Shown here one piece after another: positions 1 to 53,588 of a stretch of 53,588 bases of DNA. How positions within the stretch are numbered: position 1 is the stretch's first letter; every line of letters begins with the position of its first letter. Source of the stretch: an uncultured Ectothiorhodospiraceae bacterium (GTDB taxonomy: Bacteria > Pseudomonadota > Gammaproteobacteria > S012-40). The stretch covers positions 1-53,588 of the forward strand of contig CALZJE010000018.1 of assembly GCA_945787715.1 (NCBI GenBank), in the 5' to 3' direction. The position numbers and the translations under genes are program-made. The notes under the pieces were generated by a model. That model saw nothing but the letters and a program-made list of their open reading frames with translations. It made no database searches and was not told the origin of the DNA.

Positions 1-195
1 TGCTTTAGACAGCTCGTCAACAAAAACAACACTTATCTCTTTATTACCTATCAAATCACCGACTTTTGCGCCAACTAGTGAGCTTTCTGGGCGAACAATA
101 GCGGCAGTTAATGCTAAGTCTTCGGTGCTTATACAGGCTTCCATTAAGCTGCGCCCCATCCTTCCAGTTGCTCCTGTAACTGCAACTCTCATCAT
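1..195 (-). CDS. dapB: 4-hydroxy-tetrahydrodipicolinate reductase, N-terminal part
   Basis: The visible 65 residues begin MMRVAVTGATGRMGRSLMEA, the Rossmann nucleotide-binding start of DapB with its GxTGRMG loop. DapB reduces the lysine and diaminopimelate precursor dihydrodipicolinate with NAD(P)H in the cytoplasm. The gene runs off the left edge, so catalytic residues are not seen. A start at 204 (MNKMMRV) is possible, but the only good ribosome site (AAGGG, 206-210) sits one base before that ATG and about ten bases before the one at 195, so I prefer 195. It follows dnaJ and a small membrane gene on the same strand; the hrcA-grpE-dnaK-dnaJ-dapB order is familiar in gammaproteobacteria. Confidence 0.93.
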   Translation of the reverse strand, partial: MMRVAVTGATGRMGRSLMEACISTEDLALTAAIVRPESSLVGAKVGDLIGNKEISVVFVDELSKA

Positions 196-207
196 TTTAT
201 TCATCCC

Positions 208-564
208 TTACTTTTTTGCACTATCAACTAAAGAGTAGCGCATTTTTCCGCTTTCCAATTCTTCTTGAAGCACTAAGACAGTCTGATTCTCTGAAATATC
301 TTTTGAATGGTTAATCGCCAATGAAACGATTTTTTCTGAGGGTAAACGGATTGAAATTATTTTTCCATTATTTGTCGAATCGATAGACTCAACCATGGCA
401 CTGACTTCTTTACTAAACTTTGGCCTATCATAGTTCTTAACAACAGAATACGAGAAAAGTATTCCAAAAACTATAACAACAGATGCTAGTACCAAAAAGT
501 TTCGAATTTTTCTCCGCTTTTCTCTTCTAACAACCTCATCCAGCAATTTTTTTTTATCAATCAT
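208..564 (-). CDS. Small single-pass membrane protein, unknown function
   Basis: 118 residues. A lysine- and arginine-rich N-terminus (about residues 1-22) precedes one hydrophobic segment (about 23-43), then a soluble C-terminal region rich in charged residues, so the expected topology is cytoplasmic N-terminus with the C-terminal part in the periplasm. I do not recognise the family. It lies between dnaJ and dapB on the same strand, 12 bases before the preferred dapB start, so it is probably co-transcribed with dapB. A terminator at 651-675 separates it from dnaJ, so its own promoter should lie in 565-650. It is a believable gene because of its spacing and membrane signature, but no role can be assigned. 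Confidence 0.7.
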   Translation of the reverse strand: MIDKKKLLDEVVRREKRRKIRNFLVLASVVIVFGILFSYSVVKNYDRPKFSKEVSAMVESIDSTNNGKIISIRLPSEKIVSLAINHSKDISENQTVLVLQEELESGKMRYSLVDSAKK

Positions 565-650
565 GAATATGTTTCGATTTATTTTTTATGAATGATTACA
601 TACTATTGAAACGGAAACAAACAATACCCATTTTATTAATATCTATATAA

Positions 651-675
651 AAATGCCGCGCTAAACACGGCATTT
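651..675 (-). terminator. Intrinsic terminator after dnaJ
   Basis: An 8 bp perfect stem (651-658 pairs with 668-675, AAATGCCG/CGGCATTT) with a 9 base loop. Read on the minus strand it is followed by TTTTTATATAG. It starts 7 bases after the dnaJ stop and should end the heat-shock transcript. Confidence 0.75.
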
Positions 676-681
676 CGAATA

Positions 682-1815
682 CTAGGTTTTCATGTCATCA
701 AAAAAATCTTTCACTTTATCCAGCCACGAGTGTGACTGAGGATTGTGCTTTGCGCCATGTAGCGATTCATCAAACTTCCGAAGCAAATCTTTTTGTTCAC
801 TGTTTAAGTGGACGGGGGTTTCTATCACTGCTCGACAATAAAGATCACCGACAGCGCCACCGCGAACCGGTTTCACACCTTTGCCACGAACACGAAACAT
901 CTTACCTGTTTGTGTTTCAACAGGTATCTTCAATTTAACCCGACCTCCGAGTGTCGGCACTTCAAGTTCACCACCTAGCGCAGCGGTAGAAAAGCTGACA
1001 GGCACTTCACAATAGAGATTTGCTTCTTCACGAACAAATATAGGATGGTCTTTAACATTGATATGAATATAGAGGTCGCCTGAAGGGCCACCATGTTCAC
1101 CTGCTTCACCCTCACCGCCTAAGCGGATTCGATCACCGGTATCCACACCCGCTGGAATTTTAGCAGATAGTGTTTTATGTTCTTGAACACGACCTTGACC
1201 ATGACATGTTCGGCAAGGGTCTGAAATGATCTCCCCGCTGCCATGACACTTAGGGCAAGTTTGTTGAATGGAGAAAAAACCCTGTTGCATTCGAACCTGA
1301 CCATGCCCCGCACAAGTATCACAGGTTTTGGGTTTGCTGCCTTTTTTAGCACCCGATCCATTACACGGCTTACAGCTAACATATGTTGGAACGCGAATTT
1401 TGACTTCAGTACCACTAACCGCGTCTTCTAAACTTAAATCAAGATTATAACGAAGATCATCACCGCGATTTACTCGCTGGCCACCACCGCCACGTCCACC
1501 GCCGAAAATGTCACCAAAAATATCACCGAATGCGTCGCCGAAGCCGCCTTGTCCTTGATGAAAGCCACCGCCACCGCCGCCGCCCATTTGGTCAACCCCT
1601 GCATGGCCAAATTGATCGTAAGCAGAGCGTTTTTGCTCATCATTCAAAACATCAAATGCTTCTTTGGCATCTTTAAATTTCGCTTCAGCGTCTGCATTAT
1701 CGGGATTTCGATCAGGGTGAAATTTCATTGCCTGTTTTCGATAGGCTTTTTTCAGCTCATCTTTACTGGCATTTTTTGCTACACCCAATACTTCGTAGTA
1801 GTCACGTTTTGACAT
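682..1815 (-). CDS. dnaJ: Chaperone DnaJ (Hsp40 co-chaperone)
   Basis: 377 residues, the normal length for type I DnaJ. The J domain is at residues 1-70 with HPD at 33-35, which stimulates DnaK ATP hydrolysis. A glycine- and phenylalanine-rich linker follows (about 75-115). Four CXXCXGXG zinc motifs are visible ([32 protein letters not shown]), then the C-terminal substrate-binding domains. It acts in the cytoplasm with DnaK and GrpE. It lies 142 bases downstream of dnaK, with a strong palindrome in the gap (1891-1912), and is followed directly by a terminator. Confidence 0.98.
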
Positions 1816-1890
1816 ATATCATTCCAGATACTCAATTACAGCGTTCTTCGCCAAACTCTGTAAAAATTAATTAATCTTCTGACAGCAAAC

Positions 1891-1912
1891 AGGCGCGGTT
1901 ATAACCGCGCCT
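1891..1912. other. Perfect 22-base palindrome between dnaK and dnaJ
   Basis: AGGCGCGGTTA followed directly by TAACCGCGCCT, an uninterrupted 11 bp inverted repeat able to form a GC-rich hairpin in the dnaK-dnaJ transcript. No uridine run follows it on the minus strand, so it looks more like a processing, stability or attenuation stem than a complete terminator. Confidence 0.7.
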
Positions 1913-1957
1913 GAAAACTCAACACACTCTGGCGCTTTACGCCTATTGTGATTTAAC

Positions 1958-3883
1958 TTATTTGTCTTTTACTTCTTCAAAGTCTGCATCAACAACATCA
2001 TCTGCTTTGCTGTCTTTTTTCGCTTTTTCATCACCAGCGTCGCCTGCGCCTTCGGCACCTTCCGCTTGTTGTGCATAAGCTTTTTCAGCTAACTTACCAG
2101 ATGCTTCAGTCAATGCGGTTGTTTTCGCTTCGATATCATCTTTATTGTCGCCTTTCATTGCTTCTTTCAAATCAGCAATAGCAGCTTCGATATTCTTTTT
2201 CTCATCAGCTTCAACCTGATCTGCTAAATCAGTTAATGATTTTTCAGTGGCGTAAATCATATTATCAGCCATGTTTCTTGCGGCAACAAGCTCATGGAAT
2301 TTTTTATCTTCCTCAGCGTGAGCTTCTGCATCTTGAACCATGTTCTCGATCTCTTCTTCAGATAGACCGCTAGATGCTTTAATGACGATAGACTGCTCTT
2401 TGCCCGTTGCTTTATCTTTCGCAGATACGTTCAGAATACCGTTCGCATCGATATCAAATGATACTTCAACTTGAGGCACACCACGTGGCGCAGGTGGAAT
2501 ATCCTGCAGATCAAATCGTCCTAAAGATTTATTACCAGACGCTTGCTCACGCTCACCTTGTAAAACATGTACGGTAACTGCCGTTTGATTATTTTCTGCA
2601 GTCGAGAATACCTGGCTCGCTTTGGTTGGGATTGTTGTATTCTTCTCAATGAGTTTAGTCATTACACCACCCATTGTTTCGATGCCCAAGGATAACGGTG
2701 TTACATCAAGCAATAGTACGTCTTTAACCTCACCACCTAATACACCACCTTGAATGGCAGCACCGACAGCAACTGCTTCGTCAGGGTTAACATCACGACG
2801 TGGCTCTTTGCCAAAAAAATCTTTAACTGCCGCTTGAACTTTAGGCATACGTGTTTGACCACCAACCAAAATAACATCATCAATATCTGAAAGATTCAAG
2901 CCGGAGTCTTTTAACGCTACTTTACAAGGATCAATAGTACGTTTAATGAGATCATCAACCAATGATTCAAGTTTTGCACGTGTAACCTTGATATTTAAAT
3001 GCTTAGGTCCACTAGCGTCAGCAGTGATGTACGGTAAGTTAACTTCAGTTTGTTGAGTTGAAGATAATTCAATTTTTGCTTTTTCAGCCGCTTCTTTTAG
3101 GCGCTGAAGTGCTAGAGGATCATTGTGTACATCAATGCCGCTGTCTTTTTTGAATTCGTCTGATAAATAATCAATCAGGCGTGTATCAAAATCTTCACCA
3201 CCAAGGAATGTATCACCATTAGTTGCTAATACTTCAAACTGATGCTCACCTTCAATTTCAATAATTTCAATAATCGATATATCGAAAGTACCACCACCCA
3301 GATCATATACTACGATCTTACGGTCGCCAGCTTTTTTATCCATTCCAAAAGCAAGTGCCGCAGCAGTAGGTTCGTTGATGATACGTTTGACTTCCAATCC
3401 CGCAATTTTACCCGCATCTTTGGTGGCTTGGCGTTGTGAGTCGTTAAAATAAGCCGGAACAGTAATAACGGCTTCAGTCACTTCTTCACCCAGGTATTCT
3501 TCAGCGGTTTTTTTCATTTTCATTAAAATACGCGCTGAAACTTCTGGAGCGGCCATTTTTTTGCCTTTCGCTTCAATCCAGGCATCACCATTGTCAGCTT
3601 TTATAATCTTATAAGGGACAAGTTTGATATCACGTTGAACGACCTCTTCTTCAAAACGACGGCCAATCAATCGTTTTACCGCAAAAATAGTATCTGCTGG
3701 ATTTGTCACTGCCTGACGTTTTGCTGGTTGACCAACAATGACTTCGTTATCATCGGCAAATGCAATAATAGAAGGCGTTGTGCGATCGCCTTCCGCATTT
3801 TCTATGACGCGTGCTTTATCTCCTTCCATTACTGACACACAGGAATTTGTCGTTCCCAAATCTATACCGATAATTTTACCCAT
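1958..3883 (-). CDS. dnaK: Chaperone DnaK (Hsp70)
   Basis: 641 residues, full length. It begins [18 protein letters not shown], the Hsp70 phosphate-1 motif; the ATPase domain (to about 385) contains [15 protein letters not shown] and the [12 protein letters not shown] motif. The substrate-binding domain has the [14 protein letters not shown] start, and the helical lid leads to an acidic tail ending DFEEVKDK. It folds proteins in the cytoplasm in an ATP cycle driven by DnaJ and GrpE. A sigma-32-like promoter sits at 3948-3975, about 65 bases upstream of the ATG, so dnaK can be heat induced independently of hrcA-grpE. The start is fixed by the conserved N-terminus. Confidence 0.99.
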
Positions 3884-3947
3884 GAAATTTTCTCCGTTCT
3901 AATTCTTTAAAATGCTTTAAATAAGCTGATTTAACTCTTGTTTACTG

Positions 3948-3975
3948 TTATTGGGGCTTGAATTTGAATTTCAAG
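3948..3975 (-). promoter_or_regulatory. Sigma-32-type heat-shock promoter of dnaK
   Basis: On the minus strand CTTGAAA (3975-3969) is followed after 12 bases by CCCCAATAA (3956-3948). The sigma-32 consensus is CTTGAAA, a spacer of about 11-16, then CCCCATnT. The dnaK start is about 65 bases further on. The -35 box is also one arm of an inverted repeat (GCTTGAA/TTCAAGC, 3956-3976), which may only reflect its sequence. Confidence 0.7.
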
Positions 3976-4051
3976 CTTGGAGTCTATCGGGCTTAGGATG
4001 AATCGACTGCGGAAAAGCTATGATCACCTAAATCCGGCAGGCTCCTATCCT

Positions 4052-4669
4052 TTACGCCATTTCATCAATTTGATTGTCTTTAGGTTTTTCTGAAGCTTTG
4101 GATACGATAACCATTGCAGGCCGTACTAACCGATCGTTAAGTGTGTATCCTTTTTGAACAACCGCAAGAACTGTATTTGGTTCAACTTCAGCATTTTCCT
4201 GGATACTCATCGCTTGATGAAGATCGGGATTAAACTTTTCACCTGCTGGATTGACAATTTCAACACCTGATTTTTCAACTGCCGATAGCAGCATTTTATA
4301 GGTCATTTCGTTGCCTTCTTTAAACTTCTCAATGGTCGCGCCCTCATCACTCAGCGCTGCCAATCCCATATCCAGACTATCGATAACAGGTAGAAGTTCT
4401 TGAACAAGCTTTTCAGTACCAAATTTGTGCGCGTTTGTGATATCTTTTTCCAAACGTCGTTTAGTGTTTTCAGCTTCGGCTTTCGTTCGAAGTGCCATAT
4501 CAAAATTTTCGTTCGCTTTTTCTTCAGCTTTTACCAAAGCTTCTTTAATTTGCTCGAACTCGATCAAAAACTGATCAGCGTTAAGTTCACCAGCTGGCGC
4601 TTCTGCTTCCACACTACTCACTACTTCTTCCACGATAGCTTTTTCTTGTATATCTTTGTTTTCGTTCAT
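4052..4669 (-). CDS. grpE: Nucleotide exchange factor GrpE
   Basis: 205 residues. An acidic N-terminus and a long coiled-coil region (about 25-110, with the ENTKRRLEKDITNAHKFG stretch) lead to the C-terminal beta domain with the conserved GEKFNPDLHQAM and VVQKGYTLNDRLVRPAMVIVSK motifs. GrpE is a dimer that releases ADP from DnaK. It lies 74 bases downstream of hrcA and upstream of dnaK; a sigma-32-like promoter at 4735-4762, inside the end of hrcA and the gap, probably drives it. The extreme C-terminus after VSKA is a short hydrophilic tail. Confidence 0.97.
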   Translation of the reverse strand: MNENKDIQEKAIVEEVVSSVEAEAPAGELNADQFLIEFEQIKEALVKAEEKANENFDMALRTKAEAENTKRRLEKDITNAHKFGTEKLVQELLPVIDSLDMGLAALSDEGATIEKFKEGNEMTYKMLLSAVEKSGVEIVNPAGEKFNPDLHQAMSIQENAEVEPNTVLAVVQKGYTLNDRLVRPAMVIVSKASEKPKDNQIDEMA

Positions 4670-4734
4670 TAAAGCCCTCTCTCTACGACTAAACTCTAGT
4701 GTACTGAATTATTAAATAACTGAATTTGCTTTCG

Positions 4735-4762
4735 ATATGGGGACTATTGTTTAAATTCCAAT
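4735..4762 (-). promoter_or_regulatory. Probable sigma-32-type promoter of grpE
   Basis: On the minus strand ATTGGAA (4762-4756, five of seven matches to CTTGAAA) is followed after 13 bases by CCCCATAT (4742-4735), a full match to CCCCATnT. It overlaps the last codons of hrcA and ends 65 bases before the grpE ATG. This is a motif match only. Confidence 0.5.
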
Positions 4763-5808
4763 GCTGATCCGAATAATTTTGCGGTGATATCAACTGCCGG
4801 AATGACTTTTTCGTATGCCATACGTGTGGGACCAATAACACCGAGTAGACCAATTACATTCCCGCCTACCGCGTAAGGTGAGGTAACAATGCTACAGCTC
4901 TCCAATAAATTATTACCGGATTCAGAGCCTATATAGATCTGTGTCCCTTGCGCAACAAGACATTGATCGAGGATTTCAAGTACATCCTTTTTCCCTTTAA
5001 AAGCGTCAAACAACTGCTTGAGTTTTTCTGAATCCGCCATCTCCTGATAAGCAAACAGGTTAGTCTTGCCCGTTAGCAACACGTCGTCTCCTATCTGGCT
5101 TTCAGGAAATAGTTGCTCTGCCATCTCCAACAACGTGCCCATAAAGGTGTTGACCTCCTGCCGAGCGTTTTGCATCTCTTTTAGAAGGTTCCCTCGGACT
5201 GTCTGAATGTCTTTTCCTGCAAATTGTCGGGTAAGAAAATTACCGATTATCTCCAACTCTTGTTTTTCGTATTTCCGATTGGTCTGAATAATTCTATTTT
5301 CTACATCACAATCATTCACCACAATTACGCTCAAAATACGATTCTCAGAGAGTGGTAAAAATTCGATATGCCGTAACGAGTTATGGCTTCGGCGCGGTAA
5401 CATTACTATGCTCGCCATATTAGTCATACCGCTGAGAAGGTCTGAAGCTGAAAGCGCGATATCTTTTGTTGATTGCTGTGTAAAAAGATGTTGCTTCATC
5501 TTCTGCAATTCATTTTTATGAAAATTTTCAATGGTCACCAGAGAATCTACAAATATTCGATAGCCTCGGTCTGTTGGAATACGGCCCGCAGATTTATGGG
5601 GTGCTTTTATCAAGCCAAGCTCTTCTAGATCTGACAAAACATGACGAATAGTCGCTGAACTAAGATCCAGGCCGGATTCAGTCATTAATGTTTTTGAACC
5701 CACTGGCTGCCCCTCATCAACGTATTTATTAATGAGTGTTTTGAGCAATATTTGCGCACGTACGCTTAACTCAACGGGTGTTAGGGGTTTACTAGAATGA
5801 TTGGTCAC
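4744..5808 (-). CDS. hrcA: Heat-inducible transcription repressor HrcA
   Basis: 354 residues, typical for HrcA. The N-terminal winged helix (about 10-90) includes the ILLKTLINKYVDEGQPVGSK and DLSSATIRHVLSDLEELG motifs and the GRIPTDRGYRIFVD segment. A GAF-like effector domain and dimerisation segment follow, ending with the GLLGVIGPTRMAYEKVI motif. In other bacteria HrcA binds CIRCE operators and is kept active by GroEL. It is first in the hrcA-grpE-dnaK-dnaJ block. I looked for a CIRCE (TTAGCACTC, nine bases, GAGTGCTAA) upstream and in the inter-gene gaps and saw none, so its operator may be elsewhere, for example at groESL, or be divergent. Confidence 0.96.
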   Translation of the reverse strand: MTNHSSKPLTPVELSVRAQILLKTLINKYVDEGQPVGSKTLMTESGLDLSSATIRHVLSDLEELGLIKAPHKSAGRIPTDRGYRIFVDSLVTIENFHKNELQKMKQHLFTQQSTKDIALSASDLLSGMTNMASIVMLPRRSHNSLRHIEFLPLSENRILSVIVVNDCDVENRIIQTNRKYEKQELEIIGNFLTRQFAGKDIQTVRGNLLKEMQNARQEVNTFMGTLLEMAEQLFPESQIGDDVLLTGKTNLFAYQEMADSEKLKQLFDAFKGKKDVLEILDQCLVAQGTQIYIGSESGNNLLESCSIVTSPYAVGGNVIGLLGVIGPTRMAYEKVIPAVDITAKLFGSALEFKQ

Positions 5809-6087
5809 TTAGTAGTCGATTTAATGTAATATATTAGTTTTTAGCCGCTTGTCTAACTCTATATGCATTGCTTGTATTTGTTTTTCAAGATTAAGCGATG
5901 TATTTTTTTACCACAATCTAATTGCAATGTGTCTATCTTCATCCTTCTTATTCAATAAATTACCTTGCTACAAGTCTTTAATAATCTTGGCATCTCTTTA
6001 GCTTCATGCTAAGTTGTTGCGTATCGAACACCATACACGCGAACTCACAGAACCTACCTATTTATTATTTCAACGTGATATAGACCA

Positions 6088-7004
6088 ATGACCCAATCAT
6101 CAACACCCAAACAGGCCCAAACACTGAAACCGCCTTTAAGAAGATTGGATTAATTGGAAAAAAAAATGCAAATGCCGATGTTGGTGAAACGCTCAATAAC
6201 CTGAGTAACTACCTTATCCAAAGGGGTTTGACGGTATTTGTTGACGAAAATACCTCTAAATTGTCACCTTTGCATAATGCCGATGTTATGAGTCGACACG
6301 ATATGGGCGAACAGTGTGATCTAGTCATTGTATTGGGTGGTGATGGTACATTATTAAGTGCTGCAAGATCATTAGCAAAGTTCGACGTTCCCGTAGTTGG
6401 CGTTAATTTAGGCACTCTTGGATTTCTAACCGATATACCTGCCCCACAGGTTACTGAACGTTTATCGGAAATATTGGATGGAAAATATATTGCGGACGAA
6501 CGTATGTTCCTCCACGTTTCTATTATGCGTGATGGTGAAGAGATAAACGAAAGTATCGCCTTCAATGATGTCGTCGTGCATAAGTGGGAAGAAGCACGTA
6601 TGCTTGAATTTGAAACGGTTATTGATGGTTTATATGTTAACAGACAGCGCTCTGATGGATTAATCATATCAACGCCAACCGGTTCCACTGCATATGCACT
6701 TTCGGGGGGAGGACCGATTGTTCAACCTTCACTCAATGCTTTTGTGCTTGTGCCTATCTGCCCTCATACTTTAAGTCAACGCCCCCTGGTGATTGATGGC
6801 AACAGTAAAGTCGAACTCACTATTAGTACATCAGGCCATGCTCGTGCACAAGTCACTTGTGATGGACAAATCAATTTAGGGGTTATGGCTGGAGACAAAA
6901 TAAGTATCAGCCGTTTGGATGCCAGTATAACGCTGATTCATCCTGAAGATTACAACTATTACGAGATTTTACGCGCCAAACTTCATTGGGGTGGGCATCC
7001 ATAA
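6088..7004 (+). CDS. nadK: NAD kinase with an apparent frameshift near the start
   Basis: The protein phosphorylates NAD to NADP with ATP. The GGDG motif (VLGGDGTLLSAARSLAK), GVNLGTLGFLTDI and the TPTGSTAYALSGGGPIVQP motif are all intact, and it ends LHWGGHP. The conserved N-terminal strand (FKKIGLIGKKNANADVGETL) is readable from 6135 in the same frame, but that frame has no ATG, GTG or TTG between the upstream TAG (6081) and 6135; the next possible starts (TTG 6228 or the ATG in the VMSRHD stretch) would delete it. An ATG at 6088 opens the neighbouring frame (MTQSSTPKQAQTLKPP) and stops at 6153. One extra T in the 6135-6137 T-run would join them. So this is a one-base loss, a sequencing error, or an unusual start. 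It diverges from hrcA and precedes recN. Confidence 0.88.
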
Positions 7005-7137
7005 AACTGGATTTCTCGTTGCTCTTCAATCACAACCTATTCTGATGAATAATTCAGCCAATACGTTTATTTACCCATAGTCTAGTCAACCTCAGTTATG
7101 GCAAAATAAGCATTAATTTATTCTACTGATTTAACTT

Positions 7138-8805
7138 ATGCTGACTCAACTCAATATTCGTAGTTTCGCCATTATCGATGCTTTAGATCTCGATATCCCC
7201 AATGAAATGACAGTCATCACCGGTGAGACAGGCGCCGGAAAATCGATTGCAATAGATGCACTCGGCCTGGCATTGGGAGACCGCGCAGAAGCAAGCATGG
7301 TTAAACCAGGCGGAAAACGAAGTGATATTACTGCCACATTTAATATAGCTAATCTTCCTGCGGTAAAAAAATGGCTAATTAAGCAAGAGTTGGATGAAGA
7401 AGATGAATGTATTCTTCGTCGCACTATTTCCAGCGAAGGAGGATCTCGTGCATATATCAATGGCCGCCCTACCCCACTGCAAATCGTAAAAACACTCAGT
7501 GAAAAATTAATCGATATCCATAGTCAACATCAACATCAATCATTGCTACGCCAGGATGAACAACGCCAATTACTAGATAACTACGGACAACACCACGCAT
7601 TAGTCGATGAAGTTTTTGCTGCCTATACTCTGTGGAATACGCTTAATAAAGAATACCAAACTTTAAAAAACGCGGCGGACGAACGCGCATCTCGAATCGA
7701 CTTCCTTTCATTTCAAATAAATGAGCTGGAAGAACTTCAGATCGAAGAAAATGAATGGCAAACATTAACAACACAACACGCACAATTTGCTAACGCAGAA
7801 AAAATTCAACAAGCTGTTAGTGATTCACTCAATGCACTCACATTTAACGAGCAATCCATTTCCACAAAACTCGAATATGTTAAACAAGAAGTGTTATCAC
7901 TAACCGATTTTCTTCCGCAATTTTCTGAAGTTGCTACATTACTTGATAGCGCAAGTATCAATATCGATGAAGCTATCGATTATTTACGTCATCAGGCAAC
8001 AGACGAACCATTTGATAGCAATCAATTCGAGTTGATCGAGTCACGAATGGCAACACTGCTAGATGCTTCTCGAAAACATCGTTGTAAACCGGAAAATCTT
8101 GATCAAGTGATAACATCACTGCAAGAAGAATTAAATCCACTCATTAATGCAGAAGAGACTTTGGGTGATATGGAAAACAATATTACCAAAGCTCTAACCC
8201 GCTACGATAAATCAGCAGCATCATTAAGCAAATCCCGGAAAATATCAGCAACAAAATTTCAAAAAGCATGTATAAAAATTGTTACTCAACTGGGTATGAA
8301 AGATGCGAAGATTGAAATTGAACTCATACCACTGGATGCATTAACTCCCCACCCATTTGGGAATGAAAAAATTTCATTTAATGTGAGCACCAATCCTGGT
8401 AGTCCGTTTAAACCATTAGCCAAAGTTGCATCTGGTGGAGAGCTTTCGCGCATTAGCCTTGCCATACAAGTCGTATCTTCCAATGTCACAAAAATACCGA
8501 CGTTAATTTTTGATGAAGTTGATGTGGGTATTGGCGGTGGAATTGCGGAAACCGTAGGGAAACTTTTAAGACAGCTTTCACAATCAAAACAAATAATTTG
8601 TATCACTCACCAAGCTCAGGTTGCCGCTCAAGGAAATACGCATTGGCTGGTGGAAAAACAAACACAAGCAAAATCTGTCAGTACGAAGATATCTCCTTTA
8701 ATCAAAGAAGAGCGAGAGATTGAAATCGCTAGAATGATTGGCGGACTAAATTTAACTGCCGCCACAAAAAAACACGCTAAAGAGATGCTACATAATTCCC
8801 AATAA
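7138..8805 (+). CDS. recN: DNA repair protein RecN
   Basis: 555 residues, standard length. This SMC-like ATPase acts early in recombinational repair of double-strand breaks. The Walker A motif GETGAGKS is at residues 29-36, a QHQHQSLL segment lies near 140, long coiled coils fill the middle (about 160-370), the signature region is near ASGGELSRISLAI, and Walker B is PTLIFDEVDVGIGG. The start MLTQLNIRSFAIID matches the family. It is 133 bases after nadK on the same strand. I looked for a LexA box upstream (CTGT, eight bases, ACAG) and did not see one. Confidence 0.97.
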   Translation: MLTQLNIRSFAIIDALDLDIPNEMTVITGETGAGKSIAIDALGLALGDRAEASMVKPGGKRSDITATFNIANLPAVKKWLIKQELDEEDECILRRTISSEGGSRAYINGRPTPLQIVKTLSEKLIDIHSQHQHQSLLRQDEQRQLLDNYGQHHALVDEVFAAYTLWNTLNKEYQTLKNAADERASRIDFLSFQINELEELQIEENEWQTLTTQHAQFANAEKIQQAVSDSLNALTFNEQSISTKLEYVKQEVLSLTDFLPQFSEVATLLDSASINIDEAIDYLRHQATDEPFDSNQFELIESRMATLLDASRKHRCKPENLDQVITSLQEELNPLINAEETLGDMENNITKALTRYDKSAASLSKSRKISATKFQKACIKIVTQLGMKDAKIEIELIPLDALTPHPFGNEKISFNVSTNPGSPFKPLAKVASGGELSRISLAIQVVSSNVTKIPTLIFDEVDVGIGGGIAETVGKLLRQLSQSKQIICITHQAQVAAQGNTHWLVEKQTQAKSVSTKISPLIKEEREIEIARMIGGLNLTAATKKHAKEMLHNSQ

Positions 8806-8881
8806 TCCCTACACCAATTCTTATATTTGTGTGTCAAGAAATCAAATCGCCTGTCGCTATTATTCGCATTGAGCTAGTTCG

Positions 8882-10930
8882 ATGAATAATATTGGTGCAT
8901 TTATGAAAATATTGTTGAAACCCACAATGACCCTCATGGGGAGGTTAAATTACCCCATGAAGTTTGCCACTATTTTTCTAGTTATACTTATTCCTATCCT
9001 AGTTATGAGTTCAATTATTATTAAAATGGAACTAGATAAGGTAAATCTACTTAAAAATGAACAAATGGGCCTGGAATACAATAAAGCTATACAGCCACTA
9101 ATTGAATATTTACCGACCCATAGAGGATTAACAAACATCTATTTGCAAGGTGAAAAAACGACTGAAAATAAGATATTTGATTTACGCAAGAAAATTGATC
9201 TCGCTATAGCTGAATTAAGTGTCATAGATTCAGCACTAAATTCAACACTCGACTCCACACCCTCTCTCAATCAAATCAAGTCTATTTGGGAGAATCTAAA
9301 ACTTAATTCAATGAATATGAAAACAAGTGATAGTTTCGCTGTTCATTCAGAACTCATTAAAAAATTACTAAAGCTGATAGTCCATGTAGCAGACACCTCC
9401 GGCATTACACTGGATTCAAGTGTCGATTCTTCTTATCTTGGTGATGCATTAGCAAATCAAATCCCGATACTTGCGGTAGAATTGGATGAAGTTCGAGATC
9501 TAGGCGCTTTAATTGCTGCTGAAAATTTCATAACTGCTGATCAAAAACTCAATTTATCCATTTTAATAGATCGTATTGAGTTTAATGGAGCTTCATTAAG
9601 AGATGGCCTCAAAACTGCTATTAAAAATAATAGTGAATTAGGTGGTTTAAACACCCTGCTATCAATTTATACCAACAAAACCCACGAGTTTGAAGACAAT
9701 ATTAGTAAAAATCTATTGCAAACTAATCAAGTTAATATAAATAGCACTGAGTTTTTCGCCATGGGATCAGCCACTATCAGCAGTGCTCTAGATCTCTATG
9801 ATGCAATTTATCCAGAACTGGATTCTATATTAAAAAAGCGTATCCAATCTGTGAATACACTTATCACTTTGACTATTGCTTTAGCAATTGTTGTACTAAG
9901 TTTAATTACCTATTGCTTTGTCGCTCTATTTTACTCAGTTAAAGAAGGAATCAATAGAATTAGCGATGCAGTTAAAAAATTATCTACGGGCAACCTAACA
10001 GCCCGAGTACAACTCGACTCCAAAGATGAAATGTCAACTGTAGCAGAGAGTTTCAACAATATGGCTACTACATTTGAAGGAATCGTAGAAGAAATTAGCA
10101 ACGTCTCATCCATCCTTTCTTCTTCGTCCACTGAAGTTTCTGCCGTCGCTCATGAGAGCAGCTCAAATCTTGACAAACAAAGAAACGAAACTGCACAAGT
10201 TGCAACGGCAGTAACAGAAATGGCAGCGACAGTTCAAGAAGTTGCGGCAAGCGCAGAAAATGCATTAAGTGCTGCACAAAAAGCAAATGACGAGGCAATT
10301 AATGGCAGTAATATCGTTATTCATACCACAGATACAATTCAACTACTAGCAGGAACGGTGGACGAAGCAGCAAGTGTCATTGAAGAATTGGAGAGTGACA
10401 GCGCCAACATAAGCACTATTCTCGACGTAATAAAAAGTATCGCAGAACAAACAAATTTACTCGCACTGAATGCAGCTATAGAGGCCGCACGTGCCGGTGA
10501 ACAAGGCCGTGGATTTGCTGTAGTCGCTGACGAAGTCAGAACTCTAGCGAGTCGAACGCAAGAATCGACCACTGAAATTGAAACAATGATTGACAAATTG
10601 CAAGCGGGTTCTCGAAAAGCAGTGAATGCGATGGAAAAAGGACGAAGCCAAGTTCATACCGGTGTAGAAAAAGCAACTGAAACTCGACAAGCACTTGAAA
10701 CTATTGTTAGCTCGGTATCTACTATCGCAGATTTAAATACACAGATTGCCAGTGCTGCGGAAGAACAAGCGGTTACAACCAATGAGATTAGTCGAAATGT
10801 TACAAACATAAGTGATATGGCTGAGAGTACAGCTACTGGCGCAACTCAAACAACTCAAGTTGCCGAAAATTTTAACACGCTATCAAAGCAACTGATAGAT
10901 TTGGTCTCTCAGTTTAAAATAGCCAAATAA
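8882..10930 (+). CDS. Methyl-accepting chemotaxis protein, large periplasmic sensor
   Basis: 682 residues. Transmembrane segment 1 is at about 28-47 and segment 2 at about 323-348, bracketing a periplasmic helical domain of roughly 275 residues. Its first part carries an LPTHRGLTN segment reminiscent of NIT-type (nitrate/nitrite-sensing) helical bundles, but I would not name a ligand. HAMP is at about 345-400 and the kinase-control hairpin follows, with its tip at about 519-555 ([20 protein letters not shown]). It ends LVSQFKIAK, without a CheR pentapeptide. It is not next to the che operon, so it probably feeds whichever array its hairpin length fits. The start could also be the ATG at residue 8. 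A bidirectional terminator follows. Confidence 0.93.
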
Positions 10931-10937
10931 TCTTGAT

Positions 10938-10971
10938 CAAAAAAGGTTGTAGAGTAATTATCTATAACCTT
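10938..10971. terminator. Bidirectional terminator between the receptor gene and the DUF1835 gene
   Basis: An 11 bp stem with one G-U pair (10943-10953 with 10961-10971, AAGGTTGTAGA/TCTATAACCTT) and a 7 base loop. On the minus strand it is followed by TTTTTT, so it best serves the minus-strand gene ending at 11058; it also lies 12 bases after the plus-strand receptor gene. Confidence 0.65.
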
Positions 10972-11057
10972 ATCTTTAACCTAGAAAAATCAGTTGATCC
11001 ACGAAAAAATTTTTTTGGGTTTGTTAATATTTAAGAGAGCTGCTGCTGTGTTGGATT

Positions 11058-12026
11058 TTAATGGGTAATTTTGTGTACAGTTCGATTAATTTCATCCCAG
11101 CACCATAGATTATTAGGTGCTAAATGCACTCCACCAATCCATCGATCAACTAATGAAAGTCCTGACCAGCATTTTTCTCCAGACAGCACTCTTTTGCCTT
11201 CATCAGTGATATGTAACTGCTGAGATGAACTATGTGTCAGCGTTAGACGTTGTTGCTCATCAGCCAATTTAATTAAAGGCAATTCACAATAAACCATTTG
11301 CGCAAGATATCCCCAAAATGTTGAATCCCCCATAAAACGACGTTCTTCATTTTGTTGGTAGGTAGAAAATATTTCATTTGGTGATTTTGGCTGATCCTGA
11401 ACCGCTTTTAACGCTCTAAGCTGGGTAAGACTAAGCCCAGTATCTAGATGAGGATACTCTTGCAATAACCTAAGTACTGCACCTTCTAGAAACGGTAGAC
11501 ACTTGGTATCTTGCTTAAGCAACAGCAACCATTCGGTTGGCGTCGGTAGCACTAGCGATTGCCATGCTGTTGTTGCAATAATTATCTGCTCGTAGGTAAC
11601 TGGCTTGGCTTTTTCAAACAATGAAAACATCTCGCCGGGTGTGATCACACCGAGATAACAATCTTCACAAACGAGTTGAATATTTGCATCTTGAATTTCT
11701 TGTGTTGCCAGCCAGGAAAGGATTTGAATCAACTGTAATTGATCATAGAGATCATGTTCGAACCACAAGATTAATGCATCATAGTCACGGAATGAGAGTA
11801 GTGCTTTATCCCTCATCTGAAAGTTATTCAAAACTTCGTCAAACGGAGCCCAGCCTTGCTCGGCTATAAATTTGGCCCTTACTTCAGATAACTCGGATAA
11901 TTCCAATCCCGATGGTACAGGTCCCTCATGCAGCACATCATCCCAAGTAACAATTTCACCTTCAATGCCAGCCTGCTGCATAACACGTTGGGCACTACTG
12001 CCATTAGTAATATGCAAAATTGTCAT
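11058..12026 (-). CDS. DUF1835 domain-containing protein
   Basis: 322 residues from the preferred start MTILHITNGSSAQRVMQQAG. The N-terminal ITNGSSAQRV and WDDVLHEGPVP motifs are typical of DUF1835 proteins, whose biochemical role is not established. No signal peptide or membrane segment is visible, so it is probably cytoplasmic. The ATG at 12026-12024 overlaps the fur stop (ATGA), which argues for translational coupling and for this start rather than one 48 bases upstream inside fur. Being second in a fur operon, its level may follow Fur, but no Fur box was recognised. The C-terminal half (DEGKRVLSG, DRWIGGVHL) matches the conserved end of these proteins. Confidence 0.85.
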   Translation of the reverse strand: MTILHITNGSSAQRVMQQAGIEGEIVTWDDVLHEGPVPSGLELSELSEVRAKFIAEQGWAPFDEVLNNFQMRDKALLSFRDYDALILWFEHDLYDQLQLIQILSWLATQEIQDANIQLVCEDCYLGVITPGEMFSLFEKAKPVTYEQIIIATTAWQSLVLPTPTEWLLLLKQDTKCLPFLEGAVLRLLQEYPHLDTGLSLTQLRALKAVQDQPKSPNEIFSTYQQNEERRFMGDSTFWGYLAQMVYCELPLIKLADEQQRLTLTHSSSQQLHITDEGKRVLSGEKCWSGLSLVDRWIGGVHLAPNNLWCWDEINRTVHKITH

Positions 12027-12445
12027 TTTGACTGAGATTGACAGTTTGAACAGATACCATATATGTATAAACAATGATCAGTCATTTGAAAGCCGAATTT
12101 TTGTGCAATTTCACGCTGTCTTTGCTCAATAACGTCATCAACAAATTCAGCGACATCACCACATTGCATGCAGACCATATGATCATGGTGTTTTCCATGA
12201 TCCAATTCAAACACCGCTCTACCATCTTCAAATCGATGGCGACAAACAATACCGGCTGACTCAAATTGGGTTAAAACTCGATAAATCGTTGCAAGACCAA
12301 TATCAATATCATTACTATCCATGAAGACTTTGTATATATCTTCAGCACTCATATGTGCATCTGGATTATTTTCCAGCGTTTCAAGGATTTTGAGCCGCGG
12401 CAATGTTGCTTTCAAGCCTGCCTGTTTTAAATTTTGTTTATCCAA
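12023..12445 (-). CDS. fur: Ferric uptake regulator Fur
   Basis: 140 residues. The winged-helix DNA-binding domain occupies the first 80 residues (LKATLPRLKILETL, GLATIYRVLTQFESAGIV). Metal-site residues follow: HHDH at 86-89, CMQC at 92-95 and a second CSNC pair near the C-terminus, which fits a structural zinc. Fur represses iron uptake genes when loaded with Fe(II). It diverges from bamE, the usual gammaproteobacterial arrangement, and its stop overlaps the start of the DUF1835 gene. I saw no clear Fur box in the 60 bp gap to bamE. Confidence 0.97.
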   Translation of the reverse strand: MDKQNLKQAGLKATLPRLKILETLENNPDAHMSAEDIYKVFMDSNDIDIGLATIYRVLTQFESAGIVCRHRFEDGRAVFELDHGKHHDHMVCMQCGDVAEFVDDVIEQRQREIAQKFGFQMTDHCLYIYGICSNCQSQSK

Positions 12446-12505
12446 GTTTAAATACCCATGAGAAAGGTTTAGAATACACGCAGTATAACTATCCTGATTA
12501 AATCA

Positions 12506-12817
12506 ATGCGAAATATTTATCTTACAATACTGTTATCCATTTGTATCCTTACTTTGCCTGCCTGTACCGTTCATCGTCTGGACGTTCAACAAGGTAACAT
12601 CATAAAAGATGAAATGCTTGAGCAATTAGAAGTTGGGATTAGTAAAAGACAAGTGCGTTTTATTATAGGCACACCTTTAGTGCAAGATCCATTTCATCCT
12701 AATCGTTGGGACTATGTTTTTACCAAACAACCTGGGGACGAAAGAAAAATAACTGAATACAAACATATTTCGGTATTTTTTGAGGATGACAAACTCATAA
12801 AAGTGGTAAATAATTAA
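12506..12817 (+). CDS. bamE: Outer membrane assembly lipoprotein BamE (SmpA/OmlA)
   Basis: 103 residues. A lipoprotein signal peptide ends in a lipobox LPAC with the acylated cysteine at residue 20. The mature part has the BamE fold signature (LEQLEVGISKRQVRFIIGTP, then DPFHPNRWDYVF). BamE is a small subunit of the BAM complex that stabilises BamD-BamA contacts at the outer membrane. It is transcribed away from fur and ends 70 bases before a large inverted repeat that probably ends the transcript. Confidence 0.95.
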   Translation: MRNIYLTILLSICILTLPACTVHRLDVQQGNIIKDEMLEQLEVGISKRQVRFIIGTPLVQDPFHPNRWDYVFTKQPGDERKITEYKHISVFFEDDKLIKVVNN

Positions 12818-12887
12818 GCCTAAAAAATCAGTAGTGCCGCGTCGTTTAAGTTCAGTTGCAAATTCTGTCTATTTAATGCCAGCTAGT

Positions 12888-13023
12888 GCGTTAGGCTTTA
12901 AGTGATTTTCTGGCCTTTGGCCAGAGCTTTAGGCTTGAAGCAAAAAGATGCTGCATTTTTTTCTGTTTTTGCTTCTTCTTCAAGCTTAAAGCGTTGGCCA
13001 AAGGCCAAATAATAACCTAACGC
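12888..13023. repeat. Long imperfect inverted repeat between convergent bamE and rnfH
   Basis: Left arm 12888-12946 and right arm 12966-13023 pair through several blocks: GCGTTAGG, TGGCCTTTGGCCA, GCTTTA, GCTTGAAG and CAAAAA, separated by short mismatched spacers; the loop is 12947-12965. The 13-base block is itself a small palindrome (TGGCC, TTT, GGCCA), so smaller hairpins can form within each arm. Position between convergent genes suits a bidirectional terminator, but the size exceeds what that needs; a decayed mobile hairpin or a structured RNA are alternatives. Confidence 0.7.
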
Positions 13024-13105
13024 TTAACGCAGTAGTGTCATTGAGTGTAAACATTACTCATAACTGTATTTAGGAGACGCAGCAGTAGTAATTTCACTCA
13101 GACTA

Positions 13106-13435
13106 TTACTGCTTTTCTGCCTTAATATCCCCACCCCCCTTTTTCATTTTTTTACCTTCTGCAGCACGCTTTCGACGTACTTCTTTAGGATCTGCGATTA
13201 AAGGGCGATAGATCTCTACTCTGTCTTTTTCTCTGAGCACCGCGTTCAACTTCGTCAACTTACCAAATATTCCAATTTTATTCGCTTTAACAATATCTAT
13301 TTCCGGATACTTTTCCAATATTCCAGAATATTCAATCAACTGCTCCACAGTCGAACCCGGCTCAACTTCCACCGACATCAATTCCTGTTGATCAATTGTC
13401 GCGTAAACAATTTCAACGTTAATTTTATCTTCCAT
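13106..13435 (-). CDS. rnfH: RnfH family ubiquitin-fold protein
   Basis: 109 residues. The N-terminal 90 residues match RnfH/YfjF: INVEIVYATIDQQELMSVEV, then GSTVEQLIEYSGIL, IGIFGKLTKLNAVLREKDRVEIYRPL and the closing DPKEVRRKRAAEGKK. The protein is a small cytoplasmic beta-grasp protein; in E. coli it is encoded with ratA, and the family name comes from rnf redox operons, but its exact function is not settled. The C-terminus is a basic and glycine-rich tail. Its start overlaps the end of ratA by 11 bases, so the two are translated together. Confidence 0.92.
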   Translation of the reverse strand: MEDKINVEIVYATIDQQELMSVEVEPGSTVEQLIEYSGILEKYPEIDIVKANKIGIFGKLTKLNAVLREKDRVEIYRPLIADPKEVRRKRAAEGKKMKKGGGDIKAEKQ

Positions 13436-13859
13436 AAACTTCCTGAGCCCTAATCACAAAGGCATTAACTAACGAATTGCATATTTGACTAAAAACGGGG
13501 CCTATAGACATACTTAGAATTTTGCTGGAAAATTCAAATTCGATATCGAGTGAAATTTTACATGCAGTAGGATTAAGCGACTCAAATCGCCAATAACCTT
13601 CCAAACTTTGAAATGGTCCTTCAACCAGTCTCATCTCTATTACTTTTTTATCTTTTGAAACATTGTGCGTGGTAAAACTTTTGTGAATACCAGCTTTAGA
13701 CATTTCAATTGCCGCCTTGACATCATTCCCTTCTCGAGTGAAAACCGTCGCAGATTTACACCAAGGTAAAAATTTTGGATAAGCGTCAATATCATTGACG
13801 AGATCAAACATGTTTTCAGCAGAAAACGGCACAAGTGCACTACGATTTATTATTGTCAT
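13425..13859 (-). CDS. ratA: RatA family ubiquinone-binding protein (START-like)
   Basis: 144 residues. The MTIINRSALVPFSAENMFDL start, the DVAAYPKFLPWCKSA-like segment (here DIDAYPKFLPWCKSA) and the C-terminal SKILSMSIGPVFSQICNSLV helix are typical of the SRPBCC/START-like RatA and Coq10 group. E. coli RatA was described as a toxin that inhibits 70S ribosome formation, while its relatives bind ubiquinone; I cannot choose between them here. In many gammaproteobacteria smpB lies next to and divergent from ratA; here a transporter gene takes that place. It overlaps rnfH. Confidence 0.93.
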   Translation of the reverse strand: MTIINRSALVPFSAENMFDLVNDIDAYPKFLPWCKSATVFTREGNDVKAAIEMSKAGIHKSFTTHNVSKDKKVIEMRLVEGPFQSLEGYWRFESLNPTACKISLDIEFEFSSKILSMSIGPVFSQICNSLVNAFVIRAQEVYGR

Positions 13860-13880
13860 AAATAACTACACATCAATTGC

Positions 13881-15248
13881 TTACTTTTCCCCTATCAGCC
13901 CAATCGCATAAAGAAAAACAAAAATAACACCAATAGGGGTAATATATTTTACGAGAAAACTCCAAATGGCATAGCCAGGACCATCTCCCATCCCTAACTC
14001 ATCTTTGGTCACTATTCTCGGCATTAACCAAGCGGCAAAAATGGCCATGGCAAAGCCGCCTAAAGGTAACATAATATTGGCGGTAAGATAATCAAGTAAG
14101 TCAAAAAATGTTTTATCAAATATCTTTACATCACTCATTAAGTTAAATGACAAGATGGTTCCTATTCCAAATACCCAAGTGATAGCACCAGCTAATACGG
14201 AGGCTTTCATTCGAGTAAAACCCCGCTCTACCAACCATGTCACGGCGGGTTCAATGAGAGAAATAGCAGAGGTCCAGGCGGCAAACGAAAGAAGAATAAA
14301 AAATAGCGTTCCGAAAAACAGTCCACCAGGCATTTGCCCAAACGCGATAGGCAAGGTCTGAAATATTAATCCAGGCCCAGCACCAGGTTCTAAACCGTTA
14401 GAAAATACGATGGGGAATATTGCTAAACCGGCCAATAGTGCGACAAGTGTATCAGCCCCAGCAATCACAATACTTGTTTTGGCGATCGATGTGTTTTCAG
14501 GCAAATATGCGCCATAAATCATGATTGCCCCCATTCCCAAACTTAGTGTGAAAAATGCATGACCCATAGCAATGAGAATACCTTCCTGGGTTATTTTATC
14601 GAAATCGGGTTTGAATAAAAATTCAACACCACGCATAAATTCACCCATACTCATGGAATAACCAACCATCACAAGTAACAGGATAAAAAGTGTTGGCATC
14701 AAAAACCGAACTGCTTTTTCTAACCCGTGTTCGACTCCACGTAATACCACAACAATAGTCATCACCATAAATAACGTATGCCAAAACAGTAATGAACCAG
14801 GAGAGCCCAATAATGCGCCGAAATGCTCACCCACCACTTCTGGGCTTGCATCTGCAAACGTGCCACTCACAGTCGCTAAAATGTAGGACAACGCCCATCC
14901 TGCGATTACGCTGTAAAATGAGAGAATTAAAAAACCGGCCAGCATTCCAGACCATCCAATAATTTGCCAAGCTTTATGCGCACCCGCCTCAACTGCAAGG
15001 CGTTTCATAGCATTTATTGGTGTACTTCGGCCTCTACGTCCTAACAAAACCTCAGTCATCATGATGGGAATACCAATAATAACAATACAAGCAAGATAGA
15101 CAAGAACAAAAGCGCCGCCCCCATTTTCACCAGTTATATAGGGAAACTTCCAGATATTACCTAAACCTACTGCAGAACCTGTCGCTGCCAGTATAAATGC
15201 CCATCGGCTCGTCCATAGACCGTGAATGGATGTGGCTTTGTTACTCAT
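13881..15248 (-). CDS. Sodium-dependent transporter, neurotransmitter:sodium symporter family
   Basis: 455 residues and about eleven or twelve hydrophobic segments. The N-terminal half carries the family motif GSAVGLGNIWKFPY, which forms part of the sodium and substrate site in the LeuT fold, followed by ENGGGAFVLVYL. It imports amino acids or related solutes with sodium across the inner membrane; the substrate cannot be read from sequence. The C-terminal KYITPIGVIFVFLYAIGLIG fits the short bacterial branch. It is 21 bases upstream of ratA on the same strand, so it may be co-transcribed, though no functional tie is apparent. Confidence 0.94.
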   Translation of the reverse strand: MSNKATSIHGLWTSRWAFILAATGSAVGLGNIWKFPYITGENGGGAFVLVYLACIVIIGIPIMMTEVLLGRRGRSTPINAMKRLAVEAGAHKAWQIIGWSGMLAGFLILSFYSVIAGWALSYILATVSGTFADASPEVVGEHFGALLGSPGSLLFWHTLFMVMTIVVVLRGVEHGLEKAVRFLMPTLFILLLVMVGYSMSMGEFMRGVEFLFKPDFDKITQEGILIAMGHAFFTLSLGMGAIMIYGAYLPENTSIAKTSIVIAGADTLVALLAGLAIFPIVFSNGLEPGAGPGLIFQTLPIAFGQMPGGLFFGTLFFILLSFAAWTSAISLIEPAVTWLVERGFTRMKASVLAGAITWVFGIGTILSFNLMSDVKIFDKTFFDLLDYLTANIMLPLGGFAMAIFAAWLMPRIVTKDELGMGDGPGYAIWSFLVKYITPIGVIFVFLYAIGLIGEK

Positions 15249-15386
15249 GTATATTCCTAAAAGTCATCTATTTATTCGAATTGTCTTGTAAATCAAGTGT
15301 AAACTCAAGGTATTGAATAACAACAATCAATTTTGCACAAATACACATCATTTGCATAAATATTAAACAAAGGAATATGAATTGAG

Positions 15387-16847
15387 ATGGGCTTCAAACG
15401 ATCAATTAACGCAGCAAGCATTTACTGGCATGATTACGAGACCTTTGGCGCAAACCCTAAAACTGATCGTCCAGCACAATTTGCGGGTATTCGTACTGAT
15501 CTTGAATTAAATATAATTGGCGAACCGTTAGTCATCTACGCAAAACCTGCGACAGATTTTTTGCCAAATCCCGAAGCTTGCTTGATTACCGGAATCACCC
15601 CACAACACACAATAGAACACGGCTTAGCTGAGACGGAATTCATTGGCAAAATTCTCAAGGAATTCTCTCAACCCAATACCTGTGTAGCTGGTTATAACAG
15701 TATTCGCTTTGATGACGAGTTCACACGCTATAGCCTATATCGTAATCTCCATGATCCCTATGCACGTGAATGGCAAAATGGAAATTCACGCTGGGATATT
15801 ATCGATCTTGTTCGCGTGACCAATGCGCTTCGTCCTGATGGGATTGAATGGCCAAAACGAGAAAATGGTGCGCCAAGTTTTCGGTTAGAAGAGTTAACTA
15901 GAACCAACGGGATTATCCATGAATCTGCACATGATGCTCTCTCAGATGTTTATGCAACTATTGCCATGGCAAAATTAATTAAAGAAAAGCAGCCTCGTTT
16001 ATATGACTATGTGTTTCAGCATCGTAGCAAACGTAAAGTAGCTGAACTTTTGGATATGGAAAACCAGAAGCCAGTACTACATACATCCTCAATGTTTCCA
16101 GCTGAAACACACTGCACTACCTTAGTTGTTCCCTTGATTCAACATCCTCGAAATAACAATGGTGTTGTCTGCTTCGACTTACGATCTGATCCCTCCGAAC
16201 TGTTATCTCTGGATGTTTCAGTAATTCGTGAACGTCTTTATACGCCCGCCAAAGAATTATCAGAAAATCAACAGCGTATTGCACTTAAAACAATTCATAT
16301 CAACAAATGCCCTATTATTGTTCCTGCAAAGCTTGATGACTCCATCGAACAACGCTTGAAGATAGATAAAGAGGCATGCCTTAAACATCTATCTCAAATT
16401 CGAAAATCCGAAGAACTTATAGATAAACTTGTTGAAGTGTTTGATCATAATCCATTTGAGGCAGAATCTGATCCTGACTACGCACTGTATAGTGGCGCAT
16501 TTTTTAGTGACTATGACAAATCGTTAATGAGAAAAATCCATACCTATAAGCCTGCATCACTCGTAGATAAGAGTTTTGATTTTGAAGATGAGCGATTAGA
16601 TACGCTTTACTTTAGATATAGAGCGCGAAATTACCCTGAGTTTTTATTGGATGATGAAAAATCCGAGTGGCACACTTACTGTCAATCAAAATTATTAGAT
16701 GATGATTCACCCTATTTTAACGTTAGAAAATTTTCCGACGCAATAAATAGACTAAAGCAATCTAACAATCTTACTGAGCAACAACGAAACTTATTGGATA
16801 AGTTAAAACAATATGCAGATGCACTAATCAACTCACTATCAAGCTGA
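15387..16847 (+). CDS. sbcB: Exodeoxyribonuclease I
   Basis: 486 residues, normal for ExoI. The DEDDh nuclease motif I is HDYETFG (Asp16, Glu18), with conserved RPAQFAGIRTDLELN after it, YNSIRFDDEFTRYSLYRN as motif II and HDALSDVYATIAMAKL as motif III. The SH3-like and helical C-terminal domains include the family block ALYSGAFFSDYD. The enzyme degrades single-stranded DNA 3' to 5' and acts in recombination and mismatch repair. It is transcribed away from the transporter gene; the 139 base gap presumably holds both promoters. Confidence 0.96.
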   Translation: MGFKRSINAASIYWHDYETFGANPKTDRPAQFAGIRTDLELNIIGEPLVIYAKPATDFLPNPEACLITGITPQHTIEHGLAETEFIGKILKEFSQPNTCVAGYNSIRFDDEFTRYSLYRNLHDPYAREWQNGNSRWDIIDLVRVTNALRPDGIEWPKRENGAPSFRLEELTRTNGIIHESAHDALSDVYATIAMAKLIKEKQPRLYDYVFQHRSKRKVAELLDMENQKPVLHTSSMFPAETHCTTLVVPLIQHPRNNNGVVCFDLRSDPSELLSLDVSVIRERLYTPAKELSENQQRIALKTIHINKCPIIVPAKLDDSIEQRLKIDKEACLKHLSQIRKSEELIDKLVEVFDHNPFEAESDPDYALYSGAFFSDYDKSLMRKIHTYKPASLVDKSFDFEDERLDTLYFRYRARNYPEFLLDDEKSEWHTYCQSKLLDDDSPYFNVRKFSDAINRLKQSNNLTEQQRNLLDKLKQYADALINSLSS

Positions 16848-17000
16848 TGAATATTGCAGTGTCTGGTGTATCGTTATTAAAAACTGATTGAAAATTCACT
16901 TGCTTGAGCTGAGTGCGCGTTATTTTTCCAATTCACCTTGCTTCCACTTCGCTAGAACTTCTTAATAGGTTACCCGAAAATAGGAGCGTTTACTATTCGT

Positions 17001-17024
17001 CAAAAAAGATCAGATGCTCTGATC
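17001..17024 (-). terminator. Intrinsic terminator of the chemosensory operon
   Basis: A 7 bp perfect stem GATCAGA/TCTGATC (17008-17024) with a 3 base loop, followed on the minus strand by TTTTTTG. It is about 107 bases downstream of the last cheW gene. The rest of the 16848-17130 gap shows no gene. Confidence 0.75.
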
Positions 17025-17130
17025 AAAATGAATTTTCCGCACTCCTCCAAGAAGGTAGGTGAAATGCAGGAAATAGAGCAGCAATAGAATGCGCTTTAAG
17101 TAACGCAGCAGCAATTGCCGAGCAGGTTTG

Positions 17131-17787
17131 CTATTCTTGGTCAGCCTCCAAGATATCACTAGATTCAGTGGCTGATGTCTCATCGACTTTTTCCTGAGCC
17201 GTCTCTGTCTCTAAAACTGGTGGAACGTCATCGACGTTAGTCTCCCCAGCACCCTCGGGCTTTTCATGTAATGAACTATTAGACTTCATCAAAACATCCA
17301 GATCTTCCATGGAGAGAATAGAGTCAATATTCAATATTATGATAAAATCTTCATCAGATTTCCCCATACCTTCGATAAAATCAGTGCGAATCGCACCACC
17401 AAAAGTAGGTGCAGGTTCAATGTCATTAGTATTAAAATCCATCACTCGATTGACAGAATCGACAATAACGCCAATATTAACATTACCGTCTTCGTGGGCT
17501 AATTCAACAATAACGATGCAGGAACGTTTTCCAATTTCACTATTACTCCCTTCAAGTCTTCTCAATAAATCAATGACTGGGACCGCACCGCCACGAATAT
17601 TTATTGCACCACAAATAAAACTAGGCATTGTCGGAATTGGCGTCACAGTGCCATATTCAATGATTTCTTTAACTTTTAATATACTAAATGCATAGAGTTT
17701 ATTAGCTAAAAGAAATGTAAGATATTTTTGCGTCAAATTCTTATGATTAACAGATAATGATGCATTCTTTGTTTTAACCACACTCAT
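17131..17787 (-). CDS. cheW: CheW-type coupling protein with an acidic C-terminal tail
   Basis: 218 residues. A CheW domain covers about 15-165, with the family pattern KYLTFLLANKLYAFSILKVKEII, then INIRGGAVPVIDLLRRL and GVIVDSVNRVMDF. The last 50 residues are a low-complexity tail rich in Glu, Asp, Thr and Ser that is not part of the fold. CheW links receptors to CheA in the array. It is the last gene of the operon, 134 bases after cheB. A second CheW (20332-20880) is encoded in the same operon, so the two may have distinct places in the array. Confidence 0.9.
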   Translation of the reverse strand: MSVVKTKNASLSVNHKNLTQKYLTFLLANKLYAFSILKVKEIIEYGTVTPIPTMPSFICGAINIRGGAVPVIDLLRRLEGSNSEIGKRSCIVIVELAHEDGNVNIGVIVDSVNRVMDFNTNDIEPAPTFGGAIRTDFIEGMGKSDEDFIIILNIDSILSMEDLDVLMKSNSSLHEKPEGAGETNVDDVPPVLETETAQEKVDETSATESSDILEADQE

Positions 17788-17921
17788 CAGAGTTCTCCAA
17801 ACTAATTAATTTCACTTATTCAGGGAGTCTTTGAATAAGTGAAATATCCATATTTATTGCTAAATAATAAATCGCTAAATAATGTGACTTTTCGCAAAGT
17901 CTGTATTTTAAATACTATATG

Positions 17922-19019
17922 CTAATATTTTTTTCCGCTAAAACTCATAATTGCAGATGCTATACTATCTAATGGCATCTGAGTATCAACTGCGCCTGCT
18001 TCAAAAGCTTCTTTTGGCATACCATATACGATACAACTTTTTTCATCCTGACCAATGGTATAAGCGCCGAAATCATGCATTTCCTTTAATCCTTTAGCAC
18101 CATCATCACCCATACCCGTCATAATAATTCCTAAAGCGTTCTTACCAGCATGTTTTGCCACTGATCGAAACAACACATCGACAGAAGGCCTGTGTCGGCT
18201 CACAAGCGGCCCATCCATTATTTCAACAGTATATTTAAGTCCTACTCGCTTTAAAGTCATGTGTTTGCCACCTGGAGCAATTAACGCTCTACCACCTATC
18301 ACTTCATCACCGTTTTTTGCTTCTTGAACATCTATCGCACAAATTTGATTTAGACGATCTGAAAAAGCTTTTGTAAAATGTTCCGGCATATGTTGCACAA
18401 CAACGATTCCACAACTAGAAACCTCAAGATTTTTTAATACAATCTCCAATGCCTGTGTTCCACCAGTGGAAGTTCCTATTGCGATAATGCCATCGGTATT
18501 TTGGGTAACTCGCTTAGATGCTTTCTGTAGAATAGCATCAGCTGTCAATTTGGGTTGTATCTCTGCAGGTGTAGTATTAATATTCGCTTTCGTTTTTTTG
18601 AGATTTTTTGCTTTGGATGCAGACTTGATAGTATTGAGTATTATTTTATTTTCTTCTGCCAATTTTAATTTGGTCTGAAACTTTGGTTTACAGATTATAT
18701 CGACAGCACCATATGACATTGCTTGCATTGCTGGAGCTGCACCGGATGATACCAAACTAGAACACATCACTACTGGTGTTGGTCTCTCCGACATGATTTT
18801 CTTGAGAAATGTCAAACCATCCATTCTCGGCATTTCTATATCAAGTACAATGACATCTGGCCACTGCTTTTCCATTCGCTTCATAGCAAAAATAGGATCT
18901 GCTACGGCAGCCATCAAATTTAACTCAGAATCAGCAGCAATTAACTCACTTATAACTTGCCTGACAACAGCAGAATCATCGACAATAAGCACTTCTATTT
19001 TTTTGGCTTTACTTGTCAT
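17922..19019 (-). CDS. cheB: Chemotaxis protein-glutamate methylesterase CheB
   Basis: 365 residues. The receiver domain (about 8-130) has Asp14 and Asp15 and the phosphorylation site Asp60 (VIVLDIEMPRMDG). A linker of about 40 lysine-rich residues leads to the methylesterase domain with the catalytic serine in GTSTGGTQAL, the histidine in QHMPEHFT and the aspartate in GMGDDGAKG. It removes methyl groups from receptors and deamidates glutamines once phosphorylated by CheA. Its start overlaps the cheD end by 11 bases. Confidence 0.97.
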   Translation of the reverse strand: MTSKAKKIEVLIVDDSAVVRQVISELIAADSELNLMAAVADPIFAMKRMEKQWPDVIVLDIEMPRMDGLTFLKKIMSERPTPVVMCSSLVSSGAAPAMQAMSYGAVDIICKPKFQTKLKLAEENKIILNTIKSASKAKNLKKTKANINTTPAEIQPKLTADAILQKASKRVTQNTDGIIAIGTSTGGTQALEIVLKNLEVSSCGIVVVQHMPEHFTKAFSDRLNQICAIDVQEAKNGDEVIGGRALIAPGGKHMTLKRVGLKYTVEIMDGPLVSRHRPSVDVLFRSVAKHAGKNALGIIMTGMGDDGAKGLKEMHDFGAYTIGQDEKSCIVYGMPKEAFEAGAVDTQMPLDSIASAIMSFSGKKY

Positions 19020-19479
19020 ATGAGTTCTCCTTTACATACACGGTAATCACCTTGCCTGACTGCCTAAACAGTGAAATTTTTCTTGCGTTTGTACCGCCAA
19101 CATCAGTGCGGCTAATATTGAAACCATGCTCTGTTAATAGTTTAATCACAAAATCCGAGTTTTTTTTACCGATGCTATTCTCCGTGTTTTTAACCAATTC
19201 AGGAAACATATTTCCACCACCAATCACTTCAACATTGTAATCTACAGGCTTTGTTAAACGTGTGGCAATATCAATATGAAGCTTTTTGATCGCACTTTCT
19301 GCAAAACTATAGTCATCTTCAGCACCTTTGCCTGGATGAATTACATGGCACATTCCCGCTATCCGATACCTTGGATGCCATAAAACCGCAGCAACACACG
19401 ATCCTAATAAGGTTTTAATTTCATCATACTGCTCGCCAAAATAAAGTTCTCCAGGATTTAATATGATTTGAGAACTCAT
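19009..19479 (-). CDS. cheD: Chemoreceptor glutamine deamidase CheD
   Basis: 156 residues. The CheD signature is present: TLLGSCVAAVLWHP with the catalytic Cys28, then GMCHVIHPG with His45, and a C-terminal ISLFRQSGKVITVYVKE. CheD deamidates receptor glutamines and in some bacteria interacts with CheC or CheY. No CheC is seen here. It lies 2 bases after cheR and overlaps cheB; the cheR-cheD-cheB order recurs in Che2-type clusters of pseudomonads and vibrios. Confidence 0.95.
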   Translation of the reverse strand: MSSQIILNPGELYFGEQYDEIKTLLGSCVAAVLWHPRYRIAGMCHVIHPGKGAEDDYSFAESAIKKLHIDIATRLTKPVDYNVEVIGGGNMFPELVKNTENSIGKKNSDFVIKLLTEHGFNISRTDVGGTNARKISLFRQSGKVITVYVKENSYDK

Positions 19480-19481
19480 TG

Positions 19482-20324
19482 TTATAGTTTCATATAGATT
19501 GACGGTTTTACTAATTTCACCTTATCAGTGAGACCGTTTAATGATTCAGAGTGACCTACAAATAAATAGCCTTCAGGTCGAATCCGGTCAATAATCTTTG
19601 CAATCAGCTTTTTCTTCGTTTCTTCATCAAAATATATCATCACATTGCGTAAGAAAACGACATCGAAATTTGCAAAACTTGATGGCCAATTTTTCATTAA
19701 ATTCAGGCTTTCAAAGACTAAGTGCTCTTTAACCTTAGGTTGAAACATAACCATACCTTCTTGACTTCGAATGCCTTTCAAACAATATTTAAACATTAGC
19801 TCTTGAGGAATATAATTTTTCTCATCAAGTTGATATCGTCCTAATCGTGCCTCAGCCAACACTTTTGAATTTATATCCGTTCCAATTATTTTCCATGCGC
19901 CATGCAGCTTCAATTCTTCAGCGAGCACCATAGCAATAGTATAGGCTTCTTGTCCGGTTGAACTTGCTGCACTCCAAACATTAAAAGCCTGGCTGCTTGA
20001 AATATTCGGAAGTATATCCGTCTTCATGAAGTCAAAATGTTGCTCTTCTCTGAAAAAATAGGTTTCATTTGTTGTTAAAAGATCGACAACAACCTGCAGC
20101 TCTTTTTTATCTTTACTTTGGGTAACGTGTTTATGATACTGTTCAAAAGTAGGCATCTCTAAACATCGTAATCGAGTTGTAAGCCTTCCTTCAACCAAAG
20201 ATACTTTTGAAGAAGAGAGGGATATACCAGCTTCATCGTAGATAAGTGTTCGAAATGCATCAAATGTCTTCGTCGATAACTTAGGCGAACTAGAAGTATG
20301 TACTTGTTGTTTTTTGGCTAACAT
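19482..20324 (-). CDS. cheR: Chemoreceptor methyltransferase CheR
   Basis: 280 residues from the start MLAKKQQVHTSSSPKL. The N-terminal helical domain covers about 15-85; the SAM-binding domain shows NVWSAASSTGQEAYTIAMVL, IIGTDINSKVLAEAR and VVFLRNVMIYFDEETKKKL. It methylates receptor glutamates. A start 33 bases upstream would overlap the cheW end; the ATG at 20324 lies 8 bases after the cheW stop and is preferred. A receptor in the same operon ends in a pentapeptide-like DFVSF (see 20978-22945) that could dock this enzyme. Confidence 0.95.
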   Translation of the reverse strand: MLAKKQQVHTSSSPKLSTKTFDAFRTLIYDEAGISLSSSKVSLVEGRLTTRLRCLEMPTFEQYHKHVTQSKDKKELQVVVDLLTTNETYFFREEQHFDFMKTDILPNISSSQAFNVWSAASSTGQEAYTIAMVLAEELKLHGAWKIIGTDINSKVLAEARLGRYQLDEKNYIPQELMFKYCLKGIRSQEGMVMFQPKVKEHLVFESLNLMKNWPSSFANFDVVFLRNVMIYFDEETKKKLIAKIIDRIRPEGYLFVGHSESLNGLTDKVKLVKPSIYMKL

Positions 20325-20331
20325 AACTTTA

Positions 20332-20880
20332 TTAACTATTCTCACTTTCAAAAGCAACCAACTCTGAAAGCTCTCTAATCGACAAAACTTCTTCTATTTG
20401 AAGAAGTACAATAAACTTTTCGTCTTTTTTAAGCATCCCCATTACGAACTCCGGCTGAATCTCGGCACCAAAAGACGGCGCAGGAAGTATTTGATCAGAA
20501 AATACATCCTGTACTTCATTAATTTCGTCTACAACAAATCCCAGTTCGATTTGTTCTTCTTCATACTCAATATCAACAATAATGATACAAGTACGTTTTG
20601 ATATAGGTCTTTTTTCCATTCCAATCCGAATCGCCATATCTATAACTGGAACAACATTGCCGCGTAAATTAATCACACCACGTACATTCTCATGTGTAAT
20701 GGGTATATTAGTGATCTGGCAATACTCAATAATTTCTTTTACGCGAAATACTTCTGTCCCGAATATGTGATCATTGATACGGAATGTAAGGTATTTCTCA
20801 ACATTTCGATTCGTCTCATTTACCGTATCTGACTGCATGTCGACCGAGGTTTCGTCTAGGGTTAATGCATGCTCAGTCAT
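20332..20880 (-). CDS. cheW: CheW coupling protein
   Basis: 182 residues. A short acidic N-terminus is followed by a CheW domain: EKYLTFRINDHIFGTEVFRV, then NIPITHENVRGVINLRGNVV, TCIIIVDIEYEEEQIELGFV and the closing FIVLLQIEEVLS. It bridges receptors and CheA. It sits between the long-tailed receptor and cheR, and its last codons abut the cheR start, so translation is probably coupled. This is the more canonical of the two CheW proteins here. Confidence 0.95.
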   Translation of the reverse strand: MTEHALTLDETSVDMQSDTVNETNRNVEKYLTFRINDHIFGTEVFRVKEIIEYCQITNIPITHENVRGVINLRGNVVPVIDMAIRIGMEKRPISKRTCIIIVDIEYEEEQIELGFVVDEINEVQDVFSDQILPAPSFGAEIQPEFVMGMLKKDEKFIVLLQIEEVLSIRELSELVAFESENS

Positions 20881-20977
20881 ATTCCTGCTCCTATGTTTAA
20901 TTGGGATTTGTATACAATAACTCTCATCCCGTTTAATATCTATTTAGCGAACAAACGTGTTTTGTTAGAACAAATAT

Positions 20978-22945
20978 TCAAAAACTTACAAAATCTTTTT
21001 CAATATCGCTGAGTTTAATATCAAAAATTGAATCATCGTTTTTCTTTGAAGAAGCCTGTTTAGGTTTCTTCGATCCTTCATGATTAACCTTTGTGACATT
21101 TAATTCGCTGTCTGGTCTCTTTATCGAATCTCGATTTAATGGTGCTGATCTTGTTTTATTCAGATGAGTTGTTTTTTGTCGATCGACATTCTGATCACTT
21201 TGTTTTATAGCAGCGGAAACGCGCGGCTTCATAATCTTTTCAGAGACTTTATTTACTTTTTCAACCGCAGTTGTTTTACGAGTTTTGGGCAACGATTCTT
21301 GATTTTGTTGAACAGCTTTTTGAGCCATCTTTTTAGTTCTGGCGTTATTTTCTTCAGTCTTAATTGCAGAATTCTTATTGCCTGGAATAGATTCATTATC
21401 GTTGGAACCTATACCACTCTTAGTTTTTAAACCCAAACGCCCAGCAGGCAATTTATTTTTACCCTGTATTTTGTCCACCGAATCATCGTTATTTACAATC
21501 TGCATGTTAACATCATTCAATTGTGCATGGAGAAAGCCAGAACTTTCAATGTCAAGTGACTCAATAATCAGTTTTACATCTCTTAATTGACCACCAATAT
21601 CTGACGCGAGATTTGATAATTCTACAGATGCAGTAGCCCCATGAGTTGCAGTTCTATCCAACTTGCTTATATCAATATTAATTTGGTTAACACTATTTGA
21701 TTGCTCAATCGATGAACTATTAATTTCACTGATTAACTCAGCTGTTTTCTGGATATTAGGTACAATGCTGCCAATTAATTCACCAGCATTCTCAGATATT
21801 TTCACGCTATTCAACGATAGTTCACTAATTTCTTTAGCAGCAATTTGGCTTCTTTCTGCTAGCTTTCTTACTTCATCCGCTACAACGGCGAATCCTTTAC
21901 CTTGCTCCCCAGCTCTAGCAGCTTCAATAGCAGCGTTCAACGCTAGTAAATTCGTTTTGTATGCAATATCCTCTATTACACCAATCTTAGAAGAAATGTT
22001 ATGCATAGCATCAACAGTATTATTCACTGCTGCTCCACCTTCTTCAGTGTGGGCCGACGTTTCAATAGCAATTTTAGATGTATTGTTAGCGTTCTCGGTG
22101 TTTTGATTAATTGAAGTTGCAAGTTGCAACAGCGATGTGCTCGTTTGTTCTATGCTGGAAGCTTGCTCACTTGAAGATTGACTAAGTGATTTTGAAGTGT
22201 CACTGACTTTGGTTATTGCATCCGATATTTTTTCAATCCCATTTTTAGCATCATCCAACACCTTGTTTATTCTTGCAGAAAAGGTATCAAACAATCTCTC
22301 AGTTTCATTGATGCTAGATTTATTACTCGTATTTAAAGTTTCTTCATCTGATATTGACATCATTAATTTCAATCTTTCATTAATGCGTTTTAGAGGAGCC
22401 ACATGAGAAGATAGATAAATAGATCTAAACAAGTATAAGGATATAAGTAATAGCAGAATAACTATAAATGAAGATGTCATTACATAGTCATTAAAAACAC
22501 CAGTGGATTTATTGATTGTATGAAGTTCAGCTAATATGGCAGCCTCTACTGCGAAGGCAGATGAAAGGAATTCACTGATCTCAGCAATTGATAATTCACC
22601 ATCTGCATTGTGTTGTTCACTCAATTCTTCCTTGAGTTTAGTGACTTCTTCGGAAAGCCTTGCCATCTGCTTACTAATTTCTTCATTATTGAAGGAGAAA
22701 GCAGAAACATTAGTAATATCTTCGATATGTTCAATTAGTGCGTCTTCTCTAATACCCATTGAAGTCAATTCTTTGAGCGTATTTAGTTTTTCTAAGTATG
22801 ATAAGTGATTATTTTCAACACCTGTCGACAGAGTCGTTTGCTGCTTACTAACAACAATATTGTAAATCCCATAACAGGCGAATAGCAGTATCGAAAGCGC
22901 AATAAATAACTGCTTGCTAGACATAAATAAAACATGTGGTTTCAT
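20978..22945 (-). CDS. Chemoreceptor with a long basic tail and C-terminal pentapeptide-like motif
   Basis: 655 residues. Two membrane segments (about 11-29 and 153-176) flank a periplasmic domain of about 120 residues; the segment after the second resembles a degenerate HAMP. The signalling hairpin tip is at about 320-350 ([20 protein letters not shown]). After the coiled coil ends near 470 there are about 180 residues of low-complexity sequence rich in Lys, Asn, Ser and Arg, finishing KDFVSF. The last five, DFVSF, fit the x-[aromatic]-x-x-[aromatic] pattern of CheR/CheB tethering pentapeptides such as NWETF. This makes it a likely adaptation platform for the CheR and CheB encoded next to it. 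The tail length is unusual. Confidence 0.9.
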
Positions 22946-22984
22946 GTATAATAATTACCTATTTACTTTGTTATCATGCCAGTT

Positions 22985-25291
22985 TCAATGAAGAGATGTA
23001 CTACTTTGTGAAGGATTTATATTACTCTCAACATGTGGCAATACTCGAGTTGCTCGTTGTATTAAGTTGGGAACGTCAATAATCACTGCCACAGCACCAC
23101 TTCCAAGAATGGTTGCGCCACTCACACCTTTCAGGTTTTGAAGTATTTTACCCAATGGTTTGATGACAGTTTGTAACTCTCCCAATAGCTCATCTACAAC
23201 AAAACCTGCTTTATGATCACCACACTGAACAACGACTATACTTTTGTGGTTTGGCTCTTTACCCTCTTCTTTAAAGTAGTCTCTCAAGCGGATAAACGGC
23301 AGAACCTCTCCTCTTAAATTGATATATCCTTGTGTCTGCTCGTGAACATCATCTTCTTCTGATAAATCAATACATTCATGCACCATATCGAGCGGAATAA
23401 CATAAGAGGAATCACCCACTTTCACCAGAAATCCATCAATAATTGCGAGTGTTAATGGGAGACGAATGCTTACCGTAGAGCCTTTACCCATTTCGGAATC
23501 AACATCCACAGTGCCGCGAAGGGCATGGATGTTCTGTTTTACCACATCCATGCCAACACCACGTCCAGATAAATTCGTCACCGTTTCCGCTGTCGAAAAA
23601 CCCGGCTCAAATATGAGTTTGTATATTTCATGGTCACTTAGAACCTGTCCTGATGAAATGAGATTTCTATCCAGTGCTTTTGCCAGTATTTTTTCTTTAT
23701 CTAAACCGCGCCCATCATCTTTCACTTCAATAACAATAAAGCCTGAATCATGGAAGGCATTGAGACTTAAATTGCCATTTTCTGATTTACCAGACTTTAG
23801 CCGGTCTTCACCTTGTTCAATGCCATGATCCATTGCATTTCTTACCAAATGCATTAATGGATCTGAAATTCGTTCAACCACCGTTTTATCCAACTCTGTT
23901 TCAGCTCCATTGATCGAAAGATCAATTTCCTTTCCTAAATCCTTACTCACATCCCGGACCACACGTTTAAATCGAGAGAATGTTTCTCCAATTTGTACCA
24001 TGCGTAAATTAAGCGCACTATCTCGGATTTCTTCTACGAGATGGCTAACGCTAGAAACAGCTTCTATAAGTGTTTCATCATTAATTCTATTAGCGAGCAT
24101 ATTGGTTGTAGCACCGGCAATGACTAATTCACCGACGAGATTAATTAACACATCAAGTTTTTCCGCATCTACTTTTAATATACGATTGGGCTGGACGAAT
24201 TTTGATTTTTCAACGGCAACATTTTGAGTCTTAGTTTCTATAGGCAGATTGTTTTCTTTGTTGTTTTCAGTTTCACTTGTTGCGTCTGACTCATCGAGAC
24301 TGAAATCCCCTGTCTGCTTCTTTAATGCGACATCAACTAGCTCTTTATGTATTAAATTATTCTCAACCAATAATTCTTCTAATTTTGGAATATCTTCTCC
24401 AGAGGATTCGTCAGCAACAAGTCGTTCTTGTTCCTCCAATACTTCATCAAGCTCAGTTAACGTTAGCGCGCCACTAGCAACAAGAATTTCTCCCAACGCC
24501 ATGTTGCTTTCAGGCAAATCACTAATGACACGAGCATAGCGATTAATACTGGCTTTTGGTGATAATATATGGATTTTACACATATCCCTGACAAACTCGA
24601 ATACCTGCTCAATTTTTTGTTTATTTTGAGAACAACTATAGTTAATTTCAAATCCTAGGTAACAGTCTTCAGGATTAAACGAATCATCTATTGGCAAACG
24701 GTCAAACATCGTTGTAATTAGGTCGATACTTCCAATTTTATTCAAATACATGAGAAAGGAACTAGGATCCATTCCATTTTGTAAAACATCAGTGTCGAAT
24801 CTTAAAGAAATATGCCACCATGCAGTTTCAACGGTTGGTCCTACTTCTTGCTCACCATCTTCACTATCTTCACCATCATGCTCATCCAGTTCAGGCACAA
24901 ATTCTTTAACTTCAATATATTTACAAAGTAAACCACGTAATGAAAGTTCTTTTTCCTTTGATTCTGCACTTATCGGCGTATTATTTATAGCATGTTCAAC
25001 AAGTATTTTAGTATGGTCTGCACATTCCAGAAGCAATGCAATCAATTCATCATTCGCAGAAATTTCCCCATCACGCATCTTATCGAGCAGATTTTCCATA
25101 ATGTGGGTAAAACTTACGACATCATCAAAGCCAAAAACGCCAGATGTACCTTTGATGGTATGCATAGAACGGAAAACTGATGCGATGAAATCAGGATTTT
25201 CCGGTTCTTTTTCCATCTGCAACAAAACATCTTCCATTGTCGTCAACAGATCATCGCATTCTTGCTTAAAAGTCTCTTCTGGTGTACTCAT
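22985..25291 (-). CDS. cheA: Chemotaxis histidine kinase CheA
   Basis: 768 residues. The P1 Hpt domain has the phosphorylation site His44 (RSMHTIKGTSG). An extended middle region (about 140-355) is acidic and includes a block ILVASGALTLTELDEVLEEQ, which is not a standard P2. P3 dimerisation starts near 365 (RILKVDAEKLDVLINLVGEL). The P4 ATPase shows HLVRNAMDHGIE (N box), VKDDGRGLD (G1) and LSGRGVGMDVVKQNI (G2). P5 is a CheW-like domain (INLRGEVLPFIRL). It passes phosphate to CheY, CheB and possibly CheV. It is 43 bases after the STAS gene and 39 bases before the long-tailed receptor. Confidence 0.97.
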   Translation of the reverse strand: MSTPEETFKQECDDLLTTMEDVLLQMEKEPENPDFIASVFRSMHTIKGTSGVFGFDDVVSFTHIMENLLDKMRDGEISANDELIALLLECADHTKILVEHAINNTPISAESKEKELSLRGLLCKYIEVKEFVPELDEHDGEDSEDGEQEVGPTVETAWWHISLRFDTDVLQNGMDPSSFLMYLNKIGSIDLITTMFDRLPIDDSFNPEDCYLGFEINYSCSQNKQKIEQVFEFVRDMCKIHILSPKASINRYARVISDLPESNMALGEILVASGALTLTELDEVLEEQERLVADESSGEDIPKLEELLVENNLIHKELVDVALKKQTGDFSLDESDATSETENNKENNLPIETKTQNVAVEKSKFVQPNRILKVDAEKLDVLINLVGELVIAGATTNMLANRINDETLIEAVSSVSHLVEEIRDSALNLRMVQIGETFSRFKRVVRDVSKDLGKEIDLSINGAETELDKTVVERISDPLMHLVRNAMDHGIEQGEDRLKSGKSENGNLSLNAFHDSGFIVIEVKDDGRGLDKEKILAKALDRNLISSGQVLSDHEIYKLIFEPGFSTAETVTNLSGRGVGMDVVKQNIHALRGTVDVDSEMGKGSTVSIRLPLTLAIIDGFLVKVGDSSYVIPLDMVHECIDLSEEDDVHEQTQGYINLRGEVLPFIRLRDYFKEEGKEPNHKSIVVVQCGDHKAGFVVDELLGELQTVIKPLGKILQNLKGVSGATILGSGAVAVIIDVPNLIQRATRVLPHVESNINPSQSSTSLH

Positions 25292-25333
25292 AACTACGTC
25301 CTACTCTCAATTACTACTGTTAATTCGCCATTA

Positions 25334-25630
25334 CTATTGCTTGATGAATATACCGCTCACCCCAAATAACTGAAATAAATCCAGTACTGGCTCACTACAT
25401 TTTTTTAAATTAAGCATCTTGTTTTGCTCAAAGCTTTTTAATTTATGATGGAGCAATACTTGAAAACACGCTGTATCAATTTCAGTGACATTTTCCATAT
25501 CAAGATAAATTTCTTGATAGTTATTTTGTTTTTCTTCTAATAACTGATGAAACTCAGTGGCACGATATATGGTTAATTCTCCCTCCACTGACAGCTCGCA
25601 ACTACCCTCTGCTTTTTGAACCACATTCAT
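25334..25630 (-). CDS. STAS-domain protein of the chemosensory operon
   Basis: 98 residues, the size of a single STAS domain. The alternating strands and helices include YRATEFHQLL, IYLDMENVTEIDTACFQVLL and a C-terminal DLFQLFGVSGIF, a pattern like anti-sigma-factor antagonists, where a Ser or Thr after the DT position can be phosphorylated. STAS proteins recur between cheY and cheA in F7-class chemosensory clusters, with no clear mechanism that I know of. It lies 42 bases before cheA and 25 bases after cheY. Confidence 0.85.
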   Translation of the reverse strand: MNVVQKAEGSCELSVEGELTIYRATEFHQLLEEKQNNYQEIYLDMENVTEIDTACFQVLLHHKLKSFEQNKMLNLKKCSEPVLDLFQLFGVSGIFIKQ

Positions 25631-25655
25631 ATCTATTGCCTCCTGAGATATTTAA

Positions 25656-26024
25656 CTATGCGGGTAACAATTTTGAAATTGCATCTAACATTTGAGCCGG
25701 CTTGAAGGGTTTCACCATCCAGGCTCTAACTCCATACTCTTTACCTGCATTTTTTTTGTCCTCACCTGATTCTGTGGTTAACATTATAACGGGCGTAAAT
25801 TTATACTCAGGCATTGATTTAATAGTTTTCACCATTGTGAGGCCATCCATAATAGGCATATTCACATCGCTGACGATAAGGTGTATCTTGTTACCTTTGA
25901 GCTTATCCAAACCATCTTGTCCATCACAACCCTCAATGACAGTATATCCACCACCTTTCAATGCTATTGCTACCACCTGACGTAAAGATGCTGAATCATC
26001 TACTACTAAAATTGTTTTTGACAT
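25656..26024 (-). CDS. cheY: Response regulator CheY
   Basis: 122 residues, a lone receiver domain. Asp9 and Asp10 (VVDDSASLRQ), phosphoacceptor Asp53 (LIVSDVNMPIMDG), the conserved Thr in VIMLTTES and Lys in WMVKPFKP are all present. It carries the signal from CheA, either to the flagellar motor or to another target. It follows the short receptor-like gene and precedes the STAS gene. In related F7-type clusters the CheY does not always act on the motor, so its target is open. Confidence 0.96.
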   Translation of the reverse strand: MSKTILVVDDSASLRQVVAIALKGGGYTVIEGCDGQDGLDKLKGNKIHLIVSDVNMPIMDGLTMVKTIKSMPEYKFTPVIMLTTESGEDKKNAGKEYGVRAWMVKPFKPAQMLDAISKLLPA

Positions 26025-26055
26025 TACTGTTTCCTCTTACCTGTTTCCAGACGAA

Positions 26056-27153
26056 TTAAAAAAACTCCAACCCACCGTCATTCTCGGAATCAACTTTTTC
26101 ACCCTGATGTATATTTCTTTCTTCATCTGTTGTATAACTATTTTCGAGTGTATCCATTAGCTTTTGCGAATGAAATTTCACATCGTTACTATTCATACCG
26201 ATCTTCACAAAGTCAGCATATTCGTGCAGTCCATCACAAGCATGAATGAGTATTTGGCTAACCCTATCCTGGAATTGCAGCGCAACAAGTAGATCATTAA
26301 TTTCAGAAGCTATTCCTGCATTTTCTTCCGTCAAAATATCAGTAGATTTTGCTAAACCTTCGGTAACAAGATGCAGTTGCAACATGACTTTCTCAATAAC
26401 ATCTCTGCCCTCTTCTTCACGCTTGAGGTCTTTTTCCATACTACTCATTGCTTCTTCTAGTGTTCTTTCTACAGAGTTGTTGAACTCCTTGACCTTAATT
26501 GCGATTTTCTTTCCTGCTTCACCCGACTTTACCGATAACTCCCTCACCTCATCAGCAACAACTGCGAAACCTCGACCAAACTCACCTGCCCTGGCGGCTT
26601 CAATTGCGGCATTTAGCGCTAACAAATTAGTTTGTGATGCAATCTGCTCAACGGCCTCTGCCATATTGTTCAGGTCGCCAGTACCAGCTGCCAAATATTT
26701 TAAATTTTCCAGCGATTCTTGCCGGGCCATTGTCGCTTCATTCATCCCTTCAACTAATGTTGTTAACTGACGTTGACTTTCTGAAAAAACATCCGTCATA
26801 TCTCCTGAGTCATCTGTACCATTTGTGCGGCACACATCTTCAGAAGCTTGTTTTGAAACATTTATTCTTGATACGATTTCGCCAAAGCGATTTGCCATAT
26901 CCGTAATCGCTTTCTCGACTTGCTCACGAGAATTATCAACTTGACGAGTAATGATAACGACGACTTTTTTACTAATCTCTTCAAACTCTTCCAGCTTCAA
27001 TTTATCAGTATTTTCATCGTCACTTACCACTACCCCATCATTCGTGACTCGTAAATTATCAACAACTTTATTTACTTTGCTATTTTTTGAAAAATAGAAA
27101 CCGAGTAGAATCCCCACTATTATTGATATTGATGCGATAATAAAATAATCCAT
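26056..27153 (-). CDS. Short receptor-like protein with one membrane anchor and no sensor domain
   Basis: 365 residues from [14 protein letters not shown], chosen because AGGG lies 7 bases before this ATG; an upstream ATG at 27240 would add 29 residues without a clear ribosome site. One membrane segment (about 2-20) is followed directly by a cytoplasmic part without periplasmic sensor or HAMP. The receptor hairpin tip is present ([20 protein letters not shown]), and the C-terminal block [20 protein letters not shown] recurs in short receptors of this class. It ends GGLEFF, which does not fit the pentapeptide pattern. It opens the set cheY-STAS-cheA and may signal from inside the cell. Confidence 0.88.
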
Positions 27154-27291
27154 CGTTTTCCCTAACCACAGTGTAATGCTTCCTTGCATCAAACCTGCCG
27201 CTGTGGGCATCCAGAAATTGCGATTAATAATATTTAGCACTTTTAATCCTCAAGACTACCAATTTTTATCAACTACAACTATCACATCAAA

Positions 27292-28878
27292 CTAGCCTAC
27301 ATTTTTGTCCAGTTTAAAGTAGCCAATTAAGCTTAAAAGATCTGTCGCTTGGGCATTTAACTCTTCTGATGTTGCAGCCAACTCTTCCGAGGCCGCAGCA
27401 TTCTGTTGTGATACAGAATCAAGTTGGCGAATTGCAGTGTTAATCTGGTTTACGCCTGATGATTGCTCCTCTGTAGAGGCACTTATTTCTTGCACCAGTT
27501 CAGCAGTTTTCGAGATATTTGGAACAAGCTCTGTTAATAAGTTTCCAGCTAGCTCGGCGACCTGAACGCTTTCCGTTGAAAGTTCATTAATTTCTTGAGC
27601 TGACATTTGGCTACGTTCGGCAAGCTTTCGCACTTCATCAGCAACGACAGCAAAGCCTTTCCCATGCTCACCAGCTCTAGCAGCTTCAATTGCTGCATTC
27701 AACGCTAATAAATTTGTTTTATAGGCAATGTCTTCTATCAAACCAATCTTATCTGCTATTTGTTTCATTGCATTTACCGTATTACCTACGGCTTCACCAC
27801 CTTTTGATGCTTCGCTCGCAGCTTCAGTTGCAATGGATTCTGTTGTTTTTGAATTATCCGAGTTCTGATCAATTGAAGCAGAGATTTGCTCTAAAGATGC
27901 AGAGGTTTCTTCAATACTGCTGGCTTGCTCCGAAGCTCCCTGACTGAGGCTTTGTGAAGTAGAACTCACTTGTTCAGTTGCAGAAGTCATCCCTTCAACA
28001 GCTGAGCGTACTTCAATCATTACGCCCTGCATTCGTTCGACAAAACCGTTGAATGCCTCTGCAGTTTGACCAATTTCATCTCTTCCAAATTCTGGAAGGC
28101 GTTGTGTTAAGTCCCCTTCTCCATCTTTTAAATCGAGCGATGCAGCTAACATTTGATTAACTGGCTTAATAATACCTTGGCCAATAACGAATGCGAGTAG
28201 TGTGACAAGGGCAAAACAAATGGCAGCAACGATTGCAATTTGAATCATTGCTTGAATCGCAGTTTTATCTGCTTCTTCAGTGCGTCTTTCAGCTAGCGCC
28301 CCAACCTTTCCAAGAAACTCTTCTAAATGATGAACCACTTTCTCCGCTTCGACCTCAACCCCGTGCGATTTTTCAAGCGCATGACTAACCTCACCATTAT
28401 CAAAATCATGAAATATCTCCATAACATGCTCTTCAAACGATTTCACTTCTTTTTCAACACTCAAAAGTTCACTTTTAAGTTTTTCAAATTCTGTTACATC
28501 AGCGGGAGCGATTGTTGTAGATAATGCAGTATCAAGAATGTTATTCGCTGTTTTAATATGTGTAAGAATCTCTTTACCTATTAGTTCAAATTCATGCTCT
28601 ACTTCTTGATATCGAGTCAGAGTTTCTTCATTAGAATCTTTGATTGGGCCTAAACGTATTGCCTTCTCAATCAAAACATCCATTTCCAATTGCTGCTCTG
28701 TAATCGTAGTAACCTCTTTTGTTAAAGGTAGATCGTATTTAGCAATCGAAGCAATTTGATGCTCTAGCTCATTAATATCCACAATAGATAAAGTTGATAT
28801 AATGATCATCCCTGTTAAAGCAATTCCTGCGATAACCCATATTTTGATTGCTATTTTTAAGTTTGCTAAAAATTTCAC
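27292..28878 (-). CDS. Methyl-accepting chemotaxis protein with helical-bundle sensor
   Basis: 528 residues. Membrane segments are at about 12-31 and 211-235, around a periplasmic four-helix-bundle-like sensor of about 180 residues. HAMP is at about 235-290 ([20 protein letters not shown]), and the signalling domain tip lies near 385-420 ([20 protein letters not shown]). The distal coiled coil ends [13 protein letters not shown]. It is on the operon strand, 138 bases before the short receptor gene start, so it may be the first operon gene. No pentapeptide is present; adaptation would depend on enzymes tethered to other receptors. Confidence 0.93.
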
Positions 28879-29125
28879 GTGATATTGCCCCCGGCTCCTG
28901 ATAACTCATTTATATATTGGTCAAACTCAACTCTAATAAGAATTCGGGTTTTAACCCTAGTTCAATAATTTCACGAGACTAAATACATAAACGTCGTAAA
29001 AAATATATGAAGGTGTCTTTTTGCATAATTACTTTGCGGCATAGAATCCTTCAATCTTTAATATTTTTAATACTAATAAACGTGTTCTACTGCCTAAAAC
29101 TGTGAAATAAAGTCCATTTTTCGAT
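28879..29125. other. Gap between the receptor gene and the cheV terminator
   Basis: No gene seen. It probably holds the promoter of the chemosensory operon. A GGGTT-TT-AACCC inverted repeat at 28946-28957 could be an operator; this is weak. I found no convincing sigma-28 promoter. Confidence 0.4.
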
Positions 29126-29166
29126 GCAAAAAAAACCCAATCACAAGATCAAGTGTGATTGAGTTT
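29126..29166 (-). terminator. Intrinsic terminator of cheV
   Basis: An 8 bp perfect stem CAATCACA/TGTGATTG (29138-29145 with 29154-29161), extended by three pairs past one mismatch, and followed on the minus strand by a run of eight T. It separates cheV from the receptor-cheY-cheA operon. Confidence 0.85.
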
Positions 29167-29261
29167 TGATATGATGTATGTGTAAATGAAACTATTTATT
29201 AACTCAGATATTTCGTATTGCGCAAATTTATTGCTTAGCAATTTAATGAGCACTTGAATTA

Positions 29262-30263
29262 TTATTGATCTTGCTTACCACATTTTTCCATCACTGATTT
29301 TAGTGAATCAGACAATTCTTTTGAGCTAAATTTTGGAACATAAATGTCAGCACCGACAGTTTTACCGATACTCACATTAGCATCAGCTGACAAGGATGAA
29401 TGCATAAGCACTGGCAGTTTTTGTAGAATAGGATCATTTTTAATTTTCTTAGTCAAAACATAACCATCCATTTCTGGCATTTCAACATCCGTCAATACAG
29501 CATTTACAAAATTAGTAATTGGTTTATCTAAGGCACTAGCTCTCTGTTTTAAATCCTCAAGCACTTTCCACGCTTCACTGCCGTTACGCGTTGCAATAAA
29601 ATTTATTCCTAGGTGGGTTAACGTTTTTTCAATCTGCTTTCTTGCCATTGATGAATCATCAGCATATAAAATTGTCATATCGCCGTCGAGTTTTTCAATT
29701 CCCTGCAACTCATCAATGTCATTCCCAAATTGATCAGTTTCTGATAGCACCCGTTCAACATCAAGTATCATCACAATACGTCCATCTTCGATCTCCGTAA
29801 CTGCGGTTAATAAACCACCGAACCGATGAGCAAGCATTGGCGGCGGCACTTTAATTTCATTCCACTCCATACGTAAAATATGCTCTACAGAGTCCACCAA
29901 TAAAGCCTGTGTTTGCTTGTTATATTCAGTGACGATTAATACACCAGGTTCTTTTTTGCATTGCATACTACAAAACTTGGAAACATTGACAACAGGAACC
30001 ATAACCCCACGCAGGCTAACTAATCCAGCAACTGCAGGAGGCATGTCTGGCGCATGAGTGATTGCAGGAGCATTCAATACTTCACGCACTTTAAAGACGT
30101 TAATACCAAACACCTCTTCTCGCCCGGTATTTTCATCAAAGCCTAAGCTAAAAAGAAGCACTTCCAAGCGATTTGCGCCAGCTAATTTTGTGCGCTCATC
30201 TACCGACTTCATCAAAGTTTCACGCTGTTGTGTACCTGCGCTTGATGATTTACTTGCCATCAA
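29262..30263 (-). CDS. cheV: CheV, CheW-receiver hybrid coupling protein
   Basis: 333 residues. A CheW domain occupies about 30-180 (FGINVFKVREVLNAPAITHA, GLVSLRGVMVPVVNVSKFC, and HRFGGLLTAVTEIEDG). A receiver domain follows from about 193 (TILYADDSSMARKQIEK, with phosphoacceptor Asp in NAVLTDVEMPEMDG near 260 and the conserved Lys in YVPKFSSKEL). CheV couples receptors to CheA and its phosphorylation tunes adaptation. It lies upstream of the chemosensory operon but has its own terminator, so it is a separate transcript. Confidence 0.95.
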   Translation of the reverse strand: MMASKSSSAGTQQRETLMKSVDERTKLAGANRLEVLLFSLGFDENTGREEVFGINVFKVREVLNAPAITHAPDMPPAVAGLVSLRGVMVPVVNVSKFCSMQCKKEPGVLIVTEYNKQTQALLVDSVEHILRMEWNEIKVPPPMLAHRFGGLLTAVTEIEDGRIVMILDVERVLSETDQFGNDIDELQGIEKLDGDMTILYADDSSMARKQIEKTLTHLGINFIATRNGSEAWKVLEDLKQRASALDKPITNFVNAVLTDVEMPEMDGYVLTKKIKNDPILQKLPVLMHSSLSADANVSIGKTVGADIYVPKFSSKELSDSLKSVMEKCGKQDQ

Positions 30264-30376
30264 AAAAGCCCCTCATATTAATTTAGTCCAGTAAACATTC
30301 TTTCTAGCCTGGATATTTCATGAAATACAATTTCAGTGTGGTGTGTTTATCCAGTTATCGTGATAATCCTTGTGAC

Positions 30377-30405
30377 AGATAAAATCGGCAGCGCCTGTTT
30401 TATCT
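30377..30405. other. Hairpin in the cheV-mtgA divergent gap
   Basis: AGATAAAA (30377-30384) pairs with TTTTATCT (30398-30405), enclosing a smaller CAG/CTG stem. It may be a regulatory stem or a chance AT-rich repeat. Confidence 0.35.
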
Positions 30406-30510
30406 TGAATCTAAATACTAGGTTAACAATTATGCTATCAAACACTTGAGTAATTTTTAACCGCACAATACTCCCCGTTTTCAAGTTTTAATGAAACAAT
30501 CCGAAAGTCA

Positions 30511-30527
30511 GGATAGTATTGCTATCC
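30511..30527 (+). other. Small hairpin just upstream of mtgA
   Basis: GGATAG (30511-30516) pairs with CTATCC (30522-30527), 5 base loop, 23 bases before the mtgA ATG. It could influence translation of mtgA; the evidence is only the repeat and the position. Confidence 0.35.
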
Positions 30528-30549
30528 CCTTCATAGGATTTAGAACCTC

Positions 30550-31338
30550 ATGGCTGTAAAACCCAAGAAAAAAGCAATTCAGAAAAATTCTGATAAATTT
30601 CATCTTTTTTCGAAAATTCGCGCCTTAAATTCTCAATTATTGGAATCTTTCCCTAAAGTAAAACTATTTTTCCGTTGGTTTATTCGCATCTTTTTAGGCG
30701 TGTTTCTAATCGATACAGGTTATATGATCGCGATTTGGCCTGAATGGAAATGGTATGCAGATGGACCCGTGTTTAAATCTGCGTTCATAGAAAACTATGA
30801 GAAGGAAAGCTGGCAAAACCGAAACCTGCCAAAACTGCGTTGGTCTCCAATCAGCTGGGAGGAAATTCCTGATCATATGGTTCGCTCTGTACTAACAGCA
30901 GAAGATTCCCGATTTTTTTCGCACGATGGCATAGATACCGAAGCGTTTAAAAAAGCCATGGAATATAACTGGCGCCAAAAAAGATTTGTTTATGGGGCAT
31001 CAACCATATCGCAGCAGACAGTGAAAAATTTTTATCTGAGCACATCACGCAATCCCCTGCGTAAGTGGCATGAATTGTTGCTAACTTATGCAATGGAGCA
31101 AAACCTGAAAAAAAGCAGAATTTTAACACTCTATTTAAACGTAGCAGAATTTGGTCCAGGAGTTTACGGTATTGAAGCTGCGGCACAACGTTATTGGGGA
31201 ATTAGCGCTCAACAATTAAGCAAATCTCAAGCAATCGAATTAGCGGCAACCTTGCCAGCACCCAAAAAGCATAACCCTCGTACGCGTACCAAGTTTTTCC
31301 TTAAGCAGAAAGCAAAAATAACACGCAATATGGGTTAA
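30550..31338 (+). CDS. mtgA: Monofunctional peptidoglycan glycosyltransferase
   Basis: 262 residues. A basic N-terminus and one membrane anchor (about 45-65) are followed by a GT51 domain with the catalytic glutamate in LTAEDSRFFSHDGID, then STISQQTVKNFYLS and the LYLNVAEFGPGVYGIEAAAQRYWG motif. It polymerises lipid II glycan strands at the inner membrane. It ends TRNMG, and the stop TAA lies inside the left inverted repeat of an element at 31333-31583. E. coli MtgA runs about 15 residues further past the equivalent point, so the tail may have been cut or replaced by the insertion. Confidence 0.93.
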   Translation: MAVKPKKKAIQKNSDKFHLFSKIRALNSQLLESFPKVKLFFRWFIRIFLGVFLIDTGYMIAIWPEWKWYADGPVFKSAFIENYEKESWQNRNLPKLRWSPISWEEIPDHMVRSVLTAEDSRFFSHDGIDTEAFKKAMEYNWRQKRFVYGASTISQQTVKNFYLSTSRNPLRKWHELLLTYAMEQNLKKSRILTLYLNVAEFGPGVYGIEAAAQRYWGISAQQLSKSQAIELAATLPAPKKHNPRTRTKFFLKQKAKITRNMG

Positions 31339-31583
31339 ACCTAGATTCCGCAGTAGAACGCTACGAGTGGCAATTAAGCCTATGAAATTAGTAGATTTTG
31401 CACTAGTAGCATATTTCATCCTTTGGGTGAACACGCTATGACCTATAAAGCAGCCCTGATTATCCGCCTAGCTATGCAAAAAAACTCATTAAGGAACCGG
31501 CCATTATCTCCTTTTTTTACTACGCCAGTCGAACAATCAAAACTGCTCTATAGGCCGTTCTACTGCGGAATTCAGGTTAAACC
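31333..31583. mobile_element. MITE-like element with 28 bp imperfect terminal inverted repeats
   Basis: Left end 31333-31360 and right end 31556-31583 are inverted copies matching at 25 of 28 bases, with a perfect 15 bp core (TTCCGCAGTAGAACG). The interior of about 195 bases has no convincing gene, so it is non-autonomous if mobile. No clear target duplication was recognised. The left end supplies the mtgA stop codon. I saw no second copy in this window. Confidence 0.65.
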
Positions 31584-31991
31584 TTTTTATTCGAGGGGGT
31601 TAGCTTAACGCTTCAAAATAGTGATAGGAAAAAAGCTTTAGTGTTGCAAATTAGGCAGTGAAACTATTTATTACCACATCATTTTGAAGTATTAGGATTT
31701 AATCAATTTCACTTGTTTATTGTTTACTCATCGAACCTGTATCATTAATATTATCCCACTCCAAATTTAGGAACCGTAGTTGCTCGTGCAGATAAATTTT
31801 CCCCATTAAATTTATACGACAATTATTCTGCTGCAATTCAATATCTCCACCTCTTGCCTTTCATAACATTCACTCTGCAAACCAATTTCAGCCATCTTTA
31901 AATGATTGGAAAAAGATAATTTACCCATATTTCAGGCATGTAACATGATACATTAGAGCCATATAGATTTTACACGAGTGGAAACTTAGTT
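31584..31991. other. AT-rich gap before the TPR gene
   Basis: About 400 bases with no convincing gene on either strand. It presumably carries the promoter of the TPR-TssBC pair; no clear sites were recognised. Confidence 0.5.
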
Positions 31992-34900
31992 ATGAGCACA
32001 GTTACAGCTTCTTATTCGGCCATTAAGCTACTCGCCATCGCTGGCGTTTTCGCTGCGTCGGCAGTAACGATATATTATTTCGCCAATGAGAAGTATGCGT
32101 CACAACAAAATGAACAAGAATTAATCTCTCCCATCTCTCCAGTAACTGTTGTTGAAAAAACTCATCTATCTCCAACGCAAATCAAGCCGTCTGAATCGTT
32201 CGACAAAAGTAGGGAGTTAACTGAACTAGAACGAGCCGCTTTTGAGGAACTGGCCCAATCAAAAGATCGTGAAATAGATGACACATTAATTGTTTCGATA
32301 AGCAACGCCTATTTTCTTCTACGACAATCCATTAATAATTACAAATCCACAACATCTAAATTCACGCCTAGCGAAGTTGCATTTTTTTCATCCGTAGAAA
32401 AACTTACTTTTGTTGATGCGTTAATCAAAAGCAATTCTTTAAGCAGCGATCATAAAGCAGAGCTTTGGATTGTCACTTTTTGGCAAGCCCTGATAAATCA
32501 AATTAATTTATTTCACTCGAAAGCAATCGACTTACACATTAGTACTATTAATCAAGCGCCGGTGAGCGAACAATCAAACAAGCAAAGAATCTTAAAGCTC
32601 ATTGAGCAGAACTATCTTGTTGCTTCACCAGAGAAGCGTGATCCTGAGCAAACTGAAGTTATTATCAATCTACACAACAACATTTTAGGCAAACATCATC
32701 CTAATATAGCCGTTTACATTAATGCATTAGGAGAACATTATTTCGTCACTAAACAGTATGAAAAAGCAGAAGAAAGCTTTGAGCGTGCATCTGCCATTTG
32801 GGAACGCAGCGTTTTACCTGATAACGCTATACTCGAAAAACACTATAAACAATTAGCACAAGTCTACATCCACCTGAAAAAATACGATAACGCAGAAAAC
32901 ATTTACCAAAAGCTTCTAGACAATTATGCACTGACATTACCGCCAAATGATCCCATACGATTGGAGGTGTTAGACCAGCTAGCAGGGCTCTATTTGCTAC
33001 AAAATAATTACTCTTCCGCAAGCCAGTATTATAGGCAGGCCCTAGAGCAATGGAGAACAGTACTAGATGCTGAAGATTTCCGACTGGCAAGTAAAATCTC
33101 AAGCCATGCAGATGTACTAGTCATTCTTGGAGACTATCAGCAAGCTGTTAGCTTATACGAAGAAGCTCTAACAATTTTAGAAATTGAGTACGGGCTCGAA
33201 AGTAAAGAATACGCAAGCGGTTTAGCTAAACTCGCTGAAACATATCTACTACAGGCCAAGTATGAAAAAGCGTTGTCTCTTTTTCAATCACTGGCGGATA
33301 ATCTAAAGCCCAACTTGAGTTCTGATGACCTCGTTATCGCAAATACGCTATATCAAATGGGTAAAATAAACACCATTCTGGCAAACTATAAACTAGCCAA
33401 GATTCAACACTACAAGGCGCTGAAGATTCAACAAAAGTATCTTTCTGATAACTCCCCAGAAATCTCTGACACATTACATAGTTTGGCAAACTATTTGTTA
33501 GTTACTGGTCAATTTAGGCATGCCCATAAAACAATTTTAAAAAGCATTCGCTTAAACAAGTCAAAATATGGAAAGCAACACCCACGATATGCCGCTGATT
33601 TAACATTACTTGCCAATATTTATTTTCAGTTAGGCCAATTTAACAACGCAGAATCCTTTTACCTTCAATCTCAACAAATACGCAAGCGTTATTTTCAACC
33701 CAACTCTGTGGCAATGCTTGATAATAAATTTGGATTAGCGCTAATCGATACAGATCAGGCTAATTATACGAAAGCAATAAAAGCTCAGAAAGAAATTTTA
33801 ACAATTCGGAAAAAACTTCTATCAAAAGCGCATCCGGATCTAACCCGAAGTTATATTGCACTGGGTAAGCTTTACCGCATCATGTCAGACTATCAAAAAT
33901 CCAGCGCCATGCTAAAAAATGCTGATGACGCTTTAAAAAATTTCATGAAAAAACAGCATCCATTAAAAGCACAACTGCTCAATGAGCAAGGCTTACTTGC
34001 GTCTGCATTGGGTAATTATGCAAACGCTGCCATATCTCAAAAAAATGCCCTTGCTATGAGAATTGAGCTATTTGGAGAAAAACATATCGATGTTGCTGTT
34101 AGTTTAAATGATATTGCCGACCGAATGAGTTTAAACGGAAAATATGAGCAAGCCATGCCACTTTATGAAGAATCAATTAGACTATATACAAACACATTGG
34201 GCGCAACTAATGTAAAAACAGCTAAAAGCACTAACAACCTTGCAGGACTCTATCTTCAAAAAGATGATTTAAAAACTGCTGAAGAACACATTACCAACTC
34301 GGCACGAATCTTCAAAATAACTACCAATCAAAATCACCCCTTCATTGCGCACAATCTAAACAACCAAGCTATCTATTCTAGAAGACTTAAAGATTTTGAC
34401 ACGGCTGAAACTTTCTATCACAGAGCAGAAAATTTATTAGCGACTTCATTAGGTAAAGATCACCCTGAATACGCAACCAATCTTAATAATCAAGCTGTAT
34501 TATTTATGAGTCGTAATAAACAGGAAAAAGCGGAACAACTTTTCAAACGCTCTCTTAGTATTCTATCTGCTACCGTAGGGAATGAACATCCATTGTATGC
34601 TATAACTGCCAACAACTATGCAACTTTACTTTTTCAAAAAAATGATCTTTTAAATGCAGAAAAGTATTTTTTGAAAGCTTTAACGATCCGAGAAAATAAA
34701 TTAGATAAAAACCATATAGCTCTCGCTGATTCGCTAAGCAACGTAGCTGATGTTTTTATACTAAAAGAAAAATATTCAGAAGCAGAACAAAAACTGAGCC
34801 AAGCCAAAACGATTTATAAAAATCAAAAGGGTGAAAAAGCTCCCATCTACTCTCAAACACTTGCAAAAATCGCATCTATCTATCACAGACAAAAATTGTA

Positions 34901-35048
34901 TACAAAATCTGATCAATTATACCAACAAGCCATTAATTTAATGGAATCTAACTTCTCATCGGAGCATCCGATTTTTCTCAACATTCTCGATGATTACAAA
35001 CGTTTACTTAATGACGCAGGTAATGCACTTATATCTATTTCGAAATAA
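31992..35048 (+). CDS. Large membrane-anchored TPR protein
   Basis: 1018 residues. One N-terminal hydrophobic segment (about 12-28) without a lipobox suggests an inner-membrane anchor. From about residue 215 to the end there are well over a dozen repeats of about 42 residues of the kinesin-light-chain-like TPR kind (blocks such as YEKAEESFERASAIWER, NNAESFYLQSQQIRKRYF, AEKYFLKALTIRENKLDKNH). TPR arrays are protein-binding scaffolds. The next gene, 17 bases on, is a TssB-TssC fusion, so the two are almost certainly one operon and this protein may be its partner or anchor. No catalytic domain was seen and the function is unknown. Confidence 0.85.
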   Translation: MSTVTASYSAIKLLAIAGVFAASAVTIYYFANEKYASQQNEQELISPISPVTVVEKTHLSPTQIKPSESFDKSRELTELERAAFEELAQSKDREIDDTLIVSISNAYFLLRQSINNYKSTTSKFTPSEVAFFSSVEKLTFVDALIKSNSLSSDHKAELWIVTFWQALINQINLFHSKAIDLHISTINQAPVSEQSNKQRILKLIEQNYLVASPEKRDPEQTEVIINLHNNILGKHHPNIAVYINALGEHYFVTKQYEKAEESFERASAIWERSVLPDNAILEKHYKQLAQVYIHLKKYDNAENIYQKLLDNYALTLPPNDPIRLEVLDQLAGLYLLQNNYSSASQYYRQALEQWRTVLDAEDFRLASKISSHADVLVILGDYQQAVSLYEEALTILEIEYGLESKEYASGLAKLAETYLLQAKYEKALSLFQSLADNLKPNLSSDDLVIANTLYQMGKINTILANYKLAKIQHYKALKIQQKYLSDNSPEISDTLHSLANYLLVTGQFRHAHKTILKSIRLNKSKYGKQHPRYAADLTLLANIYFQLGQFNNAESFYLQSQQIRKRYFQPNSVAMLDNKFGLALIDTDQANYTKAIKAQKEILTIRKKLLSKAHPDLTRSYIALGKLYRIMSDYQKSSAMLKNADDALKNFMKKQHPLKAQLLNEQGLLASALGNYANAAISQKNALAMRIELFGEKHIDVAVSLNDIADRMSLNGKYEQAMPLYEESIRLYTNTLGATNVKTAKSTNNLAGLYLQKDDLKTAEEHITNSARIFKITTNQNHPFIAHNLNNQAIYSRRLKDFDTAETFYHRAENLLATSLGKDHPEYATNLNNQAVLFMSRNKQEKAEQLFKRSLSILSATVGNEHPLYAITANNYATLLFQKNDLLNAEKYFLKALTIRENKLDKNHIALADSLSNVADVFILKEKYSEAEQKLSQAKTIYKNQKGEKAPIYSQTLAKIASIYHRQKLYTKSDQLYQQAINLMESNFSSEHPIFLNILDDYKRLLNDAGNALISISK

Positions 35049-35065
35049 ATTCAAAGGAAGCCTTT

Positions 35066-36577
35066 ATGCCAGCAAGCACAATTAATTTAGGTAGTGTAAA
35101 TATAGGTGATGGGAAAAATCAATCAATACCAACATCGAAAGAGATGCCATTTCACTTATTGATCCTTGGGGATTTTTCCGCTGAGACTAAATCCCTTCAC
35201 CCCCTTAAACCAATAGAAATTGACCGCGACAATTTTGAAGAAATATTTGAACGGTTCTCTCCCTCTCTTAATCTTGAACTTTCAAATGAAAGCTTGGTAT
35301 TTAAAGAACTTGAACATTTTGAGCCTGATTACCTTTACAATTCACTGAACATATTCGGACAATTAAGATCATTAAAACGCCGTTTGTCAAATACTGATAC
35401 CTACCCAATTGCTGCTGATGAAATTAATAAATGGACAAATCAAGAATCTACAACTACGATTGAAAACCAACCAAAAGATACTGGCACTGAAGATATTCAA
35501 GCGTCCGACAATTTGTTAGACTCCTTACTAAACACGACAGAACAACGTCAACAATCGAATAGTCAACTCTCCCCGAGTAATATTGCTGAACGAATTATTA
35601 AAGATATTATTGCCCCATATATATCACCTGCAACCAATCCAAAACAGCCTGAATACATTAGAATCACTGATGCTGCGATTGCTGATGAAATGAGTCAAAT
35701 CCTCCACTCTGATAAATTTCAACCATTGGAGTCATTATGGCGTGGGATATATTTTCTAGTAAAACGATTAACAACTGATACCAAACTTAAAATCTTCATC
35801 GCTGACATAAGCAAAGAACAGCTGACAAGCGACCTGAATCAAGACAGTATCCTCTCAACAGAACTTTATCGAAATATTATCGAACCTTACAACTCAGCAA
35901 ACAGCAATAAACCATGGTCGCTGATTTTAGGTCATTATCAATTCAAAGAAACCGTTGGTGATATTCAATTGTTAAAGACGCTTTCAAGCTACGCAGCTGA
36001 ATGTAACGCCAGCTTTGTTTCAGAACTACCGAGTACTTTTTTCGGCTGTGAAGATATTAATACAAAAGCTGATTTTGAAAACTGGACTTACAGCTTGGAA
36101 CACGATGTTTCGTCTGCATGGAATGAACTTAGACATTCAGCTCAGTCACAATACTTGGCACTTGGTTACCCTCGTTTTCTTCTCAGATTACCATACGGAA
36201 GTATGAGCAAATCAGTAGAAAGTTTTGAATACGAAGAGATGACCTCACCTGTTCACGGTAACTATCTCTGGAGCAATGGAGGTTTGGCCATAGCCTATAT
36301 CCTCGCTGCTTCCTATAGTGAGTATCAGTGGCAGTTCAAACCAGGTCAACTCAACGAGATTTCCAATTTGCCAATTCACACTTATACTGATGAGCATGGT
36401 GATAAAGAAAGTTATCCATGTGCAGAAATCTTGCTCACTGAACGCGCAGCAGAAAAAATTATCACTTCAGGAATTATCCCCTGTTGGTCTGTAAGAAATG
36501 TTGATGCTGTGCGTGTGGGCCCGTTTGTATCCGCCAATTCCAATTCACGAATTCTAAGTGGTAGGTGGCTGGCTTAG
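35066..36577 (+). CDS. TssB-TssC fusion-like sheath protein (type VI secretion relative)
   Basis: 503 residues. The first 110 residues resemble TssB/VipA: PFHLLILGDFSAETKSLHPL, the IDRDNFEEIFERFSPSL block and FEPDYLYNSLNIFGQLRSLK. A low-complexity linker (about 115-170) follows. From about 175 the protein follows TssC/VipB: FQPLESLWRGIYFLVKR (about 217-233), then WSLILGHYQFKETVGDIQLL, YPRFLLRLPYG (about 367-377) and NYLWSNGGLAIAYILA. TssB and TssC normally form the contractile sheath as separate proteins. None of the baseplate, membrane-complex, Hcp, VgrG or ClpV genes is in the window. A good ribosome site (AAAGGAAG) precedes the ATG. It is co-transcribed with the TPR gene. Confidence 0.85.
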   Translation: MPASTINLGSVNIGDGKNQSIPTSKEMPFHLLILGDFSAETKSLHPLKPIEIDRDNFEEIFERFSPSLNLELSNESLVFKELEHFEPDYLYNSLNIFGQLRSLKRRLSNTDTYPIAADEINKWTNQESTTTIENQPKDTGTEDIQASDNLLDSLLNTTEQRQQSNSQLSPSNIAERIIKDIIAPYISPATNPKQPEYIRITDAAIADEMSQILHSDKFQPLESLWRGIYFLVKRLTTDTKLKIFIADISKEQLTSDLNQDSILSTELYRNIIEPYNSANSNKPWSLILGHYQFKETVGDIQLLKTLSSYAAECNASFVSELPSTFFGCEDINTKADFENWTYSLEHDVSSAWNELRHSAQSQYLALGYPRFLLRLPYGSMSKSVESFEYEEMTSPVHGNYLWSNGGLAIAYILAASYSEYQWQFKPGQLNEISNLPIHTYTDEHGDKESYPCAEILLTERAAEKIITSGIIPCWSVRNVDAVRVGPFVSANSNSRILSGRWLA

Positions 36578-36651
36578 CAATTGGCACATTAGAATAAACA
36601 CCATTGACGTTTGTGTCAGTGATGAACTGAGTATTAATAGGTCCTAGTCAA

Positions 36652-36783
36652 ATGTTTGAAATATCTCATTGCGAAGGAATATTGCAAATTACAGAGGAGC
36701 AAACTACGCCTCAATACCTCAATGCTGCACACAGCTCACCTTACAGCTCACCTTACAGCTCACCCAATAGCGCGGGAGATTAA
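36652..36783 (+). CDS. Possible 43-residue small ORF before hypC
   Basis: Starts MFEISHCEGILQITEEQ and ends in serine-proline-tyrosine repeats (SPYSSPYSSPNSAGD) produced by the 12-base tandem repeat at 36731-36764. The stop is 3 bases before the hypC ATG, which is suggestive of coupling, but the ribosome site is weak and I know no homologue. It may be a remnant of a lost gene or not translated. Confidence 0.25.
   Translation: MFEISHCEGILQITEEQTTPQYLNAAHSSPYSSPYSSPNSAGD
36731..36764 (+). repeat. 12-base tandem repeat, about 2.8 copies
   Basis: ACAGCTCACCTT occurs twice in full and then as ACAGCTCACC, ending 22 bases before hypC. The unit is a multiple of three, so it keeps the 43-codon frame open. 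Confidence 0.9.
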
Positions 36784-36786
36784 TCT

Positions 36787-37014
36787 ATGTGTCTGGCCAT
36801 TCCGGCAGAAGTGATATCAATCGATGGCGATGTTGCCCAGGTCTCATTGGGCGGTGTGAAAAAAGAGATCTCTTTGGCGCTGGTTGATGATGTAGTGATA
36901 GGCGACTTTGTATTACTTCATGTGGGTTATGCCCTGAATATAATAAACCAGGAAGAGGCGGAAAAAACACTGCAACTCTTCGTTGAAGCAGGCATGTTAG
37001 AGATCCAATCATGA
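36787..37014 (+). CDS. hypC: Hydrogenase maturation chaperone HypC
   Basis: 75 residues, starting MCLAIPAEVISIDGD with the essential Cys2 of the HypC/HupF family, then the OB-like segment VSLGGVKKEISLAL and GDFVLLHVGYALNII. HypC binds the iron carried by HypD and delivers the Fe(CN)2CO unit to the hydrogenase large subunit. Its stop overlaps the hypD start (ATGA at 37011). It is the first hyp gene here; the 5' neighbour is unrelated. Confidence 0.96.
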   Translation: MCLAIPAEVISIDGDVAQVSLGGVKKEISLALVDDVVIGDFVLLHVGYALNIINQEEAEKTLQLFVEAGMLEIQS

Positions 37015-38126
37015 AATACGTCGATGAATTTCGTGAACAACAACAGGCCAAGGCCATTGCTACTACCATTGCCAAAGAAGCAAAAAGCGAACGCCACTAT
37101 CGGTTAATGGAATTTTGTGGCGGCCACACCCACGCCATCTTCCGATATGGCATACCAGATCTTATGCCCGACAATGTCGAATTTGTGCATGGTCCTGGCT
37201 GCCCTGTTTGTGTCTTACCCATCGGTCGTCTTGACGAGGCTATGCAGCTGGCAGAAAAACATAAAGTGATACTCTGCACCTACGGTGACATGATGCGTGT
37301 TCCCGGTGGCAAAAGACGTAGCCTGACCCAGGCCAAAGCAGACGGTGCAGATATCCGCATGGTCTATTCCACCCAGGATGTATTAAAAATCGCTCGTGAT
37401 AATCCCGGGCAACAGGTGGTTTTTTTCGCCATCGGTTTCGAGACTACGACTCCACCCACTGCAGTGGCCATCAAACAAGCCAAAGCAGAAGGACTAAAAA
37501 ACTTCTCCGTATTCTGTAACCACGTACTGACCCCGGCAGCACTTGGCGCCATCCTTAATACCGACAAGCCGGTCGACATCGATGCTTTCCTCGGCCCCTC
37601 ACACGTTAGTACTATTATCGGAAGTCGTCCCTACGAACGCTTTGCCGAGCAGTATGGCAAGCCTATCGTCATTGCCGGTTTTGAACCACTGGATGTGATG
37701 CAGTCAGCACTCATGGCTATACGTCTGGTTAATGAAAACCGTAATGTCGTGGAAAACGAGTACACCCGCGCAGTGACCCGAGCCGGTAACACAAAAGCCC
37801 AAGCACTGGTCAACGAAGTCTTTGAACTGCGCAGCAGTTTCGAATGGCGCGGGCTAGGATTAATCCCTGATAGTGCTTTGCAGATTCGCGCAGAATATTC
37901 CGAGTATGATGCAAAAAAACGCTTCCTCGTGCAGGCTCAACCAGTTACCGATGTCAAAGGCTGTGAATGCCCGGCCATCTTGCGCGGTCAGAAAAAGCCA
38001 ATGGAATGCAAACTGTTTGGTACGGTTTGTACACCGGAAAATCCCATGGGCTCCTGCATGGTCTCTTCAGAAGGTGCGTGCGCTGCCTATTGGAGTTATG
38101 GCCGCTTTCGATCAGAGGCGTCATAA
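37011..38126 (+). CDS. hypD: Hydrogenase maturation protein HypD
   Basis: 371 residues, normal. The motifs are FCGGHTHAIFRYG (with the active-site Cys), GPGCPVCVLP, the FFAIGFETTTPPTA segment, GPSHVSTIIG and the C-terminal cluster of cysteines (DVKGCECPAILRG, GTVCTPENPMGSCMVSSEGACAAYW) that holds a 4Fe-4S cluster. HypD is the scaffold on which the Fe(CN)2CO moiety is built with HypC. The codons are more GC-rich than those of the TPR and TssBC genes to the left. It overlaps hypC, and its stop overlaps the hypE start. Confidence 0.97.
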   Translation: MKYVDEFREQQQAKAIATTIAKEAKSERHYRLMEFCGGHTHAIFRYGIPDLMPDNVEFVHGPGCPVCVLPIGRLDEAMQLAEKHKVILCTYGDMMRVPGGKRRSLTQAKADGADIRMVYSTQDVLKIARDNPGQQVVFFAIGFETTTPPTAVAIKQAKAEGLKNFSVFCNHVLTPAALGAILNTDKPVDIDAFLGPSHVSTIIGSRPYERFAEQYGKPIVIAGFEPLDVMQSALMAIRLVNENRNVVENEYTRAVTRAGNTKAQALVNEVFELRSSFEWRGLGLIPDSALQIRAEYSEYDAKKRFLVQAQPVTDVKGCECPAILRGQKKPMECKLFGTVCTPENPMGSCMVSSEGACAAYWSYGRFRSEAS

Positions 38127-39163
38127 TGAAATTAGATATTAAAAACGGCAAAGTCGACATGAGTCATGGCAGTGGCGGTCGTGCCATGGCCAAACTCATC
38201 AACGAATTATTTATCAAACACCTAAACAACACGCTCTTGCGCCAAGGTAACGACAGCGCCTGTTTTCAAATTCCTGAGCAAGCAACTGGGAGTGGACGTA
38301 TGGTAATGGCCACTGATGCTCATGTTATTTCGCCGCTGTTTTTCCCCGGTGGTGACATCGGCAGTTTAGCCGTGCACGGCACCGTAAATGACATCGCCAT
38401 GTCCGGCGCAAAACCGCTTTATCTCTCAGCCAGTTTTATTCTCGAAGAAGGATTTCCATTGGCAGATCTGGAATGTATCGTTATTAGCATGGCTGAAGCT
38501 GCCGAAACGGCTAGTGTTAGTATTATCGCTGGCGACACTAAAGTTGTAGAGCAAGGTAAAGGCGATGGTGTTTTCATTTCCACCACCGGTATTGGTGTGG
38601 TACCCCAAGGCGTGAATATCTCGGGTGACAAAGCCCAAGCAGGCGATGCCATCCTAATTAGTGGCAGCATGGGGGATCATGGCATTGCTATTCTCTCCAA
38701 ACGAGAAAATCTCGACTTTGAAACCACTATCGAATCAGACTCCGCCGCTCTCAACAGCCTAGTCGCTGACATGGTTAACGCAGTGCCACAGATCCATTGC
38801 CTGCGCGATCCCACTCGTGGTGGTTTGGCAACAACCTTAAACGAACTCGCTACACAATCCAAGGTGGGGATGCAAATCAAGGAATCTAACATCCCAGTCA
38901 ATCCCCAAGTCACTGCAGCCTGTGAATTATTGGGTCTCGATCCGCTTTATATCGCTAATGAAGGCAAACTGATTGCCATCTGCGCGAAAGCCGATGCAGA
39001 AAACTTGCTCTCGGTAATGCGTGATCATCCCTTAGGTAAAGATGCAGCCATTATCGGCGAGGTCATCACTGATAAACATAACCTAGTGCAAATGGAAACT
39101 TGCTTCGGCGGCCAACGTGTAGTCGACTGGCTCGTCGGTGAGCCGCTGCCTAGAATCTGCTAA
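38126..39163 (+). CDS. hypE: Hydrogenase maturation protein HypE
   Basis: 345 residues from ATG 38126, which overlaps the hypD stop (TAATG). The N-terminal segment SHGSGGRAMAKLINELF and the nucleotide-binding GNDSACFQIP region match the PurM-like fold; it ends PRIC, with the C-terminal cysteine that receives the carbamoyl group from HypF and is dehydrated to thiocyanate, the source of cyanide ligands. The frame stays open upstream into hypD, but nothing supports a longer protein. Confidence 0.97.
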   Translation: MKLDIKNGKVDMSHGSGGRAMAKLINELFIKHLNNTLLRQGNDSACFQIPEQATGSGRMVMATDAHVISPLFFPGGDIGSLAVHGTVNDIAMSGAKPLYLSASFILEEGFPLADLECIVISMAEAAETASVSIIAGDTKVVEQGKGDGVFISTTGIGVVPQGVNISGDKAQAGDAILISGSMGDHGIAILSKRENLDFETTIESDSAALNSLVADMVNAVPQIHCLRDPTRGGLATTLNELATQSKVGMQIKESNIPVNPQVTAACELLGLDPLYIANEGKLIAICAKADAENLLSVMRDHPLGKDAAIIGEVITDKHNLVQMETCFGGQRVVDWLVGEPLPRIC

Positions 39164-39237
39164 GGGATTAGAACAGTGATATGATTTGAATCATGCAGGT
39201 TATCAATTACTACTAGAATTAAAATTCGGCCTACTTT

Positions 39238-41505
39238 ATGAACGAAGAAAACTCCAAGCGTCTCCATTGTGAAATCACCGGCACTGTCCAAGGAGTGGGC
39301 TTCCGCCCCTTCTGCCATGGCCTGGCACAACGTTTCAATCTCAGCGGTTGGATTTTAAATCACGGTAGTGGTGTCAGCCTGGAGATTCAAGGCAATACCA
39401 TTGATCAATTTTTACAGGCATTAAAGGCAGAATTGCCACCGTTAGCGCGCATCGAACAAATGGAACAACAAACTGTTCCAACACAAATAAATGAACGAAG
39501 TTTTATCATTCGTAAAAGCCGACAAAGTGCTATTACAGCCGCCATTCCACCAGATAGCAGTGTGTGTTCAGAATGTCTGAAGGAATTATTTGATCCGGCT
39601 AGCCGTTTCAGCCGTTATCCATTTCTCAATTGTACTCGCTGTGGTCCGCGATATACGATTACACATAGTTTGCCCTATGATCGTAACAACACGGCTATGT
39701 CGACGTTTGAATTATGTCCAGAATGTGAAGCTGAATATAATGATCCTACGAATCGCCGCTTTCATGCACAACCTACAGCCTGCCCCGCTTGCGGCCCTCA
39801 GCTTTCTATGCCTGTCGATGAAATTGTGCAACGCTTACGGCAAGGACAAATTCTAGCCGTCAAAGGATTGGGCGGTTTTCATCTGCTCTGTGATGCGTGC
39901 AATCACGAGGCGGTGGAAACTTTGAGAAAACGAAAAAACCGGGAAGCAAAACCTTTTGCTGTGATAGCTGCAAATCTATCTAGCCTAAAACAGTTTGTTA
40001 TTATTGATGATGATGATGATGCAACCCAGGCACTGCTGGAAAGCCCACAACGCCCTATTGTATTAGCGCCTAAAAAAACCAATAGCGGGCTGTCCTCCCT
40101 TGTGGCACCCGAGTTAAATTGCTTGGGAGTCGTGCTGCCCTACACACCGCTTCATTATCTGATTTTTAATTCAGCGATGGGCAATCCCAGTGGCACCGAT
40201 TGGTTACAAAAAAGTGGTGATTTCGCTTTGGTGATGACTAGTGCTAATCCTGGCGGTGAACCACTCGTCATTGATAACCTGGAAGCAAAACAACGCCTGC
40301 GTAGCATTGCCGATGTCATTGTTGATCACAACCGTATCATCGTCACTCGTTGTGATGACAGTGTTATGAAGATTACTAATAAGATACCCCGTTTTATCCG
40401 TCGAGCACGCAGTTATGTTCCACAAGCCATCAAACTGCCCTACGAGATTCCATCCACCTTAGCCGTTGGCGGCCATTTAAAAAACACGGTCTGTGTCACC
40501 CGAGGTGATGAGGCGTATTTATCGCAACACATTGGCGACCTTAAGAACCGAGCCACCTTTAATTTTTTTGAAGAAACCATCCAACACCTGCTAGATACAC
40601 TGGGGGTAAAACCTGAAATCGTTGCTCACGACAGTCACCCGGATTTTTTTAGCAGCCGTTTTGCTCAAAGATTCGGATCTCCCACACTGGCCGTTCAACA
40701 CCACCACGCCCACTTGGCTGCCGTAGCTGCGGAACATCACATCACCCAACCATCCATCGGCTTGGCCTTGGACGGCTTTGGCATGGGGGAAAACAATCAA
40801 AGCTGGGGTGGTGAATTGATGTTGATCGACAACGAGCATTATCAACGCATCGGTCATCTGACGCCGCTGAAACAGCCCGGTGCTGATCGTGCCGCTCGCG
40901 AACCATGGCGTATGGCAGCTGCAGTGTATGAACGGCTGGGGCGAAGCCAAGAAATTACAGTACGCTTCAAGCAGACAGGGGTGAAGCAGTTACAGCAAAT
41001 GTTAGATAAAGGATTCAATTGTCCTGAAACGAGCAGCGCTGGCAGACTGTTTGACGCCGCTGCTGGCCTACTCAACGTTCAAAGCATTAGCGACTACGAA
41101 GGCCAGGCTGCCATGAAATTGGAAAGCCTCGTCACCCAAACCGAGATCATGGAAAATGGCTGGCAGATCCGTAATGGCCAACTTGACCTACTGCCGGTGT
41201 TGGAACGGTTAATCAATTGCGATCCCGTTCGCGGCGCGAACCTCTTCCACGGTACCTTAATCGCCGCTCTAAGTGACTGGCTTAAACAGGCTAGCATTCA
41301 ACATAACATAAGCACCCTATTACTGGCCGGTGGCTGCTTTCACAATCAAGTATTGAGTTCAGCACTATTGCAAGATTTAACAAGGCAAGGCTTAACAGTC
41401 AGATTATCAGAGCAAGCCCCTAGCAATGATGGAGGTCTGAGCCTGGGGCAGGCCTGGGTGGCTGGAATGAGCTTAAAAAGAAAGTGGACTAAGGGTTCCG
41501 CGTAA
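39238..41505 (+). CDS. hypF: Carbamoyltransferase HypF
   Basis: 755 residues, full length. Domains in order: acylphosphatase-like (about 7-95, TGTVQGVGFRPFCHGLAQRF), two zinc fingers (about 108-185, CSECLKELFDPASRF, CTRCGPRYTITHS, CPECEAEYNDP, CPACGP), a YrdC-like domain (about 195-385, AVKGLGGFHLLCDA) and a Kae1-like domain (about 400-750, QHHHAHLAAVAAEHH and ALDGFGMGENN). It makes carbamoyl-adenylate from carbamoyl phosphate and ATP and loads HypE. It follows hypE after 74 bases. A terminator follows. Confidence 0.97.
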   Translation: MNEENSKRLHCEITGTVQGVGFRPFCHGLAQRFNLSGWILNHGSGVSLEIQGNTIDQFLQALKAELPPLARIEQMEQQTVPTQINERSFIIRKSRQSAITAAIPPDSSVCSECLKELFDPASRFSRYPFLNCTRCGPRYTITHSLPYDRNNTAMSTFELCPECEAEYNDPTNRRFHAQPTACPACGPQLSMPVDEIVQRLRQGQILAVKGLGGFHLLCDACNHEAVETLRKRKNREAKPFAVIAANLSSLKQFVIIDDDDDATQALLESPQRPIVLAPKKTNSGLSSLVAPELNCLGVVLPYTPLHYLIFNSAMGNPSGTDWLQKSGDFALVMTSANPGGEPLVIDNLEAKQRLRSIADVIVDHNRIIVTRCDDSVMKITNKIPRFIRRARSYVPQAIKLPYEIPSTLAVGGHLKNTVCVTRGDEAYLSQHIGDLKNRATFNFFEETIQHLLDTLGVKPEIVAHDSHPDFFSSRFAQRFGSPTLAVQHHHAHLAAVAAEHHITQPSIGLALDGFGMGENNQSWGGELMLIDNEHYQRIGHLTPLKQPGADRAAREPWRMAAAVYERLGRSQEITVRFKQTGVKQLQQMLDKGFNCPETSSAGRLFDAAAGLLNVQSISDYEGQAAMKLESLVTQTEIMENGWQIRNGQLDLLPVLERLINCDPVRGANLFHGTLIAALSDWLKQASIQHNISTLLLAGGCFHNQVLSSALLQDLTRQGLTVRLSEQAPSNDGGLSLGQAWVAGMSLKRKWTKGSA

Positions 41506-41526
41506 CATTAAGAAATCGGTTTACAT

Positions 41527-41566
41527 AAAAAAGCACCAAACTGTTGCTCACAGCTGGCGCTTTTTA
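41527..41566. terminator. Bidirectional terminator after hypF
   Basis: AAAAAGC and ACCA on the left pair with TGG and GCTTTTT on the right across one mismatch, with a smaller CTGT/ACAG stem in between. On the plus strand it ends in TTTTTAA, 22 bases after the hypF stop; it also lies downstream of the small minus-strand gene ending at 41592. Confidence 0.6.
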
Positions 41567-41591
41567 ATTCTTTATTTTAGAAAAAATTAGA

Positions 41592-41738
41592 TTATAAATT
41601 TGGAAGTATAAATACTGCAAATACTCCAACAAGCAACGCGCTTACAAAATATATCGAGGCTAAGTTGTTTGTTTTTTGCTCATCTTCAGCTTTTAATGCT
41701 TTAACTTTCGCTTGCACAGGTTGATGATATTTACGCAT
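41592..41738 (-). CDS. Very small membrane protein, 48 residues
   Basis: The protein begins MRKYHQPVQAKVKALKAEDE, a charged N-terminal half, followed by one hydrophobic segment (about 27-46) ending FILPNL. A GGAG ribosome site lies about 8 bases before the ATG, and a terminator follows. It looks like a real single-pass inner-membrane protein. I do not recognise it. It is the only minus-strand gene between hypF and argE. Confidence 0.6.
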   Translation of the reverse strand: MRKYHQPVQAKVKALKAEDEQKTNNLASIYFVSALLVGVFAVFILPNL

Positions 41739-42139
41739 AATTATTACTCCAATTTACTTCTATCTACATACATTTAATTAGACATACAATAGCGGCTAAG
41801 TTCAATGTCAAAAGCTCAAAAATACGTCTAACTTTTAATCACTTAGCTGACTTTTTGCGCCAATATAACCTTAGTATTTTACTCACAAATTATAGATGAC
41901 TTGTTTTTCAGCTAAACTAAGTATTTGTCTTATCTCTATATCTACCAGTAACGACCAGAGACTCAATTTATTAACCATGGGCAACCCAAAAGCTACCAAA
42001 ACTCATACCTATATCTCATAACTCTCTTATCTATATCTCATAATTGTAGGCGTAAATTTAAATTTCAACCCTCCGCTATGTTAAAAAGTCTTCTTTCGGT
42101 AAACTTAATGTACTTATTCAAACCACAAATCCAGAAAAC
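41739..42139. other. Gap before argE with a short direct repeat
   Basis: No gene seen. CTATATCTCATAA occurs twice with a 22 base period (42009-42021 and 42031-42043). The promoters of argE and of the small gene must lie here. No clear ArgR box was recognised. Confidence 0.5.
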
Positions 42140-43303
42140 ATGAAAAACTCCTCATTATCAATGTTAGAAATGCTGCAAAAATTGATTGCGACACCTTCCA
42201 TGAGTAGTGTTAGTCCTGAATTTGATATCAGCAATAAAGCGGTCATCGATATACTTGCGCAATGGCTGGAGGACTTTGGTTTTAAAGTGGAAATTATGCC
42301 ACTACCAACACAACCTCATAAATTTAACCTACTCGCCAGCATTGGACCGATTAATCCTGATAGCCAGGGACTTATGTTTGCAGGACACACAGATACAGTA
42401 CCTTATGATGAACAACGCTGGAATCATGACCCCTTTAAGTTGATCGAATTGAATCATCGCTTTTATGGATTGGGAACGTCCGATATGAAAGCATTTTTTG
42501 CATTAGTCATCAAAGCCGTTCGAGGAATAGAAGTATCAAAATTAACCCAACCAGTTTTTATATTGGCAACAGCAGACGAAGAAAGCTCCATGGAAGGTGC
42601 GCGTATGCTGGTTGAGCGCGGCTGTCCCAATGTGCGCTATGCCGTTATTGGTGAGCCAACTGGGTTAAAACCAATCAATGCTCACAAAGGTATGATGATG
42701 GAATCAATCCGTCTTGTGGGACAAGCAGGGCATTCCAGTGATCCATCACTGGGGGTAAATGCACTAGAGGCGATGCATGATGTCATCGGAGAGATCCTCA
42801 AATGGAGAATATCTCTCCAGCAGAGATTCAAAAACGAACACTTTACAGTGCCCTTCCCTACGCTTAATCTAGGACACATTACTGGCGGAGATAATCCAAA
42901 CCGTATTTGCGGCTCATGTGAACTACATATAGACCTTAGACCACTCCCGGGAATGAATATCGATGAACTGCGAAATGAGCTATCAGAGCATATTGAACAA
43001 ATCCTGAAAAACCGGCGAATCAAATGGAATGTTCACTCTTTATCTCCAGCCACTCCACCTCTTTTAACAGCACGCAATTCCCCGATAGTGACTGAAGCAG
43101 AAAATCTAACCAAACATAAATGTGGTTCCGTCGCATTTTGTACAGAAGGCCCTTATCTAAAACAACTAGGAATTGACACAATTATCCTGGGGCCTGGTGA
43201 TATTGACCAGGCCCATCAACCCGATGAATATCTTGCGTTAGAGAGAATTGATCCGATGATTAATATCATTTCCAATCTTATAAAACGTTTTTGTACTGAT
43301 TGA
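42140..43303 (+). CDS. argE: Acetylornithine deacetylase
   Basis: 387 residues, usual for ArgE. It is an M20 metallopeptidase-fold enzyme: FAGHTDTVPYDEQRW (zinc His and the following Asp), YGLGTSDMKAFFALVIKA, ADEESSMEGARMLV (catalytic Glu and zinc Glu) and EGPYLKQLGIDTIILGPGD near the end. The dimerisation domain lies at about 180-295. It releases acetate from N-acetylornithine in arginine synthesis, in the cytoplasm. The TPR-SGNH gene follows after 38 bases on the same strand. DapE, another M20 enzyme, is a less likely alternative because the spacing and end motif fit ArgE better. Confidence 0.92.
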   Translation: MKNSSLSMLEMLQKLIATPSMSSVSPEFDISNKAVIDILAQWLEDFGFKVEIMPLPTQPHKFNLLASIGPINPDSQGLMFAGHTDTVPYDEQRWNHDPFKLIELNHRFYGLGTSDMKAFFALVIKAVRGIEVSKLTQPVFILATADEESSMEGARMLVERGCPNVRYAVIGEPTGLKPINAHKGMMMESIRLVGQAGHSSDPSLGVNALEAMHDVIGEILKWRISLQQRFKNEHFTVPFPTLNLGHITGGDNPNRICGSCELHIDLRPLPGMNIDELRNELSEHIEQILKNRRIKWNVHSLSPATPPLLTARNSPIVTEAENLTKHKCGSVAFCTEGPYLKQLGIDTIILGPGDIDQAHQPDEYLALERIDPMINIISNLIKRFCTD

Positions 43304-43341
43304 ATTCCAAACCTCGGTATAGTTCTTGAACGTTTTTTTAT

Positions 43342-45123
43342 ATGCTAAGACAAGACGATATACTAAGAATAATTTATAAAAATGCGATAAATGCATTCAA
43401 TAAAAATAATTTTACAGAAGCCGTAAATTACTGTGAAAAATCGATAGCTCAAAAGCCCGATTTTGCTGATCCCTATCACCTTCTTGGGATAATCGCTTAT
43501 AAAACTGGATCATACCAAGAAGCGCTTAAACTGATAAATAAAGCTTGCGAGCTAATCCCTAATAATGCAACTTTCCATAACAGCCTTGGCAATATATTAA
43601 GCGAAACAGGAAATATTGATAAGGCATTTTCCGAATATGAAATAAGCATCAAACTCGCTCCCACGTTTATTGATCCCTATATTAATGGCGCAGTTGCAAT
43701 AAACGATTTAGGGGATTTCAAAAAAGCGATTGAACTCTTGGATTCAGCGCTTCAATACAACAGCTTTAACGAAAGAATACTGTTTACGAAAGCTAATATT
43801 TTACAAAAGAACTCAAAATTCCGAGATTCAGAAGAAGTTTACCAACGTCTATTGGATCGAAATCCAGATCATGAAGCGTCAATCGTAAATCTCGGTACGA
43901 TTTTGACGAATACCGCTCGCGAAAATAAAGCACTAATACTCTATCAAAACGCCACCATTCGAGGAATAGCAACACCAACCATTCTGTTCAACCTTGGCTA
44001 TATTCACCAACAAAAAAATAACTTTACCGAAGCAAAACACCTCTATCAACGCGCTATTTCAACTGATAACTCGTTTGACAGTTCGCTTGATAGGGCCAAA
44101 GCAAATCTGGGTACTATCTTTTTTGAAGAAGGCGAGTTTGAGGATGCCATCAACCTATTCTCACAATTAAACACCAGTTCCGATAATTTTATCGAAGCTA
44201 AACATAATCTCGTTATGTGTTATCAGGCCTCTCAAAGGCTAGAACAGATGAGAGAAGAAATAGAAACCTGTTTAAAAAATAGCGTTAATGATGAAACACT
44301 TTCTATTGAATTGAAAATATATTTATCGATTTATCACTGGTTAAAAAACAATGTTAAATCCTGTGAAGCGTTGCTAGAAACGCTAGATGAACAAATTAAA
44401 AAACAGAACTCGACACTCAATGCTTTTACTACTGGCTACTACAGCTATCTTCACTCACTAATTAATACCTATAAACAACAATATTATTCTCCACTATCCG
44501 TAATAAATAAAACAATTTATGCCATTGGTGATAGCCATGCACTTGCGCTAGCGAATTTACGAATTCCAAAAGCAGATGAGAACTATCTAATATCAACTCA
44601 GCTAGTTGTTGGTGCCAAAATGTGGCATTTAGCAAATAAGGAAAAAAACAAATTTAAATCAAGCTTTGATATTTCGCTCAACAATATCCCTAAAGGCGCT
44701 ACCGTCATGTTGTTGTTTGGTGAGATTGATTGTCGAATTAATGAAGGGATTATTCATCAGTTAGAAAAGACGGGCAAGGGCATTTCTCAGTTAATTTCAC
44801 CACTCATTAAAAATTATTTAGATTTCATCAAATCCAGAACATCCAAAAGGAAACTAAAAGTCGTAATCTGTGGTATTCCGGCAACAAATAAAAAGCGTAA
44901 ACATTATGATGACAAACAATTCGAAGATTTAATATTGATCATAAGACAATTCAATAATCATCTAATGAAACTTAGCCGTGAATATGATTTCCAGACTATC
45001 GACACTTATTCAAATACGGTTGGTGATTCAGGTGTTTCAAACGGATCACATCATGTTGATGACTGTCATTTATCGCCCACCTATTGGTTTAAACACTTAC
45101 AAAATTACGAATTTCCAAACTGA
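43342..45123 (+). CDS. TPR protein with a C-terminal SGNH-like hydrolase domain
   Basis: 593 residues, no signal peptide. The N-terminal 290 residues are tandem TPRs of about 34 residues (NNFTEAVNYCEKSIAQKPDF, YQEALKLINKACELIPNN and similar). After a helical linker, a domain from about 392 carries GDSH (396-399), GEID (460-463) and a late DDCH (573-576), the placement expected of SGNH/GDSL blocks I, III and V with Ser398, Asp573 and His576 as candidate catalytic residues. Comparable TPR fusions occur with glycan-modifying enzymes, but no substrate can be named. It follows argE and may be co-transcribed with it. Confidence 0.75.
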   Translation: MLRQDDILRIIYKNAINAFNKNNFTEAVNYCEKSIAQKPDFADPYHLLGIIAYKTGSYQEALKLINKACELIPNNATFHNSLGNILSETGNIDKAFSEYEISIKLAPTFIDPYINGAVAINDLGDFKKAIELLDSALQYNSFNERILFTKANILQKNSKFRDSEEVYQRLLDRNPDHEASIVNLGTILTNTARENKALILYQNATIRGIATPTILFNLGYIHQQKNNFTEAKHLYQRAISTDNSFDSSLDRAKANLGTIFFEEGEFEDAINLFSQLNTSSDNFIEAKHNLVMCYQASQRLEQMREEIETCLKNSVNDETLSIELKIYLSIYHWLKNNVKSCEALLETLDEQIKKQNSTLNAFTTGYYSYLHSLINTYKQQYYSPLSVINKTIYAIGDSHALALANLRIPKADENYLISTQLVVGAKMWHLANKEKNKFKSSFDISLNNIPKGATVMLLFGEIDCRINEGIIHQLEKTGKGISQLISPLIKNYLDFIKSRTSKRKLKVVICGIPATNKKRKHYDDKQFEDLILIIRQFNNHLMKLSREYDFQTIDTYSNTVGDSGVSNGSHHVDDCHLSPTYWFKHLQNYEFPN

Positions 45124-45125
45124 CA

Positions 45126-45242
45126 TCATTCTTCCTTTGAATCCTTAGTTCGTGTCTGTTTTCGAAGATAAAAATAAAAACCAAATACACCAAGGATAAA
45201 GATAAAAAATACAATTTCTATAATAAGGAATAGGTTTTCCAT
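45126..45242 (-). CDS. Very small membrane protein, 38 residues
   Basis: It begins MENLFLIIEIVFFIFILGVF, one membrane helix (about 4-26), followed by a charged tail RKQTRTKDSKEE. GGAG lies 6 bases before the ATG. Size and layout resemble DUF3149-type small proteins, but I cannot confirm that. It converges on the TPR-SGNH gene with 2 bases between the stop codons. A repeat hairpin starts 30 bases upstream of its start. Confidence 0.5.
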   Translation of the reverse strand: MENLFLIIEIVFFIFILGVFGFYFYLRKQTRTKDSKEE

Positions 45243-45271
45243 TTTATCTCCAGTTATTTTGACAAAAATTA

Positions 45272-45340
45272 GTGTCTGGCCTACATTATTGTTTTTCAAT
45301 CTAAAAAGTAATGCAATAATGCAGGCCAGGCACCTTTTTT
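45272..45340. repeat. Palindromic repeat family, copy 1
   Basis: Left arm 45272-45291 (GTGTCTGGCCTACATTATTG) pairs with right arm 45314-45333 (18 of 20 positions), 22 base loop, then CTTTTTTG. The right arm and tail (TAATGCAATAATGCAGGCC and onward through CACCTTTTT, 31 bases) are identical to the copy at 48073-48145. On the plus strand it has the shape of an intrinsic terminator. Confidence 0.85.
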
Positions 45341-45472
45341 GTGATTGAACACTCCTGGTTTTTTAAATATATCATTACCAAAAATCTCATGAATATATGT
45401 GAATCCATTGAGCAACAGTCATTGATAGGTTATGAATTCTTATAACTTATAAATAGGTATCCCCGCTGTTCA

Positions 45473-45985
45473 CTATTCATCCAATGGAATAAATATTACT
45501 GTTTTAATATCAGCTTTGTCCACTTCGTTGGGATCATTGGCATAACATTCTATTGACTGGTTTTGCAGCAATACTCCATGAGACTTCGTCCAATCATATA
45601 ACGCCTTATATGTCTTACCACATTCCTGATACGGTCCATAGTGAACGGTACTGGCATAGCGATGACTTACCATCACCTGCGATTTAAACTCATCTTCAGC
45701 TGACATTTCCTTAGATGTCTGCATGCCAACAAAAAAATGCCACTTTTTAGTTAACATTGCATAAAATGTCGCGAGTTTGCCTCGATTAACTTCTTTTTCC
45801 CAATCCATATCAACATAACGACCATAAGGCATGCCTACAACTTCAGCACCTTGAGATTCAATGTAACCCGCAATGCGACTAAAATCTCGACCAAATGCAG
45901 CAGGCATCCGCCATACAGGTATACGTTCTTCGATTTCGATGACAGAGCCGAATGTTTTTTCTACAATCTCAATTTCGTCAGTCAT
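45473..45985 (-). CDS. GyrI-like small-molecule-binding domain protein
   Basis: 170 residues from MTDEIEIVEKTFGSVIEIEE, chosen because of the strong AAAGGAGA ribosome site about 7 bases before this ATG; the open frame extends 30 codons upstream without one. The segments FGRDFSRIAGYIESQGAEVV and YGPYQECGKTYKALYDWTKS, and the closing IECYANDPNEV then KTVIFIPL, match GyrI/AraC effector-binding domains, which bind small hydrophobic or cationic ligands or, in E. coli, gyrase. No DNA-binding domain is attached. It stands alone, with no evident partner. Confidence 0.8.
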   Translation of the reverse strand: MTDEIEIVEKTFGSVIEIEERIPVWRMPAAFGRDFSRIAGYIESQGAEVVGMPYGRYVDMDWEKEVNRGKLATFYAMLTKKWHFFVGMQTSKEMSAEDEFKSQVMVSHRYASTVHYGPYQECGKTYKALYDWTKSHGVLLQNQSIECYANDPNEVDKADIKTVIFIPLDE

Positions 45986-46352
45986 GATAAATCTCCTTTT
46001 GAAAATTATATCAATGCCACTCATTATCAGTTTTAATTGTAGTCCGAGATATGCTTGTATCCTAATCACGAACACTTTTTTCTTTATTTACTCTTATACA
46101 TTTTAAAAATCAGATCAACATCAGAAATAAGATCTTAGTATTCCATATCCCACATTGAATAAAATAATAGGGATTTTACAGAATAAATTAGGCAACTCAT
46201 TATCTCTCACACTCGGCCGCCATATTGCATTACCCAGAAAAGCGAGTTGATCCGCGAGATAGCGCACCAATTGGCATTCAATCATTATGAATAATTTTCA
46301 ACCAGCAACTCAAGCATACTTTCAATAAGAACTTTATTGGCTATCTAAAATC
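45986..46352. other. Gap between divergent GyrI-like gene and membrane unit
   Basis: About 365 bases, no convincing gene on either strand. It must contain both divergent promoters. Confidence 0.5.
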
Positions 46353-46808
46353 ATGTTAGGCACATTAAAACTTCTGCTTCCCGCGCTTGTCCCTTCATGG
46401 CGCTTCTTTGATGCCATTGCCCCTTCTCCCAGAGTACAATTTATTCTATTAAATAAAGAAGAAAAGCCACTGCATCCCTGGCAAGAGTTTCGGCCTCGGC
46501 CAAAAAAAGTCACTTTTTTAAAAATGCTAAAGCGCCTGTTTTGGAATCCGACTTGGAATGAATCGCTATTTTTAGTGAGCTGTTCAGAACGTCTATTGGA
46601 CTACCCCACAAAACACAGTGAAGACGAAATATTAAACCGAATTATTCTTGAATTAAAAAAGGCGGGGCTTCTTGATGCAACGCCTGATCTATTTGCTATT
46701 CAGTTCCGACTAAAGCAAGTGCAAAGACGCAATCACTATTTGACTGAAAAAATTGTCTACCACTCACGAATTGAATCATTAAAGGATAATAATGTCGATG
46801 AGCTTTGA
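46353..46808 (+). CDS. Unknown 151-residue protein coupled to an HTTM-like protein
   Basis: It begins MLGTLKLLLPALVPSWRFFD and has no full membrane helix, but its N-terminus is hydrophobic. Middle motifs include HPWQEFRPRPKK and FWNPTWNESLFLVSCSERLL; the C-terminal half is charged and helical (RLKQVQRRNHYLTEK). I do not recognise a named family. Its stop lies 17 bases inside the next gene, so the two are translationally coupled and probably form one unit at the membrane. Confidence 0.75.
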   Translation: MLGTLKLLLPALVPSWRFFDAIAPSPRVQFILLNKEEKPLHPWQEFRPRPKKVTFLKMLKRLFWNPTWNESLFLVSCSERLLDYPTKHSEDEILNRIILELKKAGLLDATPDLFAIQFRLKQVQRRNHYLTEKIVYHSRIESLKDNNVDEL

Positions 46809-47478
46809 TGAAGCTGTTCGACTTACAGAAATTTTAATGGGCTTTGCCTTTGTGCAACAAAGCCTGGAACATTTATCCCCCAAACACAACGAATATTTTA
46901 TCTTCCTACCACGATTTATCTTGTCCATTTGCCTTATTACTGGATTTCAAACATCAATCGTCTTATATACACTTTTTTTAATTGCACTGTTTCAACTCAA
47001 AAGATTTCAAGGCCCATACAATGGCGGATCAGACCGCATGAGTTTGTTGATATTATCTTGCATGTGTCTTGCTCATCTAGCCCCTACTCCGTATTGGCAG
47101 GAAATAGCCATGGGCTATCTGGCACTACAACTGGTACTCTCATATTTTATCTCTGGTTGGGTAAAAATCGTTAATCCGGAATGGCGCAGTGGCCGGGCGC
47201 TATGCGATGTGTTTCAATTTTCGGCATACCCCGTGAGTGAGAGCTTAAGAGCATGGCACCAATCACCAAAATTGCTTTCTATCGCCTCTTGGTGGGTGAT
47301 GTTATTTGAATTACTGTTCCCTTTTTCCTTAATATCCAGTTACACACTAACAATAGCACTCATCATCACTGCAAGTTTTCACTTCGCCAATGCTTGCTTT
47401 TTCGGGCTTAATCGATTTTTCTGGATCTGGCTATCGGCATATCCTTCGATCATTTGGTTTCAGGGGCGGATTTTCTAA
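46792..47478 (+). CDS. HTTM/DoxX-like polytopic membrane protein
   Basis: 228 residues with about six hydrophobic segments. The motif GGSDRMSLLILSCMCLAHLA and the loop FISGWVKIVNPEWRSGRALC are reminiscent of HTTM-domain proteins, relatives of vitamin-K-dependent gamma-carboxylase, though the family is diverse and catalytic residues cannot be assigned. The start overlaps the preceding gene; the alternative ATG at 46798 would remove two residues. No signal peptide beyond the first helix. The pairing with the 151-residue protein suggests a two-protein membrane enzyme or assembly. Confidence 0.75.
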   Translation: MSMSFDEAVRLTEILMGFAFVQQSLEHLSPKHNEYFIFLPRFILSICLITGFQTSIVLYTLFLIALFQLKRFQGPYNGGSDRMSLLILSCMCLAHLAPTPYWQEIAMGYLALQLVLSYFISGWVKIVNPEWRSGRALCDVFQFSAYPVSESLRAWHQSPKLLSIASWWVMLFELLFPFSLISSYTLTIALIITASFHFANACFFGLNRFFWIWLSAYPSIIWFQGRIF

Positions 47479-47574
47479 ATCATTGACAAAAACGATTACG
47501 CGCAAAAAACCAAACAATAAAAATATATTATCGCTATAATTATATGATTTTTAGTCCATTTAGAGAAAACGACC

Positions 47575-47913
47575 ATGAGCGCACTACCCCATTGCCCAAA
47601 ATGCAAATCAGAATATACCTATGAAGACGGAACGCTCTATATTTGCCCAGAATGTGCCCATGAGTGGTCTAAAGATGGTAGTGACGAAACAAGTGATGAA
47701 ATCATTGTAAAAGATGCGAACGGAAATCCACTACAAGACGGCGATACAGTAACGGTGATCAAGGATCTTAAAATTAAAGGATCATCAAACGTAGTTAAAG
47801 TAGGAACAAAAGTGAAAAACATTCGCCTTGTTGATGGCGACCACGATATCGATTGTAAAATTGATGGCTTTGGCCAAATGAGTTTGAAATCTCAATTTGT
47901 TAAGAAAGTTTAG
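47575..47913 (+). CDS. yjdM: YjdM/PhnA-like zinc ribbon protein
   Basis: 112 residues. The N-terminal zinc ribbon is CPKC (residues 7-10) and CPEC (24-27) in [20 protein letters not shown]. The C-terminal PhnA domain follows: [40 protein letters not shown] and the closing [14 protein letters not shown]. The old name PhnA (phosphonoacetate hydrolase) does not hold for most members; the E. coli protein YjdM has no firm function. It is a single cytoplasmic gene with its own promoter gap of 96 bases. Confidence 0.93.
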
Positions 47914-47927
47914 TTTGAATTTCTGCC

Positions 47928-47947
47928 GTTTTTATTCGAGTAAAAAC
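47928..47947. terminator. Possible AT-rich terminator after yjdM
   Basis: GTTTTTA (47928-47934) pairs with TAAAAAC (47941-47947) around TTCGAG, 14 bases after the yjdM stop. The stem is AT-rich and no U-run follows, so this is weak. Confidence 0.35.
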
Positions 47948-47971
47948 AATAATTAATTTGCATAATTGGTA

Positions 47972-48072
47972 CTACTCCCCTTGTAGAAAGTCTATTCGTA
48001 AATACCATAATAATAAAAACGAACCACTACGCTTGTTACCATCCGCGAGTAGGTGATTTTTAATAAAGAGTT
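47972..48072 (-). pseudogene. Remnant of a second Fic/RhuM-type C-terminal domain
   Basis: Translating the minus strand gives KLFIKNHLLADGNKRSGSFL followed by LLWYLRIDFLQGE and a stop. It matches the Fic motif block of the rhuM-fic gene at 48402-49442 (KNHPLADGNKRSGSF, then LFLWYLRLN) nearly residue for residue, so it is a paralogous fragment. It has no start and is bounded on its 5' side by the palindromic repeat at 48073. Confidence 0.75.
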
Positions 48073-48145
48073 TCAGGCCTGCATTATTGTATTATTTCTT
48101 CTTGATTCGAGAAATAATGCAATAATGCAGGCCAGGCACCTTTTT
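48073..48145. repeat. Palindromic repeat family, copy 2
   Basis: A 24 bp stem with one G-U pair: 48076-48099 (GGCCTGCATTATTGTATTAT and on) with 48110-48133, 10 base loop, then AGGCACCTTTTT. The right arm and tail are identical over 31 bases to copy 1 at 45272. It lies exactly at the join between the hsdR fragment and the fic fragment. Confidence 0.85.
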
Positions 48146-48395
48146 GATGAGATACGGTTTCCAAAACAGACACGGGAATATGTGGGTTTATTTTTTGCAA
48201 TTGCGTTAATAGGCGATCAAATAAAACAATCTGTCGGTATTAGATTCGTTCTGGACTGTTGCCATACCCCAGGGCACTCTCTCTGGCTTCGTCATTCACC
48301 TTGTCAGGAGCAATGTCATAACCACAGATATAGTCATAACCGATGGATTTAAACCAGTTGAGGCAGAGTTGTTCTAGTTGGTCTTCCGTGATCAT
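48146..48395 (-). pseudogene. 5' fragment of a second hsdR gene
   Basis: Begins MITEDQLEQLCLNWFKSIGY and continues YRQIVLFDRLLTQLQKINPH, ending at VSHQ where the palindromic repeat begins. Over this stretch it is nearly identical to residues 1-71 of the complete HsdR at 50220-53447. Differences: an in-frame insertion of about 13 codons (including NDEARESALGYG) after IAPD, and a TAA stop just before YRQIV. Its ATG lies 6 bases after the rhuM-fic stop, which suggests that the original order was rhuM-fic then hsdR. Confidence 0.85.
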
Positions 48396-48401
48396 TAGGT
48401 C

Positions 48402-49442
48402 TTATGCCTTTAACAAAATAAAATGCTCTATTAGATGAATAATCAATTTTTTTTGATCTGGCTTGCTCTCCGCGACTAACAGAGCAAGTGCAACCAGCGT
48501 ATTGTCATTTATCAATTGCTCAACAGGTTTAGCCAGTAAGTGTTGATTCAATCGTAAGTACCACAAAAACAGGAATGAACCACTGCGTTTATTGCCATCA
48601 GCTAACGGATGATTCTTAGCAGTTCCTGCGCATCCATGCGCCCACTGCATATAGTACATCCTGTACAAAATAACAAATTAGAGAAGATTTGTTGCACGAC
48701 TCGCCACATTGGGATAAAACAGTTCATTTCCAATACCCTGTTCAATAGTCGCAACAGCAGATGCTAATCCTTCACCCCGCAACTGGCCGAATAATTCAGT
48801 TGCTTCGCCTTTGTTAATTAGCGCTTGTTTGAGTTGTGCAATAGCTGATAACACATCGGCTGAATCAAGCGATCGCATATCGGTTTGTTTAGTTGTCAAC
48901 TCACCAAGGCTTTGTTCATCATAGCCCTGCAGCAATGACCAACTACGGGCGTAGTCGCTAATGACGAAAAGCACTGCTTTACCATCCGGGTTGACAAATT
49001 GTTGGTTAGCTAACGTTTGAGATAGCAACTGCACCACCTGATCAAACTCCACACCCCGTTCCTTCAAACGGCGTTGGTTTAAAGTGTAACCTTGAACCAG
49101 ATGTTGTTTTAATACATTTGTCGCCCATTGGCGAAATTGCACTCCACGTTGGGATTTGACTCGATAACCAACCGAAATAACATCATCCAAATTGAAGTAT
49201 TGAATATTATAGGTTTTGCCATCACCAGCAGTATGTGCAAATTTTGCACATACTGAATCTCGAACCAATTCACCCTCTTTAAACACATTATTAACATGCT
49301 TTGTGATAACTGAACGCTCACGGCCAAACAACTCTGTCATTTGTGCTTGAGATAACCACACGGTGTCCTGGTCGAGTGAAACTTCTAGCTGCACTTCACC
49401 ATCGACTGACTGAAAAATTTTTATTTGGTTAACTTCTGTCAT
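48402..49442 (-). pseudogene. rhuM: RhuM family protein with C-terminal Fic domain, interrupted by one stop codon
   Basis: From MTEVNQIKIFQSVDGEVQLE the RhuM domain runs about 255 residues (WLSQAQMTELFGRERSVITK, GVQFRQWATNVLKQHLVQGY) to ASRATNLL, then a TAA (48678-48680). The same frame continues FVI, a 17-codon insert (48618-48668), and KNHPLADGNKRSGSFLFLWY, the Fic/Doc-type motif. Removing the stop and insert gives NLLYFVIKNHPLADGNKR, as in intact relatives. RhuM-Fic proteins are often encoded among type I restriction genes and their role is unsettled. The N-terminal part may still be made as a truncated protein. The start at 49442 is preferred over an upstream ATG that lies in a REP sequence. 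Confidence 0.85.
48618..48668 (-). repeat. 51-base in-frame palindromic insert within rhuM-fic
   Basis: On the minus strand it consists of three small inverted repeats: GTACAGGATGTAC, GCGCATGGATGCGC and GCAGGAACTGC, each with a GGA- or GAA-containing loop. It is exactly 17 codons and leaves the frame open. The boundaries are inferred from the protein motif it separates (VI | KNHP). Confidence 0.7.
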
Positions 49443-49460
49443 GAAATATAGTACATGACC

Positions 49461-49538
49461 GTAGGTTGGGGTGACGACTGTATGGATGCAGGAGGTAGAG
49501 CAACGCATGGAGCGGTTGCCGACGCAGGAACCCCAACG
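49461..49538 (+). repeat. REP palindrome A, interrupted by a 49-base insert
   Basis: GTAGGTTGGGGTGACG (49461-49476) and AGGAACCCCAAC (49526-49537) are the two halves of the REP seen intact at 50106. Between them are 49 bases containing TGTATGGATGCAGGA and GCATGGAGC. GACG occurs on both sides (49473-49476 and 49521-49524), as expected of a 4-base target duplication. Confidence 0.75.
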
Positions 49539-49559
49539 GATTTATATATTTCTACATTA

Positions 49560-50084
49560 TTATTCACCATATCTTCCCTCATCCTCATCGCAACCAGCCC
49601 AGCAGGGTGAAATCAATTTTTTTTCAATAAAGCGATGAACACTTGAATGTTTCCAATCAGTTGGCTTGTTCACGTAACCATGCTTAACGGGGTTATAGTG
49701 AATATAATCCACATGACGTTCAAAATCATTTTCGTCTCGAATTAAATGCTCCCAAAACCTACGTTGCCAGATACCACGCTCACCTTTATTTTTACGACTG
49801 GTCGAAATACGTTCCGCTTTTGCCAAGGTGCGAGAAAAACTACCTTTAATTAAATTCCAGCGTTTGGAAAAATCCGCATCGCTTTCCGGTAGTGTCCAAA
49901 TCGCGTGCAAATGATCAGGTAAAATTACAATTGCATCGATTTTAAAAGTGTGATTCTGTTTTACCTTTTTTGTCGCTTCACGCAAAACATCAACATGATC
50001 CACCAATAATGTTTTGCGTCGTTCGGCAAGATTCACCGTAAAAAAGTATGTCGCACCCGGTACATCGGCTCGTCGATAACGCAT
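49560..50084 (-). CDS. REP-associated tyrosine transposase (RAYT)
   Basis: 174 residues of the Y1/HUH transposase family. The HUH motif is in ILPDHLHAIW (His58, His60) and the candidate catalytic tyrosine is in DYIHYNPVKHGYV (Tyr127 or Tyr130). WQRRFWEHLIRDENDFERHV is the typical conserved middle. RAYTs are single-copy relatives of IS200/IS605 transposases that act on REP hairpins, cutting single-stranded DNA. REP palindromes lie on both sides: A at 49461 beyond its 3' end, B and C just upstream of its start. The C-terminus (CWAGCDEDEGRYGE) is a short acidic tail. The gene looks intact. Confidence 0.94.
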   Translation of the reverse strand: MRYRRADVPGATYFFTVNLAERRKTLLVDHVDVLREATKKVKQNHTFKIDAIVILPDHLHAIWTLPESDADFSKRWNLIKGSFSRTLAKAERISTSRKNKGERGIWQRRFWEHLIRDENDFERHVDYIHYNPVKHGYVNKPTDWKHSSVHRFIEKKLISPCWAGCDEDEGRYGE

Positions 50085-50105
50085 CGTTATTCATATTCCC
50101 ATCAT

Positions 50106-50137
50106 GTAGGTTGGGGGTGACGAAGGAACCCCAACGG
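50106..50137 (+). repeat. REP palindrome B
   Basis: GTAGGTTGGGGGTGACGAAG followed by GAACCCCAACGG; the GTAG head and the GTTGGGG/CCCCAAC stem are typical of REPs recognised by RAYTs. It starts 22 bases upstream of the transposase start. Confidence 0.85.
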
Positions 50138-50160
50138 TTTGCGTTTAAATTCAACATTGT

Positions 50161-50191
50161 GTTGGGGTTCGTTCCTCACCCCAACCTACGG
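50161..50191 (-). repeat. REP palindrome C, inverted relative to B
   Basis: GTGTTGGGG (50161-50169) to CCCCAACCTAC (50181-50191) is the reverse complement form of B, so B and C make a REP pair (a BIME-like unit) between the transposase and hsdR. Confidence 0.85.
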
Positions 50192-50219
50192 TCCTCGGTT
50201 TCAAATCGAATTCGTTTTT

Positions 50220-53200
50220 CTAAGCACTCCAACTATTACTCAAAGCCTCAGCCTGTTTCAAACACAACTCAACAGCTGCATCTGATTTATCTGGCGGATA
50301 TTTCCACTTCCTCAACGCTCTTCTTACCAAATTACGTAATTTCGCTCTAACACTATCTCTCACTTGCCAATCAACAGTGGTGCTTTTACGCAGTTGCTGG
50401 GTTATATGTTTTGCAAGGTCTCGTAGATTGTTATCTCCCAGCTCTCGTACAGCAGACTCGTTTTGTACCAATGCGCGGTAGAAAGCAATTTCATCGGCAT
50501 TGAGTCCTAGCTTTTCCGCTTCGTTTAAAGCTTCTTCCATTTCTTTAGCCATAGCGATCAACTCTTCGATCACCTGGGCAGTTTCAATGGCGCGGTTATG
50601 GTATTTGCGTAAGGTTTCAAGTATACGATCAGAATATTTCTTTTCCGAAACCACATCGGTTTTCATGCGGGCTTTGATCTCGTCACGCAAGAGTTTTTCT
50701 AATAGCTCAACTGCCAAGTTCTTTTGTGGCAGGTTCTTAACGTCTTCCAAAAACTTATCTGATAGCAAGCCGATATTCGGCTTATCCAAACCGACCAAGT
50801 CGAAAATATCCGCCACACCATCAGCAACAATCGCATTATCGATAATCTGTTTTAAAGCTGAGTGTTTCTCTTCATCAGTACGGCGCTTGTCAATGGTGGT
50901 GAACTTGCTAATGGCCGCCTTCACAGCGGATAAGAAAGCAATCTCTTTCTTCAGCGGCTCCACTTCGTCCATGGTACTGCACAGCGTATAGGCCGTTCGA
51001 ATAACCGCCATCATATTCAGAAAACGTTTCTTGCCATCATCCTGGCCGAGTATATGGTTCATGGCCCCCGGTAACAGCTGCAGGGCATCCGACTCATACT
51101 TGCTGTAATCGAATCCCATGGTCGCTCCCGGCGTCCTGCCTCCCGCGACATTCGAACATCCATGTCCAGCCATCATGCCGTGCATGGCATCCATTGCTTC
51201 TAACAGCTTAGCGTAGGCTTCACGGGTATCGTGAGTGGGCTCACCTTTACCTTTGGAGGCGGTATAGGTCTTTAGTGCATGTTTTAATTCATTAGCGATG
51301 CCGATGTAATCCACCACCAAACCGCCGGGTTTATCTTTAAACACACGGTTGACCCTGGCGATGGCCTGCATCAGGTTGTGGCCTTTCATGGGTTTATCGA
51401 CATACATGGTGTGACAGTTGGGCGCATCAAAACCGGTCAGCCACATATCCCGCACAATCACCAGTTGCAGCGGGTCGTTGACATCTTTAAAGCGTTTTTC
51501 AAACAGCTTCTTGGTCTCTTTGTTATAGATGTGAGGTTGAAGCTTGGCTTTATCCGATGCTGAGCCAGTCATCACCACTTTAATTGCACCCTTGGCGGGG
51601 TCTACATCATGCCATTCTGGCTTTATCGCCACGATAGCATTGTACATATCCGCACAGATGTCACGGCTCATACAGACAACCATGCCTTTACCAGGCATAG
51701 CCGTGGTGCGGTTTTCAAAATGGACGACTAAATCCTCGCACACTTGCTGTAGTCGCGGCTCGCTGCCCACCAGCTTTTCAAGTGCCGCCCACTGGGACTT
51801 GGTCTTCTCCCGCTGCGAAATATCCTCTTCGTCCTCAATCACCTCATCCACTTCATCGTTAAGGACCTCAATCTCTGCCTGTTTGATATCCAACTTAGCC
51901 AAGCGAGATTCGTAATAGATAGGCACGGTCGCGCCATCATCCACCGCATCCTGAATATCATAGATAGAGACATAGTCACCAAATACCGCCCGGGTGTCTT
52001 TGTCTTGTGCGGATACCGGTGTACCGGTAAATCCAATGAATGTGGCACTGGGCAAAGCATCGCGTAAATGCTTGGAATAACCAAAGGTGTACTTACCGGT
52101 TTTGCTATTAAACTTGGCTTTATCGCCGTAGTGGCTACGGTGTGCCTCATCACTCACCACCACAATATTGTGGCGTTGGCTGAGAACCGGGTGAGATACC
52201 TCATCACCTAAAAGTGAGAACTTTTGTACGGTAGTAAAAATGATTCCACCAGATTGACGACTCGCAAGCACATCACGAAGACGCTCCCTGTCTGGCATAT
52301 TTTTGGGATAACCATCATTTTCATCACCTATCCTAATAGGCGTTTGTTTTAAGGTTTCCGCAGCCATACCAAAAGTGTTAAATAGCTGGCCATCTAAATC
52401 ATTACGATCGGTCACCACTACAATGGTCGGATTATTCATCTCCGGTTGGGCCAACAGTTTACCCGCATAACAAACCATGGAGATCGATTTACCCGAACCC
52501 TGTGTATGCCAAACCACCCCCGCTTTTCCGGAACCCGGTACGACTTTTTCTGCATAAGTAGCACGAGGCTCTGCCACCATATCAAGCGCCTGTTGTTGTG
52601 ATGCTACAACCGTCGCCCTCACCGCTTCACGCACCGCGTGGAATTGGTGATACCCTGCGATCTTTTTAATAACCGCATCACCATCCTGCTCAAACAGAAT
52701 GAAATAGTGGATGTAATCCAAAAATAGCTCTGGTTTAAAGAAACCTTTCACCAAGGTCTCTAGGCGATACTCAAATAATGGCTTGTCATCTTGATTAGCC
52801 ACGGTACGCCAAGGCAAAAAACGCTCTTTGTTGGCCGTTAAAGAACCCACCCTAGCATTGATTCCATCACTCACCGCTAACGCCTCGTTAAAAACAAATA
52901 GATCAGAGACTTCATCTTTATAGGTTTGTAACTGTTGATAAGCAGACCAAATATCCGCGCTTTCATCGGCCGGATTTTTTAGCTCAATCACTGCCAGTGG
53001 CAAACCATTGATAAACACAATCAGATCTGGGCGGCGCATTTGCTTAGCACCCGAGAGAGTGTATTGATTTACTACCAAAAACTGATTATTGGCCGCAGTG
53101 GCAAAATCCAGCAACTGCACATAGTCAGTTTTATCCTTGCCTTCGTCTTTAAACTCAACCTTAACCCCCTCCAACAAAAAGCGATGAAAAGCTTTGTTAC

Positions 53201-53447
53201 TTTTGATTAATATCGGAGTTTCAGGCTTGGCGATTTGGTGAGATACGGTTTCCAATACAGAAACCGGAATATGCGAGTTTATTTTTTGAAGTTGTGTTAA
53301 TAAACGATCAAATAGAACAATCTGACGGTAGTCGGTTCGTTCTGGGTTATCACCATCGGGGGCGATGTCGTAACCACAAACATAGTCGTAGCCGATAGAT
53401 TTAAACCAATCGAGGCAGAGTTGTTCTAGTTGGTCTTCAGTAATCAT
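50220..53447 (-). CDS. hsdR: Type I restriction enzyme R subunit HsdR
   Basis: 1075 residues. The nuclease domain shows a PD-ExK site: Asp141 (RRPDLIVFINGLPLAVIELK) with Glu155 and Lys157. The translocase has Walker A HTQGSGKS (Lys320), DEAH in VVSDEAHRSHYG, FIGFTGTP, and the late motif RDMWLTGFDAP then IARVNRVF. The C-terminal 200 residues are helical and would bind the methylase core. HsdR cuts DNA after ATP-driven translocation together with HsdM and HsdS, neither of which is in the window; they are expected beyond the right edge. The start overlaps the upstream stop (ATGA). The gene is intact, and its 5' end is duplicated at 48146-48395. Confidence 0.96.
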   Translation of the reverse strand: MITEDQLEQLCLDWFKSIGYDYVCGYDIAPDGDNPERTDYRQIVLFDRLLTQLQKINSHIPVSVLETVSHQIAKPETPILIKSNKAFHRFLLEGVKVEFKDEGKDKTDYVQLLDFATAANNQFLVVNQYTLSGAKQMRRPDLIVFINGLPLAVIELKNPADESADIWSAYQQLQTYKDEVSDLFVFNEALAVSDGINARVGSLTANKERFLPWRTVANQDDKPLFEYRLETLVKGFFKPELFLDYIHYFILFEQDGDAVIKKIAGYHQFHAVREAVRATVVASQQQALDMVAEPRATYAEKVVPGSGKAGVVWHTQGSGKSISMVCYAGKLLAQPEMNNPTIVVVTDRNDLDGQLFNTFGMAAETLKQTPIRIGDENDGYPKNMPDRERLRDVLASRQSGGIIFTTVQKFSLLGDEVSHPVLSQRHNIVVVSDEAHRSHYGDKAKFNSKTGKYTFGYSKHLRDALPSATFIGFTGTPVSAQDKDTRAVFGDYVSIYDIQDAVDDGATVPIYYESRLAKLDIKQAEIEVLNDEVDEVIEDEEDISQREKTKSQWAALEKLVGSEPRLQQVCEDLVVHFENRTTAMPGKGMVVCMSRDICADMYNAIVAIKPEWHDVDPAKGAIKVVMTGSASDKAKLQPHIYNKETKKLFEKRFKDVNDPLQLVIVRDMWLTGFDAPNCHTMYVDKPMKGHNLMQAIARVNRVFKDKPGGLVVDYIGIANELKHALKTYTASKGKGEPTHDTREAYAKLLEAMDAMHGMMAGHGCSNVAGGRTPGATMGFDYSKYESDALQLLPGAMNHILGQDDGKKRFLNMMAVIRTAYTLCSTMDEVEPLKKEIAFLSAVKAAISKFTTIDKRRTDEEKHSALKQIIDNAIVADGVADIFDLVGLDKPNIGLLSDKFLEDVKNLPQKNLAVELLEKLLRDEIKARMKTDVVSEKKYSDRILETLRKYHNRAIETAQVIEELIAMAKEMEEALNEAEKLGLNADEIAFYRALVQNESAVRELGDNNLRDLAKHITQQLRKSTTVDWQVRDSVRAKLRNLVRRALRKWKYPPDKSDAAVELCLKQAEALSNSWSA

Positions 53448-53588
53448 TCTACCGCTTTCCCATCATTGGTGATATAAGCCTGTTCCGGGTGGTGTGGGCT
53501 TGTGGGATACCGATAACGAAGCCGTCTATCCTTAATCATAGGCTGTAGATAGTCCTTGCGAATACCGTCAATCGAACGGTTTAATAAG
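53444..53588 (-). CDS. C-terminal end of an unidentified protein upstream of hsdR
   Basis: Forty-seven residues and a stop, including IRKDYLQPMIKDRRLRYRYP and a final HPEQAYITNDGKAVE. This looks like the last winged-helix-like segment of an ATP-binding or AlbA_2-type protein of the kind often encoded in type I restriction loci, but the fragment is too short for a firm call. Its TGA overlaps the hsdR ATG, so the two are translationally coupled. Confidence 0.6.
   Translation of the reverse strand, partial: LLNRSIDGIRKDYLQPMIKDRRLRYRYPTSPHHPEQAYITNDGKAVE

Follow-up and report, generated by a model that had tools for sequence, protein, structure and literature searches.

Why does one receptor of a bacterial chemotaxis cluster continue for about 180 residues past its signaling coiled coil and only then end in DFVSF, a sequence resembling the pentapeptides that tether the methyltransferase CheR? 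We examined this receptor within the window, i.e. the whole stretch of 53,588 nucleotides of DNA that was analysed, and compared it with homologs in related gene clusters.

The tailed receptor and its cluster

The receptor is encoded on the minus strand by a 655-residue ORF at 20978-22945 that matches the Pfam family MCPsignal (E = 9.8e-35). The genes of its cluster are all transcribed from that strand, in the order CheV, a tail-less MCP, an MCP-like protein, CheY, CheA, the tailed MCP, CheW, CheR, CheD, CheB and a further CheW. The features considered below are:

17922..19019 (-), CheB methylesterase, a possible second pentapeptide binder (Pfam)
19009..19479 (-), CheD (Pfam)
19482..20357 (-), CheR methyltransferase, the predicted tether partner (Pfam, structure alignment)
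19746..19778 (-), β-subdomain loop of this CheR, KGIRSQEGMVM, equal in length to that of peptide-bound Salmonella CheR (alignment)
20332..20880 (-), CheW (Pfam)
20978..22945 (-), 34H-class MCP of 655 residues with a long C-terminal tether (ORF, MCPsignal match, arm lengths)
20981..20995 (-), terminal pentapeptide DFVSF, residues 651-655, the predicted CheR docking site (motif and conservation)
20996..21550 (-), linker, residues 466-650, predicted to be mostly disordered, net basic and without a Pfam domain (AlphaFold2, composition, Pfam)
21590..21646 (-), C-terminal methylation region of the tailed MCP, VE and SD (relatives mostly EE and EE)
21866..21952 (-), conserved hairpin tip of the tailed MCP (alignment)
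22100..22177 (-), N-terminal methylation region of the tailed MCP, EQ, EQ and LQ (relatives mostly EQ, EE and EQ)
22985..25291 (-), CheA (Pfam)
25656..26024 (-), CheY (named from sequence)
26056-27240 (-), MCP-like hairpin protein near cheY, with a motif at 26239-26304 and an end, GGLEFF, at 26059-26076
27292..28878 (-), tail-less 34H receptor with five of five methylation pairs, a predicted tether client (Pfam, alignment)

Family searches of the organism's own genome recovered 16 MCP ORFs, four CheR, three CheB and one CheZ, the last on another contig.

The AlphaFold2 model of the tailed MCP, for which 17 aligned sequences were supplied, is helical as far as residue 464 and has beyond it only two short helices (471-476 and 539-545) and a turn (649-651), with pLDDT below 50 for residues 466-645 and 651-655. 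Residues 466-650 comprise 28 K, 8 R, 13 D, 10 E, 19 N and 19 S, and codon-position GC over residues 471-655 (0.44/0.33/0.27) closely matches that of the body (0.43/0.36/0.28). The first-pass annotation had described a chemoreceptor with a disordered tail of about 180 residues, rich in lysine, asparagine and serine, that follows the coiled coil and ends in an x-aromatic-x-x-aromatic tethering pentapeptide; the tail is in frame where it had been placed, its composition counts agree, its disorder is likewise predicted by the model, and residues 651-655 fit the motif. We also considered repeats and known domains as sources of the linker and rejected both, as the linker DNA holds one 14-nt repeat pair, one imperfect 12-nt inverted pair and no others, and no Pfam family matched the tail.

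The terminal pentapeptide and the cluster CheR

Scanning genome contigs with the cluster CheR yielded only five named homolog loci, at 34-38% identity. For a wider survey, 40 regions were chosen by hand, and thus non-randomly, from the top of lists of CheR relatives; with the cluster of the source contig they give 41 homologous clusters from 37 genomes. We defined an F-type tether as x-F-x-x-[FYH] followed by 0-5 residues. A receptor of the tailed-MCP kind was absent from the stretch fetched in 9/41 clusters and present in the other 32, where it had an F-type end in 28, a W-type end in one (L144, VWQEF) and neither in three. These three are L139, which is tail-less; L115 (5000-6700, +), whose F-type tether is broken, reading DFEPI-KGVG without a second aromatic; and L143 (8932-11274, -), whose DFEPF is displaced to seven residues before the end. 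Tether loss in progress is possible in both L115 and L143.

The receptor at the same cluster position in a congener ends in DFVKF-D, and F652, the second position of the pentapeptide, is invariant in all 17 aligned orthologs. The linkers of the two congeners, by comparison, are no more similar than shuffled sequences (274 of 500 shuffles reached the observed score). The first-pass annotation had pointed to conservation of the last five residues against divergence of the linker as the comparison that bears on a tether, and this is the pattern that orthologs display.

We then counted tethers in 146 distinct MCP C-terminal halves from the first 40 regions, 40 more regions and earlier loci, accepting only aromatic pairs at least 150 residues past the hairpin tip and at most six residues from the end (cut-offs that exclude L143 and L115). 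This gave 41 F-type and 49 W-type tethers. Within the F-type tethers, position 1 is D in 23/41, position 2 is F in all 41, position 3 is E or V in 29/41, position 4 is R or K in 31/41, and position 5 is F in 34, Y in six and H in one. W-type motifs are terminal in 49/49, always with an acidic position 4, whereas F-type motifs often (12/41) stand 1-5 residues before the end.

Might DFVSF match the motif by chance, the tail being a decayed extension without a partner? The serine at position 4, shared by five of the 41 F-type tethers, and the degenerate methylation regions of the receptor would suit such an origin. Against it, the strict terminal motif occurred in only one of 366 non-MCP ORFs (in five of 366 when up to five residues may follow), the background being six-frame ORFs of at least 250 residues from the source stretch and the first 40 regions, some of which are not genes; the frequency of F-type ends among homologous clusters speaks against it too. 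We consider a chance match highly improbable. In the organism's own genome, 2/16 MCP ORFs end in two aromatics so spaced, one with DFVSF and the other, on contig C6, with EWEEF. Judged from these comparisons, the DFVSF end is predicted to be an ordinary CheR-type docking peptide, and the unusual part of the receptor is the length of its tail only.

Receptor class was assigned from the lengths of the hairpin arms. The N-terminal arm measures 68 in 12/12 distinct F-type sequences matched and 75 in 11/11 W-type ones; the C-terminal arm measures 104 in 35/38 matched F-type sequences (111 in the other 3/38) and 111 in 46/46 W-type ones, so that each F-type arm is seven residues, or one heptad, shorter. 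The C-arm pattern left 44/146 rows unmatched, including the tailed MCP, whose pair stands at 104 by residue number. In the own-genome alignment the gap pattern of class 34H is found in 2/16 MCPs, the tailed MCP and the tail-less receptor at 27292-28878. On these arm lengths the tailed MCP is assigned to the 34H class. Pentapeptide receptors have been described as mostly 36H with tryptophan and in a minority as 34H with phenylalanine or tyrosine, the 34H receptors carrying xF/YxxF/Y and pairing with a CheR group of their own (PMC2577667). 34H receptors are further reported to use F8 systems, and the F8 system of P. syringae shows the same pairing of a 34H pentapeptide receptor with a long-loop CheR (PMC11253619). 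The presence of a 34H receptor with a pentapeptide and of CheR in one cluster suggests an F8-type system here.

The cluster CheR, encoded two genes downstream of the tailed MCP, aligned best among solved structures with Salmonella CheR (1af7/1bc5), and its docking loop is ungapped relative to 1bc5. The loop is gapped in P. aeruginosa CheR1 (5y4r) and in the organism's CheRs on contigs C5 and C52; it is present in the CheR on C6, which has N at 194 and adjoins the EWEEF receptor (~650 bases). The published contact residues Q182, R187, G188, G190, G194 and R197 correspond to F, K, G, R, G and M in the cluster CheR, of which 3/6 are clearly different (Q182→F, G190→R and R197→M) and R187→K is a further replacement. 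Among 40 CheR relatives (a set excluding matches below 180 bits, Salmonella CheR, P. aeruginosa CheR1, the cluster CheR and the three own-genome CheRs), position 187 is K or R in 37, G188 is kept in 37 and G194 in 35, and position 190 is R in 16, position 197 is L, M, I or V in 27 and position 182 is F in none. R197 has been linked in print to the tryptophan of the peptide, and we infer that its replacement by M may suit phenylalanine at peptide position 2. Across loci, loop integrity and tether presence were weakly associated (27/29 vs. 8/12, p = 0.05).

The 34H class, the F8-type gene content and a cluster CheR with a docking loop together place the tail in a known kind of CheR tether, and the conserved last residues, the diverged linker and the cognate CheR support the tethering role first proposed for it. 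Our preferred reading, to which we give a probability of roughly 0.8, is that the tail is an F-type CheR tether that docks on the loop of the cluster CheR, with the linker as a disordered spacer expanded in this lineage. DFVSF would dock on the β-subdomain loop of the CheR from the same cluster, and the docked enzyme, held near the receptor array, would methylate the tailed MCP and its neighbors more; linker sequence and charge would meanwhile have drifted freely while the last residues were held. Binding of CheR to DFVSF and methylation of the receptors in reach are expected by analogy with Tar/Tsr; that a tethered CheR assists neighboring receptors is established in E. coli (PMC10561060).

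The tailed MCP shares with Tar/Tsr (NWETF) a terminal x-aromatic-x-x-aromatic sequence, a disordered linker past the coiled coil and a matching CheR β-loop, but Tar/Tsr have W at position 2 and linkers of 30-34 residues, whereas the tailed MCP has F, a linker of 176-185 residues and a CheR lacking R197. With the Geobacter 34H receptors that end in EFEKF and pair with group B CheR (PMC2577667) it has in common the 34H arms, the xFxxF end and CheR in the cluster; its linker exceeds several-fold the F-type linkers of our survey, which do not include those of Geobacter, and the motif in the surveyed F-type tethers often stands 1-5 residues ahead of the C-terminus. The P. syringae F8 system (PSPTO_0912/PSPTO_0910; PMC11253619) likewise combines a 34H pentapeptide receptor with a loop-insertion CheR in the cluster; here, by contrast, a tethered 34H receptor is accompanied by a tail-less one.

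Linker length, charge and methylation sites

With its start set 138 residues past the hairpin tip and its end at the pentapeptide, the linker of the tailed MCP is 176 residues long, whereas the other 40 F-type linkers span 20-80 residues (F-type median 33, n = 41). The yardstick of 30-40 residues used in the first-pass annotation agrees with this median and with published linkers of 29-39 residues in Pectobacterium and 30-34 in E. coli (PMC10561060), and the linker is indeed unusually long. Among W-type tails, comparable lengths are reached only in L156 and L182 (172 and 188 residues); the third-longest W-type tail has 81 residues. L156 and L182 are EWEEF receptors in which a CZB zinc-binding domain (Pfam E = 3.3e-12 and 1.6e-11) lies between the signaling domain and the pentapeptide, an arrangement already in print, whereas the similarly long tail of the tailed MCP holds no Pfam family. 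Among the 90 tethers, the linker of the tailed MCP is thus the longest without a recognised domain, the Pfam scan of tails having covered these three.

The linker is also the most basic of the 41 F-type linkers, with a net charge of +14 over 176 residues. F-type linkers, the tailed MCP included, vary in net charge from −7 to +14 with a median of −1, and W-type linkers have a median of +3, so that basicity is not a trait common to F-type linkers and length is what stands out. The first-pass annotation had suggested that the charge might bind the membrane or nucleic acid. Apart from the charge itself, little favors a tail that functions through binding of this sort: it has no Pfam domain and just two short predicted helices, and the idea lacks comparative support, since basicity is no general feature of F-type linkers and this linker has diverged to shuffle level from that of its congener. 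We regard a function of the charge as improbable.

What might the length itself do? Chain statistics computed with the constants used in PMC10561060 put the root-mean-square span at 6.9 nm for 176 residues compared with 3.0 nm for 33-34, and chain scaling gives a local enzyme concentration about 12-fold below that at 34 residues. Reach to more neighbors, as first proposed, is plausible on these estimates. Because it combines a wider span with about one-twelfth of the local concentration, a long linker would trade the receptor's own methylation for that of its neighbors.

The methylation regions bear on this trade. Taking the methylated positions to be those given by Tar numbering, the tailed MCP keeps 2/5 canonical E/Q pairs and its tail-less partner 5/5; the second position is still E or Q in 4/5 pairs of the tailed MCP. 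All five pairs are present in 32/39 signaling domains of its group. The terminal branch of the tailed MCP is the longest of the 39 (0.93; next 0.68, median 0.22), and its root-to-tip distance ties with that of L141. Both counts use 39 of 41 signaling domains, a set of 41 from which truncated receptors and the MCP-like group (recognised by its ending) had already been left out. A general rule by which longer linkers accompany methylation loss was rejected: the long-tailed L109, L111 and L116 keep 5/5 pairs, and the other most degenerate receptors are L141 (1/5) and L143 (2/5).

The longest branch, the 2/5 vs. 5/5 pairs and the finding of only two 34H receptors among the 16 MCPs led us to consider a two-receptor 34H array in which the tailed MCP would be a long-range CheR dock and its tail-less neighbor the main methyl acceptor, the linker having been selected for reach. 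The trade of self for neighbors is consistent with a tailed MCP that has lost sites beside a partner that has kept them. We nevertheless consider such a division of labor rather unlikely. If it held, docking and substrate roles, combined in Tar/Tsr, would here be separated. Whether or not reach was selected, this linker is a natural extreme of length and as such offers a test of the trade-off between reach and local concentration.

Linker length is accounted for equally well if the tether works and the extra length is neutral slack in a fast-evolving receptor. The long branch and the lost pairs fit such slack, as do the shuffle-level similarity of the two congeneric linkers, the near absence of repeats and the occurrence of just one domain-free tail of such length among 90 tethers. 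Less easily reconciled with slack are 185 codons that have stayed open with a codon bias like that of the body and end in a conserved peptide, and the congener's tail, which is also among the longer F-type tails. We judge neutral slack to be quite possible, at a little under even odds. It is compatible with the F-type tether that we prefer and denies a role to length only. Given the rapid evolution of the tailed MCP and its loss of methylation pairs, part of its tail may also be drift in a weakening gene.

A CheZ-like stretch in the MCP-like neighbor

Between cheY and the tail-less receptor lies the MCP-like protein at 26056-27240. Its relatives occur in L016, several of L109-L146, L166, L167, L179, L180, L184 and L186, and their C-termini are aromatic (..xFF or ..VELF). 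In the 28 members of this group found in the loci, a QFxDxxxQ motif stands 112-114 residues past the tip and the end is [LFM]F (once FFL). Motif and aromatic end occur together in 27/146 C-terminal halves and neither occurs in the other 119. All 24 aligned MCP-like proteins keep the Q, F, D and Q of the motif, and a CheY ORF overlaps or lies within 700 bases of 20/21 of those in cluster regions.

In CheZ, the D and Q of this motif are the catalytic residues. The own-genome CheZ stretch DILMAQDFQDITGQII aligns with a 16-residue stretch of the 26056-27240 protein, and hhalign of these two proteins as a single pair gave E = 5.4e-5 and a probability of 67%. In local alignments with CheZ the motifs are in register in 21/27 MCP-like proteins, and scores are higher for MCP-like proteins (median 62) than for other MCPs (47), with overlapping ranges (highest other MCP 70). 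The 26056-27240 protein itself scores 95, a value reached by none of 1000 shuffles. Pfam found no CheZ domain in it, and the Foldseek matches listed (the best 50 of 730) include chemoreceptors and other coiled coils and no CheZ.

The protein may be a chemoreceptor hairpin that serves as a phosphatase for CheY. In print, the C-terminus of McpA is described as conserved and of unclear role, and McpA-like receptors are treated as 24H outliers; in the accessible portions of the open-access literature searched, we found no proposal of a CheZ-like role. If true, the phosphatase reading would give McpA-like/24H receptors a role.

Elsewhere in the window, a 503-residue ORF at 35066-36577 (+) has matches to T6SS_VipA (residues 23-111) and VipB (198-491), both halves of the contractile sheath, in one protein, and adjoins a 1018-residue TPR protein at 31992-35048. 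The same stretch carries the hydrogenase-maturation genes HypD (37011-38126, +) and HypF (39238-41505, +).

Follow-up and report, generated by a model that had tools for sequence, protein, structure and literature searches.

A truncated TssB-TssC fusion protein linked to type VI secretion systems

Introduction

In Vibrio, ClpV binds TssC via an N-terminal helix with the motif LLDEII (PMC4239648). The docking of ClpV on the TssC helix shows variations outside Vibrio (PMC5048182), and it may be modified in type VI secretion systems (T6SSs) that carry TagJ, a ClpV-sheath adaptor (PMC4239648). TssA/TagA-like proteins are caps or anchors of the sheath (PMC6745524), and a 2017 cryo-EM study called the composition of the sheath distal end unclear (PMC5813253). 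In the open-licence literature we found no description of TssB-TssC fusions or of sheath-domain proteins of the kind reported here.

The window (the whole stretch of DNA that was analyzed, 53,588 nucleotides) comes from an uncultured Ectothiorhodospiraceae bacterium. A preliminary description of it proposed a natural TssB-TssC fusion with a TPR scaffold as its only partner, and offered three options for its function: a minimal contractile or tubular assembly, a regulator of a T6SS elsewhere, or a domesticated sheath protein with a new role.

The gene pair and its domains

Two genes had been claimed at 31992-36577, and both open reading frames (ORFs) are present. Their products are called TPR1018 and FUS503 here. 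The features of the locus are:

30550-31338, + strand: mtgA-like gene for a monofunctional peptidoglycan glycosyltransferase, the upstream neighbor (ORF)
31992-35048, + strand: TPR1018, TPR protein of 1018 aa with an N-terminal hydrophobic signal or anchor, probably exported, likely in an operon with FUS503 (ORF, Pfam)
35054-35060, + strand: Shine-Dalgarno-like AAGGAAG ahead of FUS503, 5 nt from the ATG
35066-36577, + strand: FUS503, truncated TssB-TssC(N) fusion protein of 503 aa (ORF, Pfam, NCBIfam, PDB search, AlphaFold2, Foldseek)
35066-35131, + strand: putative N-terminal arm, aa 1-22, containing TINLGSVNIG, placed where VipA has its N-terminal linker strand (modeled with low confidence in the monomer)
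35132-35398, + strand: TssB/VipA core, aa 23-111, PF05591 (Pfam, NCBIfam, AlphaFold2)
35510-35536, + strand: helix in the linker, NLLDSLLNT, aa 149-157, similar to the helix on which ClpV docks in TssC/VipB (LLDEII; PMC4239648, PMC5048182)
35657-36538, + strand: TssC/VipB N-terminal domain, aa 198-491, PF05943; the protein ends just past this domain (Pfam)

The stop of TPR1018 and the start of FUS503 are 17 nt apart on the same strand and AAGGAAG precedes the second ATG, so one transcript is likely for the two genes. Scans for promoters and terminators around them gave results no better than chance, and anti-phage defence models had no match. Further downstream in the window, at 36787-37014 (+), a short hypC-like ORF (MCLAIPAEVISIDGD...) overlaps the start of hypD; it is under the length limit of the ORF list.

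In Pfam searches, the VipB/TssC N-terminal domain (E=8.9e-59) and T6SS_VipA/TssB (E=1.6e-10) both matched FUS503 above the curated cut-offs, and thus the proposed fusion, co-directional with the TPR gene, was borne out by two domains in a single ORF. The NCBIfam equivalogs remained under their cut-offs (202.8 bits against 271.5 for TIGR03355 TssC, 36.1 bits against 97.25 for TIGR03358 TssB), although PF05591 was passed. In a PDB sequence search FUS503 matched TssC structures to E=3.7e-39 and TssB chains weakly. The AlphaFold2 model of FUS503 (mean pLDDT 83.9, pTM 0.82) has two confident regions flanking a linker, which is disordered save for a short helix at aa 151-155. The preliminary description had suggested a comparison of the predicted structure with VipA/VipB; the best Foldseek matches of the model were the TssC/VipB chains 5n8n, 3j9g, and 5myu (top match 5n8n_B, E=3.6e-20; TM about 0.5-0.6). 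FUS503 has no signal sequence.

The fusion holds parts of both subunits in a single chain, but it is incomplete. PF18945, the gpW/gp25-like C-terminal domain of TssC, is absent from FUS503 while it is present in the full-length fusions of two T6SS clusters (L049, L050). The truncated relatives stop at the same point as FUS503 and share an ending of their own, LxGxW. Since PF18945 is missing, FUS503 is not a complete sheath protomer. The idea of a single-chain protomer that would force one-to-one stoichiometry is not supported either, because the inner domain that accepts neighboring subunits is absent. At the other end of the protein, a strand-like N-terminal arm (TINLGSVNIG) lies at about the canonical spacing, and from this pattern and spacing it is presumably a VipA-type donor arm. 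With a putative donor arm kept and the acceptor domain lost, FUS503 could dock and no further subunit could dock on FUS503.

Complete fusions were seen elsewhere. A single ORF of 663 aa contains a complete TssB-TssC at L133:9043-11034 (+) and in L251 (genome G346, contig C9). In its T6SS cluster (hcp, tssF, tssG, tssK, tssL, tssM, and tssA are nearby) the 663-aa fusion of G346 seems to be accompanied by no other sheath gene, and, judged by its sequence, it appears to be a genuine single-chain protomer such as the preliminary description had imagined. Other full-length fusions adjoin tssM (L049:4923-6716 (-), L050:4455-6251 (-), and L135:2481-4235 (-)), with hcp also in L049 and L135. The L049 and L050 clusters also hold separate tssB and tssC genes, and L135 is a short contig.

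T6SS genes and a second fusion in the same genome

Searches of the window's ORFs with a set of T6SS reference proteins found no T6SS gene besides the fusion. The earlier observation that no other type VI gene is nearby therefore holds for the window. Elsewhere in the genome, however, two contigs together encode a T6SS that is essentially complete as judged by the following genes. Contig C41 carries tssA, tssB, tssC, a second tssC-like gene, tagJ, tssE, tssF, tssG, and clpV, and contig C63 carries fha, tssJ, tssK, tssL, and tssM; tssE, clpV, tssK, and tssM had all been named in advance as genes to look for. With tagJ on C41, this T6SS is of the TagJ-bearing kind. Contig C63 also has tagF-like and PP2C phosphatase-like genes, as read from their sequences. 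A second fusion of 584 aa (FUS584; G000:C20:1342-3096, locus L004), full-length and very divergent, is encoded in the genome as well. Relatives of FUS584 in genomes G007 and G008 are located directly downstream of mtgA.

Distribution of the fusion family

Single-protein scans of genome-contig and viral-contig collections gave no relative of FUS503. An alignment-based scan of the genome collection gave 153 relatives, and among the 80 loci kept, 58 were truncated fusions by score. Truncated fusions were found in at least about 15 of 369 sampled genomes of the class, a lower bound as three candidates per genome were scored, and three more were found in the phylum sample. Relatives truncated like FUS503 occur in at least six bacterial phyla, and their hosts include Gammaproteobacteria, Massilia, Pseudoduganella, Acidobacteria, Planctomycetes, Desulfobacterales, Rokubacteria, and Thermodesulfovibrionia. 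In a tree of the TssC part, a strongly supported branch has canonical TssC on one side; thus the truncated fusions group apart from TssC, in agreement with a single origin. They diverge faster than canonical TssC. There are at least two further fusion types, the FUS584-like sequences and the full-length fusions within T6SS clusters.

Truncated fusions also occur in T6SS clusters on Rhodobacterales plasmids, where the fusion immediately precedes vgrG or is separated from it by one small gene. These fusions are publicly annotated as a second "contractile sheath large subunit", with cultured plasmid-borne examples in Leisingera and Phaeobacter. Three of them (L282:13733-17725 (+), L283:14459-17650, and L284:12084-15707) are extended by a long acidic stretch in which LDDLLGDL-like motifs recur, and their tail is acidic. 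The fusion ORF of Phaeobacter sp. G2 opens with a further complete TssB module, and its annotated gene start is far too late.

The family is nearly restricted to genomes that have a T6SS. Of the 56 fusion-bearing genomes tested, 54 gave a TssK match, that is, all 35 genomes from several phyla and 19 of 21 from a list that mostly contains truncated fusions and includes the full-length types of G007, G008, G346, and G378. The two negative genomes are G218 (95% complete) and G212 (87% complete); in G218, which encodes a truncated fusion on contig C179 (L121:1394-2923), neither TssK nor another TssC was found. In the class sample, 15 of 73 T6SS-positive genomes had a truncated fusion, versus 1 of 296 T6SS-negative genomes (Fisher p=1e-10, uncorrected for kinship). 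Because the family is almost confined to T6SS genomes, FUS503 most likely helps or regulates a T6SS and is not a new stand-alone system. The co-occurrence is near-constant, and among the three options offered at first the data favor regulation of a T6SS encoded elsewhere.

The linker helix

The linker of FUS503 contains NLLDSLL, which resembles the ClpV-docking helix of TssC. An LLDxIL-like helix is present in the linkers of 38 of 47 relatives, compared to a mean of 0.57 expected from shuffling, and it is conserved within an otherwise variable linker. In all 22 genomes with both proteins, the helix class of the fusion is that of the genome's own TssC: TssC proteins with an LLEQxI-like start accompany fusions with LLDxxL, and those with DFSxLLxKEFKP accompany fusions with an xLxRLLGxxP-like helix. 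The two class patterns behind this match were defined after inspection of the sequences. On the tree, the classes of the 22 genomes occupy no more than two or three clades. The match thus reflects co-inheritance with maintained similarity and not many independent changes in both proteins; as independent evidence it was rejected, since it amounts to two or three changes. TagJ was found in 13 of 18 fusion-positive genomes versus 7 of 42 other T6SS genomes (p=6e-5).

Possible roles of FUS503

The link of the FUS503 family to the T6SS is well supported, and the mechanism that follows is what we infer from it. FUS503 is very probably a T6SS accessory that cannot polymerize by itself. The fuller statement, taken loosely, that it is a sheath-derived accessory which can dock on sheath, TssE, or ClpV but cannot itself be built upon, and which would cap or regulate the sheath, is probable. 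By folding back, the chain would form the outer "handle" known from sheath protomers, and its donor arm would dock on a free acceptor, either the last sheath ring or the gp25-like TssE. With no acceptor domain on FUS503, no further subunit would dock, and FUS503 could serve the T6SS on C41 and C63 as a cap, a limiter, or a primer of its sheath. It might then present a ClpV docking site at the sheath end, or sequester or recruit ClpV. FUS503 would act in trans and would need neither TPR1018 nor a separate tube. Capping or limiting the sheath with ClpV docking would be the most economical reading, although we hold the specific form, a cap or terminator with ClpV docking, only tentatively. Several observations count against the reading as a whole: genome G218, the many copies (that of the window included) away from T6SS genes, the possible co-inheritance behind the class match, and the TagJ of the genome's own T6SS, a kind of system where ClpV docking on the TssC helix may differ. 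Still more speculative is a dedicated and widely distributed sheath-terminating protomer that donates an arm, offers no acceptor, caps and limits the sheath, and marks its end for ClpV via a helix of the cognate class. If this were true, such a protomer would be a previously unrecognized T6SS component hidden in databases as TssC.

Alternatively, FUS503 might be a ClpV decoy or adaptor that titrates or recruits ClpV via the linker helix and sets the rate of sheath recycling, with no binding to the sheath end. The helix is conserved in a variable linker and follows the class of the cognate TssC, the family is associated with TagJ-bearing systems, and truncated fusions are frequently located directly after clpV (L175, L232, L234, and L240). 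However, a decoy leaves the conservation of the whole TssB-TssC handle and of the N-terminal arm unexplained, and the class match rests on few events, so we regard this role as possible but rather unlikely.

Many relatives are inside T6SS clusters, while the window copy and many others are not beside T6SS genes; the refutation named at first, that the pair always occurs inside complete type VI clusters, thus holds in part. Besides the position after clpV, truncated fusions are found before tssA (L129), before tssB (L170), and beside an FHA gene (L247). Three Terriglobia loci (L197, L201, and L216) have the fusion and tssK in one operon, and many loci have the fusion near vgrG (L183, L207, L212, L215, L235, and the Rhodobacterales clusters L282-L284). 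These last two arrangements could point to a factor on the baseplate or spike side, a pseudo-first ring linking TssK/TssE or VgrG assembly to the sheath. Such a factor is improbable, as the neighbors vary, no baseplate-like domain is present, and orphan copies have no such neighbor. Two other arrangements were seen repeatedly. In eight Acidobacteria loci, mostly Pyrinomonadaceae (L178, L179, L184, L185, L187, L188, L199, and L200), the truncated fusion is directly upstream of an mnmG-like gene, often with parA/parB-like genes next, and in five Gammaproteobacterial loci (L171, L172, L173, L177, and L180) a gene for a small CBS-domain protein directly follows the fusion.

TPR1018 is nearly all TPR (PF13424, E=1.4e-100, 12 stretches), with a single hydrophobic segment at about aa 13-31. 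Its non-TPR N-terminus has one homolog among 56 genomes, in the same genus. This homolog is encoded directly downstream of mtgA, on a contig that ends before any fusion could follow, and begins with a lipoprotein-type signal (LTSLTGC). Since the homolog starts like an exported lipoprotein, TPR1018 is probably exported; FUS503 has no signal, and a direct scaffold role of TPR1018 for FUS503 is therefore doubtful. The TPR protein is adjacent and co-directional as described, but as an obligate scaffold it is poorly backed: its N-terminus is limited to the genus, and the search of other genomes for the pair gave many fusion relatives that mostly have other neighbors. A conserved TPR1018 partner was rejected, and we consider TPR1018 a lineage-specific neighbor. 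On the other hand, TPR genes of other kinds, detected by iterated HMMs, are enriched beside truncated fusions (11 of 123 same-strand genes within two genes versus 3 of 567 further off, p=9e-7; some loci are not independent, and the 11 include the window), so chance alone may not account for the TPR/FUS503 pairing. In Planctomycetes and Massilia-type loci these neighbors are TPR-methyltransferases, and in Planctomycetes also TPR-glycosyltransferase 41. Examples adjoining truncated fusions are at L210:11454-12809 and L224:11453-12793 and in L207 and L203.

This enrichment, the genome G218 without a detectable T6SS, and the linkage of mtgA with the TPR gene within the genus and, in two further genera of the family, with full-length fusions could suggest a domesticated sheath remnant, which would have a non-secretion role with the TPR protein, possibly at the envelope or with MtgA. 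We find this quite improbable given the presence of TssK in nearly all fusion-bearing genomes and the probable export of the TPR protein. The mtgA-linked fusions of G007 and G008 belong to another fusion lineage; a linkage of mtgA to fusions was seen in these two genomes and not in G004 and G009, and it was rejected as a functional clue.

A stand-alone minimal contractile or tubular assembly, which the sheath-derived sequence and orphan location could suggest, was rejected as extremely unlikely because the acceptor domain is absent, the window has no tube, baseplate, or spike gene, and the relatives occur with T6SSs. A decaying pseudogene of a sheath operon, despite the fast divergence, is hardly conceivable and was rejected given intact ORFs in dozens of genomes, the conserved LxGxW ending and linker helix, and the group separate from TssC.

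Comparison with known systems

A sheath-derived cap built from a non-polymerizing part of the sheath and a ClpV-docking-like helix, as FUS503 may be, has to be compared with several known proteins. Like the TssC/VipB and TssB/VipA sheath, FUS503 has the TssC N-terminal domain, the TssB core, and a docking-like helix. Unlike the sheath, it is a single chain with no gpW/gp25-like domain and a shortened TssB C-terminus, is on a separate group of the tree, and coexists with canonical tssB and tssC. TagJ/HsiE (PMC4239648) is likewise an accessory tied to ClpV-sheath handling and co-occurs with the fusion above expectation, but it is of a different family and binds the N-terminus of TssB, while the fusion mimics the sheath. 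TssA/TagA-like cap or anchor proteins (PMC6745524) resemble FUS503 in the sheath-end role proposed here; they are a different family, and FUS503 has no ImpA_N domain. The second TssC-like protein of the genome's own T6SS (C41, L005 7873-9369) is also an extra paralog of the sheath large subunit, but it is full length and has no TssB part. Thus, FUS503 is ordinary as a T6SS-derived gene, and not ordinary as a member of a widespread, conserved, and apparently unnamed family of sheath paralogs called TssC in public annotation, one that makes the control of sheath length, its disassembly, and the make-up of its distal end testable questions.
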